Below, one piece after another: positions 1-64,000 of a DNA stretch of 64,000 nucleotides. Position numbers and translations under genes: made by a program. Position 1 is the stretch's first letter; every line of letters begins with the position of its first letter. The notes below the pieces were generated by a model. It was given only the letters and a program-made list of their open reading frames with translations, did no database searches and was not told where the DNA came from. Location of the stretch: positions 1 through 64,000 of the forward strand of contig NZ_SMBZ01000015.1 in NCBI RefSeq assembly GCF_004342685.1, given 5' to 3'. Source of the DNA: Sphingobacterium alimentarium (GTDB lineage Bacteria > Bacteroidota > Bacteroidia > Sphingobacteriales > Sphingobacteriaceae).

Positions 1-10
1 TATAGTATAA

Positions 11-48
11 AAAAGCTCCATTTGAATTTTTCAAATGGAGCTTTTTTA
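11..48 (-). terminator. Intrinsic terminator after uvrA
   Basis: A 12-bp perfect stem (AGCTCCATTTGA at 14-25 with its complement at 31-42) has a short AT loop and is followed by a T-run on the minus strand. It lies directly after the uvrA stop codon. A-runs and T-runs flank both sides, so it could stop transcription in either direction. Confidence 0.85.
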
Positions 49-50
49 TT

Positions 51-2894
51 TTATTTCATCTCATGTTTTAAGAATCGAGCGGTTTCCGAATTTTTGACTT
101 TTAACAGTTCTTCCGGAGGTCCTGCAAATAATAGTTGTCCACCGCCACGACCGCCCTCTGGTCCCATATCAATGATCCAATCGGCAGTTTTGACTACATC
201 CAAATTGTGTTCGATAATCAATACTGTATTGCCTCGGTCGACCAGACGATTAATTACACCCAATAATACATTGACGTCCTCAAAATGCAAGCCTGTCGTT
301 GGCTCGTCCAAAATGTAAAACGTATTTCCTGTGTCTTTTTTCGAAAGTTCTGTAGCTAATTTCACGCGTTGCGCTTCACCTCCCGATAGAGTCGTAGAAG
401 ATTGTCCTAGTGTTAAATAACCTAAACCAACATCTTGTAAAGTCTTTATTTTACGGTAAATCGAAGGAATATGTTCGAAGAAATCTACCGCTTCATTTAT
501 ACTCATGTCCAACACATCCGAAATGGATTTACCTTTATAACGCACCTCTAGAGTTTCGCGGTTGTAGCGCTTTCCATTACAGGATTCACATGGTACTTGC
601 ACATCGGGCAAGAAGTTCATTTCAATGATTTTCATCCCAGCACCCTGACAGGTTTCGCATCTTCCGCCTTTCACATTAAAAGAGAATTGTCCGGGTTTAT
701 AACCACGGATTTTTGCTTCCGGGAGCTGTACATACAATGTACGGATGTCCGAAAATACGCCAGTATAGGTCGAAGGATTTGAGCGTGGTGTTCTACCGAT
801 GGGACTTTGATCAATTTCGATCACTTTGTCAATGTGCTTCAAACCTTCTATGCTTTTGTAAGGCATAGGAGCAGCTTTGGCGCGAAAAAAGTATTTATTA
901 AGAATCGGATACAGCGTACCTGTGATCAAGCTGGATTTACCAGAACCTGAAACCCCTGTCACCAATATGAGCTTCCCGAGTGGGAAGTCTACCGACACAT
1001 TTTGAAGGTTGTTGCCCGTAGCCCCTTGCAGAGACAACACATGACCGTTACCTTTTCTTCTTTCTTTTGGAATGGCAACTTCTTTTTTACCATTCATATA
1101 AGTAGCCGTCAGTGAATTGGCTTTGAGAATATCTTTCGGTGTGCCTTGTGCTACTACAGTACCACCGTGGATTCCTGCTGCAGGGCCCATATCTATGACA
1201 TAGTCTGCATTGAGGATCATGTCTTTGTCATGTTCGACCACGAGAACAGAGTTTCCAATGTCGCGTAGATTCTTCAAGGAATTAATCAGGCGCTCATTGT
1301 CCCGTTGGTGCAGACCTATACTTGGTTCGTCTAAGATGTACAATACATTGACCAGCTGTGAACCGATCTGTGTCGCAAGTCGAATGCGTTGCGCTTCACC
1401 ACCCGACAAGGTTTTGGATGAACGATTTAAAGTAAGGTAATTCAATCCCACATCAAGGAGAAAGCCAAGGCGTGTTCGGATCTCTTTTAAGATCTCAATG
1501 GCTATCGTTTTTTGCCTTTCATCCATTTTGTCCTCTACATTCGCTAGCCAGTCGGCTAATACCGAAATATCCATTGTTGCTAATTGCGCAATATTTTTGT
1601 CGGCAATTTTGAAGTGCAAAGATTCTTGCCGAAGTCTATCGCCTTGACATGTGGGACATACAACCTGCGTACGAAATTCTTCGAGTGCAGGAGCATCATC
1701 CGAATACTTGCCGTTTTGCTCTTCGAGCATCTTGAAAATTCCCGAAAAGGTCACCTTATATTCTCGAGCACCGTAGGAGCCATAGGATACGTTCAACGTT
1801 ATAGCTTCTTCGCCACCGAATAAGAGTGTATCAATCTGTTCTTCGGTTAGTTTTTCCACAGGATTCGTCAGCGAAATTTCGAATCGTTTCGCCGCAGCTC
1901 GGATTATCGCGCTATTCCAGCTTTCCTTCAATGCGCCTAATGGTACAATCGCACCTTTTTGGATGCTCAGCTTTTTGTCGGGAATAACAATATTCTTGTC
2001 AATTTCGAATATATATCCCAACCCATCGCATTTTGGACATGCGCCATATGGTGAATTGAATGAAAAAGTATTGGGTTGTGGTTCATCATAGGAAATACCC
2101 GATTCGGCATCCATGAGATACTTGCTAAAAAACTGTTCCTTGGTGTTATCACGGTCTACAATTTTGATAATGCCTTTGGATGCTTTCATCGCTTGGAGTA
2201 CCGATGTGTAGAGTCGCTTTTTGTCGTCTTGAGACGCTCTAAGTCTATCGATTACAATTTCGATGTCGTGGATTTTGTATCGATCGACCTGCATCTTGGG
2301 CACTAAATCCAAAACTTCGCCATCGACACGCACTTTGGAATAGCCTTGCTTGCGGATTTGTTCAAACAATTCGCGGTAATGTCCTTTACGACCTTTTACT
2401 ACGGGAGCTAAAATATTAATGCCTTCGTCTTTGAAATCCGAAAGTATGCGGTCTACAATTTGTTCTTCGGACATGCGTTGCATGCGTTTTCCAGTGACAT
2501 ACGAGTAGGCGTCGCTGGCGCGAGCATATAGAAGGCGGAGAAAGTCGTAAATTTCAGTGATAGTGCCGACGGTCGAACGAGGGTTTTTATTTGTAGTTTT
2601 TTGTTCGATCGAAATTACAGGGCTCAACCCCGCAATTTTGTCCACATCTGGTCTTTCTAAGCCACCTAAAAACTGACGGCTGTACGCCGAAAATGTCTCC
2701 ATGTAGCGACGTTGCCCTTCAGCATAGATGGTATCAAAAGCTAACGAAGATTTGCCTGAGCCACTCAGTCCTGTAATGACAACCAGTTCATTACGAGGAA
2801 AGGAAACATCAATGTTTTTTAGGTTATGAACACGAGCACCAAATACTTCTACTTCACTTTGATCCCCTAAATCTACTACTTTTGATTTTGACAT
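51..2894 (-). CDS. uvrA: Excinuclease ABC subunit A (UvrA)
   Basis: This is the damage-recognition ATPase of nucleotide excision repair; it acts with UvrB and UvrC on bulky DNA lesions in the cytoplasm. The protein has 947 residues, the usual length, and carries two ABC ATPase modules. Walker A motifs (GLSGSGKSS near residue 42 and GVSGSGKSS near 647) are each paired with an LSGGEAQR signature (near 495 and 835). CxxC pairs of the zinc modules are visible (CPKC, CPTC, CETC, CESC). The frame extends to a TTG at 2924, but that codon lies inside the probable promoter -7 box, so the ATG at 2894 ([10 protein letters not shown]) is chosen. The gene is monocistronic, with its own promoter and terminator. 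Confidence 0.97.
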
Positions 2895-2921
2895 ATTGGC
2901 ATTTAAAAATTTTAGAACTTG

Positions 2922-2929
2922 CAAAGTTA
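2922..2929 (-). promoter_or_regulatory. uvrA promoter -7 box (TAACTTTG)
   Basis: TAACTTTG on the minus strand matches the Bacteroidota -7 consensus TAnnTTTG. It would start transcription about 20 nt upstream of the ATG at 2894. No convincing -33 TTTG is visible. The box overlaps the upstream TTG codon and thus argues against the longer uvrA start. Confidence 0.55.
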
Positions 2930-3029
2930 CTGATTATTAAGCGGAATTGCTACAGATGGCTTGGTTGTTGTTACGGAATATTATATTAATATGATGAATA
3001 TTTATTAATCCTACTTAAAAAAACAGACT

Positions 3030-4076
3030 TTGAAAAAGTTAGATTTGAACCGTCAAGAGAAGGAAATCGTTGAGCATGCGCTTGATTTTTGGCGTGAAAA
3101 CCAGTTATTAGAAAATGAAAAAGCTACTGAGCTAAAATCAACTATTGATGAGCGAAGTTTTGAATGGAAAGTATTGGCTCGCTATGCATTTTGGGTGGCG
3201 TTGGTGTCCTTGATTTTTTCTGTGGTATCCTTGTTTGCGGACAATACTTTAGAAAAGTTTGTGCAGCAATTTTACGCGACTCCGAATGTGGTGTTTTGTT
3301 TGTTTTTCGCAGGCATAGCCGTATTGTTTTACTATTGGGGCTTTCGCAATAAAAAACTTTATCCGGAGAAGGCTTTTTCCAACGAGACCTTAATGTTGGC
3401 CGGATCTTTCGCTACTGCAGCCTGCATCGGATTCTTAGGTCAGATATTAGATCGGGATAATTATTTCTTTTCTCTGCTGTTTTTTCTTTCCATTGTCATA
3501 TATGGACTGTTGTCGGTCAAATTGCAATCCAAGCTAATCTGGGTTTTTACGTTGGTGGCCCTGGCTATTTGGTTTGCTACAGAAACCGCTTATCGCAGTG
3601 ATTGGGGCTGGAAATTTTGGGGCATGAATTATCCATTGCGATTTACAATTTTTGGGATAATATTGACCCTGTGTGCGGTTTTCGTACAGCCTAAGTTTAA
3701 TTCGCTTAAACCTTTTAAGTCGACCAGTGTTGTCATCGGCTTACTGTATAGCATGATTGCATTATGGTGCTTGTCCATTTTTGGAAATTACAGTGACTTT
3801 GACGCTTGGACACAAATCCGGCAGTATGAGATATTGTATTGGGGTATTTTGGCTATACTATTATCGTTGGGTCTAGCTATCTATGGATTGAAGCGTAAGG
3901 ATAATGTGCTGCGCGATATCGGCTTTGTGTTCTTTCTGCTCAATTTATATACCCGGTTTGTGGAATATTTATGGGATAATATTAATCGGACAATCTTTTT
4001 CCTGATACTGGCTGTATCATTTTGGGTGGTCGGCAGATGGTCCGAAAAAATATGGAAGAACAAGGCTAGAGTCTGA
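3030..4076 (+). CDS. Polytopic membrane protein, DUF2157-like
   Basis: This is a predicted inner-membrane protein of 348 residues. A charged N-terminal cytoplasmic segment (residues 1-48) is followed by about nine or ten hydrophobic helices (roughly 52-72, 85-105, 113-135, 140-160 and onward) and a basic C-terminus. The organisation resembles DUF2157 proteins of Bacteroidota, whose function is unknown. The start is a TTG at 3030. An in-frame stop lies just upstream and no ATG occurs before the first membrane helix, so TTG is the only reasonable choice. It is transcribed away from uvrA and ends at a bidirectional terminator shared with the OsmC gene. The family assignment is moderate. Confidence 0.75.
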   Translation: MKKLDLNRQEKEIVEHALDFWRENQLLENEKATELKSTIDERSFEWKVLARYAFWVALVSLIFSVVSLFADNTLEKFVQQFYATPNVVFCLFFAGIAVLFYYWGFRNKKLYPEKAFSNETLMLAGSFATAACIGFLGQILDRDNYFFSLLFFLSIVIYGLLSVKLQSKLIWVFTLVALAIWFATETAYRSDWGWKFWGMNYPLRFTIFGIILTLCAVFVQPKFNSLKPFKSTSVVIGLLYSMIALWCLSIFGNYSDFDAWTQIRQYEILYWGILAILLSLGLAIYGLKRKDNVLRDIGFVFFLLNLYTRFVEYLWDNINRTIFFLILAVSFWVVGRWSEKIWKNKARV

Positions 4077-4104
4077 ATGCCTCAGGTATTCTTTAATAAT
4101 TAAT

Positions 4105-4142
4105 AAAGCCATCCAATCGGTATAGATTGGATGGCTTTGTTT
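4105..4142. terminator. Bidirectional terminator between converging genes
   Basis: A 14-bp stem (4105-4118 pairing with 4125-4138) with a 6-nt loop is flanked by A-rich and T-rich runs. It sits between the converging membrane-protein and OsmC genes and can serve both. Confidence 0.85.
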
Positions 4143-4165
4143 TGAGTCAACTTACTCAGCAGTTT

Positions 4166-4582
4166 TTAGTTGATCTTAATGCTGTAGGTAATATCAATAC
4201 CACCTGCAGCTAACATATCGTGGACCGAACAGTATTTTTTTACAGCCAACTCAGCTGCTTTTTGAGCTTTAATCTCGTCAATATTACCTTTTAATGAGAA
4301 GCTAATGTGAATCTTGGTGAAAACATTAGGTATCTCGTCTCTTCTTTCTCCGGCCACTTCAACCTGTATGTCTTGAATGTCTTGACGCTGCTTTTGAAGT
4401 ATTGTGGTCAGATCGAAAACGCTGCATGAGCCCAATGCCATAAGCACCAATTCCATAGGTCTTACCCCTTTACCTTCTCCGCCGATAGCTTCAGAGCCAT
4501 CGATATTAACTTTTACGTCGGATAGTTCACTTGATGCCTCAAAGTGAACGGCGTTATTTATGCGTTGTAATGAAACTTTCAT
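4166..4582 (-). CDS. OsmC/Ohr family peroxide-reducing protein
   Basis: OsmC-family proteins are homodimeric thiol peroxidases that remove organic hydroperoxides in the cytoplasm. The 138-residue length is typical. Both reactive cysteines are present: Cys53 in ALGSCSVFD and Cys118 in KKYCSVHDM, preceded by the conserved GGEGKGVRPMEL segment. It resembles the broad OsmC/YhfA branch more than the Ohr branch. It appears monocistronic, with terminators on both sides, and lies in a region also carrying a thiol peroxidase. The physiological substrate cannot be told from sequence. Confidence 0.9.
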   Translation of the reverse strand: MKVSLQRINNAVHFEASSELSDVKVNIDGSEAIGGEGKGVRPMELVLMALGSCSVFDLTTILQKQRQDIQDIQVEVAGERRDEIPNVFTKIHISFSLKGNIDEIKAQKAAELAVKKYCSVHDMLAAGGIDITYSIKIN

Positions 4583-4605
4583 ATCGTATATCTAAATATG
4601 TACTA

Positions 4606-4650
4606 AAATAAGAAAAGGTCGCATGTATACGCGACCTTTTCTTATTTTTT
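4606..4650 (-). terminator. Terminator after the SGNH lipoprotein gene
   Basis: A 16-bp perfect stem (4606-4621 with 4630-4645) has an 8-nt loop. It separates the end of the porin/SGNH operon from the downstream osmC-like gene; both are on the minus strand. Confidence 0.8.
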
Positions 4651-4663
4651 GATGCAAAAATGA

Positions 4664-5968
4664 TTAAGGCATTTTTACACCTCTATAATTCGAAATGTCA
4701 ACTTTTTCTAGTTTTGTGCCATATTTTGCGTTGATTGAATCAATCACTAAATTAGCCATGATTGCATTTCCCATAGGAGTCAAGTGGATACCATCCAATG
4801 AAAATGCATTACCTGAAATAAATGCCGACGAAACACCGATACCATTAAAGATCATCCCTGTCTTCAATCTTGTCAATAAGCTATTCGCATCTGCGACCGC
4901 TAAATTCTTTTGGTTCGCAATATCCTTTATCACATTATTCAAATCAGTAATGTGTGTTTTGATTGCAGAAGCTTCTTGAATATCTAATACATACTTATCT
5001 TCAATTGGATTTAAGGGGTGGAAACCGTAAGGTATCATTCCTGCATTAGGTTTGCCTAACAAGGTAGATGCTAATGAAGAGAACGGCAACACGAACATAT
5101 CGTTATCCGTAGCAGCGCGCGGACCTGTTTTAGTAGCAATGTATAGATCATTAATCGTGGTCCCTGCAGCTGCAGATGCCGCATCTAATAATGCTCTACG
5201 GGTTACTGTCGTGAAAAAAGGAATAGCCGTTACATCAGGTATTGTTGCTACCACACCTTTTTGTCCTTTTGCAGTCAATTGAGTGATAAATTGTGTATAA
5301 ACCGCGCGGAATGTATTCACTGCTGTCAATACTGTTGTTCCAGTTGGGCTATCATTTACTGCGCCATTTGTCGCATACCCCAATACATCATTGTTACCTA
5401 ACCAAAATGAAAAGAATGTATGGTCTCTGTTACCTACGAATTCCTGGTAGCTTTTTCGGCCTACCTCTCCATCAGGCAATAAGCGTGAGAAATACATGTT
5501 TCCAGCACTTACTAATCCTACTCCAGAGTGATCTAAACGCATACCCGGAATACCGAAATTATTGATTTCTCCAGTGTATTTAGCCAAAACGCCTGCGGCG
5601 GTATAAGCTAGTTTATCTGTTACAGATTCCGTTACAGGTCTGCCATTTTCTAAAGCTTTCAGACGTATATAGCCCGAGCCATTTGATTGTGCTTCACTGA
5701 AAAATGGTGTTGCAAATTCTCCACCTCCATGTGTTTTCATTTTCTCAGCAATAAGATTTGGAAAAGCCACTTGCTGACCTTCCAGGTATAATCCACCATC
5801 CGCAAATCCAGCTGTCAATGAATTGCCGACAGCGATGTATTTAGAAAAATCCACATTTTGGGTGGCAGGTGCGAATTCTCGAGATATCTCTGGTTTACAT
5901 GAAGCAGCAAATACTGCCATTGTAGCTATACCTAGATATAATTTTATATTTTTTTGAAAAGTTTTCAT
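4664..5968 (-). CDS. SGNH/GDSL-family lipoprotein hydrolase
   Basis: This is a predicted lipid-anchored esterase or lipase of the SGNH superfamily. From the ATG at 5968 the protein has 434 residues. A lipoprotein signal ends at Cys24 (FAASCKPE). Block I is GNSLTAG with the nucleophile Ser50; the block III-like segment is FWLGNNDVLG; the C-terminal block V is DGIHLTPMGNAI with the Asp-His pair. An in-frame ATG at 5968+12 (5980) overlaps the stop codon of the upstream porin as ATGGTAA, so translational coupling from either codon is possible. Pairing with a FadL-type porin is common in Bacteroidota and suggests hydrolysis of a lipid or ester whose product passes through the porin. Confidence 0.85.
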   Translation of the reverse strand: MKTFQKNIKLYLGIATMAVFAASCKPEISREFAPATQNVDFSKYIAVGNSLTAGFADGGLYLEGQQVAFPNLIAEKMKTHGGGEFATPFFSEAQSNGSGYIRLKALENGRPVTESVTDKLAYTAAGVLAKYTGEINNFGIPGMRLDHSGVGLVSAGNMYFSRLLPDGEVGRKSYQEFVGNRDHTFFSFWLGNNDVLGYATNGAVNDSPTGTTVLTAVNTFRAVYTQFITQLTAKGQKGVVATIPDVTAIPFFTTVTRRALLDAASAAAGTTINDLYIATKTGPRAATDNDMFVLPFSSLASTLLGKPNAGMIPYGFHPLNPIEDKYVLDIQEASAIKTHITDLNNVIKDIANQKNLAVADANSLLTRLKTGMIFNGIGVSSAFISGNAFSLDGIHLTPMGNAIMANLVIDSINAKYGTKLEKVDISNYRGVKMP

Positions 5969-5973
5969 CGTAA

Positions 5974-7194
5974 TTACCATTTATAGGTTAAAGAAATGCC
6001 TGGAGCATGAATATTTGTCTTATAAGTACCGCTCATGCGGGTCTCTACGTTTGTTGTAGTTCTTTCCATGATGCGTTGGAAGGTGTAAGCTCCCGATAAG
6101 TCAAATTTGTCAGATAGGGTGTAAGTGAAACCGACAGAGCCCATTATACGATTATTATCTGGTGTTTCGGCATATACATATTGACTGCGTACAGGTGTGT
6201 ATACATAACCAATACCAGTACGTAAAGCTAATTTATCGTTGGCCGTGTAGTTTAATCCTACTTTACCTGATAAAGCATTTTCATATTTTTTAGTTTGCTC
6301 CGTGTCCGCAAGTACAGGAGTATTGTCTTCGTAATCAAAAACTAATTTTTTGTAAATACTATAGCCTATAAATGTCGCGTCACCCGCTAAGTCTAACTTT
6401 TCATTCAGCGGCAATGAAATTCCGATGTTAAATGACGAAGGAAGTGGTAATTCTGCAGAAAACTTGGTCGAAGGGAATGAAGCAGCTACGGCAGCAGGCA
6501 CTGTGAATTCAGCGTCTCCATCTTCAAGCTTCGTGCGTACATGCGAACGGTAGCTTAATGAGATTGCAAACTCGTCTTCTAGATGATAGTGAGCACCTAT
6601 ATTGAACCCCATTCCTGTACCCATACCACTTAATTCCGCTCTTCCTGGATTACCATTTTGATCAAATACTGGAATCGAACGCGATAGGTCTACTGTACCG
6701 ATGTTGTACACAAAACCACCACCAATACCAAAGTTTTCGGTCAGTTTGAAACTTAATGTAGGCTGAATATAGATGGCACGTAATGCTAAATGGTTCAGTT
6801 CGAATCTACCTGGCCATTCTGTACCCCAATCTACCGCACCCCCGAAAGGTGTATAGACACCAATACCAGCTTTCCACCAGCTGTTTTTTGGTCCGAAAGA
6901 AGCAAAAATAGAAAAGGGTGGAGAGATTTGAAATTTGGTGTTGTGCTGCACATTGCTGTTGATTTCTTGGAATGCAGATCTATACATTACCGCCGAAGCG
7001 CCTACAGATATCGCATTATTAGCTGATTTCACTAGGGCACCAGGGTTGTAAAATATACTGGTCTCATCGACAAATAATGCTGATCCTGCACCAGACATAC
7101 CTAGCGCTCTAATGCCTTGGGTGTTCACTTGTGAACCTTGGGCAAATGTTAGTGTGGGACTTGCCAGCAAGAGGGCAAAAAGTAGTTTTCTCAT
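5974..7194 (-). CDS. FadL/OmpP1/TodX-family outer-membrane transporter
   Basis: The 406-residue protein has a signal peptide (cleavage near residue 18, TFAQG) and the FadL-family N-terminus (TQGIRALGMSGAGSALFVDE followed by IFYNPGAL), then repeated amphipathic strands ending in an aromatic residue (TYKW). FadL proteins are 14-strand barrels that take up long-chain fatty acids and other hydrophobic molecules. It is the first gene of a two-gene operon whose stop overlaps the possible start of the SGNH lipoprotein, suggesting joint use of a hydrophobic ester. The gene is divergent from tpx. Confidence 0.9.
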   Translation of the reverse strand: MRKLLFALLLASPTLTFAQGSQVNTQGIRALGMSGAGSALFVDETSIFYNPGALVKSANNAISVGASAVMYRSAFQEINSNVQHNTKFQISPPFSIFASFGPKNSWWKAGIGVYTPFGGAVDWGTEWPGRFELNHLALRAIYIQPTLSFKLTENFGIGGGFVYNIGTVDLSRSIPVFDQNGNPGRAELSGMGTGMGFNIGAHYHLEDEFAISLSYRSHVRTKLEDGDAEFTVPAAVAASFPSTKFSAELPLPSSFNIGISLPLNEKLDLAGDATFIGYSIYKKLVFDYEDNTPVLADTEQTKKYENALSGKVGLNYTANDKLALRTGIGYVYTPVRSQYVYAETPDNNRIMGSVGFTYTLSDKFDLSGAYTFQRIMERTTTNVETRMSGTYKTNIHAPGISLTYKW

Positions 7195-7321
7195 ATGACG
7201 TGAGGTTAGCTTTGATAAAAATAATATGCTAACATAGTATTTTTTTTATAAATAAAATAATATTTTGACTTTTTTTGATTAATGTAAATGATTAACTTAA
7301 CAATCAAAATATATTATTATT

Positions 7322-7819
7322 ATGAGTCAAGTAACATTTAAAGGAACACCTGTTAGTACAAATGGTTCACTTCCGATAGTAGGAGAACAGGCTCCGGATT
7401 TTTCGTTGACAGCAAGTGATTTGTCGCAAAAGTCTATAAAAGATTTTAAAGGAAAAAGAATAATCCTTAATATTTTCCCTAGTGTGGATACAGGTACATG
7501 TGCAGCTTCTGTACGTACATTCAATGAAATTGCTTCATCTTTGGACAATACCGTCGTATTATGTATTTCTAGAGATTTACCTTTTGCGCAAAGCAGATTC
7601 TGTTCAGCTAATGGAATTGAGAATGTGCATTCTTTGTCGGAATATAAAGATTCTTCATTTTCAGAAGCTTATGGAGTTCGATTTGCCGATGGTCCTTTGG
7701 AAGGATTATTAAGTCGTGCTGTGATCGTGATAGATGATGCGGGAAAAGTTGTCTATACGGAGCAAGTTAAAGAAGTTACCGAAGAGCCTAATTATGAGGC
7801 TGCTTTAGAGATGTTATAA
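7322..7819 (+). CDS. tpx: Thiol peroxidase (Tpx, atypical 2-Cys peroxiredoxin)
   Basis: Tpx reduces hydrogen peroxide and alkyl hydroperoxides using thioredoxin. The 165-residue protein shows the family layout: peroxidatic Cys60 in FPSVDTGTCAASV, resolving Cys94 in SRFCSANG, and the preceding GEQAPDFSL strand. Length matches the family. The gene is alone, divergent from the FadL-type gene, and followed by a strong hairpin terminator. The 127-bp divergent region is very AT-rich and no clear promoter boxes were identified there. Confidence 0.96.
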   Translation: MSQVTFKGTPVSTNGSLPIVGEQAPDFSLTASDLSQKSIKDFKGKRIILNIFPSVDTGTCAASVRTFNEIASSLDNTVVLCISRDLPFAQSRFCSANGIENVHSLSEYKDSSFSEAYGVRFADGPLEGLLSRAVIVIDDAGKVVYTEQVKEVTEEPNYEAALEML

Positions 7820-7825
7820 TACCAA

Positions 7826-7872
7826 AGGTGCTAAGCTATGGTGGATTTGTCACCATTCTTAGCACTTTTTTG
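7826..7872 (+). terminator. Terminator after tpx
   Basis: A long hairpin with one small internal mismatch (GGTGCTAAG..ATGGTG pairing with CACCAT..CTTAGCACT) is followed by TTTTTTTG. It lies just after the tpx stop codon. Confidence 0.8.
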
Positions 7873-7896
7873 TGTAATTAATTATAATATTGCAGC

Positions 7897-8766
7897 ATGC
7901 AATTCTCAGACGCCCAACCTTCCGTTTTAGTTTATGATTCAGGCACATCTATCGGATTATTTTTGACACAGGAACTCATCGGCAAAGGTCTAAAAGTACA
8001 TTTACTTTTAAGCGAACCATCTGCCAATTCATCCCTTTATGGATCTATTGTCAAGGATAAAAATCTATTCGAAATACATGAATTTTCTGGCGATTGTTTA
8101 AGCAACTATAACGCTATTATTTTTCCTCATCAACCTCAAAAAATTTTTATTCCCCCTCCAAAATTAGTATTGAATAAGTTGTTTTCATCGGAGTTGGATA
8201 AAAGCCCAATTCAAGGTGTGGATGATGGACGGGTATCTTTAATTGGCTATGCGCAGAATCAGGGAATCGAAGTGATTCAAACTCCCGGATATTATTGTAC
8301 CGATATAGAAATGGAGCATATTATTGACGCAATAATAGCCTATTTAAAATCATCAAACCGCTATCTTCTCGTTAATTCTTTAGATGTGCCCTTGTGGATA
8401 TCCTCACAGGATAATCTTCCGCTATCAAGCAATTTTGAAGATATGGAGTTTGAAAAACTCCAACAATATTACAGCTTGCAACTCCGCGACGTAATCAAAG
8501 TAGTCTTTGAGGTCGTCGGAGCAGAACTCGAATTCTGTGGACGTGGACCGCAAGAGCGAGGTATAATTGTTGATTACGAAAATGAATTGCTGGTCGAAAG
8601 CACCCATATTCGCTTAGGCAATACTGTTGTCAAAATTAATGACACTTTGCACGAACAGTTATCTGATAATTTTACCTCTCCTGTCAAAACATCAGATTCA
8701 TATGAAATTAATGATTCGTTAATAGATTGGCTAAAAAGATTAACCCATAAGAAAGTGCTTAAGTAA
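7897..8766 (+). CDS. Degenerate GDP-mannose 4,6-dehydratase-like (SDR) protein
   Basis: The 289-residue protein has no clear named family, but both ends resemble the extended short-chain dehydrogenase GMD. The N-terminus VLVYDSGTSIGLFLTQELI (10-28) looks like a Rossmann strand with an altered glycine loop. Residues 197-222 (RDVIKVVFEVVGAELEFCGRG) resemble the substrate-binding end of GMD. The YxxxK catalytic pair is not evident and the middle is shortened. It is therefore probably a non-catalytic or repurposed paralogue; this is inference from remembered family motifs. Neighbours (tpx, a coiled-coil membrane protein) give no pathway. The 147-bp gap downstream holds no clear terminator. Confidence 0.6.
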   Translation: MQFSDAQPSVLVYDSGTSIGLFLTQELIGKGLKVHLLLSEPSANSSLYGSIVKDKNLFEIHEFSGDCLSNYNAIIFPHQPQKIFIPPPKLVLNKLFSSELDKSPIQGVDDGRVSLIGYAQNQGIEVIQTPGYYCTDIEMEHIIDAIIAYLKSSNRYLLVNSLDVPLWISSQDNLPLSSNFEDMEFEKLQQYYSLQLRDVIKVVFEVVGAELEFCGRGPQERGIIVDYENELLVESTHIRLGNTVVKINDTLHEQLSDNFTSPVKTSDSYEINDSLIDWLKRLTHKKVLK

Positions 8767-8913
8767 TTGATATTTAATTTATTGAATGGTGTGGTGGGGT
8801 AGTTGAGTTAATTGCGGTGAAAATATAAAGGCTTAAGTTACTTTGGAATAGTTTTTGATGTAGTTGTTCATCTATGAAATACAAAATAGTACGAGTAACT
8901 AGGGAGCAGGATT

Positions 8914-9852
8914 ATGGCAGAAAAAGTAGCTGAAGTAATTAATAAGTCTGAAAACGAAATAAAGACGAATAAAGACAGATCTAAGATTTATTTCTTTATG
9001 GTAGCTATTATTGCCTTGCTAGCCACGAATGTCTATTTCTATGTGAAATATAAATCGTCCGGCGAGAAGCTATATACCCTAACCCTTCAGAAGGAAAAGC
9101 TGCAAATTGAGATTGATAGAATAGAAGCGGAACTTGACAATATAGACCGTCAGAATATTCAAGATTTACCTGCAGAAGTCGTGCAGCAGCAACAGAATGC
9201 GCGTCAAATAATTGCTGATTTGCGGTCCGCATTAGAAGAAAATAATGTTTCTGATAGCCAAATCCAAATAGCGAATACACAGGTTGAGACATTGAAAAAC
9301 AACGTCTCTAAGTTGTTGAATGAAGTGAACGATCTCAAGATTCAGAACGAAATGCTGAAACGAGAGAATGTCGAACTCCAAGGAACAGTACGTGAAAAAA
9401 TTACGACCGTAGAAAAATTGACTAATGATAATTCGGCACTAAATGAAAAAGTGATGATCGCAGCGTCGCTCAAAGTGTCCAATATCGTCATAAATGGTGT
9501 AGAACAGAAAAAGAATGGCAATTTGGAAATAGAAACCAGAGCCAAACGCGCCGATAAATTACAGATCAAGTTTACCATTGTAGATAATCCACTTGCCAAA
9601 AAAGGCAGAAAAGAAATATATGCACGTGTGATAGATCCACAAGGTAATCTTATCGCGGCAAGTAACGATGTATTCTATGTACATGGCGATAAATTACAGT
9701 ATACATTCAAAGAGAATATAAATTTCACCAATAATGGTGAAGAGTATCAACTGTTATGGAGTGATAACCATAAGCTTAAGAAAGGCGCTTATACCGTATT
9801 ATTATATGCTGATAATGCGATCATGGGACGGTCTAGCGTAGTACTGAAATAG
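8914..9852 (+). CDS. Membrane-anchored coiled-coil protein of unknown function
   Basis: The 312-residue protein starts with a lysine-rich cytoplasmic tail, has one transmembrane helix (about 25-45), then a long coiled coil (about 50-185) rich in Glu, Gln, Asn and Lys heptads. A C-terminal beta-rich domain (about 190-312) with an Ig-like pattern (KIYARVIDPQGNLI-type strands) follows. The topology suggests an envelope-spanning spacer or scaffold with its globular domain in the periplasm. No enzymatic motif is seen. It has its own leader and a strong terminator, so it is probably a single-gene unit. Confidence 0.75.
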   Translation: MAEKVAEVINKSENEIKTNKDRSKIYFFMVAIIALLATNVYFYVKYKSSGEKLYTLTLQKEKLQIEIDRIEAELDNIDRQNIQDLPAEVVQQQQNARQIIADLRSALEENNVSDSQIQIANTQVETLKNNVSKLLNEVNDLKIQNEMLKRENVELQGTVREKITTVEKLTNDNSALNEKVMIAASLKVSNIVINGVEQKKNGNLEIETRAKRADKLQIKFTIVDNPLAKKGRKEIYARVIDPQGNLIAASNDVFYVHGDKLQYTFKENINFTNNGEEYQLLWSDNHKLKKGAYTVLLYADNAIMGRSSVVLK

Positions 9853-9894
9853 AAAAGTTATTAAGATAAATAAGCACACTTTATACGTTTTATT

Positions 9895-9936
9895 AAGAGA
9901 GCCTTCTAATCACTAGAAGGCTCTCTTACTTTTTTG
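9895..9936 (+). terminator. Terminator after the coiled-coil protein gene
   Basis: A 14-bp stem (9895-9908 with 9914-9927) has a 5-nt loop and is followed by a T-rich tract ending near 9936. Confidence 0.85.
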
Positions 9937-10151
9937 AGATTTATATGTGATACTAAGTCCTACAATATCATATGTTAAGCGAACCTATCTGTTGTAATTC
10001 TCCCAGGAGGAATAGATTAATCATAGGTGGAGTAAAATAAATTTCCCTAGGTCTTTTGTAAGAAAGTACGATTAATACCAATAGAGGAGAGGGATTTTAT
10101 AATTCTGACCTTGTAGATAATGTACCGAATCGATAATATACCGGGTAAAAG
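9937..10151. other. Gene-free intergenic stretch
   Basis: About 215 bp lie between two convergent terminators, within a 354-bp gene-free gap. I see no open frame of note, no repeat and no RNA-like structure. The AGGAGG-like string near 10005 is not followed by a usable start and frame. Confidence 0.5.
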
Positions 10152-10190
10152 AAAAGGGATATGAATTCATCATATCCCTTTTGGTACTAT
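10152..10190 (-). terminator. Terminator after the TerC gene
   Basis: A 13-bp perfect stem (10152-10164 with 10170-10182) has a 5-nt loop and a T-rich tract on the minus strand. It lies 25 bp after the TerC-family stop codon. Confidence 0.8.
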
Positions 10191-10206
10191 TTATAATATT
10201 TTGTTT

Positions 10207-11259
10207 CTACGTGGTATAATCTTTCTTTTTCGGAAACATAAGTGAGGCAATGACACTTATTGCTAATATACCAACGATAATAATTAGAGAATGAGAAGTG
10301 GTGAATCCCCATTCTTTAAGGTAGCTATGTAAAAGCATTTTCGCTCCGATAAATACCAATAGGAAGGCCAGTCCGACTTTCAAATAGTGGAATTTGTCGA
10401 TAATATTTACCAATAAGAAGAACATCGATCTTAAGCCTAATACCGCGAAAATATTTGAGAAAAATACAATGTATGGATCTTTAGTCACCGAAAATATTGC
10501 TGGAATAGAATCTACAGCAAAGATTAAATCTGTAAACTCAATAACTAATAATACTAAGAATAATGGTGTTACATATTTTACGCCATTTTCTACAACGAAA
10601 AATTTACCGCTATCTAGTTTATGTGTTACTTTGAAATACTTCGAAGCGAACTTCACGACCGGATGATTTTGTGGATCTACTTCTTCCTCTTGGTTGCGGT
10701 TGATATACATCATTACACCGGTATACACCAAGAATGCACCGAAAACGTACAATATCCATCCGAACTTAGCGATCAACGCTGCACCGATAAAAATAAATAT
10801 ACAACGCATTAGGATAGCACCGATGATACCCCATACCAATACCTTATGGTAATACTTTTCTGGAATACCAAACGAAGTAAATAGCAATACCATGACGAAG
10901 ATATTGTCAATAGATAAGGCATACTCAACGACATAACCCGTCAAATATTCCAATGTAAGGGCTTTATTATAGGCTTGTATACTGGCAGCCAAGTCGTTCT
11001 CTACTATTTTTACATCATGTAGATGCTTGCTGATGATCTCGCGAAGGTGGCCGAAATCATGTACATTATGAAGCTCATTACCCCAAAAATAAAGAATGGC
11101 CCCAAAGCCCAAGGCGAAGGACACCCAAATTACTGACATAATCGCAGCAACCTTTAAGCTGACAGGCTTATCACTTTTGCTAAACAACCCTAAATCGATA
11201 GCAAGCATGAGGATTATGAATATTATAAATCCTCCAAAAAACATTAGTTCGTGACTCAT
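10207..11259 (-). CDS. TerC/Alx-family integral membrane protein
   Basis: TerC-family proteins are inner-membrane carriers linked to metal (especially manganese) efflux and to tellurite resistance. The 350-residue protein has about nine membrane helices. Family hallmarks are the acidic membrane motifs ALSIDNIFVMVLL and EFTDLIFAVDSIPAIF, plus the charged loop around residues 180-210. It resembles Alx/YgjT. It follows the polyprenyl synthase gene with a 1-nt gap between stop and ATG, so the two are almost certainly co-transcribed and perhaps translationally coupled. The reason for that pairing is not obvious. Confidence 0.9.
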   Translation of the reverse strand: MSHELMFFGGFIIFIILMLAIDLGLFSKSDKPVSLKVAAIMSVIWVSFALGFGAILYFWGNELHNVHDFGHLREIISKHLHDVKIVENDLAASIQAYNKALTLEYLTGYVVEYALSIDNIFVMVLLFTSFGIPEKYYHKVLVWGIIGAILMRCIFIFIGAALIAKFGWILYVFGAFLVYTGVMMYINRNQEEEVDPQNHPVVKFASKYFKVTHKLDSGKFFVVENGVKYVTPLFLVLLVIEFTDLIFAVDSIPAIFSVTKDPYIVFFSNIFAVLGLRSMFFLLVNIIDKFHYLKVGLAFLLVFIGAKMLLHSYLKEWGFTTSHSLIIIVGILAISVIASLMFPKKKDYTT

Positions 11260-11260
11260 C

Positions 11261-12232
11261 TTATTTATTACGTTCTGTTGTAAATTTTACTAGTGCTAGA
11301 AGCCCATTTTTGTATTCGTTGTCCGGAAATTCAGCGAGGATGTCAAATGCCTCTTGCTGATATTGCAGCATCTTATTGGTAGCATACGCTAAGCCGCCGC
11401 TGCTTCGTACGAATTCTATTACTTCAGCTACCTTTTCAGGGTTTTCATTATGGTTTTTTACCAATTTGATCATATTCCTTTTTTGAGAACTTGTCGTTTC
11501 ATTAAGGGCATATATCAAAGGCAAAGTCATTTTTTTCTCTTTGATGTCATTGCCTACCGGCTTACCGACATCATCCAAGCCAAAGTCAAATAAATCATCT
11601 TTAATCTGAAAGGCTAGACCTATTTTTTCGCCAAACAAACGCATTTTTTCCACGATTTCATCACTTGCACCCGCCGAACATGCGCCAGAAGCGCAACATG
11701 AAGCTATCAAGGAAGCCGTTTTTTTGCGAATGATCTCATAGTAGATATCTTCTTTAATATCCAGCTTTCGTGCTTTTTCAATCTGCAGTAATTCGCCTTC
11801 ACTCATCTGCTCCACTGCATGAGATACTATCTTCAAAAGCTTGTGCTCATTGTTGTTTACAGATAGCAGCAATCCTTTTGCGAGCAAAAAATCGCCCACC
11901 AGGACTGCAACTTTGTTTTTCCATAGCGCATTCACCGAAAATAATCCTCTACGCTCATTGGCATTGTCTACTACATCATCATGCACCAGGGATGCAGTAT
12001 GTAGCAATTCTACCAAAGAGGCGCCGCGATATGTCGATTCATTTATTGAACCACAAAGACCTGCTGAGAAAAAAACAAACATAGGGCGCATTTGTTTACC
12101 CTTTTGTTTGTATAGATATTGAGTTATTATATCCAGTAATGGAACTGAACTTTGCATGGATTGCTTAAACTTTCGTTCGAAAGCAGCGATTTCTGTGGCT
12201 ATGGGTTTTTGTATTTCTTTTAAACTTCGCAT
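11261..12232 (-). CDS. Polyprenyl diphosphate synthase (IspB-like)
   Basis: A trans-prenyltransferase that extends farnesyl diphosphate with isopentenyl diphosphate, most likely making the side chain of menaquinone. From the ATG at 12232 it has 323 residues. GKQMRP (45-50) binds the pyrophosphate, the first aspartate-rich motif is DDVVD (85-89) and the second is DDLFD (near 210). The frame extends to a TTG at 12250, but ATG (MRSLKEIQKP) fits family starts. Small and bulky residues near the first motif determine chain length; I cannot assign the length from sequence alone. It is the upstream partner of the TerC gene. Confidence 0.9.
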   Translation of the reverse strand: MRSLKEIQKPIATEIAAFERKFKQSMQSSVPLLDIITQYLYKQKGKQMRPMFVFFSAGLCGSINESTYRGASLVELLHTASLVHDDVVDNANERRGLFSVNALWKNKVAVLVGDFLLAKGLLLSVNNNEHKLLKIVSHAVEQMSEGELLQIEKARKLDIKEDIYYEIIRKKTASLIASCCASGACSAGASDEIVEKMRLFGEKIGLAFQIKDDLFDFGLDDVGKPVGNDIKEKKMTLPLIYALNETTSSQKRNMIKLVKNHNENPEKVAEVIEFVRSSGGLAYATNKMLQYQQEAFDILAEFPDNEYKNGLLALVKFTTERNK

Positions 12233-12289
12233 GAAAAATGGACGTACCAATAAGCATCAATTATAAGGAATAAATATAGTAAAAATACA

Positions 12290-12853
12290 TCAGATAGCGT
12301 CTACCGATCTTTCCAGTTCAGCATACCATTCTGCCCCATATTCACGTATTAGAGGGTCTTTTAGGAATTTATACACAGGAACCTTCAATTCTTTGCCAAA
12401 GGTACATGCGTCATGGCAGATATGCCAACGGTCGTAATGCAAGACGTCAAACTCAGGGTAGTGAGTCGTACGTATCGGGTAGAGGTGACATGATATCGGT
12501 TTTTTCCAATCTACTTCACCTAGTTCGTAAGCTTTCTCAATCGCACACTTCGTAATGCCATTCTCCCAGGTCACGTAGGCACATTCTTTATTGCCATCTA
12601 CACAGGTCGTGGTCAGGTCGCCATCCGCATCAATGACACTTGTGCCGTAGTTTTCTACAGCTTCTATTCCTTTTTCTGTCATCAGATGTTTCACCTTTGG
12701 ATATATTTCTTCCAATATAGCTTTTTCTGATTGTCTTAGCGGTGCACCTGCATCCCCTTCTACACAACAGATACCTTTACATTTTGTAAGATTACACACG
12801 AAATCATTAGTGATTAAATCTTCATGCACGAGCACATTGCCAACCTCGATCAT
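12290..12853 (-). CDS. DUF3109 family cysteine-rich protein
   Basis: The 187-residue protein is rich in cysteines arranged like metal-binding YkgJ-type domains: CNLTKCKGICCVEGD near residue 21 and further Cys residues at CVDGNKEC, CAIEKA, ISCHLYP and ICHDACTFG. DUF3109 is widespread in Bacteroidota and uncharacterised; the cysteine pattern implies a zinc or iron-sulfur site. It is soluble and has no signal peptide. It follows the DUF3108 gene by 6 nt, so the two form an operon. Confidence 0.88.
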   Translation of the reverse strand: MIEVGNVLVHEDLITNDFVCNLTKCKGICCVEGDAGAPLRQSEKAILEEIYPKVKHLMTEKGIEAVENYGTSVIDADGDLTTTCVDGNKECAYVTWENGITKCAIEKAYELGEVDWKKPISCHLYPIRTTHYPEFDVLHYDRWHICHDACTFGKELKVPVYKFLKDPLIREYGAEWYAELERSVDAI

Positions 12854-12859
12854 TGCCTA

Positions 12860-13651
12860 TTATTTTGAATAACTTACTTTTTTTCCTAAATCGTATTTCA
12901 GTCCTTCGGCTTTAGTTAATTCCATAGTTACTGAACCAATTATGATATCCACTTGAGCTTTCACGGGGATACGATTCCCATCATTGGTGACCCAAAGATA
13001 TAACTTACTATCCTTTTTAAAAATTCGTCCAGGTTTAATTTCTGGATTTAACTTAATACATTCCAATGTGCCTAGGGAAGTTTTAATCTTTTCGGTACCC
13101 ACATAGGTTACTTTTAGCTCGGCAACTTCGTCATTCAGGAAATAAGGAATCTTGAATGAATCGCCGGATTTGAGTGAGGCTAAATCTAGGTTGCGGGAGA
13201 AGTAATAAGCTGACACTAAATCAAATAGCTGCGAAGTAGGGCTCTTGAATGTGCCCTTAGCTCCCTTTACTGAATGATTTCTATGATCAAACGTCGCATA
13301 TTCTTTGCGGGTATAATTATTCTCACGGATATCTTCTGTGTACAGATACGGTTGATAAGTCGTGCCGTCGATGTACGAATCGTATTTATTTTTTACGGTA
13401 TAAAAAATCGAGAAACCGGACGAGGTCTGACCAAACGCACTTAAATGAAATACATTTTTATTGCTGAATTGTAGTTTAGACTTGTTGACAGACAGTACCC
13501 CGTTCGCCGCAGACAAAATACCATACTTCAGGCGGTAAGATAATTTTTCACCTTCTTTGAATGTCGGTTCTTTCAGATAGGGTAGGGTCTGTGCCATGTT
13601 GGGAACAATCCCAATGAATAACAGGACTAAAGCTATATAAAATTTTTTCAT
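12860..13651 (-). CDS. DUF3108 domain-containing exported protein
   Basis: The 263-residue protein has an N-terminal signal peptide (to about residue 20, VPNMAQT) followed by a beta-rich DUF3108 domain (EGEKLSYRLKYGILSAANGV near 32-51). DUF3108 proteins are periplasmic and resemble lipoprotein-carrier folds; their role is unknown. The gene is 30 bp downstream of the DUF2480 gene and 6 bp upstream of the DUF3109 gene, so all three are probably co-transcribed. Confidence 0.85.
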   Translation of the reverse strand: MKKFYIALVLLFIGIVPNMAQTLPYLKEPTFKEGEKLSYRLKYGILSAANGVLSVNKSKLQFSNKNVFHLSAFGQTSSGFSIFYTVKNKYDSYIDGTTYQPYLYTEDIRENNYTRKEYATFDHRNHSVKGAKGTFKSPTSQLFDLVSAYYFSRNLDLASLKSGDSFKIPYFLNDEVAELKVTYVGTEKIKTSLGTLECIKLNPEIKPGRIFKKDSKLYLWVTNDGNRIPVKAQVDIIIGSVTMELTKAEGLKYDLGKKVSYSK

Positions 13652-13681
13652 ATAAATATGACGTGTTGCAAAGTGAATAGT

Positions 13682-14200
13682 TTAACTTTTGCGCTTAAAT
13701 ACAGGTACTGTGGAGCATGGCTCACCATACATAATGCTTTTGGCGAATTGCGAAAGTTTGGAGGTGAAGGTGACAAAGGCACTTTCAGGAATGTAAATAT
13801 CACCACAGCCTTTGACTACGATGCGCTGATCTTGATAAGCCGAATAGTCAATTGCGTGTATAGCCAGGGTGAATTGTTCACGGACTACATCGTCTTGAAT
13901 TCCAAAAGTAACCGACTTGGCAACCATAGAAAATTTATTTGCCAATAGCATATATGCCCATGTGGGTACTATGGCGTCAGCGGAACATGTAATTCCAATA
14001 TGTTTGTCTTGATATGCGGACCAATCGTGTTCTTTGATAAAATCACGAAAGTCTTTCTCTCTCAAAATAAGTCCATGAAAAAGATTGTCCTTGATATCAT
14101 ATATAATAATGTCTTCCTGATTGATTGCATATTTGGCTAAATCAATGGTAATAAGACCGCTTTGCGCTACTTTGTTGACTATGTTTTCTTGAATTTCCAT
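13682..14200 (-). CDS. DUF2480 family protein
   Basis: A 172-residue soluble protein with two similar halves (each containing a D-Y/W-SAYQD type segment: HDWSAYQDKHIG and IDYSAYQDQRIV), as in DUF2480 proteins of Bacteroidota. No catalytic motif is recognised and the function is unknown. The internal repeat suggests a duplicated fold or pseudo-dimer. It heads the DUF2480-DUF3108-DUF3109 cluster and is separated from the upstream foldase gene by a terminator. Confidence 0.85.
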   Translation of the reverse strand: MEIQENIVNKVAQSGLITIDLAKYAINQEDIIIYDIKDNLFHGLILREKDFRDFIKEHDWSAYQDKHIGITCSADAIVPTWAYMLLANKFSMVAKSVTFGIQDDVVREQFTLAIHAIDYSAYQDQRIVVKGCGDIYIPESAFVTFTSKLSQFAKSIMYGEPCSTVPVFKRKS

Positions 14201-14212
14201 ATCGTATTAAAA

Positions 14213-14248
14213 CAAAAAAAGCCGAACAGCTAGTGTTCGGCTATAAAA
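14213..14248 (-). terminator. Terminator after the PpiD/SurA-like gene
   Basis: A 9-bp GC-rich stem (14220-14228 with 14234-14242) has a 5-nt loop; on the minus strand it is followed by a seven-T run. It ends the foldase transcript. Confidence 0.85.
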
Positions 14249-14262
14249 ATAATTATAATATC

Positions 14263-16365
14263 TTAATAAAATCTAATACGATTGTCATCTATATCAGCGA
14301 TATCCATTAAGGCTTTGAATACAGCACCCCAGGTACGTTGTTGTTTTGCGGACAACATTTGCTTTTGTTGGGCTTTGCGCTCTGATTCTACCATTTCTTT
14401 AGGATTGACAAAGCTTGTAACTTGGACTGCATATACCCCTTGCGCACCTTCGATAGATTTAGAAGGTTTGTTCAATGGTAAACCAAACACCGAACCGATA
14501 ACCGAGCTTTCAAATGCTACACCAGGGATTACTGGATTAGCAAGTACAATGTTCTCTACGTTGATTGCTTGTTTGCCTAGTTTTTGTGCTACCTGATCAA
14601 TTGAAGAAGCACCGTTAAGTGCATTATTCATTTTCTCTTTCAACATACGCGCTTTTACCATATTCTTCACACCCAATTCGATGTCAGACTTGATAGCCTC
14701 TAATGGTTGTGGGCCTTTTGGATTGACGCCTGTTACCTTAGCTATGATAAAATAATCGTTGGTCTCAAAAGCTGATTCAGAAACATCACCAGCTTTCGCG
14801 TCGAATGCCCATCTTACTAATTCTCTCGGGATTTCAACGCCATTTAATGTGTTGTCCATTGGACGTAAGCTCGCTGCTTTTTCTGCATTCAAATTGTTCT
14901 TTTTAGCGACCTCTGCAAAGTTTTTGCTGTCGATCTCAGAAAGAATGTTGTTTGCTTTTGTATAAGCTGCATCAGTCGTTTCTTTACCTGCTGTGATAGC
15001 TTTGTCTACAATAGCAAGTTTAACAATTTTGGAGTTACCGATATGTTTTTCAATATTCAATACGTGTACACCAAATTGTGATTCTACCACCAGTACATCT
15101 CCTGGTTTACCATTGAAAGCAGCCTCTTCAAACGGACCTACCATTTGACCTCTTGTGAAGGTACCCAGGTCACCACCGTTAACTTTGCTTGCTTGATCTT
15201 GGCTGAATTCAATCGCTAATGTTTCGAATTTTTCGCCTTTGGCAATTAATCCTTTAATAGAATCTGCTTTTACTTTCGCTTTTTCAATTCCACCTTCAGC
15301 TGCTGCATTCAATAAGATGTGTCTCGCTTTAACAGAATCGGCACTGAATTTCGCATCCAATACTTTTGCTATTTCGTAATGTCCTTCAGATGCAAATGGT
15401 CCAACTGTAGTACCAGTAGGCACATTGAAAACTACTGAATCTAACGCAGGGCTTAGTTGACCTTTTTTGTAATAAGTCACTGGCGCTTTATTGTCTGAGT
15501 GAATAGCCACGAATGATGAATCATTTGTCGATGCTATAAGTTCAGTTTTTAAAGTTTGAATCGCCGCTAATGTCGCTGCTGAATCTTGTTTCGTTGGTTT
15601 TGCATTGACCAAGATATATTCAACAGAACGTGTTTCTTCTTCGTTTTTGAATAAGTTTTTGTTTTTATCGTAATATTCTTTGTAGTCTGCATCTGTAAGT
15701 TTGATGTCTGCATCGTTTACAGAAGAATAGTCTAACAAGACATATTTGAAGTTTGCTAATTTGTTTTTAGCAGTGTATTCATCTTGTGCTTCTAATGCTG
15801 TAACATATACGGACGATCCAACAAGATTAGAGTATTTTTCAGCTAATCTTTGCGAACGCAATTGCTCCAACATGCTTTCCCATTGTTGAGCAAGTTGTGG
15901 ATTAGACTTAGCTTCAGTGATTACTTGTGCCAAGTATGCTCTATCAAATTGTCCGGTTTGAGGATTTGTAAAGGCTTGAATAATTTGTTGCGCAGGATTA
16001 GGTCCTGAGATCAAATCGTTTAATTCTTTTTTACCAATAGTAATACCTAATTTTTCAATTTCTGCATTCAAGAGTTCTTGCGATACCAATTGGTTCCATA
16101 CTTGTTGCACTGCAAAATTCTTGATCTGAGGAGTTTCGGCTCCACCCATTTGTTGTTGGTAGTTATTAGATGTTTGATCCACTAACGCATTGAAGTACTG
16201 ATAGTCAATAGATGTACCATTGATATTACCTACTTCATTTTGTTTCTTTAACCAGAAAGGAGTTCCTGATTGAATAATGTCTCCTAATAAGAATGCAACA
16301 ATTGCTAAACCGATAACGAAGATTACTAATCCCGCACGATTACGCAAATTACCCATTAATCCCAT
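14263..16365 (-). CDS. Membrane-anchored periplasmic peptidyl-prolyl isomerase (PpiD/SurA-like)
   Basis: This is a chaperone/isomerase for outer-membrane and periplasmic proteins. The 700-residue protein has one N-terminal transmembrane anchor (about 12-33, AGLVIFVIGLAIVAFLLGD), a SurA_N-like helical chaperone region, and a parvulin (PPIC) domain at about 340-450 marked by VKARHILLN, GGDLGTFTRGQMVGPFEEA and QFGVHVL. A second, more degenerate parvulin-like part (YFIIAKVTGVNPKGPQ) follows near 530-560. The gene is separated from lptC by a terminator and has a probable promoter around 16428-16435 (TATCTTGC). Confidence 0.93.
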   Translation of the reverse strand: MGLMGNLRNRAGLVIFVIGLAIVAFLLGDIIQSGTPFWLKKQNEVGNINGTSIDYQYFNALVDQTSNNYQQQMGGAETPQIKNFAVQQVWNQLVSQELLNAEIEKLGITIGKKELNDLISGPNPAQQIIQAFTNPQTGQFDRAYLAQVITEAKSNPQLAQQWESMLEQLRSQRLAEKYSNLVGSSVYVTALEAQDEYTAKNKLANFKYVLLDYSSVNDADIKLTDADYKEYYDKNKNLFKNEEETRSVEYILVNAKPTKQDSAATLAAIQTLKTELIASTNDSSFVAIHSDNKAPVTYYKKGQLSPALDSVVFNVPTGTTVGPFASEGHYEIAKVLDAKFSADSVKARHILLNAAAEGGIEKAKVKADSIKGLIAKGEKFETLAIEFSQDQASKVNGGDLGTFTRGQMVGPFEEAAFNGKPGDVLVVESQFGVHVLNIEKHIGNSKIVKLAIVDKAITAGKETTDAAYTKANNILSEIDSKNFAEVAKKNNLNAEKAASLRPMDNTLNGVEIPRELVRWAFDAKAGDVSESAFETNDYFIIAKVTGVNPKGPQPLEAIKSDIELGVKNMVKARMLKEKMNNALNGASSIDQVAQKLGKQAINVENIVLANPVIPGVAFESSVIGSVFGLPLNKPSKSIEGAQGVYAVQVTSFVNPKEMVESERKAQQKQMLSAKQQRTWGAVFKALMDIADIDDNRIRFY

Positions 16366-16444
16366 ATTCCGTAATTTGTATTTATGTGTTCTTTAGTTAT
16401 TTAATTGAGTTTCTTTTAAAACAAGGCGCAAGATACAATTTTTA

Positions 16445-16476
16445 TAAAAAAAAAGCATATAAATAATATGCTAATT
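16445..16476 (-). terminator. Terminator-like hairpin upstream of the foldase gene
   Basis: A short stem (AGCATAT at 16454-16460 with 16466-16472) is followed on the minus strand by a nine-T run. It lies downstream of nothing on the plus strand and between lptC and the foldase gene. On the minus strand transcripts arriving from the foldase promoter start beyond it, so it may mark the 5' boundary of that unit. The stem is AT-rich and weak. Confidence 0.35.
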
Positions 16477-16512
16477 CAAAACATCTTTTTAAGTTTTTTG
16501 TTATACCAAGCT

Positions 16513-17124
16513 TTATTGACCAAAAGATGGTATCTGACTCTCGCCAGACGGTATGATAAAGCCTGTCATATTCTCGCCTTGAATATTTCTAAAATCCGTG
16601 TCGGACTTGAATGAGGTGGCTTGCAGGCTTCCGCGCGCATCTTTGAAATCCATCGTGATAGGCACCGTATTGTAATAGATTTTTTGATTTTCATCGTAAA
16701 AAATCTCTTCGGATTTGATCACGGAGCCGTCCGCCATATTTATAACCACATTTTTCCGAAACTCCGTAATTCCTTCTTTCGCGCGTTGTAGACCATAGTC
16801 CGAACGTATACGTTGGGTTTCCTTGCCATCCGCATCGTAGAAGATAATCTGCAATCCTTTTTCGAATTCGTAATTGTTATTTCTTCCTGCGGTAGTGTCG
16901 TGGTAGATTTTCAATTCCGGCCCTGTGAGTTGCGCTTTGACGATGGCCGAGTCGCTATATATGATTTTTACATCTTTGTAGATATCCACGGCCTCTTCTT
17001 GTTGGATATTTTCAATCGCATTGATATCCTTCATCTCATTTTCGCAGGCCGTAAATAGCAAAATCCCTATTATGCTATAGGCTAATAGGGATGCTAAATT
17101 CTTAGTGATCAGTTTATTAATCAT
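16513..17124 (-). CDS. lptC: LPS export periplasmic protein LptC
   Basis: LptC links the inner-membrane LptBFG complex to the periplasmic LptA bridge in lipopolysaccharide export. From the ATG at 17124 the protein has 203 residues. It has a lipoprotein-type signal (ILLFTACENE, Cys27) and a single OstA/LptC beta-jellyroll domain (about 45-190, with YSDSAIVKAQLTGPELKIYH and the long beta strands). The start ATG overlaps the upstream gene's TAA by 8 bp and is preceded by a purine-rich AAGAAGAAG, favouring this start over the in-frame ATG at 17151. It is coupled to an outer-membrane protein gene, an arrangement common in Bacteroidota. Confidence 0.85.
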   Translation of the reverse strand: MINKLITKNLASLLAYSIIGILLFTACENEMKDINAIENIQQEEAVDIYKDVKIIYSDSAIVKAQLTGPELKIYHDTTAGRNNNYEFEKGLQIIFYDADGKETQRIRSDYGLQRAKEGITEFRKNVVINMADGSVIKSEEIFYDENQKIYYNTVPITMDFKDARGSLQATSFKSDTDFRNIQGENMTGFIIPSGESQIPSFGQ

Positions 17125-18442
17125 AACTTCTTCTTTGGAACCAAAGGTCATTGATATTGAAGCCTATATTAATATTGATATATCTTTCTCGCACAAGATT
17201 GTTCTGTAAAGTACCTTGTTGACCAATCTCTGCCGAAATATTAATGCGCGAAGATGTACGTCCGAAATTCGTTTCCGGAAGAGGTAAGCCTAGACCTACC
17301 GTTACCGCCATATCATTGATACGTGTATTATTCGTATAGATATGTCCTTGATTGTATCTAAATCCTAGTCTATAGTCAATGATGTCCAGATACTTGTTGG
17401 ATGTAGCATCAGGTTTGAATTGTCCACCGACTGCTATGCCATAGTTTTTACCCAATGACGGTTCGCCTGCACGAGTTTGGAAACCCGACCAATCTGCATA
17501 TTTGAAGTCAGCACCGACCATCCAGTCATATCCTTGAGAGATTGTCACGCCGACATTATGCTTCATCGGAAGATTGAGATGGCGTGTACCAGCAGCAATT
17601 TGAGGAAGAGAATCCAGTGCTACGTTTTCCAAATCAGGATCTAGCGAAGGTTGGCTTCTTGTGATCAGCTGCGAGGTTCTCTCTTTGACCGTATTATTCA
17701 ATGCTCCCGAATATCCAATCGTCATATTGTGCTTTCTGCTTAGTGCGAAAGAATATTGAGCCCCGTAATCTACATTAACGCCTCTAATTAGTCGCGTCAC
17801 TTGACTTTTTGCATTCAACGCGCTCATATCATAAGGGAAAGTAACCGTTTGATTGTCTTTTAGTTCACCAAAAAGAAAGCCTGCGTTAGCTCCGATACTA
17901 AATCCTTTGAAAGGAGAGAAGCCGTAGCCTACAAAAGCTTTATTAACACCGCCTTCACCGGTAATCGATTGGCGTGTGGTAATATTCCCCATAGTACGCA
18001 TTTCGGAACTGTTGTATCCTAAATCCGAATAAGGCATTAATCCAAAAGCTATACCGTGATTGCGCGCTACCGAAAATCCAAATCCGAAATGTGAAAATGC
18101 AAAGTCAGCGGTATTGTCCTGAGCAGCACCTTTTGCCAATTGGGATATATTTCCATATAGACCTGCTTCGAGGATAGTGCGGTTTAACCCCGAATAACTA
18201 GCAGGGTTGGCAATATTTAGAATAGGCAATCCAGCTTGATACCTCACACCTGTGGATATTCCGCCCATTGATCGTGTCTGTGGTAATAAATCTTCACGTA
18301 TCTGTCCTATTCCGAATTTGGAATAAGGCGAATGTGAAGTGGTCTCTTGAGCGGTAGCCATGGTAGCAGATAGTATTAACACTGCTCCAAACATTATTTT
18401 TATCGCTTTGTGGGCACTCAATATATTCGACTGTCTATACAT
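17117..18442 (-). CDS. Outer-membrane beta-barrel protein (porin-like) upstream of lptC
   Basis: The 441-residue protein has a long-n-region signal peptide ending near residue 31 (SATMATAQET) and a body of alternating strands resembling FadL-like barrels (SPYSKFGIGQI, RSMGGISTGVR, NIANPASYSGL). It overlaps lptC by 8 bp and belongs to the Bacteroidota family commonly found beside LptC, which suggests a role in envelope biogenesis; this is context inference. An internal Met at residue 17 is a possible alternative start. No functional residue can be assigned. Confidence 0.8.
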   Translation of the reverse strand: MYRQSNILSAHKAIKIMFGAVLILSATMATAQETTSHSPYSKFGIGQIREDLLPQTRSMGGISTGVRYQAGLPILNIANPASYSGLNRTILEAGLYGNISQLAKGAAQDNTADFAFSHFGFGFSVARNHGIAFGLMPYSDLGYNSSEMRTMGNITTRQSITGEGGVNKAFVGYGFSPFKGFSIGANAGFLFGELKDNQTVTFPYDMSALNAKSQVTRLIRGVNVDYGAQYSFALSRKHNMTIGYSGALNNTVKERTSQLITRSQPSLDPDLENVALDSLPQIAAGTRHLNLPMKHNVGVTISQGYDWMVGADFKYADWSGFQTRAGEPSLGKNYGIAVGGQFKPDATSNKYLDIIDYRLGFRYNQGHIYTNNTRINDMAVTVGLGLPLPETNFGRTSSRINISAEIGQQGTLQNNLVRERYININIGFNINDLWFQRRSYD

Positions 18443-18593
18443 ACATTTTATAATATCCCCTAAGAAGGATTGTTCTTTTTATACTGTAGGTCAATAATAA
18501 TATTAACTTTTATCAGATACAAAACTATTTATTTTTAAATGAATACCTTATTCTATTTTGTTAAAAAAGGTTAATCATTTGTCTCTTAATGTT

Positions 18594-19577
18594 TTAAGTG
18601 AACTGAAAATATATAATTGTTCCAATAATAATGATATAAATACTTTCGTACAACCATTTTACCTTTGCATAAGCAAAATAATAGGCCAAATAAATGGCTA
18701 ATGGTGGTGCACAAAGTAAAAAATGATTGATCGTAATCTTCGTATTCAGGTAAAAGGATCCGATAATCAATAGCAACATGTAAAATAGCAACTGAAAGGA
18801 CTTGCGTAAGTGGACAATACTCCTAAAATATTGATCTTTCAACACCAATAGGAATAACAGCAGCGCAACCAGAATCGGGATTACTACGAAGTAATCATGA
18901 TAATCTACGTGCAGACCCGTCGGTAAGGGATTCGCAAAGGGTTTGAATATTTCCAAAAACTCATCCCATCGGTCTCTCCAATAATATATTACGCCCAATA
19001 AGAAATAGACCAAGCTAAAACCCAATACTGGCGTCACCCATTCTCTCCAGATGAACGGTCGAAAAATGATAAGGGCTATCCACAGCAAAAGTAGCATAAC
19101 GATAAACGGAAAGTATATCAAACTACCCAACGCCACGATCATTCCCAGATCAAACATCAATATTTTGACATCAGCTTGTTTATAAATATTGAACAGCTTG
19201 TCGATCATCCATATCGTAATGAAATTGCATATCAATGTGGGCGATAGTACCAAGAAAGGTAAAAACACACTGACCAAACTCATAAACAGCAATGCTGTAA
19301 GAAAGGTCGGCTTCCCCAAAAAGTTGAAGTGATTGATGATTCTGTTCAAAAAGAAAGCTTGGAGCAGCGTCAGAATCAAGGTAATCAAGACATTGGAATG
19401 CGGTTGTAGATCCGTTCCGAAATTGATGTTAAAAAGATTATTAACAGCAGGCTCTAAGAAGAGCGGTGTAAGCTCTTCGGGCAAATGCAGAAAAGCTCCT
19501 GAACACAATAGAGTGCCAATCAAGCATACCCAAAAGATGTTTATAGGAGTGAATTTTCTGTGCTGATTAATAATCAT
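18594..19577 (-). CDS. DUF6427 family polytopic membrane protein
   Basis: The 327-residue protein is almost entirely hydrophobic, with about nine or ten membrane helices (for example 15-33, 60-78, 92-115, 148-172, 180-200, 225-245, 262-280, 285-327). It matches my recollection of DUF6427 proteins in Bacteroidota; the function is unknown. It lies 25 bp after ccmD on the same strand, so it is probably read with the cytochrome c maturation genes, although nothing in the sequence links it to heme. Confidence 0.7.
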   Translation of the reverse strand: MIINQHRKFTPINIFWVCLIGTLLCSGAFLHLPEELTPLFLEPAVNNLFNINFGTDLQPHSNVLITLILTLLQAFFLNRIINHFNFLGKPTFLTALLFMSLVSVFLPFLVLSPTLICNFITIWMIDKLFNIYKQADVKILMFDLGMIVALGSLIYFPFIVMLLLLWIALIIFRPFIWREWVTPVLGFSLVYFLLGVIYYWRDRWDEFLEIFKPFANPLPTGLHVDYHDYFVVIPILVALLLFLLVLKDQYFRSIVHLRKSFQLLFYMLLLIIGSFYLNTKITINHFLLCAPPLAIYLAYYFAYAKVKWLYESIYIIIIGTIIYFQFT

Positions 19578-19602
19578 AGTGCAATATTGTGCAGACTAAG
19601 TT

Positions 19603-19809
19603 TTAACGATCTTCTAATTTCTTTACTCTTTTGTCAATCGTAAATAAATAGATATACATCCCAATTACGATAGTCAATATAACACCTACTACTACCCATA
19701 TTTTGCCAGAGCTTCTTAAGGCTGTTGCCATCTCGACAGTATTATCTTGAGCAAATGCAGTACAAACAGCGATTAGTAGGAATGCTAATGCAAGGCTGAT
19801 TTTTTTCAT
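19603..19809 (-). CDS. ccmD: CcmD family heme-export accessory protein
   Basis: CcmD is a small membrane protein that helps release heme-loaded CcmE from the CcmABC complex. This 68-residue protein has an apparent signal or first hydrophobic segment (to AFAQ), then one transmembrane helix (about 38-57) and a charged tail (TIDKRVKKLEDR), as in Bacteroidota CcmD proteins. The frame runs to a TTG at 19815; the ATG at 19809 (MKKISLALAF) is the natural start. It lies about 10 bp after ccmC, supporting the assignment. Confidence 0.8.
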   Translation of the reverse strand: MKKISLALAFLLIAVCTAFAQDNTVEMATALRSSGKIWVVVGVILTIVIGMYIYLFTIDKRVKKLEDR

Positions 19810-19819
19810 CACCAAATAA

Positions 19820-20485
19820 TTATTGAATTTTGTTTGATTTGTTTTCTAATAGACGTAGTCTGTAGCGTATGGTACACACCCAGGCTCCAGTAAGTATCCA
19901 ACCCACTACAGCGGAGTAAAAGACCGGACGCATATAATTATCCATATCTAACTCTCCAAAAGTAGAGTTACCACCACTTCCAGGATGTAAAGAGTCGGTC
20001 AATTTTGGTAATATATAAAGCAATACCACCATAATAGGGAAAGCAAAAATATTGTATACCGCGGATATTTTTGCACGTTTTTGTTCTTCATCTAGCGCAT
20101 TACGGAGTACCAAATAAGCGAGATACATTAACGTTGCTATAGCCGAGCCATTCAGTTTAGGGTCATTGGGCCATGGTTCTCCCCATGTAATATTGGCCCA
20201 TTGCATGCCTGTCAATAATCCGAAAAAGCAGAATATAATACCCGTATTCACAGCTTCTACTGCCATAATATCGTGCTTGATATCGCCGCTATTTAGGTAT
20301 TTGACACTATAGATTACCGAAATAAGGTATAAAATGAGCATCGAGAACCACATAGGTACATGAAAATAAACATTTCGAATGGACTCATTAAGAATATGAA
20401 GCTCGGGAACAGGACCGATAAAACCCGCGACTACAGACGCACTAACCAGACAGGCCGCTAGGATTTTCCACCAATTTTTTCTCAT
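19820..20485 (-). CDS. ccmC: Cytochrome c biogenesis protein CcmC/CcsA-type
   Basis: CcmC is an inner-membrane protein that delivers heme to CcmE on the periplasmic face. The 221-residue protein has six hydrophobic helices. The tryptophan-rich heme-handling loop is NITWGEPWPNDPKLNG (near residue 105), flanked by the two expected histidines (VYFHVPMWF near residue 43 and DSLHPG near residue 170). The WG..W..D.KL spacing fits the Bacteroidota version of the WWD domain. It sits between ccmB and ccmD, with a 15-bp gap to ccmB. Confidence 0.93.
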   Translation of the reverse strand: MRKNWWKILAACLVSASVVAGFIGPVPELHILNESIRNVYFHVPMWFSMLILYLISVIYSVKYLNSGDIKHDIMAVEAVNTGIIFCFFGLLTGMQWANITWGEPWPNDPKLNGSAIATLMYLAYLVLRNALDEEQKRAKISAVYNIFAFPIMVVLLYILPKLTDSLHPGSGGNSTFGELDMDNYMRPVFYSAVVGWILTGAWVCTIRYRLRLLENKSNKIQ

Positions 20486-20500
20486 ATTTTATGCAAAAAT

Positions 20501-21163
20501 TTAATCCCTCCAAAGGTAAGGAAATAACAATAAAGAAATAGTAACAGTAATAACATTAATTGCGAGTAAAACAGCAATTTCGCCTATACTTATTCCTCTG
20601 TCTAAACCTTGCAGCGCATTGTTTGACAGCTTGATAAGGACGATTAACAAAGGTATGATTACAGGGAAAGCCAATATGGCCATGATCGTGCTATTATTAC
20701 CTGTCTTGGAACTGATGCCGGACACCATAGTGAATACGGTCGCAAAGCTAATGCTTCCGAGTAGCACAGCAACGAAGTACAATAATAAATCGCCAACAGG
20801 GTTTTTGAAAATTACAGAATAGGTAAGGTAAGCAATCACTGACAAGAATACCATCAATATGGTATTGTAGATGATTTTGGAGAGTATAATAGCCTTTGGA
20901 CCGGTAATGGAGTAGTAATACAATTGTCTGTATTGGCTCTCCTGTACAAATGAACGGCTGATTGCATTAATCGATGCAAAGAGAAGGATAATCCAAAATA
21001 GAGCATTCCACATTAATGTATCATCTACAGTTTTGAATGCTTGATAACAAACAAAAACTGTAGATATTACATATAGAAACATGCTATTGATAGCATGTTT
21101 GGACCGCCACTCTAAGATCAGATCTTTAAGGACTAAAGTCTTGACTTCTCTCAAAAGATTCAT
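20501..21163 (-). CDS. ccmB: Heme exporter membrane subunit CcmB
   Basis: CcmB is the membrane subunit of the CcmAB ABC transporter used in cytochrome c maturation. It has 220 residues from the ATG at 21163 (MNLLREVKTLVLKDL) and six predicted helices. The conserved QESQYRQLYYYSITGP segment and final helix are typical. The frame can begin at a TTG at 21172, but that codon overlaps a TATCTTTG promoter box. The ATPase partner CcmA is not in this window. A very short leader is expected. Confidence 0.92.
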   Translation of the reverse strand: MNLLREVKTLVLKDLILEWRSKHAINSMFLYVISTVFVCYQAFKTVDDTLMWNALFWIILLFASINAISRSFVQESQYRQLYYYSITGPKAIILSKIIYNTILMVFLSVIAYLTYSVIFKNPVGDLLLYFVAVLLGSISFATVFTMVSGISSKTGNNSTIMAILAFPVIIPLLIVLIKLSNNALQGLDRGISIGEIAVLLAINVITVTISLLLFPYLWRD

Positions 21164-21169
21164 GTCCGA

Positions 21170-21177
21170 CAAAGATA
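21170..21177 (-). promoter_or_regulatory. ccmB promoter -7 box (TATCTTTG)
   Basis: TATCTTTG is a full match to TAnnTTTG. Its last base lies only 7 nt from the ccmB ATG at 21163, implying a leaderless or nearly leaderless transcript if it is active. Confidence 0.5.
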
Positions 21178-21215
21178 CACATTTTTTGAGAGAAGCTAAT
21201 TAGCTAAGCTGCTAT

Positions 21216-21590
21216 CTAAGCTTTTGAAATATCTGATTTTGCTTGATCGAGAATGTCTTCCGCTTTATTGCCTACGCCTTGCGCTGCATCAGATGCTTTA
21301 TCCGCCCAAGTAGACGCTTTGTCTGAAGTTCTGTCCAAGATATTTTTACCGGCATCTTTAGCTTTAGAAGTTAGTCTTTCTAATTCTTCTTTTGCTCTTT
21401 CTGCAAATTTGGAAGCCTTTTTAGATTCTTTTTTTGAAAGATCCTTAATTGATTTTGTTAAGTCTTTTATACCGCAATTCGCTCTATCTAAAGTTTTTTT
21501 GCCATCTTCTGTTGCTAACAAATAATAAGCAGCTGTACCTACCGCAAGACCTAATAATGCAAATGCTACTAATCCGTTTTTATTTTTCAT
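21216..21590 (-). CDS. YtxH domain-containing protein
   Basis: The 124-residue protein has a glycine-rich N-terminal membrane helix (about 6-26, GLVAFALLGLAVGTAAYYLL) followed by ATEDGKKT and a long, highly charged helix rich in Lys, Asp, Ala and Ser. That organisation defines the YtxH family, often associated with general stress. It is a small membrane-anchored coiled coil of unknown mechanism. It lies 53 bp upstream of ccmB on the same strand, but ccmB seems to have its own promoter. Confidence 0.85.
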   Translation of the reverse strand: MKNKNGLVAFALLGLAVGTAAYYLLATEDGKKTLDRANCGIKDLTKSIKDLSKKESKKASKFAERAKEELERLTSKAKDAGKNILDRTSDKASTWADKASDAAQGVGNKAEDILDQAKSDISKA

Positions 21591-21693
21591 AATATTGAAA
21601 TTTTTATTGTATATATAAATGACTACTTAATTAGTGTTTTAATAAAACAAGTATCATTCCAAAAAGTTTTGAGAAAATCGGATTAACTTTTAT

Positions 21694-23532
21694 TTAACTT
21701 TCTAGCACGCGCTTGGAGGTCTGTAAGCTATATAGATGATGATAAAGTCCTGAGCCTTTAGCTAATAATTCTTCATGATTTCCGAATTCCGCTACCGTTC
21801 CACCTTCAACTACAACGATATTATCCGCGTTTTTGATTGTCGAAAGGCGATGCGCAATGATAATGGAAGTTCTGTTCTTCATTAGTTCTTCCAATGCTTC
21901 CTGCACGAGACGTTCGGATTCCGAATCCAGAGCTGAAGTTGCTTCATCGAGGATAAGTATTGCAGGGTCTTTAAGCAAGGCACGTGCTATCGCAATGCGC
22001 TGGCGCTGACCGCCTGAAAGTTTTACACCTCGTTCACCTACGACGGTGTCATAGCCTTCCGGAAAGCCCGTAATAAATTCATGCGCATTCGCACGTCGTG
22101 CCGCTTCAATAATAGCATCAGGTTCAGCACCCAATCTACCGTAATTAATATTTTCTCGAATGGTTCCGCCGAATAGCAACACATCCTGCGGTACGATAGC
22201 CACTTGATTACGGATATCGGTCAATGGATATTTGGAAGATTCCACATCATCGTAGTAGATGTGACCACTCGTGGGTTTGTAAAATTGCAATATGAGCGAC
22301 GCGATGGTTGATTTACCTGCGCCACTTGGCCCTACTATGGCAATTTTTTCACCGGAACGCGCCGTAAACGATATGTTTTTGAGAATATCTATATCAGGTC
22401 GGGTCGGGTATGCAAATCGTACGTCCGAAAAAGTAAGTTTTCCGGCTATAGGTTTTGTGATCTCTTTATTCGTTTCGTCAACTTTTATAGCTTCGGTGCT
22501 TTCGTTCAAAATCTCAATCACCCTTTCACTCGCGCCCAGTGCACGTTGTATACCGGCGTACAATTCGGGGAAGCTCCCCATAGATCCCGCCACAAACATG
22601 GAATACAAAATGTAAGTAGTTAGATCTCCTACAGTGATCTCGCCAGCGGCTACCAATGAAGCGCCATACCAGATGACAGCGATCACGGCGCCGAAGATAC
22701 AGAATATGATAAAAGAGGCGAATAAACCGCGAAATGTAGCTCCTTTGATGGCTAATTTCACTACATTATCTAATTTTTTGCCATATCGCTGTGCTTCGTA
22801 GTATTCATTGACAAAAGCTTTGACATTGGTGATGCCCAACAAAGTTTCTTGCACGATACTGTTGGAATCAGCGAGTTGATCTTGCGTCTGCCGCGATAGA
22901 TTACGTATAAATCTTCCGAAAAATATCGCTGTAACGACCAAGATGGGTAATATGCTCAGATTCATTAAAGCCAGCTTCGGTGACACCCAAACCAAAAGGA
23001 GTACACCAATAGATAGACTCAGAGTTTGTCTTATAATTTCGGCTAGCGTAGTAGTCAGGGTATCTTGGATCTGCGATAGATCGGCCGATAAGCGGCTGTT
23101 GAGTTCTCCGACTCTACGATTGGCAAAAAAATCAACAGGAAGCGTGATTAGTTTCAGGTATGAATCTCTTCGTAGATTGGCGAGTGCTTTTTCGGCTATT
23201 TCTACAAATAATCGAATGCGGAAGAAAGACATCACGGATTGGAATAATAAGATGCTCAACGACAGGATTCCGATGTAATACACACTTGGATTCAGCCAGG
23301 TATACGTCTGTTTGCCTTGTGCTGCATCGATCATCGCCCCCAATAATGCCGGAAATGTCAGCATTGTCAAGCTAGACAGCACCAAAAATATCATTCCTGT
23401 CGCAAACTTTATTTTATAGGGCTTTAGGTAAGTGAAAATCTCTAAAGCTTTTTTTACCAGTTCTTTGTTAATCTTGGGTTTGGGTAATTCTTCGCCATGC
23501 GCATCGCTACTATTCAGTCTTGGTCTAGCCAT
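21694..23532 (-). CDS. ABC exporter, fused permease and ATPase (MsbA-like)
   Basis: This is a half-transporter that dimerises in the inner membrane and likely exports lipid or hydrophobic drugs. The 612-residue protein has a six-helix type I transmembrane domain (about 40-340) and a C-terminal nucleotide-binding domain (about 365-605) with GPSGAGKST (near 400), LSGGQRQRIAIARAL (near 504), ILILDEATSALD (near 527) and the switch His in IIIAHRLSTI. Motifs are intact. The substrate is not predictable; MsbA-like lipid flipping is one option. It is monocistronic, with its own promoter. Confidence 0.93.
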   Translation of the reverse strand: MARPRLNSSDAHGEELPKPKINKELVKKALEIFTYLKPYKIKFATGMIFLVLSSLTMLTFPALLGAMIDAAQGKQTYTWLNPSVYYIGILSLSILLFQSVMSFFRIRLFVEIAEKALANLRRDSYLKLITLPVDFFANRRVGELNSRLSADLSQIQDTLTTTLAEIIRQTLSLSIGVLLLVWVSPKLALMNLSILPILVVTAIFFGRFIRNLSRQTQDQLADSNSIVQETLLGITNVKAFVNEYYEAQRYGKKLDNVVKLAIKGATFRGLFASFIIFCIFGAVIAVIWYGASLVAAGEITVGDLTTYILYSMFVAGSMGSFPELYAGIQRALGASERVIEILNESTEAIKVDETNKEITKPIAGKLTFSDVRFAYPTRPDIDILKNISFTARSGEKIAIVGPSGAGKSTIASLILQFYKPTSGHIYYDDVESSKYPLTDIRNQVAIVPQDVLLFGGTIRENINYGRLGAEPDAIIEAARRANAHEFITGFPEGYDTVVGERGVKLSGGQRQRIAIARALLKDPAILILDEATSALDSESERLVQEALEELMKNRTSIIIAHRLSTIKNADNIVVVEGGTVAEFGNHEELLAKGSGLYHHLYSLQTSKRVLES

Positions 23533-23564
23533 CTCTAATCTACTTTATGCATATTATTAGAGCA

Positions 23565-23572
23565 CAAATGTA
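23565..23572 (-). promoter_or_regulatory. ABC exporter promoter -7 box (TACATTTG)
   Basis: TACATTTG matches TAnnTTTG and lies 33 nt upstream of the exporter ATG. No clear -33 motif is visible upstream. Confidence 0.5.
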
Positions 23573-23594
23573 CATATATTCACTATGTGAGGCA

Positions 23595-24149
23595 TCAGAC
23601 TTTCGTCACATTTTTGAGTTTTAATAGCCAATAAAGATATATTATCCCTATAAGTAGCGCAATCGTGAAGAGTATGAAGAGATATATGTAAGTACTGTCT
23701 TGATGATCTTCCTGCTCGAGGGTGTTTATTTTTTGTTGCAATGCCTCGTTGTGTGCCTGCAATTTGGAGATCGTCTTCATGTAGGCTGTGACTTGATTGT
23801 CATAGCTTGCCGCCAATTGTTCAAAACGTTCTCTTTCACTGTCCTTAAGCTCGAGCAGCCTCCGTGTTTCGACAAATATATTGTTGTCGGTGAGCACAAT
23901 CTGTTTGAGAATATCAATAGACTTTTGCATATCATTTTTTGATTTGAAAAGTCCAAAAATCCCTGTCTTTTGCTGTAATGAGGCGTCATATTCGCCAAAT
24001 TTCCTATTCCGCTCATTGAGTAATTGATTGACGCGTTGGCGTTGGTCTTCAAAAGAAGAAGTTGTGTCTAGCGGAGATTGAGCAAGTAGAGTAGGAGAAT
24101 TGACTAAATATATTACCGAAATAAAAAAAATGAGAAAGAAGTTTTTCAT
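23595..24149 (-). CDS. Exported coiled-coil protein with C-terminal membrane anchor
   Basis: The 184-residue protein has a signal peptide (to about residue 23, TLLAQSP), a long helical coiled-coil region (about 30-145, rich in Gln, Glu and Leu heptads) and a C-terminal transmembrane helix (about 153-176) with a short basic tail. This topology puts the coiled coil in the periplasm, tethered to the inner membrane. I do not recognise the family. It lies upstream of the ABC exporter on the same strand, but a promoter box separates them. Confidence 0.65.
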   Translation of the reverse strand: MKNFFLIFFISVIYLVNSPTLLAQSPLDTTSSFEDQRQRVNQLLNERNRKFGEYDASLQQKTGIFGLFKSKNDMQKSIDILKQIVLTDNNIFVETRRLLELKDSERERFEQLAASYDNQVTAYMKTISKLQAHNEALQQKINTLEQEDHQDSTYIYLFILFTIALLIGIIYLYWLLKLKNVTKV

Positions 24150-24266
24150 GTATGTGATTCTTATCTTTGAGAATAGACCTTAGAAGAGTATTAAAGTTTA
24201 AAATAAGTCTGTTGTAGCAAATGTCTATTTCATTACGTTATTATTTTAATACTAAACTACCAAATT

Positions 24267-25499
24267 ATGAATTTAACAAAAACTTTTTTATTCCTAGGAG
24301 TAGTTATATCCTGCTTATTCGGTTGTGATAAGGTGGATAACACCTCTTACTACAAGTACAAATTGCCCATTCTGGAGAAAATGGCAAATATCAGATTACA
24401 GGCTGTAACTCCCATTGCTCCTCAACCAGTCAACGCCACGGGCAAAATATACATTTATAAAGATTATTTGTTTATTAATGAGCCAACAAAGGGGGTTCAT
24501 ATTTTCAATAATGCAAACCCTTCCAATCCTATTCCGATCTCCTTTCTTCCGATCTCGGGGAATGTCGATATGGCCGTGAAAGATAATGTTCTGTATGCGG
24601 ATAATCATGTTGATTTATTAGTTTATGATTTAACCAATCCTGCATCACCCAGTTTCTTGAAACGTGTCGAAGATGTATTCAAACAAAATTATGTAAATTG
24701 GAATGGTACATCAAAATTGCATGTCATCGTGGGCTATAAGGATACAACTGTGGCTGCAACATCTAGGTGGCCTATTAATTATGACGGAAACTTCTCTAAC
24801 GGAGGACCTAACACTTCAGCGGGAGGGAATTATGGTCAAGGAGGATCAATGGCCCGTTTTACACTGGCTAACGACCATTTGTATACTGTTGATTGGTCTT
24901 CCCTAAATTTGTTTGATGTGTCGGATACGAAGAACCCGACTTTTCGCAAAAATATTCTTTTGGGCGGGGGGATCGAAACTATTTTTCCGCATAAAAACAA
25001 CTTATTCATCGGTACCAACACAGGGATGATTATTTATAGTATCGAGGACGCTGCAGCTCCTGTCAAACTATCTACATATTCGCACGTTCGGGCTTGTGAC
25101 CCTGTGGTCGTTAATGACTATTATGCCTTTGTGACCTTGCGGACCGGCAATCTATGTCCTGGAGAAGTGAACGTTCTGGAAGTCGTTGATATAAAGGATT
25201 TAACTAAGCCAACTCGTGTAAAGGCTTTTACTATGGAGAATCCGCATGGACTTGGGTTTGCTGACGATATGCTTTATATATGTGAAGGTAAATTTGGATT
25301 GAAAAGTTTTGACGCTTCGGATGTTTTGAAAATTGGAGATAGACAAATAGAACATTTCAAATCGTTAAATAGTACAGATGTCATACCTGGGCCAAAATCA
25401 TTGATTGTAGTAGGAGAGGGAGGGGTTTGTCAATATGATTATTCCGACAAAAAGAAAATCAAATTATTAAGTTGTATTGCCGTAACTCCGATTGACTAA
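24267..25499 (+). CDS. LVIVD-repeat lipoprotein
   Basis: The 410-residue protein has a lipoprotein signal (VVISCLFGCDKVD, Cys20) and a set of beta-propeller-like LVIVD repeats such as DYLFINEPTKGVHIFNNANP, NVLYADNHVDLLVYDLTNP, HLYTVDWSSLNLFDVSD and DDMLYICEGKFGLKSFD. It is probably displayed on the outer membrane, since no retention aspartate rule is clear. The function of the family is unknown; binding or adhesion is likely from the fold. It precedes a small barrel protein by 4 bp, so the two are co-expressed. Confidence 0.8.
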   Translation: MNLTKTFLFLGVVISCLFGCDKVDNTSYYKYKLPILEKMANIRLQAVTPIAPQPVNATGKIYIYKDYLFINEPTKGVHIFNNANPSNPIPISFLPISGNVDMAVKDNVLYADNHVDLLVYDLTNPASPSFLKRVEDVFKQNYVNWNGTSKLHVIVGYKDTTVAATSRWPINYDGNFSNGGPNTSAGGNYGQGGSMARFTLANDHLYTVDWSSLNLFDVSDTKNPTFRKNILLGGGIETIFPHKNNLFIGTNTGMIIYSIEDAAAPVKLSTYSHVRACDPVVVNDYYAFVTLRTGNLCPGEVNVLEVVDIKDLTKPTRVKAFTMENPHGLGFADDMLYICEGKFGLKSFDASDVLKIGDRQIEHFKSLNSTDVIPGPKSLIVVGEGGVCQYDYSDKKKIKLLSCIAVTPID

Positions 25500-25503
25500 T
25501 ACT

Positions 25504-26070
25504 ATGAAAAAATTTTTTAGCGTTTTACTGGCTGTAGGTATGCATGTAGCAGCCTATAGTCAACAGGTAAAGATGTTGACGCATATTGAAGGCGGCATAC
25601 TTTCTTATGCAAGTCTATCAGAAAAGATAGGTTACTCTTTCAAGGGAGCAGGAACTTGGCCGCTAAATCCCACCGTATCCATGGGGGTAGGCCTAGGGTA
25701 TGAAAAATATTTCTTAAAGGAACAAGATGTGACCTCCCTGCAAGGAATACCGCTCTTTGCACAAGGAAAATATATTTTGACACCTGACAGAGGCAAATCC
25801 CTATATTCGGCCTTGGATGCAGGTTATAGTTTTAATTTGGATAAGACGGAAGATCACGAAAAAATCAAAGGTGGTATTCTACTTGCTCCGCAGCTAGGAT
25901 ATCTATGGAAATTAAGCAATCAGCGTGATTATTTTTCTATTGCGCTAGGTTATAAATATCAGCAGTACAAGAAAGATATTTCACCTATGAATGGCGGAGG
26001 GTATGGTAGTTTTACAGACATCACATACAATCTGCATCGCTTATCCCTTATGGTAGGAATTAGCTTTTAA
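25504..26070 (+). CDS. Small outer-membrane beta-barrel protein
   Basis: From the ATG at 25504 the protein has 188 residues, with a signal peptide (MKKFFSVLLAVGMHVAAYSQQ) and a series of short amphipathic strands ending in LSLMVGISF, as expected for an eight-stranded OmpA/OmpX-like barrel. A TTG at 25492 in the same frame overlaps the preceding gene and is not preferred. It lies 4 bp after the LVIVD lipoprotein gene and may work with it at the cell surface. Confidence 0.75.
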   Translation: MKKFFSVLLAVGMHVAAYSQQVKMLTHIEGGILSYASLSEKIGYSFKGAGTWPLNPTVSMGVGLGYEKYFLKEQDVTSLQGIPLFAQGKYILTPDRGKSLYSALDAGYSFNLDKTEDHEKIKGGILLAPQLGYLWKLSNQRDYFSIALGYKYQQYKKDISPMNGGGYGSFTDITYNLHRLSLMVGISF

Positions 26071-26074
26071 AAAA

Positions 26075-26857
26075 TTATCCTGTAAACTCGATCATGATGG
26101 TTTCGTCTGGATATAGACCCAAAAGGGTACTTGCGTGCCCTTTGTTGATCGCAATTTCGAGGTAATTGGATATACCAAAGAGACATAACTTCTCGCCTTC
26201 GGGCACCTCATTGTAATGCCAGCTCATCTTATTGATGTTTTCATTACGTTTGAAGTGTAAGATGAAATTTCTGCCTTTTTGAACTTGATTGAAAAGGTCT
26301 TTGCTAATGTTGCTTATGACATTGCCAAAAGAGTCAATATAGGATACATGCCCCTTGATGATATTGCCTTCGATGATAGGAAGCAAAGTTACCTTTTGGA
26401 GCGGGCTATCTATGGCTGTTCCTAATTCGGCTATGTTCTTCCCGGACGCTATATGACAGGCGGCTTTGACCAATATGTCAGCGAGCGGAAAGTGAAGAAA
26501 ACGTAAGTCTTGCATGAGCTCGATTTCGTATAATTCTTCGGCTTTATCTTCGCCTAGGAGTATACTGAAGATGCCATTGTCCGCGCCGACAAAGTAATGC
26601 CCATTATACTTCATTGCGACGTAGCGACTGCCCTCTTGAAATACGGTGTCTATCCCTATAAGATGGACCGTGTTTTTGGGGAAATAATGATACGCATTTT
26701 GCAATACAAAAGCGGCATTTTGAATGTTGAATGAGGATATTTCGTGCGTGATATCAATCAACTTCACATCGGGTAGCAATGATATAATACTCCCTTTAAG
26801 TGCCGCCTGATAAAAATCGCGATACCCCAGATCAGTTGTTAATGTAATTACACTCAT
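26075..26857 (-). CDS. SAM hydroxide adenosyltransferase (DUF62 family)
   Basis: Members of this family hydrolyse S-adenosylmethionine to adenosine and methionine, and are related to the fluorinase and chlorinase enzymes. The 260-residue length is typical. The N-terminal TLTTDLGYRDFYQAALKG, the central VGADNGIFSILL and the C-terminal YIDSFGNVISNI segments are family blocks. The usual VDPGVG-type block is diverged here (IGIDTVFQEG). Activity as hydrolase rather than halogenase is the default inference. The gene converges on the small barrel gene and diverges from phoH. Confidence 0.88.
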   Translation of the reverse strand: MSVITLTTDLGYRDFYQAALKGSIISLLPDVKLIDITHEISSFNIQNAAFVLQNAYHYFPKNTVHLIGIDTVFQEGSRYVAMKYNGHYFVGADNGIFSILLGEDKAEELYEIELMQDLRFLHFPLADILVKAACHIASGKNIAELGTAIDSPLQKVTLLPIIEGNIIKGHVSYIDSFGNVISNISKDLFNQVQKGRNFILHFKRNENINKMSWHYNEVPEGEKLCLFGISNYLEIAINKGHASTLLGLYPDETIMIEFTG

Positions 26858-27105
26858 TTCTAATTGTTAGTGCGTTATAAATACGCTCCTTTATCTCCTT
26901 GCTACTTTTCAAATAAACTACAAAGGTATAAAAAGTACCTATGTAAAACCCGTAAATATGCTCAAAATAGTGAATATTTTTTAGAATTGGTGAGAGTCAG
27001 AATATTAGTTTGTATTTTTGTTAGAGAAGATAAAAGTCATAGGATGAAAGCATAGGAATATCAATTGTCCTTACTGTGAAAACAATACACTAAAAAGCGA
27101 AAAAT

Positions 27106-28080
27106 TTGAGCGAATTAATAATCAATTTAGAAGGCGTCAATTTAGTTTCGTTTTGGGGAGCCCAAAATGAAAATTTTGAGTTCATAAAAGATAGATTTCC
27201 CAAAATACGATTAATTGCACGCGGTACAGAGCTAAAAGTGTTAGGCGAAGAAGCGGAGCAAAAAATATTTGAGTCCATTTTCTCAAATATTTTGGATCAT
27301 GTGACCAAGTACCACAATTTAGAAATGATGCAATTGGAGGAGTTGCTGGGTGTACCATCCACCGTGACTTCAGCTACAGACAAAGATAAAGCCGACAACA
27401 ATCCTGCAGTCCTAAAAGGGGAGCCTATAGTCTATGGACCGAATGGTATAATTGTGCGCGCACGCACTCCGAATCAGCGTAAAATGGTGGATAGCATCAA
27501 TAAGAATGATATTTTATTTGCTATTGGTCCTGCTGGTACCGGAAAAACTTATACTGCTGTAGCGTTGGCTGTTCGCGCATTACGCAACAAAGAGATAAAA
27601 AGAATTATCTTGACCCGACCGGCCGTAGAGGCGGGTGAAAATCTAGGTTTCCTACCAGGAGATTTGAAGGAGAAAGTAGATCCATATTTAAGACCTTTGT
27701 ACGATGCGTTGGATGATATGATTCCTGCCGAAAAATTGAAGGGTTATTTGGAAAATAGAACAATAGAAGTTGCGCCATTAGCTTTCATGCGGGGTCGAAC
27801 ACTGGACAACTGTTTTGTCATATTGGATGAAGCTCAAAACGCTACCGATATGCAACTCAAGATGTTTTTGACACGTATGGGACCTACAGCCAAATTTATT
27901 GTAACCGGGGATTTGACGCAGATAGACTTACCCAAAAAGAACCAATCGGGATTGGCCACGGCTATTAAAATTCTAGATGGAATCAAAGGCATCGACATTG
28001 TGTATTTGACGGGAAGTGATGTCGTACGACACAAGTTGGTGAAACGTATTCTAGAGGCTTATGGAGATCTGAATAATTAA
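27106..28080 (+). CDS. phoH: PhoH family ATPase
   Basis: PhoH proteins are cytoplasmic ATPases with a helicase-like P-loop, linked to RNA metabolism. The 324-residue protein has the N-terminal PhoH-specific region (1-100) and the ATPase core with Walker A GPAGTGKT (near residue 142), the motif TRPAVEAGENLGFLPGD and Walker B CFVILDEAQN. The start is TTG at 27106, giving MSELIINLEGV, which matches family N-termini; no ATG occurs nearby in frame. It is followed by purC at 58 bp. Confidence 0.93.
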   Translation: MSELIINLEGVNLVSFWGAQNENFEFIKDRFPKIRLIARGTELKVLGEEAEQKIFESIFSNILDHVTKYHNLEMMQLEELLGVPSTVTSATDKDKADNNPAVLKGEPIVYGPNGIIVRARTPNQRKMVDSINKNDILFAIGPAGTGKTYTAVALAVRALRNKEIKRIILTRPAVEAGENLGFLPGDLKEKVDPYLRPLYDALDDMIPAEKLKGYLENRTIEVAPLAFMRGRTLDNCFVILDEAQNATDMQLKMFLTRMGPTAKFIVTGDLTQIDLPKKNQSGLATAIKILDGIKGIDIVYLTGSDVVRHKLVKRILEAYGDLNN

Positions 28081-28138
28081 TAATACTTAAACATATAAAA
28101 TATAGCTGGCATCCTGAGGTGCCTATTTTGAACATACA

Positions 28139-29083
28139 ATGAGTGCGATAAAAGAAACTAATTTCAACTTTGACAAACAGACTGCTTTTTACAGAGGCAA
28201 GGTAAGGGATGTGTATACGATAGATAATACGTATTTGGTGATGGTTGCATCAGATCGTATTTCAGCTTTCGATGTGGTATTACCGGAGCCAATTCCTTAC
28301 AAAGGACAGGTTTTGAATCAAATCGCTGCAAAATTTTTGAAAGCTACCGAGGATATCATTCCAAATTGGGTGATTACGGTTCCTGATCCATCGGTTTCGA
28401 TTGGTCATATGTGCGAACCTTTTAAAGTTGAAATGGTAATTCGTGGATATTTATCCGGACATGCCTGGAGAACTTATCGCGATGGTGGCCGTGAACTTTG
28501 TGGTGTAACGATGCCAGAGGGAATGAAGGAAAATGATAAGTTTCCGGAGCCTATTATTACCCCTACTACCAAAGCTGCTGTGGGGCATGATGAAGATATT
28601 TCTAAAGAAGAAATAATTTCTAAAGGTGTTGTAAATCAGGAAGATTACGAAGAATTAGAGCAATATGCACGCACTTTGTTTGAAAGAGGTACGGAAATTG
28701 CTAAAGATAGAGGACTGATTCTAGTCGATACGAAATATGAGTTTGGAAAGAAGGATGGAAAGATCTATTTAATGGATGAAATCCATACCCCAGATTCATC
28801 GCGATACTTCTATTTAGAAGGATATGAAGAAAGACAAGCCAAGGGAGAGCCACAAAAGCAGCTATCTAAAGAATTTGTACGTCAATGGTTGATTGAGAAT
28901 AATTTTCAAGGGAAAGACGGACAACAAGTGCCGGAGATGACCAAAGAAATCATTGACTCTATTTCAGAAAGATACATTGAATTGTATGAGCATATTACTG
29001 GTGAGAAATTCCAATATCCTGCTGAAGGTGAAGTTTTAGCGCGCGTAGAGGATAATGTCAAGCAAGCATTACTGGGACTTTAA
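28139..29083 (+). CDS. purC: SAICAR synthase (PurC)
   Basis: This is phosphoribosylaminoimidazole-succinocarboxamide synthase of de novo purine biosynthesis; it joins aspartate to CAIR using ATP. The 314-residue protein is the longer form common in Bacteroidota. Family motifs are [44 protein letters not shown]-like [11 protein letters not shown], and [12 protein letters not shown]. It lies in the conserved phoH-purC-STAS-rnz order, with 18 bp to the STAS gene. Confidence 0.97.
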
Positions 29084-29101
29084 AAAACAAACATCTAGAT
29101 T

Positions 29102-29473
29102 ATGAGATACACGATTGATAAGCATGAGCGATATGTAGTTATCGAGCCGCTTAGGGAAGTAATAGATGGCGTAGCCGCTAATTATTTGAAGGGAGAATTT
29201 ATGTTGCGCAATACCGCAGGGCAGCGCAATATCGTGTTGGACCTTAACATGGTGAAAGAAATTACCGAAGAGGGGGTTCGTATGGGGCTATTAGCACACC
29301 GATTATGTTCAGCTCTTGGTGGCGATTTTATTCTTGTCAATGTGCATCCTCAAGTTTTTCAGACTTTACAAATTCTGCATTTGGATCAGCATTTTACCAT
29401 ATTAAAGAATTTGATTGATGCTGAAGATATGATCTTTGGGAATGAGCTACAGCGCGATTTAATTGGAGGATAA
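29102..29473 (+). CDS. STAS domain (anti-sigma-antagonist-like) protein
   Basis: The 123-residue protein consists of a single STAS domain as in SpoIIAA/RsbV antagonists: the first strand YVVIEPLREVID, then RNIVLDLNMVKEITEEGV and a helix MGLLAHRLC. At the position of the usual phosphorylated serine (DSSG) it reads TEEG (55-58), with glutamates instead, which might mimic a phosphorylated state. No anti-sigma partner is present nearby. It is packed between purC and rnz (6 bp to rnz). Confidence 0.8.
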   Translation: MRYTIDKHERYVVIEPLREVIDGVAANYLKGEFMLRNTAGQRNIVLDLNMVKEITEEGVRMGLLAHRLCSALGGDFILVNVHPQVFQTLQILHLDQHFTILKNLIDAEDMIFGNELQRDLIGG

Positions 29474-29479
29474 TATTTT

Positions 29480-30391
29480 ATGAAATTTGAGGTTTTGATT
29501 CTGGGCAATAGTTCGGCTACCCCTATATTTGAACGCCATCCTACAGCCCAAATAATAAATTTCAATGAGCAAATATTCCTAGTCGACTGTGGCGAAGGCA
29601 CACAAATGCAGTTGAGTCGTTTTGGAATCAAAAGCAACAAAATATCACATATATTTATCAGTCATTTGCATGGGGATCACTATTTAGGCCTTGTGGGATT
29701 ATTGTCATCAATGAATCTGCATGGAAGATATAGTGATCTTCATTTGTACGGTCCAGCACCGCTTATCGAAATTATTAATCTCCAACTGAAATATTCGGAG
29801 ACTACACTTCAGTACAACTTAATATTTCATCCGACAAACTCCGAGGCGGAGGAATTGATATTTGAAAATAATAGCATCCGTGTTACCGCCTTTCCACTAA
29901 AACATCGGGTTCCTACGACGGGATTTCGTTTTGACGAGATTCAGCGTCCACGGGCACTTATTCGAGAGCGAATAGAGCACCTCAATATGCCGACAGTTTT
30001 CTTTTCCCGATTGAAGCGGGGGATGGATTGTGTGGATTTGGATGGCACGGTCTACAGAGCCGAAGAGTTGACCAAACCTGCTCCGGTACCCCGCAGTTAC
30101 GCCTACTGCTCGGATACGCGCGCATTTGATGCGTATGTGTCTAGTATTCAGGGTGTAGACTTGTTGTATCACGAAAGTACTTTCATGCACGATATGATTG
30201 GGCGTGCTATAGACACTTTGCACAGCACCTCGCTAGAAGCTGCACAAGTAGCTAAACAAGTGGGTGCGAAACGATTACTACTCGGTCATTACTCCGCAAG
30301 ATACCGTGAATTAATCCCATTACTTGAAGAAGCCCAATTAGAATTTGTCAACGTAGAGTTGAGTTTGGAAGGAAAATGGTATAAAGTTTAG
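29480..30391 (+). CDS. rnz: Ribonuclease Z
   Basis: Ribonuclease Z is the zinc-dependent metallo-beta-lactamase-fold endonuclease that matures tRNA 3' ends. The 303-residue protein carries the HxHxDH motif (HLHGDHYLGL), the second-zinc residues in YAYCSDTRAFD, the ESTF segment and the C-terminal LLLGHYSARY motif. Length fits the short RNase Z form. It is the last gene of the phoH-purC-STAS-rnz run and is followed 54 bp later by hisC. Confidence 0.96.
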   Translation: MKFEVLILGNSSATPIFERHPTAQIINFNEQIFLVDCGEGTQMQLSRFGIKSNKISHIFISHLHGDHYLGLVGLLSSMNLHGRYSDLHLYGPAPLIEIINLQLKYSETTLQYNLIFHPTNSEAEELIFENNSIRVTAFPLKHRVPTTGFRFDEIQRPRALIRERIEHLNMPTVFFSRLKRGMDCVDLDGTVYRAEELTKPAPVPRSYAYCSDTRAFDAYVSSIQGVDLLYHESTFMHDMIGRAIDTLHSTSLEAAQVAKQVGAKRLLLGHYSARYRELIPLLEEAQLEFVNVELSLEGKWYKV

Positions 30392-30445
30392 CGTTTTTGT
30401 GGAATTTTGTACATCTTTACGCCTAAATTTTAACAGGCTCTTATT

Positions 30446-31498
30446 ATGTCTTTTAACTTAGAAAATCTTTTGCGGGATAATATTAAAAAATTAGTCCCCT
30501 ATTCTTCTGCTCGTGATGAGTTCAAAGGAGAAGCGTCGGTATTGTTGGATGCGAATGAAAATTCATTTGGATCTCCACTACCACATCATTATAACCGCTA
30601 TCCTGATCCATTGCAGCATCAAGTTAAAGACAAACTTTCTTCCATTAAAGGTGTTCCTGCCGACAATATTTTCTTAGGTAACGGTAGTGACGAAGCTATT
30701 GATATATTGTATAGAGCGTTTTGTAAGCCGGGTGTAGACAATGTGATTTTGGTACCGCCGACATATGGTATGTACGAAGTATCCGCAAATATCAATGACG
30801 TGGAAATTCGTAAAGTAACCTTAACTACGGATTATCAATTGAATGTGGAAGGCATTGCAGCGGCTATCGATGCACACACGAAGTTGATTTTTATTTGTTC
30901 ACCAAATAATCCAACAGGAAATAGTATTCGTCGTCAAGATATCGAAACTGTTTTGACAAATTTTGAAGGTATTGTGGTGATTGACGAAGCCTATATCAAT
31001 TTCTCGAAACAACGTTCGTTCACACAAGAATTGAATGAATTTCCAAATTTGGTGATTTTGCAAACGCTATCTAAAGCATGGGGCTTAGCTGCTCTACGTC
31101 TTGGAATGGCTTTCGCAAGTAAAGATATTATTAGCATCTTTAACAAAATCAAACCGCCTTATAATATCAATCAAGCCACCCAAGATCTGGTGTTAGAAGC
31201 ACTAGGGAATGTAGAACAAGTGAATAATTGGATTAAGGAAACTGTTGAAGAGCGTGATAAGTTGGTGAAAGCTTTGTCAAGTATTGCACAAATCCACCAT
31301 ATTACACCTTCTGATGCGAACTTTATCTTAGCAAAACTTATTGAACCACGCGAAATGTATAATTTCTTGGTCAACCAAGGCATTATTGTGCGGGATCGAT
31401 CAAAAGTAGAGCTTTGCGAAGGATGCTTGCGCATTACTGTAGGTACAGCACAAGAGAATATCAAATTAATAGAGGCTATTAAGCAATTTTATATATAA
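30446..31498 (+). CDS. hisC: Histidinol-phosphate aminotransferase (HisC)
   Basis: A PLP-dependent enzyme that converts imidazole-acetol phosphate and glutamate to histidinol phosphate. The 350-residue protein has the class II-type motifs [27 protein letters not shown], the internal aldimine lysine in [14 protein letters not shown] and the phosphate-binding arginine near the end (LRITVGT). It heads the his cluster, separated from hisB by 5 bp; hisG and hisD, which usually precede it, are not here. Confidence 0.97.
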
Positions 31499-31503
31499 TA
31501 AAC

Positions 31504-32643
31504 ATGGCAGATTTGATTAAAAGAGTGCTATTTATTGACCGTGACGGAACTTTAATCATAGAGCCTGAAGATCAACAGATAGATTCTTTTGCAAAATTGA
31601 AATTTTATCCAGGGGCCTTGCAGTATCTTCCGCGTATTGCAAAGGAATTGGATTTTGAGTTGGTGTTAGTTACTAACCAGGATGGATTGGGTACAGATTC
31701 GCACCCTGAAGCAAATTTTTGGCCAGTTCATAATTTTATAATTGAAACATTAGAAGGCGAAGGTGTAACTTTTGCCAAAGAACATATAGACCGCACTTTT
31801 CCGCATGAAAATGCAGATACTCGTAAGCCGGGTATTGGCATGTTGGGTGAATATTTTGATACCACGAAGTATAACCTGAAAGAATCATTTGTGATTGGAG
31901 ATCGCGTGAATGATGTAAAGTTGGCGCAAAATTTGGGCGCTAAAGCTATTTGGCTGCGCAACAATGATGAATTAGGCAAAGCTGAAGGTGTAGAGTTTGC
32001 GGAGGATGCAGTAGCGTTGGAAACATCGGATTGGAAAGCTATATATGAGTTTTTGAAATTAGGCACGCGCACAGGCGAACATTATCGCAAGACGAATGAG
32101 ACGGATATATACATCAAGTTGAATTTGGATGGTTCGGGTAAAGCGGATATCGAAACGGGATTACCTTTCTTTGACCATATGTTGGATCAGATAGCACGTC
32201 ATGGTGCGATAGATTTGACAGTCAAAGCTAAGGGAGACCTGCACATCGATGAGCACCATACGATTGAAGATACAGGTATCGCTTTGGGCGAAATCTTTTT
32301 GAAAGTCTTAGGTGATAAGCGTGGTATCGAACGTTATTCCTATACTTTGCCGATGGACGATTGTTTGGCGCAAGTAGCGTTGGATTTTGGTGGTCGCAAT
32401 TGGATCGTGTGGGATGCTGAATTCAAACGGGAGAAAATAGGAGATATGCCGACAGAAATGTTTTTCCATTTCTTCAAATCATTCTCCGATGCTTCGAAAT
32501 CAAATTTGAATATCAAAGCTGAAGGAGATAACGAGCATCACAAGATCGAAGCTATTTTTAAAGCTTTTGCCAAGTCGATTAAAAAAGCGGTACGTCGCGA
32601 TGCAGATAATATGCAATTGCCAAGCACAAAGGGTGTATTGTAG
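31504..32643 (+). CDS. hisB: Bifunctional histidinol-phosphatase / imidazoleglycerol-phosphate dehydratase (HisB)
   Basis: HisB catalyses two steps of histidine synthesis. Residues 1-165 form a HAD-type phosphatase (DRDGTLI nucleophile motif, VTNQDGLGT, and [14 protein letters not shown]); residues about 185-379 form the dehydratase with metal-binding histidine clusters ([12 protein letters not shown] and DNEHHKIEA). The 379-residue fused form is as in E. coli and many Bacteroidota. All key motifs look intact. It is 5 bp after hisC and 74 bp before hisH. Confidence 0.97.
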
Positions 32644-32717
32644 AAAGGGAATTGAGGTAGGCCAATAATCGTGTAAGAATCTCTTGCACGAAACATACTA
32701 CTCACTACTAAACAAAT

Positions 32718-33308
32718 ATGATTGGAATAGTAAATTACGGAGCGGGGAATATTTTTTCATTGACAGCAGCTTTGGATAGAATCCAAGTGGCGCATGGCAT
32801 GATAAATACCCAAGAGGACTTCGAGCGATATAGCCACATAATTATCCCCGGTGTAGGGCATGCAGGTACAGCGATGGCCAAATTGCGCGATACAGGTCTA
32901 GTAAACACCATTCTAGGTTTAGAAAAACCTGTTTTGGGTATCTGTGTAGGCATGCAGTTGATGACTTCCTTTTCGGAAGAAGGGCATGCAGCTATGTTGG
33001 GGTTATTTCCGTCGAAGACGTTACATTTTGATAAACGAATAGCGTCCAAAGTTCCACATATGGGCTGGAATAGTGTTCGTATCGAAAATAATAGTCCACT
33101 TTTTACGGATATTCCCGATAATAGTTACTTTTACTTTGTTCATTCCTACTTTATCGAACGGGAGGAGGCTACTGTGGCGGCAACCTGTTCATATGATGTA
33201 GATTTTGCGGCAGCATTCCAAAAGGCTAATTTTTACGGTGTACAATTTCACCCCGAAAAATCAGGTCGAGCAGGAGAACAATTGTTACTAAATTTTTCAA
33301 GATTTTAA
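32718..33308 (+). CDS. hisH: Imidazole glycerol phosphate synthase glutaminase subunit (HisH)
   Basis: The glutamine amidotransferase subunit supplies ammonia to HisF. The 196-residue protein has the class I triad: Cys in GICVGMQLM, and His and Glu in VQFHPEKSG. The start MIGIVNYGAGN is typical. It is followed by hisA after 20 bp. Confidence 0.97.
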   Translation: MIGIVNYGAGNIFSLTAALDRIQVAHGMINTQEDFERYSHIIIPGVGHAGTAMAKLRDTGLVNTILGLEKPVLGICVGMQLMTSFSEEGHAAMLGLFPSKTLHFDKRIASKVPHMGWNSVRIENNSPLFTDIPDNSYFYFVHSYFIEREEATVAATCSYDVDFAAAFQKANFYGVQFHPEKSGRAGEQLLLNFSRF

Positions 33309-33328
33309 TTTAAAACAGAATATTTACT

Positions 33329-34081
33329 ATGTATATCATTCCAGCGATTGATGTTTTAGACAAGAAAGTAGTACGTCTTAGAGAAGGTAATTATCAAGAT
33401 GTGACGACTTACGATATTTCTTTGGACGAGCAGATCAAAAAATACTATGCGAATGGTACTGAACTTGTTCATATCATTGATCTAAACGGTGCTAAAGGCG
33501 ATTTTTCTAATCAAGAATACCTTTTTGATATTATCCGTAAGACGGATATGAAAGTGCAATACGGTGGCGGTGTACGCAGTATTGATAAAGTAAAAGAATT
33601 GGTGGATGCGGGTATTTACCGTGTCATTGTAGGTACTCAAGCCATCACTAATCCTACTTTTTTGGAAGAACTAGCTACTTTAAATCAAGGTCCTGTGAAG
33701 TATGCAGATCATATTGTGATAGCGATCGATGTATTGGATGAGGTCATCAAATATTCGGGTTGGCTTGAAAGTTCACCGATCAAATTGATCGAATACATCG
33801 ATAAATGTTTGGCTTTGGGATTCTTCCGTTTCTTGTGTACTGATATTTCCAAAGATGGAAAATTGGGTGGCGCAGGAGTAGAGTTGTACAAAAAACTATT
33901 GGATCACTCACCTATTATAAAACTGATTGGTTCTGGTGGTATTTCGTCGATGAAAGATATCGAAGAGCTAAACGCGCTAGGCCGTATCGAATCGGTAGTC
34001 GTGGGTAAGGCAATTTATGAGAATAAAATTTCAATCGAAGAGATCAAAGATTGGAATCTGAAAGCATTAATAAAATTCTAA
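33329..34081 (+). CDS. hisA: Phosphoribosylformimino-5-aminoimidazole carboxamide ribotide isomerase (HisA)
   Basis: HisA is the TIM-barrel Amadori isomerase of histidine biosynthesis. The 250-residue protein begins with [17 protein letters not shown], containing the catalytic Asp8, and has the second catalytic Asp in LCTDISKDG (near residue 173). Phosphate-binding loops GGGVRS and GSGGISS are present. It is separated from hisF by one base. Confidence 0.97.
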
Positions 34082-34082
34082 G

Positions 34083-34835
34083 ATGCTAGCAAAACGTATC
34101 ATTCCCTGCTTGGATGTCAAGGATGGTCGCACCGTTAAGGGTATTAACTTCGTGGACCTCCGGGATGCAGGTGATCCGGTCGAATTGGCGTGGCAATATT
34201 CCCAACAAGGCGCTGATGAATTGGTGTTTTTGGATATTACGGCGACACACGAAAAGCGTAAGACTACGATTGATTTGGTGCAAGCTGTGGCGCGTCAAGT
34301 CAATATTCCATTTACTATCGGTGGAGGCATCAATGAGATTCGTGACGCTGAAATCCTATTAAATAGCGGTGCGGACAAAATTTCTATCAATTCTGCTGCG
34401 GTGAGAAATCCCCAATTGATCGATGATCTGGCGAAAGCTTTCGGGACGCAATTTGTGGTCGTTGCGGTGGATACACGTTTTGTAGAAAGCAATAATTATG
34501 TGCATCTCCGCGGTGGCCGTGATAAAACGGATATCGAAACTGAAAACTGGATCAAAGAAGCTGAAAGTCGCGGTGCAGGCGAAATCTTATTGACTTCGAT
34601 GGACCATGATGGTACAAAGAATGGATTTGATAATGGGCTATTGAAGAAAATCAATGATACGATCAATATCCCTTTGATTGCTTCTGGTGGTGCAGGAAAT
34701 CAAAAACATTTTGTGGATACTTTCCAGCAAGCCAATGTAGATGCTGCTTTGGCGGCTTCGGTATTTCATTATGGTGAAATATTGATCCCAGATTTAAAAG
34801 ACACATTGCGTCAAAACGGTATCGTCGTTAGATAA
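34083..34835 (+). CDS. hisF: Imidazole glycerol phosphate synthase cyclase subunit (HisF)
   Basis: HisF is the TIM-barrel cyclase that uses ammonia from HisH to form IGP and AICAR. The 250-residue protein begins [20 protein letters not shown] with catalytic Asp11, and has [13 protein letters not shown] carrying the second Asp (near 130 of the barrel numbering). Phosphate loops GGGINE and ASGGAG are present. A 221-bp gap with repeats separates it from hisIE. Confidence 0.97.
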
Positions 34836-34840
34836 TATTC

Positions 34841-34977
34841 GACATTTCGAATGAAGTAAAAGGGAATGAGAAATTTCTATGTTTAGATTTCTCCCTTTTG
34901 GTCGAAATGATGTGATTAACAACGTCGGTGTGAGGAAAGAAGCAATCTTCGTGTCATTCTGACGACAGGAAGAATCT
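34841..34977. repeat. REP-like palindromic intergenic repeats between hisF and hisIE
   Basis: The gap carries three degenerate units of the kind dispersed in many Bacteroidota genomes. First is an imperfect large hairpin at 34841-34913: a left arm ACATTTCGA...AAAAGGGA...GAAAT pairs with ATTTCTCCCTTTT..TCGAAATGATGT. Second, 34923-34948 reads CGTCggtgTGAGG...GAAGCAATCT. Third, 34953-34977 reads GTCATTCTGACG...GAAGAATCT. Recognition is from remembered consensus forms such as GTCATTTCGA...GAAATCT; copy number in this genome was not checked. Confidence 0.6.
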
Positions 34978-35056
34978 AAAAAATTAGCTATTGTCCTAAA
35001 ATGACGATGAGAATATAAACTCCCTTTGTGAAAAGGGAAAACAAAACAATAAAACT

Positions 35057-35641
35057 ATGATAGATTTTGAAAAAGGAAATGGACTTGTTCCAGTCATTGT
35101 CCAAGATTTTCAAACATTAGAGGTGTTGATGTTAGGCTATATGAATGAAGAGGCTTGGCAAAAAACACAAACAGAAAAAAAAGTAACATTTTTCTCCCGA
35201 ACGAAGAATAGATTGTGGACAAAAGGTGAGGAGAGCGGTAACTTTTTACATGTGAAAAGCTATCATATCGATTGTGACCAAGATACTATTCTGATCAAAG
35301 CGGAGCCTGTGGGTCCTACTTGTCATACGGGATCACGTAGCTGTTTCAATACCGAATTTAACCAAAATTTTTTATTGGAATTGGAGCGGATCGTCAATAA
35401 TCGTTTTGAATTCCCTACAGAAGAATCATATATTAATCGTCTGCGCAAGAGGGGACTAAATAAGATCGCACAAAAAGTAGGTGAAGAAGGCGTAGAAACA
35501 GTTATCGCAGCACTAGCAGAAACGGAAACAGATTTGATTAATGAAGCTTCTGATTTAATTTTTCACTTGATAGTTTTACTACGGGCGAAAGGATTGTCTT
35601 TAGAAACTATTGCCAAAAATTTAGAAAGTAGACATCAGTAA
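35057..35641 (+). CDS. hisI: Bifunctional phosphoribosyl-AMP cyclohydrolase / phosphoribosyl-ATP pyrophosphatase (HisIE)
   Basis: HisIE carries out the second and third steps of histidine synthesis. Residues about 1-105 are the cyclohydrolase (TEKKVTFFSRTKNRLWTKG, zinc/magnesium ligands in HIDCDQDTIL, CHTGSRSCF); residues about 108-194 are the alpha-helical pyrophosphatase (KVGEEGVETVIAALAE, ASDLIFHLIVLL). The 194-residue length is typical. It is last in the operon, followed by a terminator. Confidence 0.96.
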   Translation: MIDFEKGNGLVPVIVQDFQTLEVLMLGYMNEEAWQKTQTEKKVTFFSRTKNRLWTKGEESGNFLHVKSYHIDCDQDTILIKAEPVGPTCHTGSRSCFNTEFNQNFLLELERIVNNRFEFPTEESYINRLRKRGLNKIAQKVGEEGVETVIAALAETETDLINEASDLIFHLIVLLRAKGLSLETIAKNLESRHQ

Positions 35642-35661
35642 TTAATTGATAAATAATAAAG

Positions 35662-35702
35662 AGCAAGCCCCATAAATCAATTTTCATGGGGCTTGCTTTT
35701 TA
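35662..35702. terminator. Bidirectional terminator after hisIE
   Basis: A 12-bp perfect stem (35662-35673 with 35686-35697) has a 12-nt loop and flanking A/T runs. It lies between the converging hisIE and small membrane protein genes. Confidence 0.85.
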
Positions 35703-35921
35703 TTGCGTGTATTCAGATGAACTCATTTTCTTTTTGCGCCGCGACATAAAGAATGTCATGAAAACAGCAAATAATACGGACTTGATTGCTGCTTCTATAA
35801 GATAGGGCCTGGTCATTATTTTATCGATAGTTATCTCTTTATAAAATATGAAATCAATTATAGTGCTGAATATTGCGAAAGAAATGGTGTAAATTAATAT
35901 AGATATAATTGTTTTTTTCAT
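35700..35921 (-). CDS. Small two-helix membrane protein
   Basis: The 73-residue protein has two hydrophobic helices (about 4-26 and 42-60) with a positively charged end (SRRKKKMSSSEYTQ). I do not recognise a family. A proper ATG, a terminator at its 3' end and a divergent neighbour support it as a real gene, but it could be spurious. No functional inference is made. Confidence 0.55.
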   Translation of the reverse strand: MKKTIISILIYTISFAIFSTIIDFIFYKEITIDKIMTRPYLIEAAIKSVLFAVFMTFFMSRRKKKMSSSEYTQ

Positions 35922-36024
35922 ATTGTAATATAACTATATTTCTGCAAAATCGTCATTTACAATTTTGGGATGACACTGTTTTTATAAAAGTGCCGTATCT
36001 TCGTAGGGCACTTTTTTTATAGCT

Positions 36025-36924
36025 ATGATGGATATTACTTTAGAAAATACATTGATTGGACACCAGAATCCTATTTATACGTTGGCAGTAGATGAACAGA
36101 ACAATTTATTGTATTCAGCTGGAAATGACAAAGGGATTGTGGAATGGGATCTGCAAACCCTAGCTTTCAAGCGTGTATTATGTAATGTTCCATCCTCGGT
36201 GTATAAACTGTGTTTTATTCCAGAAAAAAGCCTTTTGATCGCGAGTTTGCGCAGTGGCGGTATTTTGGTTATTCGTACCAATGTACCGGAGCTTGCGGCA
36301 AAATTAAGCATTGGCAAAGGAGCTGCTTTTGTCGTTCAGCCAATCCTTTCGAAGAATGAATTGCTGGCTATTGACGAGCAAGGTAAAGCGTATGTGTGGA
36401 ATCTTGAAAATTATGAATTATTGTATTCTTTTCAGGTATCCACTACGACAGTTCGGAGTGTTGCGCTGGATGAGGAAGGCCATGTATTAGCTGTTGGGGA
36501 CAAGAATGGTGCAGTTCACTTGCTGGATGTTCGGGATTATCATACGTTGACTTCAGCCAACGTTCACACCCAATCGGTGACTGCTTTAGCTTTTGTGGAT
36601 AAGTTGTTGATTTCTGGAGGTCGTGATGCCAAGATGTATAAATTGAATGGTACTGATTTATCCGTGTTAGCTGAAATCACGCCACATATGTTTACTGTGT
36701 ATGGTATTATTCCGATAGGGAAAGATTTATTTGCCACAGTAAGTCGAGACAAAACCATCAAAGGATGGAATGTGGATCTCAAGTTGCAAAAGAACGTATC
36801 GCGCGACAGGGGTATTGATTCCCATTATCTGTCTATCAATGCAGGGGTATATAGCGCTACGCAACAACTCCTTTTGACAGCGGGCGATGACAAGCAAATC
36901 AAGGTTTGGAAAATTAGCTTGTAA
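36025..36924 (+). CDS. WD40-repeat beta-propeller protein
   Basis: The 299-residue protein consists of about seven WD40 blades without a signal peptide, so it is cytoplasmic: LIGHQNPIYTLAVDEQNNLL, NDKGIVEWDLQTL, EQGKAYVWNLENY, DKNGAVHLLDVRDY, SGGRDAKMYKLNG, SRDKTIKGWNVDL and GDDKQIKVWKISL are blade fragments. WD40 proteins act as binding scaffolds; no partner can be inferred. MMD and MDI are equivalent start choices. The region before it holds a hairpin and T-tract. Confidence 0.85.
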   Translation: MMDITLENTLIGHQNPIYTLAVDEQNNLLYSAGNDKGIVEWDLQTLAFKRVLCNVPSSVYKLCFIPEKSLLIASLRSGGILVIRTNVPELAAKLSIGKGAAFVVQPILSKNELLAIDEQGKAYVWNLENYELLYSFQVSTTTVRSVALDEEGHVLAVGDKNGAVHLLDVRDYHTLTSANVHTQSVTALAFVDKLLISGGRDAKMYKLNGTDLSVLAEITPHMFTVYGIIPIGKDLFATVSRDKTIKGWNVDLKLQKNVSRDRGIDSHYLSINAGVYSATQQLLLTAGDDKQIKVWKISL

Positions 36925-36937
36925 CCCTACGATTGTA

Positions 36938-37753
36938 TTAATCTGCAAGAAAGAGATCTTTTCCTTTTTGAATGAGGAGATAGATGATTGTAGCTGTTGC
37001 AACAGTTAAAATGACTAAAAGCGTATAATGCATGTATACAGTGTACGGCCGGTCAAGTACATGACTGAGGTTGTAATAATAAGCGCCAAGGACTCCGATC
37101 GTATAGCCTATTAGTACCGCAGGAAGTCGACACAATATAGACTTATACATTATATAGCCAAAACTTAAAATCAGGTATAAAATGGAAGCATAGAATGTTA
37201 TAGCATGCGTGGGTTCTATTCCTAGAAGTATGTTTATCAGCGGAATTCCATTATATCCAAGAATATAAATAAACCATCCACTGTATATGCCAAGTGAGGT
37301 GCGGGTGAGTATATGTATAAAAGCAGGATTGTGACTCTCCCGTATTTTAAACATATAATTCAATTTATTCAACGTGTAATATGTGGCCAGCGAACATATG
37401 AATGCAAGTGTCAGGTGTTCATTCAACTTGAGTACCATGCTCAGCCCCAAAAATAATTGATTGATAAGCATCCAATTGCCCGACCGATCCAGTTGTTCGG
37501 CTAGGAGGCTATTTTCCTCTTCCTCCCGCTGCAGAATAATACAATACATAATGGCGGTAAGCACCAATAGCAGAGAGATAACTTTCCAGATGTTAAATGT
37601 GAAGACATGAGGAGTCAGATAAGACCAATGTTTGTCAAAAATCTCATACATTGTGCTCCCATATATTTTGTTATTATCTATCAGAATAATCCATAGAAAA
37701 TTAATTGTAATAAATAATAAGTTTTGAAACGCAATTCGGTGCACGCTTCTCAT
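36938..37753 (-). CDS. Polytopic membrane protein, possibly TspO-like
   Basis: The 271-residue protein has about eight hydrophobic helices. A stretch near the middle (RTSLGIYSGWFIYILGYN) faintly resembles the conserved core of tryptophan-rich sensory proteins (TspO/MBR), but the protein is longer than TspO and the match is weak. It overlaps no other gene and converges with the WD40 gene, with only 13 bp between stops. The function is unknown. Confidence 0.6.
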   Translation of the reverse strand: MRSVHRIAFQNLLFITINFLWIILIDNNKIYGSTMYEIFDKHWSYLTPHVFTFNIWKVISLLLVLTAIMYCIILQREEEENSLLAEQLDRSGNWMLINQLFLGLSMVLKLNEHLTLAFICSLATYYTLNKLNYMFKIRESHNPAFIHILTRTSLGIYSGWFIYILGYNGIPLINILLGIEPTHAITFYASILYLILSFGYIMYKSILCRLPAVLIGYTIGVLGAYYYNLSHVLDRPYTVYMHYTLLVILTVATATIIYLLIQKGKDLFLAD

Positions 37754-37786
37754 AAATAGGAAATGTTTATAGGTTTATTAGATATA

Positions 37787-38257
37787 CTAATTTAATAAAT
37801 TTAATATTTCCTCCAGATATTTCTTATCTATTTCACTAAAATTATCTAACAATTCGCTATCCACATCCAATACTCCTGCTATCTTATTGTTAATGTACAG
37901 CGGCAATACAATTTCGGACTTGGATTGAGAGCTACAAGCGATATGTCCCGGAAATTCGTCCACATTCGGTACTATTAATGTTTCTTCTTTAGCCCATGCT
38001 GTCCCGCATACACCTCTTTTGTAAGCTATTCTTGTACAAGCCACGGGGCCTTGGAATGGACCCAGCACTAATTCGTTATCTTTGACCAGATAAAAACCCA
38101 CCCAAAAGAAGTTGAATTGCTCTTTTAGTGCGGCACTAATATTAGCCAGATTCGCAATTAGATCTTCTTCTCCTGTAAGTAATGCTTTAATTTGAGGGAC
38201 GAGGCTTTTGTATTGCTCTTCTCTGTCTCCCGCGATGATTTTTAAGTCCTCTGCCAT
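37787..38257 (-). CDS. msrC: Free methionine-(R)-sulfoxide reductase (GAF domain)
   Basis: This GAF-domain enzyme reduces free methionine-R-sulfoxide using thioredoxin. From the ATG at 38257 it has 156 residues, the usual length. The three active cysteines are present: Cys74 (PVACTRI), Cys84 (RGVCGTAW) and Cys108 (GHIACSSQSKSE), with the VLDVDS end motif. The TTG at 38278 in the same frame overlaps a promoter box and is rejected as start. It is one of several oxidative-stress genes in this window. Confidence 0.93.
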   Translation of the reverse strand: MAEDLKIIAGDREEQYKSLVPQIKALLTGEEDLIANLANISAALKEQFNFFWVGFYLVKDNELVLGPFQGPVACTRIAYKRGVCGTAWAKEETLIVPNVDEFPGHIACSSQSKSEIVLPLYINNKIAGVLDVDSELLDNFSEIDKKYLEEILNLLN

Positions 38258-38275
38258 AGTGTATTTGTAAGAATC

Positions 38276-38283
38276 CAAAGATA
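38276..38283 (-). promoter_or_regulatory. msrC promoter -7 box (TATCTTTG)
   Basis: A full TAnnTTTG match 19 nt upstream of the msrC ATG, implying a leader of about 12-14 nt. It overlaps the alternative TTG start. Confidence 0.5.
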
Positions 38284-38321
38284 CATGATGAACAGTTACC
38301 TACTATAAAAATTCTACAATT

Positions 38322-41300
38322 TTATTGAAATAATATTCTCAAATTGAATCCAAAATAGGTGTAAGAAGTTGCAAATGTCTGCGATGTATATGGACGGATG
38401 GCATTGCTATTATAAAATAGACGAATGTTAAATAAACGATTAATGGTATAATCCAAAGAAGGGTTGAAAGTTAGGCTTTTATTACCGCCTGTGATCTCTT
38501 CATAACTTACTCCGGTGCGGTACATCCCGATGCGGCGATCGTTCAATGCAAAATCCATCCGGAAATTCATGTCATTTTTCCAATTGCGATCAGCGAAAAT
38601 CTGGAAAGGCAAACGGGCATTGAGTTTACGATAGCCTATTCCGGCGATATAGGACTTTTCTTCGAGGGTGGACAATTGGCTGTTTTCTAAGCTTAAACTG
38701 ACATCCCGACTTTTTCTGAATTCGGAAGACAGGCTGAAATTGTTGGCAAATCTAAAATCAAGACCTATCAATGGCAAGAATCGATCAGTTAGGGTGATTT
38801 GGGTATATTGATGTTGGGGTATAAAATTGTTGTTTATATCTCTTACGAATGGAAAATTTTCTTCTCTCTGGAAAAGTGGATTCGAATGATAGTTAACAAT
38901 ATTATAGACCCACGCCGCGTACGATGGTCTAATAGGAATTTGCTGTTGACATAGGGATTGAGACTGGATAATTGGTAAAATATCGGATCGATAATGTAAA
39001 GGGCCATATGCGCGCGGTTATATACGTAGGTCAAGTCGTTGAATAAAGCGTGCTCGGGGAAAAGTTGCGGTGTAGGCGCGATCTGCCAACCCTGAGCATT
39101 GTTGATGGTAATAAAGCTAAAATTATTTTCAAAATCATCGAGATAAGCTACACCTGCTTCATCATTTTCTGCATTCAGTGTTTTGGTGTATCCGTATCGA
39201 GCATGTGCGAGTTTACCATAGAAACTTATTGTAGACTCTTCATTGGTTTTGAGGAATGGCAACTTGTCCAGCAAGCGTGTGAGCCATGGCGTGGATGTGG
39301 AATAATTTATGTCCGCACCCAGCATGGTATTGGAAATAGATTCTGCGCCGACATACACTTTTTCCGAAAATGGTCGCTCATTCATTTTCATGAATGTCGC
39401 TCCAATCATTAAATTCTTATTAGGGATATAATCCAATCTTCCACCTATAAAAGTCTTTTGTTGAGCACCAAAAATTGCATTATCGTCAATTTGCACACGG
39501 AGCGTATTGTTATATAAAAGATACGCCGGGTTTATAATTCTAAGGGTGCCGGATTCATATTCTATGCTGTAATCTGTATTTTCTTGCAGCAATAAAGCGC
39601 CGGCATAAACCTTTACCCTATTGGGCTGTAGATTAAAAACTCCTAACTGATGTTCTGTAGTATGATTGGATTGTACAGTCCCCCGAATGAAATAGCGGTC
39701 TTTGTGGCTATAGTTATATTTGGCTTCGGCTTGAGTAAGGGTATATAATTCGGGAAAAGTATAATTCTCTGCTAGCTCTGGCTCGCTGAACTGATTTTGC
39801 AAGTCTATACCCAAGGGCTCGGTGTGTGGAAATATTAACTTTCCTGCTGTATTATCAATGGTGATGCCGTCTATAAAATCGAAAAAACCATCCGGACCCA
39901 TGGAGTTGTTTTGTGCCAATCGATCTAATCCCGTAAGTTCAAGCCAAGATCTGTTTGCTGTGTTTGTTCCTTCGAGGATTAGCGGATTCTCTGTGGCATT
40001 TTTAGTGTCTGTTCTTACGATCTGTATACTCATATCCTGCTCGCGGAGGTGATTGCTACCTAATGCATAAATATTTTTCATCATTAACTTCCACGTAGGT
40101 AGCCTGGTGTTGAGCGTTTCATTTTTGAGGAGTTTTGTATATAGAAATTTAGGATTTGAGGCATCAAAAGGAAGATCCGTCGACAATTCGCCGACCTGAT
40201 AATCTTTGCCGTTGGCCGTATAACGATAGGCAACTGCTAAGACTTGATCCTCAATGAGGGGAAAGTTTAAGGATATGTAGCCTAATTTTCGGTGTACACG
40301 AAAGTCTTGACCTTCTATTAGCTTCTGTGCTGCGCTTAATTTGACATAATTGTCGGTGCCATCACTGGTACTGAAAAAAGAATTGACAAATCCGCTATTC
40401 GGATCGCGACCATTTTCTGCGAGAAGGTCCAACAGATTATTGGATGCTGAAGGTAAAGAGGTATTTGGCAGTACGGCGCCGGGTTGACTCACAATGGACG
40501 AATTGTAAGGAGTATGTTCTGCCAAATCCAACAGAGCTAGAATATCCCGTGCACCTTCGCTGCGGTTATTTCTATTGGTTACCCATATTTCAATTGTAGT
40601 AATTTGTATGGGAGATTTTATAAAAAGTGCATTTTCTAAACTTTTGTTATAATGATCCCGAAAATATTGCGCGAGAAAATAATGTTGATTTGCTTCATAA
40701 TCGCTCAGCGAAATATTGATTTGCTGTTGGGATTTCCCCTTGGTAATGATGATTTCCTGTTTGTCGGCACGCTTTTGTGATAGTACGCCCGTAAAGTTTA
40801 GTTTTCCAACGTGGAGTTGCGTTTTGATTCCAAATAAGCCTTCTGTGCCTCCCAGCAATTGGGAACGTGTGGTGAAATTTACATTGCCAATTTCCAACCT
40901 TTGTAAGATGTCATCGGGTTTGCCGAGGTAGTCAAATTTGATTTGATTCTCGAAATCAAATTCTCCTTCGGAGCTGAAGTTAGCGGTCACCTGTCCACAT
41001 TCACCTATTTTTCCAACCAAATTGAGGTTGAAATTTTGCTCAAAATCTAAGCCCCATAGCTTACGATGCCGCTCCCTGAGGTGCGGATTTTCGCTGCTGC
41101 TACGTTGAGCCATTACGGCTATATCTACATTTCCTTTGGGTACGAGATCAATTGCATTTCCTCCAAATATGCGCTCAAAAGTGGGACTACGAATGATGGA
41201 TAGGTTGTAAAAGTTGATTCGATAAGGGCGCAGGAGTAGTAGTCGTATTGTTATTGGTCTGCCAATTATTTTTCTTAGTCACATGGGATGTATAAGTGCT

Positions 41301-41585
41301 GAACTGCTCGCGATTTAAGTATTAAGTGCTAAAAATACCGTTCGATCTCTGTGGATAAATTTGAAATAATTTGCTTTGCGGGTGATAGCTATATGCTGTA
41401 GCAAAACGCGTCGAATCGTACGCAAGGGGAAAAGAGTACTTATTTTTTAAAATGCGATGCTGAAACCATGAATATCGTAAAGTATCACCTAAAGAAATAA
41501 ATGATTGGGCCTTGCTCACACAGCATGGCAAGATAAAAATCACAAATAGGCTCAAGAACCGTAGATTCTTCAAGGTTAACGCCAC
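38322..41585 (-). pseudogene. sprA: sprA pseudogene (type 9 secretion outer-membrane translocon)
   Basis: SprA is the very large (about 2,300-2,400 residues) barrel that forms the type 9 secretion channel. Here only about 1,080 codons remain. The 5' part (41585-41325) encodes a signal peptide and the start of the mature region. It stops at TAA (41322-41324) but continues in the same frame with YLNREQFSTY. A frameshift between about 41190 and 41280 restores a frame with ERIFGGNAIDLVPKGN and then 756 codons of SprA sequence. Near 38850-38960 an out-of-frame junction skips the central barrel and resumes with the C-terminal end (ITLTDRFLPLIGLDFRF to the final LRILFQ). The neighbours ruvA and maeB are its usual ones. 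Confidence 0.88.
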
Positions 41586-41709
41586 AAGGTACCGTCGAAT
41601 ATAATTGGTTAATACACTTATAAGTATACGATTTCTTTTAGGAAATACAAAGTGCTGGATTCACTATTTGCACAGGAAGCGCAAAAGATGTCGGAGAGAC
41701 TGTTCATTA

Positions 41710-41743
41710 AAAAAGGGATGCCTATTTGGCATCCCCGTGTGTT
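41710..41743 (-). terminator. Terminator after ruvA
   Basis: An 8-bp GC-rich stem (GGGATGCC at 41715-41722 with 41728-41735) is followed on the minus strand by six T residues. It closes the maeB-ruvA transcript upstream of the sprA remnant. Confidence 0.8.
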
Positions 41744-42328
41744 TTATAATTTTTTCAAGGCCAGCTTGATCATTTGTTCGACTGTCAGTGACTCGTCCGT
41801 CTGTACGATGGAAGAGAGTACTTTCTCGACTTGGTTTTTGGCAAAGCCTAACATCACCAATGCCGATAGTGCTTCGTCAGGAACCGATTGTCTAGCTATC
41901 GGTAATGGCAATAAAGCATCATCACCTTGCTTTTTCAGTTTATCCTGAAGTTCTAAAATCACCCGCTGTGCTGTTTTGGGACCAATGCCTTTGATTTTTT
42001 GAATCAAAGCGACCTGACCATTTACAATCGCGGATTGTATCTCCTCGGGTGTACTTGAGGAGAGCATCATTCGGCCTGTATTCGGCCCGATGCCCGATAC
42101 TGAAATCAAGTGGTTGAATAAATGACGTTCGCCTTCAGTCGCAAAACCATATAGCGCATGCGCATCTTCTCTGACCTGAAAGGAGACATACAATTTGCAG
42201 TTTTCCTGATCTTTGATCAGCGAGTAAGTTGTCAACGAAATATGGATGTGATATCCAATCCCGCCCACCTCAAGAATGACATGAGTAGGGGCTTTGAATA
42301 CTAATTTGCCGTTGAAGTAATCGTACAT
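41744..42328 (-). CDS. ruvA: Holliday junction branch migration protein RuvA
   Basis: RuvA binds four-way DNA junctions and recruits RuvB helicase in recombinational repair. The 194-residue protein has the OB-fold domain I (MYDYFNGKLVFKAPTHVILE), two helix-hairpin-helix motifs in domain II (LISVSGIGPNTGRMML and KIKGIGPKTAQRVILEL) and the C-terminal domain III (DEALSALVMLGFAKNQVEKVL). All parts are intact. It is 3 bp after maeB. Confidence 0.97.
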   Translation of the reverse strand: MYDYFNGKLVFKAPTHVILEVGGIGYHIHISLTTYSLIKDQENCKLYVSFQVREDAHALYGFATEGERHLFNHLISVSGIGPNTGRMMLSSSTPEEIQSAIVNGQVALIQKIKGIGPKTAQRVILELQDKLKKQGDDALLPLPIARQSVPDEALSALVMLGFAKNQVEKVLSSIVQTDESLTVEQMIKLALKKL

Positions 42329-42331
42329 TTT

Positions 42332-44605
42332 TTATCGTTTATCGTGAGATTGTGCATCTACTACCGCAATCGTGACCATATTTACTATTTCACGTACAGA
42401 GCTATCCAATTGTAATACGTGTACCGGTTTATTCATCCCCAAAAGAATAGGTCCAACCGCTTCCGCATTACCCACTTCTTGCAACATTTTGTAAGCAATA
42501 TTCCCAGATTCCAAATTTGGAAAAATCAACGTATTGGCAGCTTCACCATTTAGCGTGCTAAAAGGGAAATTGGATTTCAATAAGTCGCTATTCAATGCAA
42601 AGTTGGCTTGCAATTCACCATCCACAATCATGTCTGGATGATTTTTGTGTAAAATGCGCACTGCTTCACGTGTTTTAATGGACGTAGGACCATCATTTGC
42701 ACCAAAGTTGGAGTACGATAATAAAGCGACGCGAGGTTTTACATTAAAGCCACGCACTGTTTTTTCTATTAATACAGTGATATCCGCTAGCTCTTCTGCT
42801 GTAGGGTCCACATTTACCGTTGTATCTCCAAAGAATAACGGACCTTTTTCAGTCAACATCATATACATACCTGCTATACGGCTTCCCGGTTTAGCACCAA
42901 TCACTTGCAATGCAGGCTTGATTGTAGACGCATAATTGCGGGTCAATCCTGAGATTAGCGTATCGGCATCCCCAAATTCTACCATGCTGGCAGCGTAGTA
43001 GTTTCTGTTGGTAATGAGTTGTTTAGCGTCGAATTTTGACAAACCACGGCGTTGACGTTTCTTATATAGATTCTCTACATACTCGTTGAATCGTGCTGTT
43101 TCTGATTCTTCGCGCGGATCAATGATAGTTACATCATTTAATTCGAACGCATATTCATCAATTAGATTGCTGATTTTGTTTTTATTACCCAATAAAATTG
43201 GAATAGCAATTCCTTCTTCTTTGACGATTTGCGCTGCACGCAATGTTTTATAGTTGTCCGCTTCAGCAAATACCACCCGTTTTGGGTTGTTTTTTGCAAC
43301 GGCAGAAAGATGGCGCATAATGCCATCATCTTTACCTAATCTTTTGCGCAACTCCTCTTTGTAAAGATCCCAATTCTCAATTGTTTTGCGTGCTACACCA
43401 GATTCAATAGCAGCTTTAGCTACGGCGATTGAAACTTCTGTAATCAAGCGAGGGTCTGTCGGTTTAGGAATAACATAGTCTGTTCCAAAGCGAAGATTGC
43501 TTGTGTTGTATGCTTGGTTAACTTCCTCCGGTACTGGTTCTTTAGCTAGTCGTGCGATAGCGTGAACAGCCGCGATTTTCATGGCTTCGTTAATAGCTGT
43601 CGCGCGCACATCGAGAGCACCGCGGAATATGTAAGGGAATCCTAATACGTTATTTACTTGATTCGGGAAATCCGAGCGTCCTGTTCCCATAATAATATCA
43701 TCACGAGTAGCGATAGCCAAGTCGTAAGCAATTTCTGGGTTAGGGTTTGCCATAGCCAATACGATAGGTTTTGCAGCCATCGTTTTTAACATATCGGCTG
43801 TAAGCACATCTGCTGCAGATAGTCCAATGAATACGTCTGCACCATTCACCGCATCTTCCAATGTATGTATATCACGGTTTGTAGCCCACTCCGCTTTTGT
43901 TGGATCCAGGTTTTCGCGGTCTGCACGAATCACCCCTTTACTATCCAACATGACGATATTTTCTTTTTTTGCACCTACAGCAACATACATCGCTGTACAA
44001 GAGATTGCGGCAGCACCAGCACCATTCACCACAATTTTGACATCCGCAATGTTTTTTTCTTGCAGTTCACAGGCATTGATCAAAGCGGCTCCGGAAATAA
44101 TTGCCGTACCGTGTTGATCATCATGCATCACAGGAATATTCATCTCCGCTTTTAGGCGTCTTTCGATTTCGAAACACTCCGGCGCTTTGATATCTTCTAG
44201 GTTAATACCTCCAAAAGTAGGCTCCATAGCTTTGACGATTCTCACAAATTCGTCTACATCTTTGGTATCTAGTTCTATGTCAAATACATCTATGTCGGCA
44301 AAAATCTTGAATAATAAGCCTTTTCCTTCCATTACCGGCTTACCCGCTTGGGCGCCAATATCACCCAAACCTAATACTGCAGTTCCATTACTGATTACGG
44401 CTACTAGATTGCCTTTTGTCGTATATTTATACGCATCTTCAGGGTTGTTGGCAATAGCCAAACAAGGCTCTGCCACACCTGGAGAGTACGCTAATGATAA
44501 GTCTCTTTGCGAGTTATAAGGTTTTGTAGGAACAACTGCAATTTTCCCAGGACGTCCCATTGCATGATAATTTAGGGCATCCTTTTTTCTATTAATATTG
44601 CTCAT
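42332..44605 (-). CDS. maeB: NADP-dependent malic enzyme with phosphotransacetylase domain (MaeB)
   Basis: MaeB oxidatively decarboxylates malate to pyruvate, making NADPH. The 757-residue protein is the hybrid form: the malic enzyme domain (1 to about 420, with YSPGVAEPCLAIA, the VMHDDQHGTAI segment and the NAD-binding VVNGAGAAAI) and a C-terminal phosphate-acetyltransferase-like domain (about 430-757, with RVVFAEADNYKTLRAA, GDTTVNVDPTAEELADI and the final LD.SVREIVNMV). The C-terminal domain is regulatory in characterised homologues rather than a transacetylase. It is co-transcribed with ruvA. Confidence 0.96.
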   Translation of the reverse strand: MSNINRKKDALNYHAMGRPGKIAVVPTKPYNSQRDLSLAYSPGVAEPCLAIANNPEDAYKYTTKGNLVAVISNGTAVLGLGDIGAQAGKPVMEGKGLLFKIFADIDVFDIELDTKDVDEFVRIVKAMEPTFGGINLEDIKAPECFEIERRLKAEMNIPVMHDDQHGTAIISGAALINACELQEKNIADVKIVVNGAGAAAISCTAMYVAVGAKKENIVMLDSKGVIRADRENLDPTKAEWATNRDIHTLEDAVNGADVFIGLSAADVLTADMLKTMAAKPIVLAMANPNPEIAYDLAIATRDDIIMGTGRSDFPNQVNNVLGFPYIFRGALDVRATAINEAMKIAAVHAIARLAKEPVPEEVNQAYNTSNLRFGTDYVIPKPTDPRLITEVSIAVAKAAIESGVARKTIENWDLYKEELRKRLGKDDGIMRHLSAVAKNNPKRVVFAEADNYKTLRAAQIVKEEGIAIPILLGNKNKISNLIDEYAFELNDVTIIDPREESETARFNEYVENLYKKRQRRGLSKFDAKQLITNRNYYAASMVEFGDADTLISGLTRNYASTIKPALQVIGAKPGSRIAGMYMMLTEKGPLFFGDTTVNVDPTAEELADITVLIEKTVRGFNVKPRVALLSYSNFGANDGPTSIKTREAVRILHKNHPDMIVDGELQANFALNSDLLKSNFPFSTLNGEAANTLIFPNLESGNIAYKMLQEVGNAEAVGPILLGMNKPVHVLQLDSSVREIVNMVTIAVVDAQSHDKR

Positions 44606-44634
44606 ATTTGTCTTTTCTGAATCTACTTAGTCTA

Positions 44635-44642
44635 CAAAAGTA
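44635..44642 (-). promoter_or_regulatory. maeB promoter -7 box (TACTTTTG)
   Basis: TACTTTTG on the minus strand matches TAnnTTTG and lies 29 nt upstream of the maeB ATG. Confidence 0.5.
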
Positions 44643-44676
44643 TTATTATATTGTAATAAGGACGAAAAATTTGCTA

Positions 44677-46098
44677 TTATTTTAATGAATTTAATAAGGT
44701 AAACATACGCTGACGCATCTGTGAAGCACCTCCATTATAGTTGTATACCAAAAGTGTGAAGGTGTATTTTTTTCCATCCTTGGCCGTATGATATCCTGTA
44801 TACCCTAACGTTCCATTGATTGTGCCGCTTTTCATGCTCATGTCGTTGTAAATCGGTAAGCTGTTATTGAATTCGGTGAACCATGGTCTTTGAATAGCAT
44901 AATGCATAATCCGGTTCATAGCTTTGCTGGTGATGTTGTTTTGTGGTGATAGGCCTGAACCATCTACAATATCTAACTCACTACTTTTTATATTTAATCG
45001 CTCTTCCCAATATTTTTTTACATACTGTGCACCTTCGCTTGTGCTTGTTTTTCCACCACTTCGATAGGCAATACTTCTCAACAAAGCTTCTCCGTACAAG
45101 TTTATACTTCGTCTATTGAACCAATACACAATTTCGTGTAGGGGTGGCGAAGTATGCGTGTCCAGATCCACACCTTGATTGGGCACTGTTAATCCTTCTT
45201 CGATGAGGCGCTGACCCGTCGTAATACCTTCAGCAATGTTAATACTGTCCGTAGCTAGCGTTTTGGCTAGATTAAACGCCAAATCATAGGCTGGATCGGG
45301 TAGAGATATTTCAATCGTTTTATTCAAGTCCTGGCCGTAGGTGCCACGTACAACAATCTTTTCGCTATATGGAGCAGAATATCCATACACGTTATCTCCT
45401 GAACCTTTTCGACCTACTTTTACCTGATTAATGATCTTTAGGTAGGATAAATCAGATGTTGTGTTAGCAATCGGTGCAGACGAATTTATTGTACCGGGTT
45501 GAAAATTGAGTCCGGCGCTATTTTCACGCCAGTTTAAAGAGGAGATACCCGCTCCATAATAGTTACCCATATCGGTCCATATCCAGCCGCCTGGAACATC
45601 TATCCCGCCATACATGCTGTCGTCCGCGATAATTCGTCCCTGAACAGATTTAATGCCGGCATGAAGAATAGCGTTTTTCCATTTCGCTAATAGGACTTCT
45701 TCTTTGGTATCTGTATAGCGCGAACTCCCTAAGGTTGGATCTCCTTCTCCATGAATGATAATATCACCATGCAAAATACCCGTAGAATCGATCTGACCGG
45801 CATAGAATAATTTGGTCTTGTATGTGAAGTCTTTACCCAATATGTCCAATGCCGTAATCGAAGTTATCACTTTGAGAGTAGAAGCGGTAGGTAAGCCTAC
45901 ATTTGCATTTTTCTCCAATACAACTTCTCCAGTTTCACTGTTTATTACATGCATAGTGGCTAAGCCATTGCTTAATGAATTGTGATTTGCAAAAGTGGAA
46001 TAACTTTGATCCAACTTCTGCTTTATATTTTGAGCAACTAAGTCACTTGTTGCGGCAAGTGTTAGGCTTCCAGCTAATAGTATTGAAAGTATTTTCAT
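44677..46098 (-). CDS. dacB: D-alanyl-D-alanine carboxypeptidase/endopeptidase (PBP4, DacB)
   Basis: A periplasmic low-molecular-weight penicillin-binding protein that trims or cuts peptidoglycan cross-links. From the ATG at 46098 it has 473 residues, with a signal peptide (to about residue 22, ATSDLVAQ). The S13-family triad is present: SxxK at Ser73-Lys76 (TASTLKVIT), SxN in ISSLNWREN (near 200) and KSGT in MKSGTINGT (near 425). The frame starts formally at a GTG at 46128, but that is in the promoter region. The gene is monocistronic. Confidence 0.94.
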   Translation of the reverse strand: MKILSILLAGSLTLAATSDLVAQNIKQKLDQSYSTFANHNSLSNGLATMHVINSETGEVVLEKNANVGLPTASTLKVITSITALDILGKDFTYKTKLFYAGQIDSTGILHGDIIIHGEGDPTLGSSRYTDTKEEVLLAKWKNAILHAGIKSVQGRIIADDSMYGGIDVPGGWIWTDMGNYYGAGISSLNWRENSAGLNFQPGTINSSAPIANTTSDLSYLKIINQVKVGRKGSGDNVYGYSAPYSEKIVVRGTYGQDLNKTIEISLPDPAYDLAFNLAKTLATDSINIAEGITTGQRLIEEGLTVPNQGVDLDTHTSPPLHEIVYWFNRRSINLYGEALLRSIAYRSGGKTSTSEGAQYVKKYWEERLNIKSSELDIVDGSGLSPQNNITSKAMNRIMHYAIQRPWFTEFNNSLPIYNDMSMKSGTINGTLGYTGYHTAKDGKKYTFTLLVYNYNGGASQMRQRMFTLLNSLK

Positions 46099-46117
46099 AT
46101 TAAATAATGTATATGCA

Positions 46118-46125
46118 CAAATATA
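46118..46125 (-). promoter_or_regulatory. dacB promoter -7 box (TATATTTG)
   Basis: TATATTTG matches TAnnTTTG and lies 20 nt upstream of the dacB ATG, giving a leader of about 13 nt. Confidence 0.5.
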
Positions 46126-46244
46126 CACTTTCCAAAAATAGCTTGGGATGTACAGTTTTTGTAAAAAAGCTACTCATAAACAGGGTTGAAATACAAATTT
46201 GGATTTATAAATGTTTAACTTGCACTATTAATTACAAATAGAGT

Positions 46245-48020
46245 ATGTCACACTTAGAGAGATTAACACAGATAAGAGCGGCTATGCGTAGCCAAGGAAT
46301 TGATGCATATATCATTCCTTCTTCTGATCCACATATTAGTGAATATCTTCCAGAGCGCTATAAATGTATCGAATGGGTTTCTGGATTCACAGGTTCCGCA
46401 GGCACCTTGGTGATTACCCAAGACTTTGCAGGCCTTTGGACTGATGGTCGTTATTTCGTACAAGCGAACGAGCAGCTAGCAGGGACAGGCTTTGAGTTGG
46501 TAAAATTAAAAATTCAAGGTGCAGCAGAATATGCGGACTGGCTAGGCGAAACATTGTCGGAAGGTGCGCGAGTGGCTTTTGACGGTAATCTAGCTTCATT
46601 ATTAGTGGCGCAGACGGTGAAGTGTGCCCTTTTGCCGTTAAATATTCAGGTGGATGGTCATGTAGATTTACTTTCGGCGATTTGGAATGACAGACCTCCG
46701 CTTCCACAAGTGGATGCTTTCTTATTGGATGAATCTACAACAGGTCAATCTACGGAATCCAAATTGGCTGCCGTACGTGCTATTTTAGCTAAAAGCCGTG
46801 CAGAGAGTCATTTTATTTCATCATTGGATGATGTAGCTTGGTTATTGAATATTCGCGGCCAAGATGTGCCTTGCAATCCTGTTGTGTTGTCTTTTGTGTA
46901 TGTTTCGACAGAGCAAGCTATTCTTTTTATCAAAGAAGGTAAGTTATCCGCAGAAGCTGTATCCCAATTGAATGCAAAAGGTGTTGAAATTGCGGACTAC
47001 GAAGACGCGTTCAATTATGTAAAAAATATCAACACTAAATCTATATTACTAGATCCTAAGCGTACTTGTTTTGCAGTATATGACAGTATCCCTAAATCTG
47101 TCCAAATTATTGAAAAAATTAATCCTTCGACTTCGCTGAAAGCGATCAAAAATGAAGTGGAAATCGCGCATATCCGTCATACTATGGTGCAGGATGGTGT
47201 GGCCATGACCAAATTTTTCAAATGGTTGGAAGAAGCACTCGGTCAAGAGGAATTGTCGGAGATGTCCATAGCGGACAAGCTTGCAGGCTTCAGAGCCGAG
47301 CAACCGGGTTTTGTGGATGTGAGTTTTAACACCATCGCTGGATACTTGGATCATGGTGCACTACCACATTATCATGCTACCCCGCAAAGCAATTATACCT
47401 TGAAACAGGAAGGTTTGCTTCTTGTGGATTCAGGCGGTCAATACAAAACTGGTACGACAGATATTACCCGTGTAGTGTCTCTCGGAAATATTACTCAGGA
47501 AGAAAAGGATGATTACACGATGGTGTTAAAAGGGACTATCGAGGGTAGTCAGGCCATATTTCCAATGGGCTCTAAGGGATATCAAATAGATGCTATCACT
47601 CGAAGACCGATGTGGGCCACATTACGTAATTACGGTCATGGCACAGGTCATGGAATCGGCTTTTTCTTGAATGTGCACGAAGGGCCACATGTTTTCAACC
47701 CTACGAATGTGGATGTTGCCATCGAAGAGGGTATGATTACGTCTATCGAACCGGGCTTATACCGTGAAGGCAAACATGGGATACGCATAGAGAATTTAGT
47801 ATTGGCTACCAAATACGACAACAGTATTTTTGGAGATTTCATGCATTTTGAGACGCTGACTATATGTTATATCGATACGGATTTGGTAAATAAGGAACTG
47901 TTGGATCAAGTTCATATTGATTGGCTGAATAATTATAATCAATGGGTGTTTGATCAGTTGTCCCCGAAATTAAGTACGGCAGAGGCAAGTTGGTTAGCAA
48001 ACAAAACCAAAGCTATTTAA
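46245..48020 (+). CDS. Xaa-Pro aminopeptidase (aminopeptidase P, M24B)
   Basis: A metallopeptidase that removes N-terminal residues preceding proline. The 591-residue protein is the large three-domain form: two creatinase-like N-terminal domains (1 to about 310) and a pita-bread catalytic domain (about 315-530). The metal ligands can be read in LLVDSGGQYKTGTTDITR (two Asp), GHGTGHGIG (His), EPGLYREG (Glu) and IRIENLVLA (Glu). No signal peptide is present, so it is cytoplasmic. A hairpin terminator follows the stop. Confidence 0.95.
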   Translation: MSHLERLTQIRAAMRSQGIDAYIIPSSDPHISEYLPERYKCIEWVSGFTGSAGTLVITQDFAGLWTDGRYFVQANEQLAGTGFELVKLKIQGAAEYADWLGETLSEGARVAFDGNLASLLVAQTVKCALLPLNIQVDGHVDLLSAIWNDRPPLPQVDAFLLDESTTGQSTESKLAAVRAILAKSRAESHFISSLDDVAWLLNIRGQDVPCNPVVLSFVYVSTEQAILFIKEGKLSAEAVSQLNAKGVEIADYEDAFNYVKNINTKSILLDPKRTCFAVYDSIPKSVQIIEKINPSTSLKAIKNEVEIAHIRHTMVQDGVAMTKFFKWLEEALGQEELSEMSIADKLAGFRAEQPGFVDVSFNTIAGYLDHGALPHYHATPQSNYTLKQEGLLLVDSGGQYKTGTTDITRVVSLGNITQEEKDDYTMVLKGTIEGSQAIFPMGSKGYQIDAITRRPMWATLRNYGHGTGHGIGFFLNVHEGPHVFNPTNVDVAIEEGMITSIEPGLYREGKHGIRIENLVLATKYDNSIFGDFMHFETLTICYIDTDLVNKELLDQVHIDWLNNYNQWVFDQLSPKLSTAEASWLANKTKAI

Positions 48021-48023
48021 ATA

Positions 48024-48056
48024 AAGAAAAGCTATCCTTAAGGGTAGCTTTTTCTA
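48024..48056 (+). terminator. Terminator after aminopeptidase P gene
   Basis: A stem (GAAAAGCTATCC pairing with GGGTAGCTTTTTC, one mismatch) with a 4-nt loop ends in a five-T run, just after the stop codon at 48020. Confidence 0.75.
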
Positions 48057-48111
48057 TGTTTAATCCATAAATAATGATATATTTAAGCTGCTATATCTAC
48101 AGTAGTAAATC

Positions 48112-49104
48112 ATGAATACACGAAGAAATTTTATTAAACATATTGGCTTAACGTCATTGGGAATAGGTCTTTCTCCAAGTCTGTTTGCAGCAAAGTTGTC
48201 ATTCAGCAAAATCAATAAACCCATTGTATTATCGACATGGGATTTTGGTCTGAGGGCGAATGAAGAAGCATGGAAGGTGTTGTCTGCTGGTGGCCGCGCT
48301 TTGGATGCGGTGGAGCAAGGTGTTCGCCTTACGGAAGCTGACCCATCCGAGCGAAGTGTGGGCTATGGTGGTCGTCCCGATCGCGATGGCAAAGTCACCT
48401 TGGATGCTTGTATTATGGACGAATTTGCGGGAATTGGATCCGTGGCAGCTTTACAAAATATCAAACATCCGATTTCAGTAGCACGCGCCGTCATGGAGAA
48501 AACCCCACATGTCATGCTGGTGGGCGAAGGGGCCTTGCAATTTGCAAAGGAGCAAGGTTTTCCAGAAGAAAACTTGCTGACCGAAGATTCGGAAAAAGAA
48601 TGGCGCGAATGGTTGAAGACGGCCAAATACGAACCCGTAGTGAATATCGAAAACCATGATACCATAGGTATGATCGCTTTGGATGCTAACGGCAATCTTT
48701 CGGGAGCGTGTACGACAAGCGGGATGGCATTTAAGATGCATGGTCGGGTTGGAGATTCACCAATTATTGGTTCGGGATTGTATGTAGACAACGAAATAGG
48801 GGCTGCAACAGCTACTGGACATGGCGAAGAGGTCATCCGCACGGTAGGCAGTCATCTTGTGGTGGAGCTGATGCGACAAGGCAATAGTCCGCAGCAGGCC
48901 TGTGAGCAAGCTGTAAAAAGAATCGTTAAGTTCACAAAAAATAGAGGTAAAACGCTGGATAATATTCAAGTCGGCTTTATCGCGTTGAATAAAAAAGGGG
49001 AGTACGGTGCATATTGTATTCACGGTGGGTTCAATTATGCAAAATACGACTCCAAAGGAAATGAATTGATCACTGGTAAATCATATTTAAAGGCTAATGG
49101 CTAA
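48112..49104 (+). CDS. N4-(beta-N-acetylglucosaminyl)-L-asparaginase (aspartylglucosaminidase), Tat-exported
   Basis: This Ntn hydrolase cleaves the GlcNAc-Asn bond left after N-glycoprotein breakdown. The 330-residue protein is made as a precursor cut before the catalytic Thr184 (ENHDTIGMIALD). The family motif following, TTSGMAFKMHGRVGDSPIIG, is clear. The N-terminus MNTRRNFIKHIGLTSLGIGL is a twin-arginine signal, so the folded enzyme is exported. It overlaps cutC by 8 bp, showing co-expression. A plain asparaginase role is less likely given the close match to the AGA branch. Confidence 0.9.
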   Translation: MNTRRNFIKHIGLTSLGIGLSPSLFAAKLSFSKINKPIVLSTWDFGLRANEEAWKVLSAGGRALDAVEQGVRLTEADPSERSVGYGGRPDRDGKVTLDACIMDEFAGIGSVAALQNIKHPISVARAVMEKTPHVMLVGEGALQFAKEQGFPEENLLTEDSEKEWREWLKTAKYEPVVNIENHDTIGMIALDANGNLSGACTTSGMAFKMHGRVGDSPIIGSGLYVDNEIGAATATGHGEEVIRTVGSHLVVELMRQGNSPQQACEQAVKRIVKFTKNRGKTLDNIQVGFIALNKKGEYGAYCIHGGFNYAKYDSKGNELITGKSYLKANG

Positions 49105-49765
49105 TTTAGAGATAGCTTGTTTCAATACCCAATCCGCGCGGATAGCGCAAGAATTTGGTGCGGATCGAGTAGAATTATGCGCAGGAATGGAGGTTGGGGG
49201 GACGACCCCTAGTGTTGCCGATATTCTAGCGGTACGTAGTGATTTGCAAATTCTATTAAATGTTATGATACGGCCTCGCGGAGGAAACTTTGTCTATAGT
49301 GGGGAAGAGTTCGAACAGATGAAATCCGATATTATTCACTTCAAAACCTTAGGTATCGACGGTTTTGTATTTGGAATTTTGAATCCAGATGATACAGTGA
49401 ATCTGGATCAGAATAAAATTCTTGTGGATTTGGCCTCGCCGCTACCTTGTACATTCCATCGCGCCTTCGATGATGTGACTGATTACAATTCCGCATTAGA
49501 GGATGTTGTCAATTGCAGATTCTCTACCATACTGACATCAGGATGTGAAAGTAATGTAGATGCGGGGATGAAAAACCTGCGTGAACTGGTGAAATTGGCT
49601 GGAGAAAGAATTACGATTATGCCAGGTGGAGGGCTACGGTCTACGAATATTGGCACGATATTGAAAGAGACAGGTGCTCGTTATTACCATTCATCGGCGA
49701 TTACCGATGGTAGTGATACTGCGGTAGGCGAGGAAGTACAACGATTGAAATCAGCGTTAATATAA
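49097..49765 (+). CDS. cutC: CutC family TIM-barrel protein
   Basis: The 222-residue protein matches CutC: LEIACFNTQSARIAQEFGADRVELCA, VMIRPRGGNFVYS, GIDGFVFGIL, CTFHRAFDDV and RITIMPGGGLRSTNI. CutC was named for copper homeostasis, but the catalytic-looking TIM barrel and its common association with glycan-catabolism genes suggest an enzyme. The start ATG lies inside the 3' end of the aspartylglucosaminidase gene (8-bp overlap). It is followed by a terminator. Confidence 0.92.
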   Translation: MANLEIACFNTQSARIAQEFGADRVELCAGMEVGGTTPSVADILAVRSDLQILLNVMIRPRGGNFVYSGEEFEQMKSDIIHFKTLGIDGFVFGILNPDDTVNLDQNKILVDLASPLPCTFHRAFDDVTDYNSALEDVVNCRFSTILTSGCESNVDAGMKNLRELVKLAGERITIMPGGGLRSTNIGTILKETGARYYHSSAITDGSDTAVGEEVQRLKSALI

Positions 49766-49797
49766 GAAGCAAAACTTTACGGCTTTGCTTCTTTTTA
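49764..49797. terminator. Terminator between cutC and ROK gene
   Basis: A 10-bp stem (AAGAAGCAAA at 49764-49773 with 49784-49793) has a 10-nt loop and a T-run. It lies between the converging cutC and ROK regulator genes. Confidence 0.7.
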
Positions 49798-50949
49798 AGA
49801 GAAATTAATTTTCGGAATCTGTTCGACTACAATGCTTGCTGCCGCAAGGGTTAGCACATTGTCCAAGGCCGATACTTCTATTTGTGTTTGGTCTGATAAT
49901 CTTGGGATACAATAGAGGTGAATAGAGGACTGTACTTCTTCCAGAATAATATCACCGAATACAATTCCTTTTCCCGCTAAAATAATCTTCTCTGGATTTA
50001 ATATATGAATGAGCGTGGCAATTCCTTTGCCCAGCATATGACCAATTTTCTTGATTGCTTCTATCGTCAGTGCATCCCCAACATTATAAGCATGCACGAG
50101 TTGTTCAAAGGTAATTTCGTTGATTCCTGTCAAAATAGAGTTTACACGGGCAGCTATCTTGTCTTCGATATAGGTTATAGCGGTCTGAAGCGATGCCTCT
50201 ACTTCCAAACATCCTTTTTTTCCGCATAAGCATTGCGTGTCGTTGTCTGCCAAAGGTATGTGGCTGAATTCGCCCGCAAAACCTTTAAATCCTTTAAAAA
50301 TACTGTTGTTAATAAGGATGCCAAGTCCTACTCCCCAGGTGAGGTTGATGACCAGTGTAGGATTCGCGCCTTTGGCATTTCCGAAGTACTTTTCTACTAA
50401 GGCGATCGCCGTAGAATCATTTTCGATAAAGGTCGGGATGTCCAACTTTTCTTCTATATAAGAGGAAATATTATACAGGGGGGAATCAGCAGCGTATGAG
50501 GTGTTGATCCTCTTCTGCGCATCGACAAAGCCCGGCGAAATAATACCAATGCCCATATAGGATTGATCTTCCTTGCTGTTTTTTATGTCCTGTAGTTTCT
50601 CGACTAACGTGCTTCGAAGTTCTTCAGGTTGACTGATTGAAATATGTATTTGTATCGTATCAATGACTTTTTCTTTGTCTATATTAAATACGTCTATTTG
50701 TGTTTTCTTGCGTTCGATTGCCACGGCAATAATATGGCCCATTTTGTCTTTATCGGCAGTGTAAAGATAGGCTTTGCGGCCTCCGGTTGAATCTGACAGA
50801 CCAAGGTTGAGCACAAGACCTTTTTTTACCAAATCCTTAACTCCCTTGGTTGTGATGGGCACGCTCTTTCCGACCGCATTGCTCAGTTCGCCTATAGCAG
50901 TTGTTCCCAAAAAAAACAGGCTTTTCAAGATACGGGTATTTAGATTCAT
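49795..50949 (-). CDS. ROK family transcriptional regulator (NagC/Mlc-like)
   Basis: A sugar-responsive repressor expected to control the adjacent PUL. The 384-residue protein has an N-terminal winged-helix region (1-60, with IGELSNAVGKSVPITTKGVKDLVKKG) followed by a ROK kinase-like domain (about 75-375): GIISPGFVD, the fold motif LTWGVGLGI, the sugar-binding EFSHIPL with its conserved His, and the zinc motif CLCGKKGCLEV near residue 240. It lies downstream of the last glycosidase, has a 164-bp upstream gap and may be transcribed separately. A second ROK gene at 63062 is a close paralogue. Confidence 0.92.
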   Translation of the reverse strand: MNLNTRILKSLFFLGTTAIGELSNAVGKSVPITTKGVKDLVKKGLVLNLGLSDSTGGRKAYLYTADKDKMGHIIAVAIERKKTQIDVFNIDKEKVIDTIQIHISISQPEELRSTLVEKLQDIKNSKEDQSYMGIGIISPGFVDAQKRINTSYAADSPLYNISSYIEEKLDIPTFIENDSTAIALVEKYFGNAKGANPTLVINLTWGVGLGILINNSIFKGFKGFAGEFSHIPLADNDTQCLCGKKGCLEVEASLQTAITYIEDKIAARVNSILTGINEITFEQLVHAYNVGDALTIEAIKKIGHMLGKGIATLIHILNPEKIILAGKGIVFGDIILEEVQSSIHLYCIPRLSDQTQIEVSALDNVLTLAAASIVVEQIPKINFS

Positions 50950-50960
50950 AGTTTAGCTTC

Positions 50961-50974
50961 TTTACTACAGTAAA
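50961..50974. promoter_or_regulatory. Candidate operator palindrome upstream of ROK gene
   Basis: TTTACTACAGTAAA is a perfect 6+2+6 palindrome 11 nt upstream of the ROK start codon. A related TTTACTATTAT half-site lies nearby (about 50984-50994 on the minus strand), and a TTACTATTAT string also covers the susC start at about 63035-63044. Autoregulation is inferred. Confidence 0.35.
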
Positions 50975-51113
50975 TGTATAAATTATAATAGTAAATAATA
51001 CATATTATGGATGTACAATATTGGTGCTTTCGCAAAATTTAACACCTTGCTTTTTATGGAGTTAAATACCAATCGAGTACGTTCAATAAGTGTGTTTTCT
51101 TCTATTTATACTA

Positions 51114-52880
51114 TTATATTTTCTTGATCCATATTCTGTTAAGCCAGAGTGGTTGCTCATTAGACGATCTGAAGCTTACCTTTAGTTTGGATGCGGAGTT
51201 AATGTCGATTTGACCCATGTGTATGTCGGTGAATTCCTCCGTGTAATTGTTTTCATTGGGTTCTACGACCATCAGACCATTGGGTTTTAGCAAGCCGTTA
51301 ATTGATTGGTTGCCGATCTTAATGCTAATACGCAAATCTTTATTTGTCGGATTATGTGCCGAAACCGCTACCGTATACAATCCCTTTTCGGGGAATTCCA
51401 TCTGCCAAGATAATTCTTGTCCTTTAGAAATGATATGACTTGGGCGTTTTCCATCATAGCGAAGGATCTCGTATTCGCTAGGATTCAATAGATTGTTGCT
51501 GCTTAAGGAAAATCCGCCAAAGGTAGACTCTGCAACAACTTCCGAATCATATTCCATTATTTTATCAAACTCAAGTTTGACTAACGAGACAAAGTTATCC
51601 GTGGCAGTATGCGGTAAGTCGACATGAATAATCGAACCTTTTTGCTCAAACGACAATTTCACTAATTTTTTCTCTTGCAAAGCATATATAGCTTTGGGTT
51701 TTGAACGAACACCAGTAATTCTTAATTTTTTGTCCAAAGGCCAATTGAAAACGTGAGCATAAACATTGTTGTTGTGTGAAGTGAGGTATCCCCAATCAAA
51801 GTTTCTGGCGCGCAAAGGAGTTCCTTTTGCTCCATACACGGCTTCTCCATACTTGTTTAACCATTGTCCAATATCGTTTAATCGTGAAATGCTTTCGTAG
51901 GGAATCTGACCATTGGCGCGCGGCCCGATATTCAAGGTCAGTCCACCATTAAGACTGACATTCGAAATAAGGGATTCAAATATTTGGCTAGTAGATTTCC
52001 ATTCTTTTTCATAGCCACTATAGCCCCAAGAATGTGCAATTGTGCCAGGTGTCTCCCAAGGATGGGCAATGTATTCATTCGCGAAGACATTGTCACCTAA
52101 GGTCTGGAAATCTACAAATTCTGCATCTGTCGGTAACCCCAGTCTGGAGTTGATGAGACAATTGGGTTGCAATTCGCGGATGAGCTGTACGGCTTGCTCG
52201 AGCTGTTCTCTTTTGAAAATCGTCTGTTCATAAGGTATCCACATATCAAACCACATAATGGCGATATCACCATAATTGGTCAGCAGCTCCCGCAATTGGG
52301 GAATAGCTTTCTCTTGCCAATATGTGTTGAATTGTTGCGGTGTGACACTTTTTGTCAGTTCAATGTTGTGATCCCACGCGTAAGGGTGTTCCCAATCGAT
52401 CCAATGCGAATAGTAAAAACCGAGCTTCATGCCATGTTTGCGACATGCTTCGGCGAGCTCCTTAATGACATCCCGATTCGAACCAGAAAGTTTCGGTAAA
52501 GAATAATTCCCAACTTTAGTATCCCATATGGCTACCCCGTCGTGATGCTTGGAAGTCATAATGAGGTATTTCATCCCTGCCTTTTTCGCTTGAATAACCC
52601 ATTCTTCTGGGTGTATTTGTTGCCAATCAAATCGTTGCGCCAATTCCCCATATTCTTCTTTGGAAATACGGTTGCGGTAGCGGATCCATTCTGCATAATT
52701 GTTGAGGTATCTTAAATTTTCGCCTTTCCAAATTCCTTCAGCCGCAGAATATAGCCCCCAGTGTATAAACATACCAAATCGAGCCTCCTCAAACCAATCC
52801 GTGCGGGAAGCTGTCTGAGCATAGGACAATTGGAGGGTTAATATAAGGATTGATAAAAAGGATGTAAACAATGGTCTCAT
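51114..52880 (-). CDS. Alpha-L-fucosidase, GH29
   Basis: A retaining exo-fucosidase that removes alpha-linked L-fucose from glycans, exported. From the ATG at 52880 it has 588 residues with a signal peptide (MRPLFTSFLSILILTLQLSYAQ). The catalytic barrel (about 28-330) shows RFGMFIHWGLYSAAEG, SKHHDGVAIWD and the nucleophile Asp in IAIMWFDMW (near 211). A beta-sandwich follows (about 340-450), then an extra C-terminal sandwich-like domain (about 455-588) that may bind carbohydrate. The frame extends to 53003 and an ATG at 52904 (MSFLNKHRM) is an alternative that overlaps the upstream stop. Confidence 0.9.
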   Translation of the reverse strand: MRPLFTSFLSILILTLQLSYAQTASRTDWFEEARFGMFIHWGLYSAAEGIWKGENLRYLNNYAEWIRYRNRISKEEYGELAQRFDWQQIHPEEWVIQAKKAGMKYLIMTSKHHDGVAIWDTKVGNYSLPKLSGSNRDVIKELAEACRKHGMKLGFYYSHWIDWEHPYAWDHNIELTKSVTPQQFNTYWQEKAIPQLRELLTNYGDIAIMWFDMWIPYEQTIFKREQLEQAVQLIRELQPNCLINSRLGLPTDAEFVDFQTLGDNVFANEYIAHPWETPGTIAHSWGYSGYEKEWKSTSQIFESLISNVSLNGGLTLNIGPRANGQIPYESISRLNDIGQWLNKYGEAVYGAKGTPLRARNFDWGYLTSHNNNVYAHVFNWPLDKKLRITGVRSKPKAIYALQEKKLVKLSFEQKGSIIHVDLPHTATDNFVSLVKLEFDKIMEYDSEVVAESTFGGFSLSSNNLLNPSEYEILRYDGKRPSHIISKGQELSWQMEFPEKGLYTVAVSAHNPTNKDLRISIKIGNQSINGLLKPNGLMVVEPNENNYTEEFTDIHMGQIDINSASKLKVSFRSSNEQPLWLNRIWIKKI

Positions 52881-52887
52881 ACGATGT

Positions 52888-53937
52888 TTATTTAAGAATG
52901 ACATGTTTGATTGTCTTACGATTCCAGGTGTAAGTAATGTGTATTCGTCTGTCGTCGTCTTGTATAATAGTTGGGTAGGAATATTCGTCACCTTCATTTC
53001 CATTCTCCAGAACTAGTTGATCCTTCCAATTTATCCCATCTTTGGAAGTCGCAATGTGTAATTTTGTTCGCCCTTCCCACCAATCTTTTCCCGCAATGTC
53101 TGGATTATATACAATTATGAAAAGCCCATTCTGTAGTCGAATGGCATCTGTTGCAGAGTTTGGGTTTTGTAAATTGGTTTTTTGCCAAGGTAGCCATGAT
53201 TTTCCCTTATCTTTAGAAAAGGCAGTCATTACTATGTTTTCCTTACTACGGCAAAGGACTTGAAGATCTCCATTTGGGTGTTGCAATATACTCGGTTGTA
53301 TGACTTCAATAGTATCTTGATGGTTAATAGGATAGTTTATCCAGGTTTTCCCGCGATCATTACTAATCTCTACATGAGCTTTCCAAATTTCGTCTAGGGA
53401 TTCAGTACTAGATGGAGAAATGATTACACCATCCTCCAATGTCAATGGTTTGTTTTTGATCGGTCCCAGTGCATTGCCTTCTAATTCGAAGGGATTGGAC
53501 CAAGTCAAACCACTATCGGTTGATAATTTCTTGTAGCCTTTCCATTCTCTAGGGTTTTTGCCCACTTTATAGAATAGAATCAATGTGTCGGACTGTGGAT
53601 ATTGATATAATACTGGATTCCAAGTGGGAAATAATTTGTTACCTACATTTCCGTCAGCGACTTTTACTGGTGTACCCCATCTTTCGTTTTGGTATACGGC
53701 TGTCCAAATGGCAACATCTGGATTTGATTCATGCGTGCCAGCAAACCAAGTAGCCAAGAATTTGTCATCACCAATTTGGTGAATACTAGATGCATGACAT
53801 TGGTTGAAAGGGACATCCGCGTTATCGAAGATGTCCACTTTTGCAATCATCATAGGCTTATAAGATGAGCAACTCGTAAATAGAGTTATCAATATCGTTA
53901 GTTTGCATGCATGTAATAATAGCTTATTATTGAACAT
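52888..53937 (-). CDS. BNR/sialidase-fold lipoprotein (exo-glycosidase family)
   Basis: The 349-residue lipoprotein (signal ending LFTSCSSYK, Cys23) is a six-bladed beta-propeller of the BNR_2 sialidase superfamily: CHASSIHQIGDDKFLATWF, HESNPDVAIWTAV, Asp-box-like STDSGLTWSNP, SNDRGKTWINYP, SKDKGKSWLPW and SKDGINWKDQL. The arginine triad of true sialidases is not securely placed, so the substrate may be sialic acid or another sugar. It overlaps the GH3 gene by 11 bp, indicating coupled translation. It is expected at the outer membrane or periplasm. Confidence 0.82.
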   Translation of the reverse strand: MFNNKLLLHACKLTILITLFTSCSSYKPMMIAKVDIFDNADVPFNQCHASSIHQIGDDKFLATWFAGTHESNPDVAIWTAVYQNERWGTPVKVADGNVGNKLFPTWNPVLYQYPQSDTLILFYKVGKNPREWKGYKKLSTDSGLTWSNPFELEGNALGPIKNKPLTLEDGVIISPSSTESLDEIWKAHVEISNDRGKTWINYPINHQDTIEVIQPSILQHPNGDLQVLCRSKENIVMTAFSKDKGKSWLPWQKTNLQNPNSATDAIRLQNGLFIIVYNPDIAGKDWWEGRTKLHIATSKDGINWKDQLVLENGNEGDEYSYPTIIQDDDRRIHITYTWNRKTIKHVILK

Positions 53938-56587
53938 AAATACTCTCCTTCAATGGTAAATTTTTAGATGAATTACCAATCATTATTCTGTATTCTCCTT
54001 TTTCAACATTCCAATTCATATCCTCATTTAGGAATGCCAAGTCTTCCATGCTTAGATTGAGAGAGATGACTTTTTCTTCACCAGACTTTAAGTATACTTT
54101 TTCAAATCCTTTAAGTTCTATTATTGGTCTTCCCACAGTGGATAACATATCTTTAATATAGAGTTGTACGACTTCTCCACCATCTCTTGTGCCTATATTC
54201 TTGACTTTTACTTTGACGTTAAGTGTGTCGGTACTCTTTAAATTCTTTTTGCTCAACTGTAAATCAGATATTTCAAACTGGGTATAACTTAGTCCATAGC
54301 CAAATGGATAGAGTGGTTCTCCACTTAAATTGTGGTAATCATCTCCTCTACCTGTAGGATGATGGTTATAAGTCAGCGGCAATTGTCCTTCGTGAATAGG
54401 ATAAGTGATTGGCAATTTCCCGGAAGGATTATATTCACCAAAGAGCGTTTTTGCAATAGCATTTCCACCTTCTTCTCCAGGGTACCATACGTTTAATATC
54501 CCATCTACTTTATCTTTCCAATTTGTCATTGTGATGGCGGAACCACCGACAAGTATAACGGATAGCGGTTTATTTAGTGATGATAGTTCATTAATCATGT
54601 TTTCTTGTTCGGTGCCTAATCCCAGGAGTGCACGATCTTGAAATTCTCCTTCATGAATCCCCCCTACAAAGACGATATAATCCGCGGTTTTGGCTGCGGT
54701 AATGGCTTTTTGAAATTCGACTGCATAATCAGTTATACCATAATTCCAAATAAGTTTAATTTGAGCGTTTCCTCTAGTTTCTCTAAATTCTACTTTGATT
54801 TGATAAGATTTATCCTTTTCAATTTGATAAGGTTTCGTAATCGTAGAGTAGCTGAGTTTTTCCCATTTGTCAATGATGAGTTCATTGTTAATAAATAATC
54901 TAAAACCATCGTTACCTTGTAAGCCAATATCAATGGTCCCCGTTTTAGGAGCTTTTATTTCTCCAGTCCAGCGTATACTATAATTGTCAAAATGCAACTT
55001 TGAATCATCAGGAGATCCTAAGGTCCAACTGTTATTTATATGTGGTGTAACTTGGGTTTCTACGGGTTGACCAATCAAATTGACATTGTCAAAATACTCT
55101 ACTTTCAATCCTTGATTTGAATTGTTGTTGAGATATGAAGAAGGTATTATGTCAAAATGTTTGTGATGCCACGAGACTCCCTTGACATAAGTAATATTGA
55201 CGTCAGGATAACGTTTCTTCAAGTTATTTAATCCATCTATAATACTCACTTTTTTGTTGCCGGGACCTGAATAGCCACCCAATCTTTCTTCTTCGGCATC
55301 AGATCCGATTATTACGATGTTTTTGTAAGTCTTGCTATTTATTGGAAGTGTATTGTTTTTGTTCTGTAACAGTACGAATGATTCAGCAGCAGATTTTTCT
55401 GCAAGATGTTTGTGATTTAAGTTTACAAGTTGTTTTATTTCTTGTTCATTGATGTATGGTTTTTCGAAAAGCCCAAGCTCAAATTTAGCCCTCAATACGC
55501 GAGACACAGCATCATCAATTCGCTCCTGCGATATACGGCCATCATAAAATGGAGGACTGAATAATTTGTAGTGATCATATTCTGTTTGGAATATCACATC
55601 CAGTCCGGCATTCATAGCTTGTGCTGCTGCATCAGGATAATCTTTTGCAGTACGATGCAGTACGGTGGGACCACCGACAGCGCTCGCGTCCGAGATAATA
55701 AAGCCATTGAATTTCCATTCATTTTTTAGCTTTTCTGTAAGTAGCCAATGATTTGCCGTAGCCGGTCTTCCATCTAAAAAATTATAGGCTGTCATTACGG
55801 ATCTACTTTTGGCAACTGAGAAAGCTTTTTTGAAGGGATAAAGATGAGTTTCTTCCAAATATCTTTTGCTCCAATGAATAGGGTAGGAGTCTCTACCTCC
55901 TTCACCTACATTCGCCAAAAAATGCTTAGGTGTAGTTACGATATTTTGTTTCTCAAATTCCGACATAAAGGCTATGCCCATTTGTGATGTCAGATATGTG
56001 TCTTCACCATACGTTTCTTCTGTACGTCCCCAACGGACATCATTAGCAACATTGATGACTGGCGTAAGAATATGGCGAATCCCCCTTAATTTTGTCTCCG
56101 TGGCAATTGCGTTAGCTACTTCATGCATTGTTTGTAGATTAAATGTTGAGGCTAAAGCAATAGCTTGAGGGAAAGAAGTAGCTCCTTCGCGCATTAACCC
56201 GTGTAAAGCTTCGTCAAAAGGGATTATAGGTATTCCTAATCTCGTTTCTTCAATAAAGAACTTTTGAATACTATTAATTTTTCGTGTTAATTTTTCAGCA
56301 TCTTCGTTAGCATTATATTGCAATAATTGACCAGCTGCACCACCCCCTTTAGTCCCCGCGCTTACTTGTAATCCAAATATTCCATGCTTATATTGACCTT
56401 CTTGAATATTGTCCAGATCTCCAGGGATCATAAAACATTGCCAGAATTTTTCCTCAGGTGTCATTCTTGACAGTAAATCTTTAACCCGCACTTCAACGGG
56501 TTGCGATGGGTCTTTATATTTAGGCTTTTGGGCAAATGAACAATTAAATATAAACAGTGTACTTGCTATTAAAAATGTTTTTCTCAT
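53927..56587 (-). CDS. Beta-glucosidase-type glycoside hydrolase GH3 with inserted PA14 domain
   Basis: The 886-residue exported enzyme (signal to about residue 19, NCSFAQ) has the GH3 two-domain core: the TIM barrel (about 25-370) with ITTPKHFLANVGEGG-like KHFLANVGEGGRD and nucleophile Asp near 298 (GFIISDASAVGG), then the alpha/beta sandwich interrupted by a PA14 domain (about 490-622, VEYFDN...GNDGFRLFINNELIIDKW). A fibronectin-III-like domain (about 775-886) ends it. The PA14 insertion usually restricts or widens the substrate pocket. Exact sugar specificity (glucose, xylose or GlcNAc) cannot be told. It is 18 bp after the upstream fucosidase gene. Confidence 0.93.
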   Translation of the reverse strand: MRKTFLIASTLFIFNCSFAQKPKYKDPSQPVEVRVKDLLSRMTPEEKFWQCFMIPGDLDNIQEGQYKHGIFGLQVSAGTKGGGAAGQLLQYNANEDAEKLTRKINSIQKFFIEETRLGIPIIPFDEALHGLMREGATSFPQAIALASTFNLQTMHEVANAIATETKLRGIRHILTPVINVANDVRWGRTEETYGEDTYLTSQMGIAFMSEFEKQNIVTTPKHFLANVGEGGRDSYPIHWSKRYLEETHLYPFKKAFSVAKSRSVMTAYNFLDGRPATANHWLLTEKLKNEWKFNGFIISDASAVGGPTVLHRTAKDYPDAAAQAMNAGLDVIFQTEYDHYKLFSPPFYDGRISQERIDDAVSRVLRAKFELGLFEKPYINEQEIKQLVNLNHKHLAEKSAAESFVLLQNKNNTLPINSKTYKNIVIIGSDAEEERLGGYSGPGNKKVSIIDGLNNLKKRYPDVNITYVKGVSWHHKHFDIIPSSYLNNNSNQGLKVEYFDNVNLIGQPVETQVTPHINNSWTLGSPDDSKLHFDNYSIRWTGEIKAPKTGTIDIGLQGNDGFRLFINNELIIDKWEKLSYSTITKPYQIEKDKSYQIKVEFRETRGNAQIKLIWNYGITDYAVEFQKAITAAKTADYIVFVGGIHEGEFQDRALLGLGTEQENMINELSSLNKPLSVILVGGSAITMTNWKDKVDGILNVWYPGEEGGNAIAKTLFGEYNPSGKLPITYPIHEGQLPLTYNHHPTGRGDDYHNLSGEPLYPFGYGLSYTQFEISDLQLSKKNLKSTDTLNVKVKVKNIGTRDGGEVVQLYIKDMLSTVGRPIIELKGFEKVYLKSGEEKVISLNLSMEDLAFLNEDMNWNVEKGEYRIMIGNSSKNLPLKESIYVQ

Positions 56588-56605
56588 GGATCAGGATAGG
56601 AATAA

Positions 56606-58045
56606 TTATTTTACAGTTAATTGGAAAACAGCAGCATAATCAGGTGAAGCATTTAAGTCTTTTATAAATATTTTACCGTCTTTCTGGGTCCATTTTATTT
56701 TTTCATTACTTCCTAATAATTTAATCGTTTTGATTGAGATGCCGTCGGGTATAGAAAAGTTATATCCAGATTTTGGCTTTAGGTATGAATTTTTGGATTC
56801 GGTCGTATGAAAAACATGTATAAGTTTACTATCTTTTGATTTGGTATAGTAATAATCTTCTTCGTGATAAGGTGCTATTGCTCTACTAGCAAACACAGCT
56901 GATTCATTTTTATCCATCCAAGAAGATATATCTTTAAGCCTATCGTAAGCTACTTGGTCAAAATCCCCATTAGGCCCAGGCGCAATGTTTAAAAGATAAT
57001 TGCCACCTCTTGATATAATTTTGATTAATGTTTCTATTATTTTTTTTGATGATTTGTAATTGTCGTTGGGTACATAGCTAAAAGAATTTCCCATAGTAAT
57101 ACAACTTTCCCAAGGAATGTCCAATGTATGATCGGGTACGGATTGTTCGGGAGTTACGTAATTCTCCCATTTACCAGGAACAGTGCGGTCTACAACAATG
57201 ATTCCAGGTTGATTACTGCGTGCCATTGTACCGATGCGATCCATGTCAATATCTTGTTCTACTTTAATCGTACGTTGCCATTCTACGCTTGGATCTATGG
57301 TGCTGAAGGGACGTACCCATCCACCATCTAACCACAGAATGTCTACCTTGCCATATTCAGAGGTCAATTCGTTTATCTGATTGAATGTATAATCTTTATA
57401 TTTTTGCCAACGGTCCGGATATTTGGTAGGATCATAGTTTACATTTCGATCTTTAGGTGGAAAATATGACCACCAATAGTATTCTGTATTCCAGTCTGGT
57501 TTGGAGAAATATGCGCCTATTTTGAAATTATCGCTGCGAAATGCATTGAAAATTTCCTTTGTTATATTTGCCTTAGGATGTATTGAAAATGGGGTGTTGG
57601 GTGAGGTAATTTTGTAATCCGATTCTTTTGTGTCAAACATGGCAAAACCATCATGATGTTTTGTTGTAAACACAACATATTTCATGCCTGCTGCTTTTGC
57701 TGCTTTTGCCCACTTGGATGGATCAAACTGAGTCGGATTAAAGGTTTTTTGAAGGTTTTTGTAATTTTGTACATATTCATAATAGGTGGCGCCATGTTCG
57801 GGTTTTCTTTGTGTCCAGTCTTCATCCTCTGGGCACAGGCTCCAACTTTCTACAATTCCCCACTGACTATAAGTCCCCCAATGCATAAACAATCCAAATT
57901 TCATGTCTTGCCATTCCTCTAGATTTTTTAAAACTTGGGGATCTGTGGGTTTTTCATAGCCCGCTGATACATTATGAGCTTGCGCATTAACAGTAATTGC
58001 ACTCGTGCTAAATAAAATGGAAAAGAATAAGTTTTTTAAGTTCAT
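56606..58045 (-). CDS. Alpha-L-fucosidase, GH29 (second)
   Basis: The 479-residue exported enzyme (signal to about residue 22, ITVNAQ) is a second GH29 protein, clearly different from the one at 51114. Motifs are MKFGLFMHWGTYSQWGIVESWS, TTKHHDGFAMFD, YFSKPDWNTEYYW and the nucleophile Asp in VDILWLDGGWVRPFS (near 237). It ends after a short beta domain. Two divergent GH29 enzymes in one locus suggests they cleave different fucose linkages. It is the first glycosidase after susD. Confidence 0.93.
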   Translation of the reverse strand: MNLKNLFFSILFSTSAITVNAQAHNVSAGYEKPTDPQVLKNLEEWQDMKFGLFMHWGTYSQWGIVESWSLCPEDEDWTQRKPEHGATYYEYVQNYKNLQKTFNPTQFDPSKWAKAAKAAGMKYVVFTTKHHDGFAMFDTKESDYKITSPNTPFSIHPKANITKEIFNAFRSDNFKIGAYFSKPDWNTEYYWWSYFPPKDRNVNYDPTKYPDRWQKYKDYTFNQINELTSEYGKVDILWLDGGWVRPFSTIDPSVEWQRTIKVEQDIDMDRIGTMARSNQPGIIVVDRTVPGKWENYVTPEQSVPDHTLDIPWESCITMGNSFSYVPNDNYKSSKKIIETLIKIISRGGNYLLNIAPGPNGDFDQVAYDRLKDISSWMDKNESAVFASRAIAPYHEEDYYYTKSKDSKLIHVFHTTESKNSYLKPKSGYNFSIPDGISIKTIKLLGSNEKIKWTQKDGKIFIKDLNASPDYAAVFQLTVK

Positions 58046-58084
58046 AGCATTATTGGTGTATAGCGTTTTAGTATTATGTTATAA

Positions 58085-58118
58085 AATAAAAGCCGCCATT
58101 GGCGGCTTTTATTTTATA
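58085..58118 (-). terminator. Hairpin terminator between susD and glycosidase genes
   Basis: A perfect stem (AGCCGCC at 58091-58097 with 58101-58107, extended by AT pairs on both sides to 58081-58117) is followed by a T-rich run on the minus strand. It lies between susD and the GH29 gene and probably lowers expression of the enzymes relative to SusCD. Confidence 0.75.
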
Positions 58119-58130
58119 AATTCTGTTGTA

Positions 58131-59720
58131 TTACTTAATATCCCAAAATAACTTTGTATTAATGTTATCTTGATCCTTAATAGTGTTGTAATTATCCAAA
58201 TTGTACGCTTGTTCAGATTGTGGTAGATACCATTTCAATGGAGCTGTTTTTTGGATGTCTGAAGATTCAACTCTAAATGTAAATGTAGGGAAATCTAGAC
58301 GTCTTACCTCAGCCCAGTTTTGAGTAGGCTGAATAATATTGAAGTGTAGCCATTTTTGGTAAGCAATCTTCTCAAGAATGTTTCCTCCCCATCCAATTTT
58401 AGTGATATAGTTGTTCACTTCCGCTGTGGTAGGAGCAGCTGGAGCAGCAACAAGAGAATTGTTACTTACGGCTCTTAATCGCTGTAGAAAGTCAATAGAT
58501 TCTTTGATTCCATTTTCAAAGTGCGTCTTCGCGCCTGCATTATCTCCTGATTTTGATTTTTTTTCAGCCAATAAATATTGCACTTCAGAAGCTGTAACTA
58601 AGACACCTGGGAAGTTTTGATTTCTGGAATAAGTAGATCTATTATAAATAGCTATTTTGCTTGGATTGGCTTGTGTACCAGAAATGGCTGCGCTTTGTTC
58701 TGCAGAATTTAGACTTTGATCTAATCCTGTGAATACGCCAGCCGCCCCAGCGCCGGGTTCAAACATGAAAGGCAATCTTGGGTCAGCATTGGTAACCATA
58801 TGGTCAATTATCTTCTTGCCAGCAATATTGTTGTTCCAACTTTCTAAAGCATCCAAAAAGTCGCGCGAATGGATATCTGAAGCATTATTAAATATATCTA
58901 CTTGTATATTGTCATTATTTGTCAAAATAATAGGATACGTTGTAGAATTGCTGATAATCTCATTGATTTCTTGGGTAGCTCTAGCAGTGAATGAAGGTGC
59001 TTCGCTAACACGTGTAAGCATTCTCAGCCTTAGTGAATTACAGTATTTCTTCCATAGATCCACAGATCCACTATTTATTAAATCCTGATTTTTAAAAGAT
59101 GTCGCAGAAGCTGTCGGTATTGTAATGGAATTTAATTCTGTACTGATAGCCTTTAATTCATCGAGCATAGTGGAATAGATATCTTCGGCCTTATCGTATT
59201 TTGGATAAGATATGGAATAATCACCACCATTAGAACTTAACTTACCTGCCTCAGACCAAGGCACGCTGCCATGGATGTCCACATGCTGTTGGGTTTGATC
59301 AAAGAAAAATATTTTTGCGGCAATCATAAATATCTTCTTATCATTTTTTTCAGTCTCAGGGAGTGTAGCATAGATTTTTTCAAGCTCACGGAATTGCGCT
59401 AATCCTTGGTAATATCTTTCCCAACGATCCGTGATTGCCGCAGCCCCAGGATTTAATTGATTCTCACTATTAGCCCATCCAATTACTTGGATATATCTGT
59501 GTATAGTAGGCGCTAATGTCACAAAATAATTTCTGTACGTAGGCACCACCAGTTCTCTAAATGTATATTGCAAACCTGAGAATTGTCTTTCTACTGAAGA
59601 GCTAGTGACCTTTGATGGGTCTCTATAAACTTCATCAAAAGATTCTTTTTTACAGGATGTTATAGCTGTAAGTGAAGCAGTACATAGTCCTGCTATCACA
59701 AGTAATTTGTTCATTTTCAT
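58131..59720 (-). CDS. SusD/RagB-family nutrient-binding lipoprotein
   Basis: SusD proteins bind glycans on the outer membrane and close over the SusC transporter. The 529-residue protein has a lipoprotein signal (LTAITSCKKES, Cys23) and a body that resembles the SusD_2-like branch, with the N-terminal helical part (FSGLQYTFRELVVPTYRNYF) and HVDIHGSVPWSEAGK. Ligand specificity is not visible. It starts 4 bp after susC. MKMN and the internal MN are equivalent starts. Confidence 0.92.
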   Translation of the reverse strand: MKMNKLLVIAGLCTASLTAITSCKKESFDEVYRDPSKVTSSSVERQFSGLQYTFRELVVPTYRNYFVTLAPTIHRYIQVIGWANSENQLNPGAAAITDRWERYYQGLAQFRELEKIYATLPETEKNDKKIFMIAAKIFFFDQTQQHVDIHGSVPWSEAGKLSSNGGDYSISYPKYDKAEDIYSTMLDELKAISTELNSITIPTASATSFKNQDLINSGSVDLWKKYCNSLRLRMLTRVSEAPSFTARATQEINEIISNSTTYPIILTNNDNIQVDIFNNASDIHSRDFLDALESWNNNIAGKKIIDHMVTNADPRLPFMFEPGAGAAGVFTGLDQSLNSAEQSAAISGTQANPSKIAIYNRSTYSRNQNFPGVLVTASEVQYLLAEKKSKSGDNAGAKTHFENGIKESIDFLQRLRAVSNNSLVAAPAAPTTAEVNNYITKIGWGGNILEKIAYQKWLHFNIIQPTQNWAEVRRLDFPTFTFRVESSDIQKTAPLKWYLPQSEQAYNLDNYNTIKDQDNINTKLFWDIK

Positions 59721-59724
59721 CGTT

Positions 59725-62700
59725 TTAAAAACTTGCTCTTAACATTAAACCATAAGTTCTAGTAGCAGGTGATGTACCAGCATTGGAAACATTATTGACC
59801 CAATTTGATCCACCGGTCATCTGCTCTGGATCTAAATCTTTAATCGATCTGTATAAGAAGAATAGGTTTCTTCCAAAAGCAGATATTTGTAGATTTTTTG
59901 CTCTAAGCTTATTTGCAATTGTACCAGGCAGTTTATATCCCAATGACAATTCTCTCATTTTTATATAATTATTGTCTTGTACATATAAACCGTAATTAGA
60001 GTTCGAATATTGTGGACCACCCCAATTATAAGTTTGCGCATAGTAGTAGGCTTGCGAAATAATGTTTGTATTTGGAGTACCGTCTGCTAAGACCCCTTCC
60101 ATTAACATACCATCTGTAAATACTTTTTCACCATTTGGACCACTTGCACCATTGTGTGGAACACCTTTCCCACCAGATAAGTAATAGCTTAAGCCTCCGT
60201 GTTCGGTATCCATCGCATTTAAGGATTCTTCAAGAAGTCCCCGGCTGATCATCCAATTAATACCTGTTGGCATTACTTGGCCTCCCCATCTGAAATCAAT
60301 CAATGCATCTAATGTGAAATTTTTGTAGTTAAAAGTGTTAATGAAACCGCCCACTGCTTTAGGCATAGCGTTGCCCGCTTTTACCCATGCGTCTTCGTCT
60401 AATTTATACAAACCATTCGCTTGTACGATTTTGTTGCCATTGGCATCAGTTGCTATCGGATGTACCATGATATCACCCATTGATTCACCTACTTTAGAAA
60501 CTAATTGGGCAGCTGCACCATCATAGTCTCTGTGCAAAAGTTCAGTAGCTCCACCTGGTAAGGCTTCCACCACGTTTCTATTCATCGAAAAGTTTAATGT
60601 AGTGTTCCACTTAAAGTTTTCATTCTGAATAGGGGCGCCATTGATAGCAAATTCCCATCCTTTATTACGCAAAGTTCCGACGTTAGCAATGATCGAAGAA
60701 GAACCCATTGATATTGGCAATGAATAGTTTAAGATTTGGTCTACGATTTTTCCATTGTAATAAGTAATATCGAAACCTAGTCTTCCATTCAACATACGGG
60801 TTTCTAATCCAAACTCGATTTCGTGCTTAGTCTCTGGTTTTATTTTTTCATTACCAAAACTTGAAACAGGAATGTTAGTGTATAGTACAGCGGTTCCCGC
60901 TCCTTGATTTCCTAGTGTGTTTTGCGTATAACTAAGTGCACTTTGGTAGATACCTGGATAGTTACCTACAATACCCCATGATCCTCTTAGTTTTGCATAA
61001 TCAAATACTGAAGATAAATCAAATGCATCCGATAATATAAACGAAGAGTTAACTGAAGGATAGAAAAGGACATTATTGTCAGGATGCATTTGAGAAATGC
61101 GCTCTCTTCTTAATGTACCTTCTACAAACCAATAGTCTTTTAGATTAAAATTCAAAGTTCCAAAAACCGCATCTCTTAATGAGTTAAGTCTAGAAGTGCT
61201 TGTTCTAGCTTGATTGACTGAAGCGTTGATGTCATACCAGTTTCTTACACTTAAGCCGCCATCTGTATAACTATTCATATTCGTGCTTTGAGACTTTGTC
61301 GCCGTATAGCCTACCATAGCACCAAGCTTGATGTCTTGATTTACTTGTCTAGAATAGGAAGCTAATAAATCCGTGTAGTAAATGTTGGCTGTTTGATTAT
61401 GCAGACCATAATAACCTGTGTTTTCTAATGATAAAGGCCTTTCATTAGGTTGTTTATCATCAATCTTACTATTAGTCATGTCTGCAGAGAATCGTCCGCG
61501 TAGTGAAAAATCCTCAGTGATTTGCCATGTGTTCGTAAATGAGCTTATTAATCTATTAGAGTACTCATCATAATTGCGGGCTTTAACATTCCATATATAA
61601 TCTAATACATCTGTTTTATAGCCGTTGTAAGTAAGGTTCTCTTCTGGTGTTAAACTTGGGTTGGATCCTGTTACATATTTGTACCCTAGACTAGTCTGAT
61701 ATCTATCCAAATACCACTCAGGATTATCCCAAGTAGAAATCATCCCTGTAAAATTATTAATCAGACGATCTGTAAGGAATGGACGGTTATGCGTATGCTG
61801 ATTTATGTAGTTTACAACGATATCAGTTTTGAAATCCTTCCAAAGATTAAATGTTGAATTTAAATTAGCAATGTTTTTCTTATTGTATGAATCTAAAGAC
61901 GTCATTTGATTGTCTTGGCGAGTCAAAGAAAAACGTGTATTAGAGTTAGCTCCTGTGTGACCCAAAGCCAAGTTAAAGGTTGTATTATTTGGATTGTTAA
62001 AGAACTTATTGTACGAGTTTTGAGCTACATATGGTTTTACAGTTCCATCCCATGCAATAGTTGGTTGGCCATCGAATTTGGGACCAAAGTTGATGGAAGC
62101 TGGTAAAACTCCTCTTGTTACTCCATTAATAGCTCTAGATTGGTCATAATAAAAGAATTTGTCTTCAGCTTGTCCACCATTTGAATATTCAATGGAATAT
62201 CCGGGGCCTCTTACATCTTGAAATCTAGGTAAATATGCGATTTGGTCATTTGTGTATGTAGCATTGAAGTTGATTGAAAAACCTTCTCCTCCTTTACCAG
62301 ATTTAGTAGTTACCAAAACAACACCGTTCATCGCCTCGGATCCATATAGTGCTGCTGCAGATGCGCCCTTCAGTACCGATATCGATTCAATATCCTCAGG
62401 GTTTAGATCTTCTAATCCATTACCACGAGCACGTTGATCACCCCAATAGTCAGAATTATTAAAAGATGTTTGACGCATTGGCACACCATCAATAATCACC
62501 AACGGTTGAGAGTTGCCGGTAATAGAGTTTGTACCGCGGATGTTGATGTTGATACCCGACGTGGCTCCACCTGGTGCCGCTGAAATACGAACGCCTGGGG
62601 CTTTACCGTAAAGTGCCCCAGCAAAGTTTGGGGATCCTGTTTTCGTTAATTCTTCTGCACCCACCGTACTCATCGCATAACCTAATTCCTTAGGTGCTCT

Positions 62701-63036
62701 TTTAATACCCATCGCTGTTACCACGACTTCGTCGATGCCGCTTGCATCTTCATCAAGAGATACATTCAGGGAAGGCCCTGATACGGTAACTTCTTTAGAA
62801 AAATAGCCGATTATGGAGAATCTTAACTTTTCGCCATTGTTAGCTTGAATGGTATAACTACCATTTGTGTTAGATTGAGTTGCTCTGTTGGTCCCTACTA
62901 CCGTGATAGTAACGCCAGGTAAGCTCTCATTAGCAGCTGTTACTCTCCCTGTAACAGTTTGCTGTGCAAATACTGTTGAAATGCTACAAATTAGCATCAA
63001 CAGTGAAATGCTCCAGTGTTTGTAATAATTGCTCAT
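59725..63036 (-). CDS. SusC/RagA-family TonB-linked outer-membrane transporter
   Basis: SusC imports oligosaccharides through the outer membrane, energised by TonB. The 1103-residue protein has a signal peptide (ending TVFAQ), a carboxypeptidase-regulatory-like domain (about 26-95, VTGRVTAANESLPGVTITVVGTN is the start), the TonB box region (IDEVVVTAMG), a plug (to about 230, with RGTNSITGNSQPLVIIDGVPM) and a 22-strand barrel ending in an aromatic residue (LRASF). It starts 25 bp after the upstream ROK gene on the same strand. Confidence 0.95.
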   Translation of the reverse strand: MSNYYKHWSISLLMLICSISTVFAQQTVTGRVTAANESLPGVTITVVGTNRATQSNTNGSYTIQANNGEKLRFSIIGYFSKEVTVSGPSLNVSLDEDASGIDEVVVTAMGIKRAPKELGYAMSTVGAEELTKTGSPNFAGALYGKAPGVRISAAPGGATSGININIRGTNSITGNSQPLVIIDGVPMRQTSFNNSDYWGDQRARGNGLEDLNPEDIESISVLKGASAAALYGSEAMNGVVLVTTKSGKGGEGFSINFNATYTNDQIAYLPRFQDVRGPGYSIEYSNGGQAEDKFFYYDQSRAINGVTRGVLPASINFGPKFDGQPTIAWDGTVKPYVAQNSYNKFFNNPNNTTFNLALGHTGANSNTRFSLTRQDNQMTSLDSYNKKNIANLNSTFNLWKDFKTDIVVNYINQHTHNRPFLTDRLINNFTGMISTWDNPEWYLDRYQTSLGYKYVTGSNPSLTPEENLTYNGYKTDVLDYIWNVKARNYDEYSNRLISSFTNTWQITEDFSLRGRFSADMTNSKIDDKQPNERPLSLENTGYYGLHNQTANIYYTDLLASYSRQVNQDIKLGAMVGYTATKSQSTNMNSYTDGGLSVRNWYDINASVNQARTSTSRLNSLRDAVFGTLNFNLKDYWFVEGTLRRERISQMHPDNNVLFYPSVNSSFILSDAFDLSSVFDYAKLRGSWGIVGNYPGIYQSALSYTQNTLGNQGAGTAVLYTNIPVSSFGNEKIKPETKHEIEFGLETRMLNGRLGFDITYYNGKIVDQILNYSLPISMGSSSIIANVGTLRNKGWEFAINGAPIQNENFKWNTTLNFSMNRNVVEALPGGATELLHRDYDGAAAQLVSKVGESMGDIMVHPIATDANGNKIVQANGLYKLDEDAWVKAGNAMPKAVGGFINTFNYKNFTLDALIDFRWGGQVMPTGINWMISRGLLEESLNAMDTEHGGLSYYLSGGKGVPHNGASGPNGEKVFTDGMLMEGVLADGTPNTNIISQAYYYAQTYNWGGPQYSNSNYGLYVQDNNYIKMRELSLGYKLPGTIANKLRAKNLQISAFGRNLFFLYRSIKDLDPEQMTGGSNWVNNVSNAGTSPATRTYGLMLRASF

Positions 63037-63061
63037 AATAGTAAGATATAGTTTGTTTGTT

Positions 63062-64000
63062 TCATGATGTTGTTAATGATTCAGATTGAGTTACTGCCAC
63101 ACAGGCCGACGCGATGGGTTGGATATGCGCGATATCCGAAATCTCGATGCTCGTGCGTTGCGCCAGTCGCGGTATGCAGTATATATGTATAGAAGATTGA
63201 ATTTCGTTCAAAAGAATATTGCCGAATACCGATCCTATTCCACTGATGATGACAGAAGCGGGATTGAGAATGTGTATTAACGTAGCGATACCTTTGCCAA
63301 GCATATAGCCTATTTTTTTGATGGCATATATGCTGAGTTGATCCCCTTGTTTATAAGATTGTATTAATGCTTCCAGCAGTTCTGACTTGTCACCATTGTC
63401 TATATGTTTTGACAGCTGGGATACTTCCCCTTCTTTGAGTTTTTCTTTGATATAATCAATAGAAGATTCCAACGAAGCTTCTACTTCTAGACATCCTTTT
63501 TTGCCACATGAACATAATTTGCTTTCATCTGCTAGAGGAATATGGCTAAACTCACCTGCAAATCCATTATTCCCACGAAAAAGCTGCTGATCCACAATGA
63601 TTCCTAAACCCACACCCCATGTCAGATTAATGACAAGTGCGTGATTGGTTGTCTTCGCTTTGCCGAAATGTTTCTCAGCGATGGCGATAGCGGAAGAATC
63701 GTTTTCGATGTACGTGTCGATGTGTAAGTTATCCTTTAAGCGTTTAGCGAGATCATGCAAAGGCGATTTTTTAGGATACGAATTGTTCACACCCAGTTGT
63801 GAATCTACAAATCCGGGGGTTGTCACACCGATAGCAAATATTCTAGCATGCTGGTATTCGTCAATAAGTTTTTTGCTATTGGTCAATATAGACTGATAGA
63901 TCTCCTCATCGTTGAAGTGATCGATATTGGTAGTCAGGATATCGCTAATCAGCTCGTTGGATATATTATATATAGCATATACAATAGAGTACCTATTGAT
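63062..64000 (-). CDS. ROK family transcriptional regulator (partial, runs off the window)
   Basis: The frame is open to the window edge, so the true start and the winged-helix region lie outside. The visible part is the ROK domain (about 310 residues): VTTPGFVDSQL, IENDSSAIAIAEKHFG, LTWGVGLGIIVD, EFSHIPL and the zinc motif CSCGKKGCLEVEAS. It is paralogous to the ROK gene at 49795. It is on the same strand as susC, with only 25 bp to it, so it may be cotranscribed with the PUL and repress it. An in-frame TTG at 63886 is not the start. Confidence 0.93.
   Translation of the reverse strand: MNRYSIVYAIYNISNELISDILTTNIDHFNDEEIYQSILTNSKKLIDEYQHARIFAIGVTTPGFVDSQLGVNNSYPKKSPLHDLAKRLKDNLHIDTYIENDSSAIAIAEKHFGKAKTTNHALVINLTWGVGLGIIVDQQLFRGNNGFAGEFSHIPLADESKLCSCGKKGCLEVEASLESSIDYIKEKLKEGEVSQLSKHIDNGDKSELLEALIQSYKQGDQLSIYAIKKIGYMLGKGIATLIHILNPASVIISGIGSVFGNILLNEIQSSIHIYCIPRLAQRTSIEISDIAHIQPIASACVAVTQSESLTTS

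Follow-up and report, generated by a model that had tools for sequence, protein, structure and literature searches.

What has become of sprA, the gene for the translocon of the type 9 secretion system (T9SS), at its conserved locus in Sphingobacterium alimentarium, and has the secretion system been lost with it? The window, which is the whole stretch of DNA that was analysed (64,000 nucleotides, the beginning of contig NZ_SMBZ01000015.1), carries pieces of this gene on its minus strand, which the initial annotation had read as three collinear fragments of a pseudogene. According to PMC10994853, the SprA of F. johnsoniae forms a barrel of 36 strands that opens laterally, and a hub relays energy from the motor both to the translocon and to gliding. 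Our reading is that the sprA locus is a pseudogene and the T9SS is dead, by a recent loss on this genome's own branch, and we give it a probability of roughly 0.93; that secretion has ceased, and that it ceased recently, we infer from sequence.

Pieces and lesions of sprA

The first piece (41,322 to 41,585, minus strand) is an 87-aa ORF that holds the signal-peptide region and the start of SprA and ends at an in-frame TAA; alone it gave no family match in the profile scan, and by tblastn it matched the intact 2,324-aa SprA of a near relative (G031) at 42% over residues 1–79. When the translations of the frames are set against intact relatives, a SprA-like stretch can be followed past this stop (41,185 to 41,321, minus strand). 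The second piece (38,912 to 41,194, minus strand; ORF called at 38,843–41,113, 756 aa) represents SprA residues of about 133–900 with no internal stop. It scores 778.6 bits against the SprA family model NCBIfam TIGR04189 (cut-off 200; profile positions 113–846 of 2319), matches G031 SprA at 67% over residues 133–900, and aligns, as had been proposed at the outset, with F. johnsoniae SprA (PDB 6h3i, residues 153–920, E 1.4e-118). The third piece (38,322 to 38,906, minus strand; ORF called at 38,322–38,777, 151 aa) contains the final residues, about 194 in number, and the natural stop, and matches G031 SprA at 74% over residues 2131–2324; its TIGR04189 score of 116.8 bits (profile 2169–2318) is by itself below the whole-protein cut-off. 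The three pieces are thus collinear with the SprA of G031, on one strand and at the conserved locus, as first claimed; this locus lies between ruvA and a GAF-domain gene. They are not a chance resemblance, because the five nearest relatives hold a one-frame SprA at the same place.

Three lesions interrupt the gene. The in-frame TAA is found at 41,322–41,324, where the initial annotation had placed it, within SprA-like sequence. The frameshift described there also exists, now placed at about 41,185–41,205 (between about 41190 and 41280 in the earlier description); it ends the SprA-like stretch past the TAA. The third lesion is an internal, out-of-frame deletion with its join at 38,906–38,912 (minus strand): homology extends to residue 900 and resumes at residue 2,131, the corresponding tblastn pieces lie 5 bp apart while the same residues are 3,690 bp apart in G031, and the final 22 or so codons of the 756-aa ORF are out of frame, beyond the join. 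About 1,230 residues (SprA about 901–2,130), or about 3.69 kb, are gone, and not ~1,300 residues and 4 kb as estimated earlier. These are minor adjustments of position and extent to an observation that otherwise holds. With the stop, the frameshift and the 3.69-kb deletion, a single open frame of ~2,300 residues with the whole barrel is absent from the window locus.

Upstream of sprA lies ruvA (41,744 to 42,328, minus strand; TIGR00084, 204.8 bits), which is intact and is the upstream neighbour of sprA across the genus; next to it is a gene called maeB-like after the initial annotation (42,332 to 44,605, minus strand), an ORF matched in 93 of 93 genus genomes, which served as tree and rate marker. 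The two were found together in 93/93 loci. Downstream is a gene for a GAF-domain protein (37,787 to 38,278, minus strand; PF01590, 36.7 bits), which stands near ruvA in relatives both with and without sprA.

The initial annotation had also allowed that a second copy might have replaced this one. The genome (G000; 3,576,798 bases in 107 contigs, completeness 99.98, contamination 0.18) yields two TIGR04189 matches, both being the window fragments. A second sprA was rejected, since neither the 756-aa piece, which retrieved only itself, nor the family model found one in G000. Disabling lesions therefore stand where relatives are intact, and no other copy was found in the genome, which is what is expected of a pseudogene.

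Motor, cargo and carrier genes in the same genome

A search for gldK to gldN, suggested with the initial annotation, revealed a second scar. There is no match in G000 to GldL (TIGR03513), a family present in 81 of the 93 genus genomes. Contig C30 of G000 corresponds to the region around gldKLMN in G031 (L102) but has a gap over these four genes, and the flanks of this locus are collinear and retained (DUF4271 66%, HemD 96%, cupin 91%, nuclease 84%). Between them only residues 1–117 of GldK and 175–341 of GldN remain, adjoining each other in different frames, about 3.8 kb having been deleted between them; gldL and gldM have no match at the scar, and the gldN remnant bears one further stop near its end. 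The motor and ring set of gldK, gldL, gldM and gldN is thus incomplete in G000. A GldKLMN of the B type described below, taking the place of the motor, was considered and rejected, there being no GldL match whatever.

The search for proteins with T9SS sorting domains gave a divided answer, one cargo ortholog being broken and one CHU_C gene still open. The former is orthologous to a type-B cargo protein of 1,203 aa that scores over cut-off for PF13585 and TIGR04131 in both G031 and G009; in G000 it lies in four pieces, with changes of frame, on contigs C44 and C84. Residues from about 922, including the sorting domain, are missing within C84, the homologous sequence there passing straight from residue 921 (C84:1538) to sequence past the gene (C84:1540); the contig break is at a different spot, near residue 442. 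The open gene encodes a 552-aa lamin-tail protein, 63% to that of G031, with 36.1 bits for CHU_C (PF13585, cut-off 27) and 20.6 for TIGR04131, below the cut-off of 35. Also open is a 337-aa PorP/SprF ORF (206.8 bits, cut-off 90.55; 77% to G031). According to the review PMC10202324, type-B cargo requires PorP/SprF rather than PorV and is probably uncleaved, and the genes of type-B cargo and of PorP/SprF are usually clustered; the PorP/SprF genes of G000, G031 and G014 depart from this norm, none having a cargo gene adjoining it in the stretch read.

Two other families were tried as markers of loss and set aside. An ORF of ~140 aa on contig C5 (88,720–88,950) matches the type-A sorting domain TIGR04183, a family with a match in 92 of 93 genomes, SprA-less ones included, mostly to an ORF of about 136–197 aa. 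PorU is useless in this respect, being absent throughout the genus: 0/93 genomes, SprA-bearing ones included, score over cut-off. Since the PorU model works in the family (22 of 151 family genomes over cut-off), a type-B T9SS without PorU seems to be the style of Sphingobacterium, in keeping with the review's account of type-B cargo.

SprA and GldKLMN across the genus

Among the best 80 of 384 loci, the named records with the closest SprA are S. bovisgrunnientis (70%) and S. bovistauri, S. litopenaei and S. composti (67%). SprA is matched in 33 of the 93 genus genomes, G000 included, and not in the other 60; the SprA-bearing genomes comprise 29 with one long frame, one (G048) whose frame is interrupted by a stop close to its start, and two in pieces, G088 (three pieces, two TAA) and G077 (spread over three contigs). 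Contig ends cut the loci of G049, G072, G076, G077, G083 and G088. In G088 the three pieces with stops lie on one contig (L210, 1,592–8,506) of a fragmented draft, and may reflect decay or sequencing error. The five nearest relatives (G031, G014, G008, G010 and G009, of which G008 and G010 are near-copies) hold a SprA of 2,306–2,324 aa in one frame at the same locus, and full-length gldK, gldL, gldM and gldN were found in four of them, G010 being represented by its GldL match alone.

On a tree built from MaeB and RuvA, with G048, G077 and G088 scored as SprA-bearing and G000 as SprA-less, the SprA label requires 9 changes, and well-supported branches force 6 of these. G000 falls inside a supported set of seven rows, and the other six are all SprA-bearing; because it is nested in this way, the loss of SprA in G000 is a separate and late event. 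Within the stretch retrieved for each of the 60 SprA-less loci, tblastn with E up to 1e-4 gave no SprA remnant; in one of them (G003) about 90 bp lie between the aligned parts of ruvA and the GAF gene.

Other parts of the system follow SprA. PorP/SprF scores over cut-off in 31 of 93 genomes, namely 30 of the 32 other SprA-bearing ones (all except G048 and G068) and G000, and in 0 of the remaining 60, two of which have weak matches below cut-off. The type-B sorting domain is over cut-off in 32/93, i.e. 31 of the 32 and the SprA-less G023, whose match (contig C6, 55,362–55,625, in a 761-codon frame) is the top one of the search. In independent tree pairs, SprA and A-type GldL changed on average in the same direction in 5.9 of 6 cases (median p 0.031); SprA and PorP/SprF did so in 3.8 of 6, which is not significant (p 0.125).

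GldKLMN behaves differently. Separating the A and B types of GldL by score and length, and checking the separation by comparison of GldM in 9 loci (GldM of the two types is 53–58% identical), we found among the 60 SprA-less genomes 43 with B-type GldL, 4 with A-type, 2 truncated and 11 with none. The four A-type genomes (G057, G028, G092 and G027, at loci L112 to L115 respectively) have full-length gldK, gldL, gldM and gldN, and neither PorP/SprF nor type-B cargo exceeds its cut-off in them. Between G057 and G027, dN is 0.004–0.021 and dS 0.45–0.67 over the four genes, and this low dN relative to dS indicates strong purifying selection on A-type gldKLMN. In L112 two ORFs stand between hemD and gldK (9,674–10,917), which we take to resemble an insertion-sequence transposase pair.

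The B type forms a cassette in four of the five loci read (L107, 3060–8699; L108, 7701–13314; L109, 3861–9517; L110, 7916–13590), in which GldL is accompanied by GldK, GldN, GldM and an outer-membrane-like protein of 229–253 aa, with a sub-threshold barrel match only. The K, L, M and N models are over cut-offs in L107, and the other cassettes were matched to L107 by blastp; the GldM of L109 (G017) is split into two ORFs and was included in that comparison only in part. In the fifth locus, L117, only L and M are seen. In G087 and G036 (L111, 7,675–8,241; L118, 7,763–8,329) the start of the B-type GldL is shortened and no GldM-sized ORF adjoins it: in these two genomes the B-type cassette is decaying too. 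By raw count B-type GldL occurs in 0 of 32 SprA-bearing genomes against 43 of 61 others; mutual exclusion of the two stays at the level of this count, as with correction for the tree 1–3 of 6 pairs are informative and the effect is not significant.

That some SprA-less relatives keep GldKLMN under purifying selection is the most surprising side result of this study: either GldKLMN has a job of its own without SprA, or these genomes have a translocon invisible to the family model. We would suggest, tentatively and at somewhat less than even odds, that the T9SS comes apart in modules, SprA, PorP/SprF and type-B cargo being lost together, repeatedly, and GldKLMN often being kept for a second, SprA-independent job, with the window genome as the complementary case in which both were lost.

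Age of the loss and comparison with known systems

The initial annotation took the well-preserved codons as a sign of recent decay, and in relative terms this is borne out. Neither the 2.27-kb nor the 0.56-kb remnant contains an internal stop. Changes at codon positions 1 and 2 private to G000 number 80 in the larger remnant and 41 in maeB, a ratio of 2.0, while the same ratio in five intact relatives is 3.8–6.0; the remnant is therefore not racing. There are nevertheless weak signs of relaxed constraint on it. The share of third positions among private changes is 0.34 for this copy against 0.37–0.48, and 0.28 against 0.42–0.60 for the last piece, and dN from G000 to the relatives is 0.21–0.25 versus 0.16–0.22 among the relatives (near-copies left out); maeB of G000 shows the same tendency, its branch being longer. 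Dating by dN/dS was abandoned, since synonymous sites are saturated (pS 0.66–0.87, G000 versus relatives); these statements are relative and carry no date.

The recent loss of the T9SS that had been proposed for this lineage is supported by the intact relatives, the gldKLMN scar, the broken cargo ortholog and the lack of any GldL or second sprA match in the genome. The early stop, the frameshift and the 3.7-kb out-of-frame deletion would prevent the outer-membrane pore from forming, and the second, separate deletion in gldKLMN has removed motor and ring genes. One type-B cargo gene, frameshifted, has lost its sorting domain. This would leave the PorP/SprF carrier and the remaining CHU_C cargo as orphans; selection for a few cargoes had presumably lapsed. 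The long stop-free remnants and the open PorP/SprF and 552-aa CHU_C genes speak against this reading, as does the draft state of the assembly. As the nearest relatives are intact and the genes for the carrier and a CHU_C cargo remain open, we place the loss late on this genome's own branch, and the two open genes make the genome a snapshot of a system in mid-decay.

Four other explanations were weighed. The lesions could be private to a single strain, for example acquired in culture, in a species that keeps its T9SS; one genome of the species was compared and the remnants are little decayed, which favours such an origin, but several separate lesions over three loci call for much change in little time, and the GldN remnant bears its further stop; we consider this unlikely. 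It is much less probable still that a T9SS is working through a translocon and motor too divergent for the family models, with the sprA pseudogene as the replaced copy. The open carrier and cargo genes, and the retention of GldKLMN in SprA-less relatives, would fit such a system; in G000, however, the fragments are the only SprA matches, and neither type of GldL is present. We give slightly less credence again to an assembly or base-calling error that collapsed, in the draft, a gene intact in the cell: the draft does consist of many contigs, with one break inside the broken cargo gene, but a different contig carries another T9SS locus that also suffered an internal deletion, between intact flanks, and the missing stretches occur nowhere else in the genome, with no further SprA match and no GldL match. 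Finally, that the 756-aa fragment, long and open as it is, functions as a protein in its own right can practically be dismissed, as its signal peptide sits in the first piece behind a stop and a frameshift, about 22 of its terminal codons are out of frame, and the motor genes are gone.

A recent loss of the T9SS thus remains the preferred reading. That a familiar secretion system decays has precedent, and the case is in kind ordinary but informative; titles and the beginnings of abstracts in the open-licence literature contained no report of T9SS loss or of SprA-less GldKLMN in Sphingobacterium, which is not to claim their absence from print. The genome offers a half-way case, with pore and motor broken, carrier and one cargo open, and close intact relatives for comparison. 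With at least six forced changes in one genus, it can be asked what drives repeated T9SS loss and in which order the parts are lost, and GldKLMN retained under selection without SprA makes other jobs of the rotary motor directly testable.

Compared with the SprA/Sov translocon of the T9SS (TIGR04189; PDB 6h3i), the sprA of the window shares the sequence, the order of fragments and the locus of the relatives' intact genes, but is in three frames, lacks its central residues and has no full-length product. Like the 60 SprA-less genomes of the genus, G000 is without a working SprA, a condition in which ruvA and the GAF gene can adjoin; unlike them, it still carries the remains of SprA and GldKLMN along with a PorP/SprF gene that is open, where those genomes have no SprA remnant and no PorP/SprF over cut-off. 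G048 resembles it in having a damaged SprA and no type-B cargo over cut-off, and differs in that a single stop (L170, about 3,064–3,484) interrupts an otherwise open frame of 2,189 codons, gldKLMN is full-length and PorP/SprF has no match; it is perhaps another T9SS entering decay.
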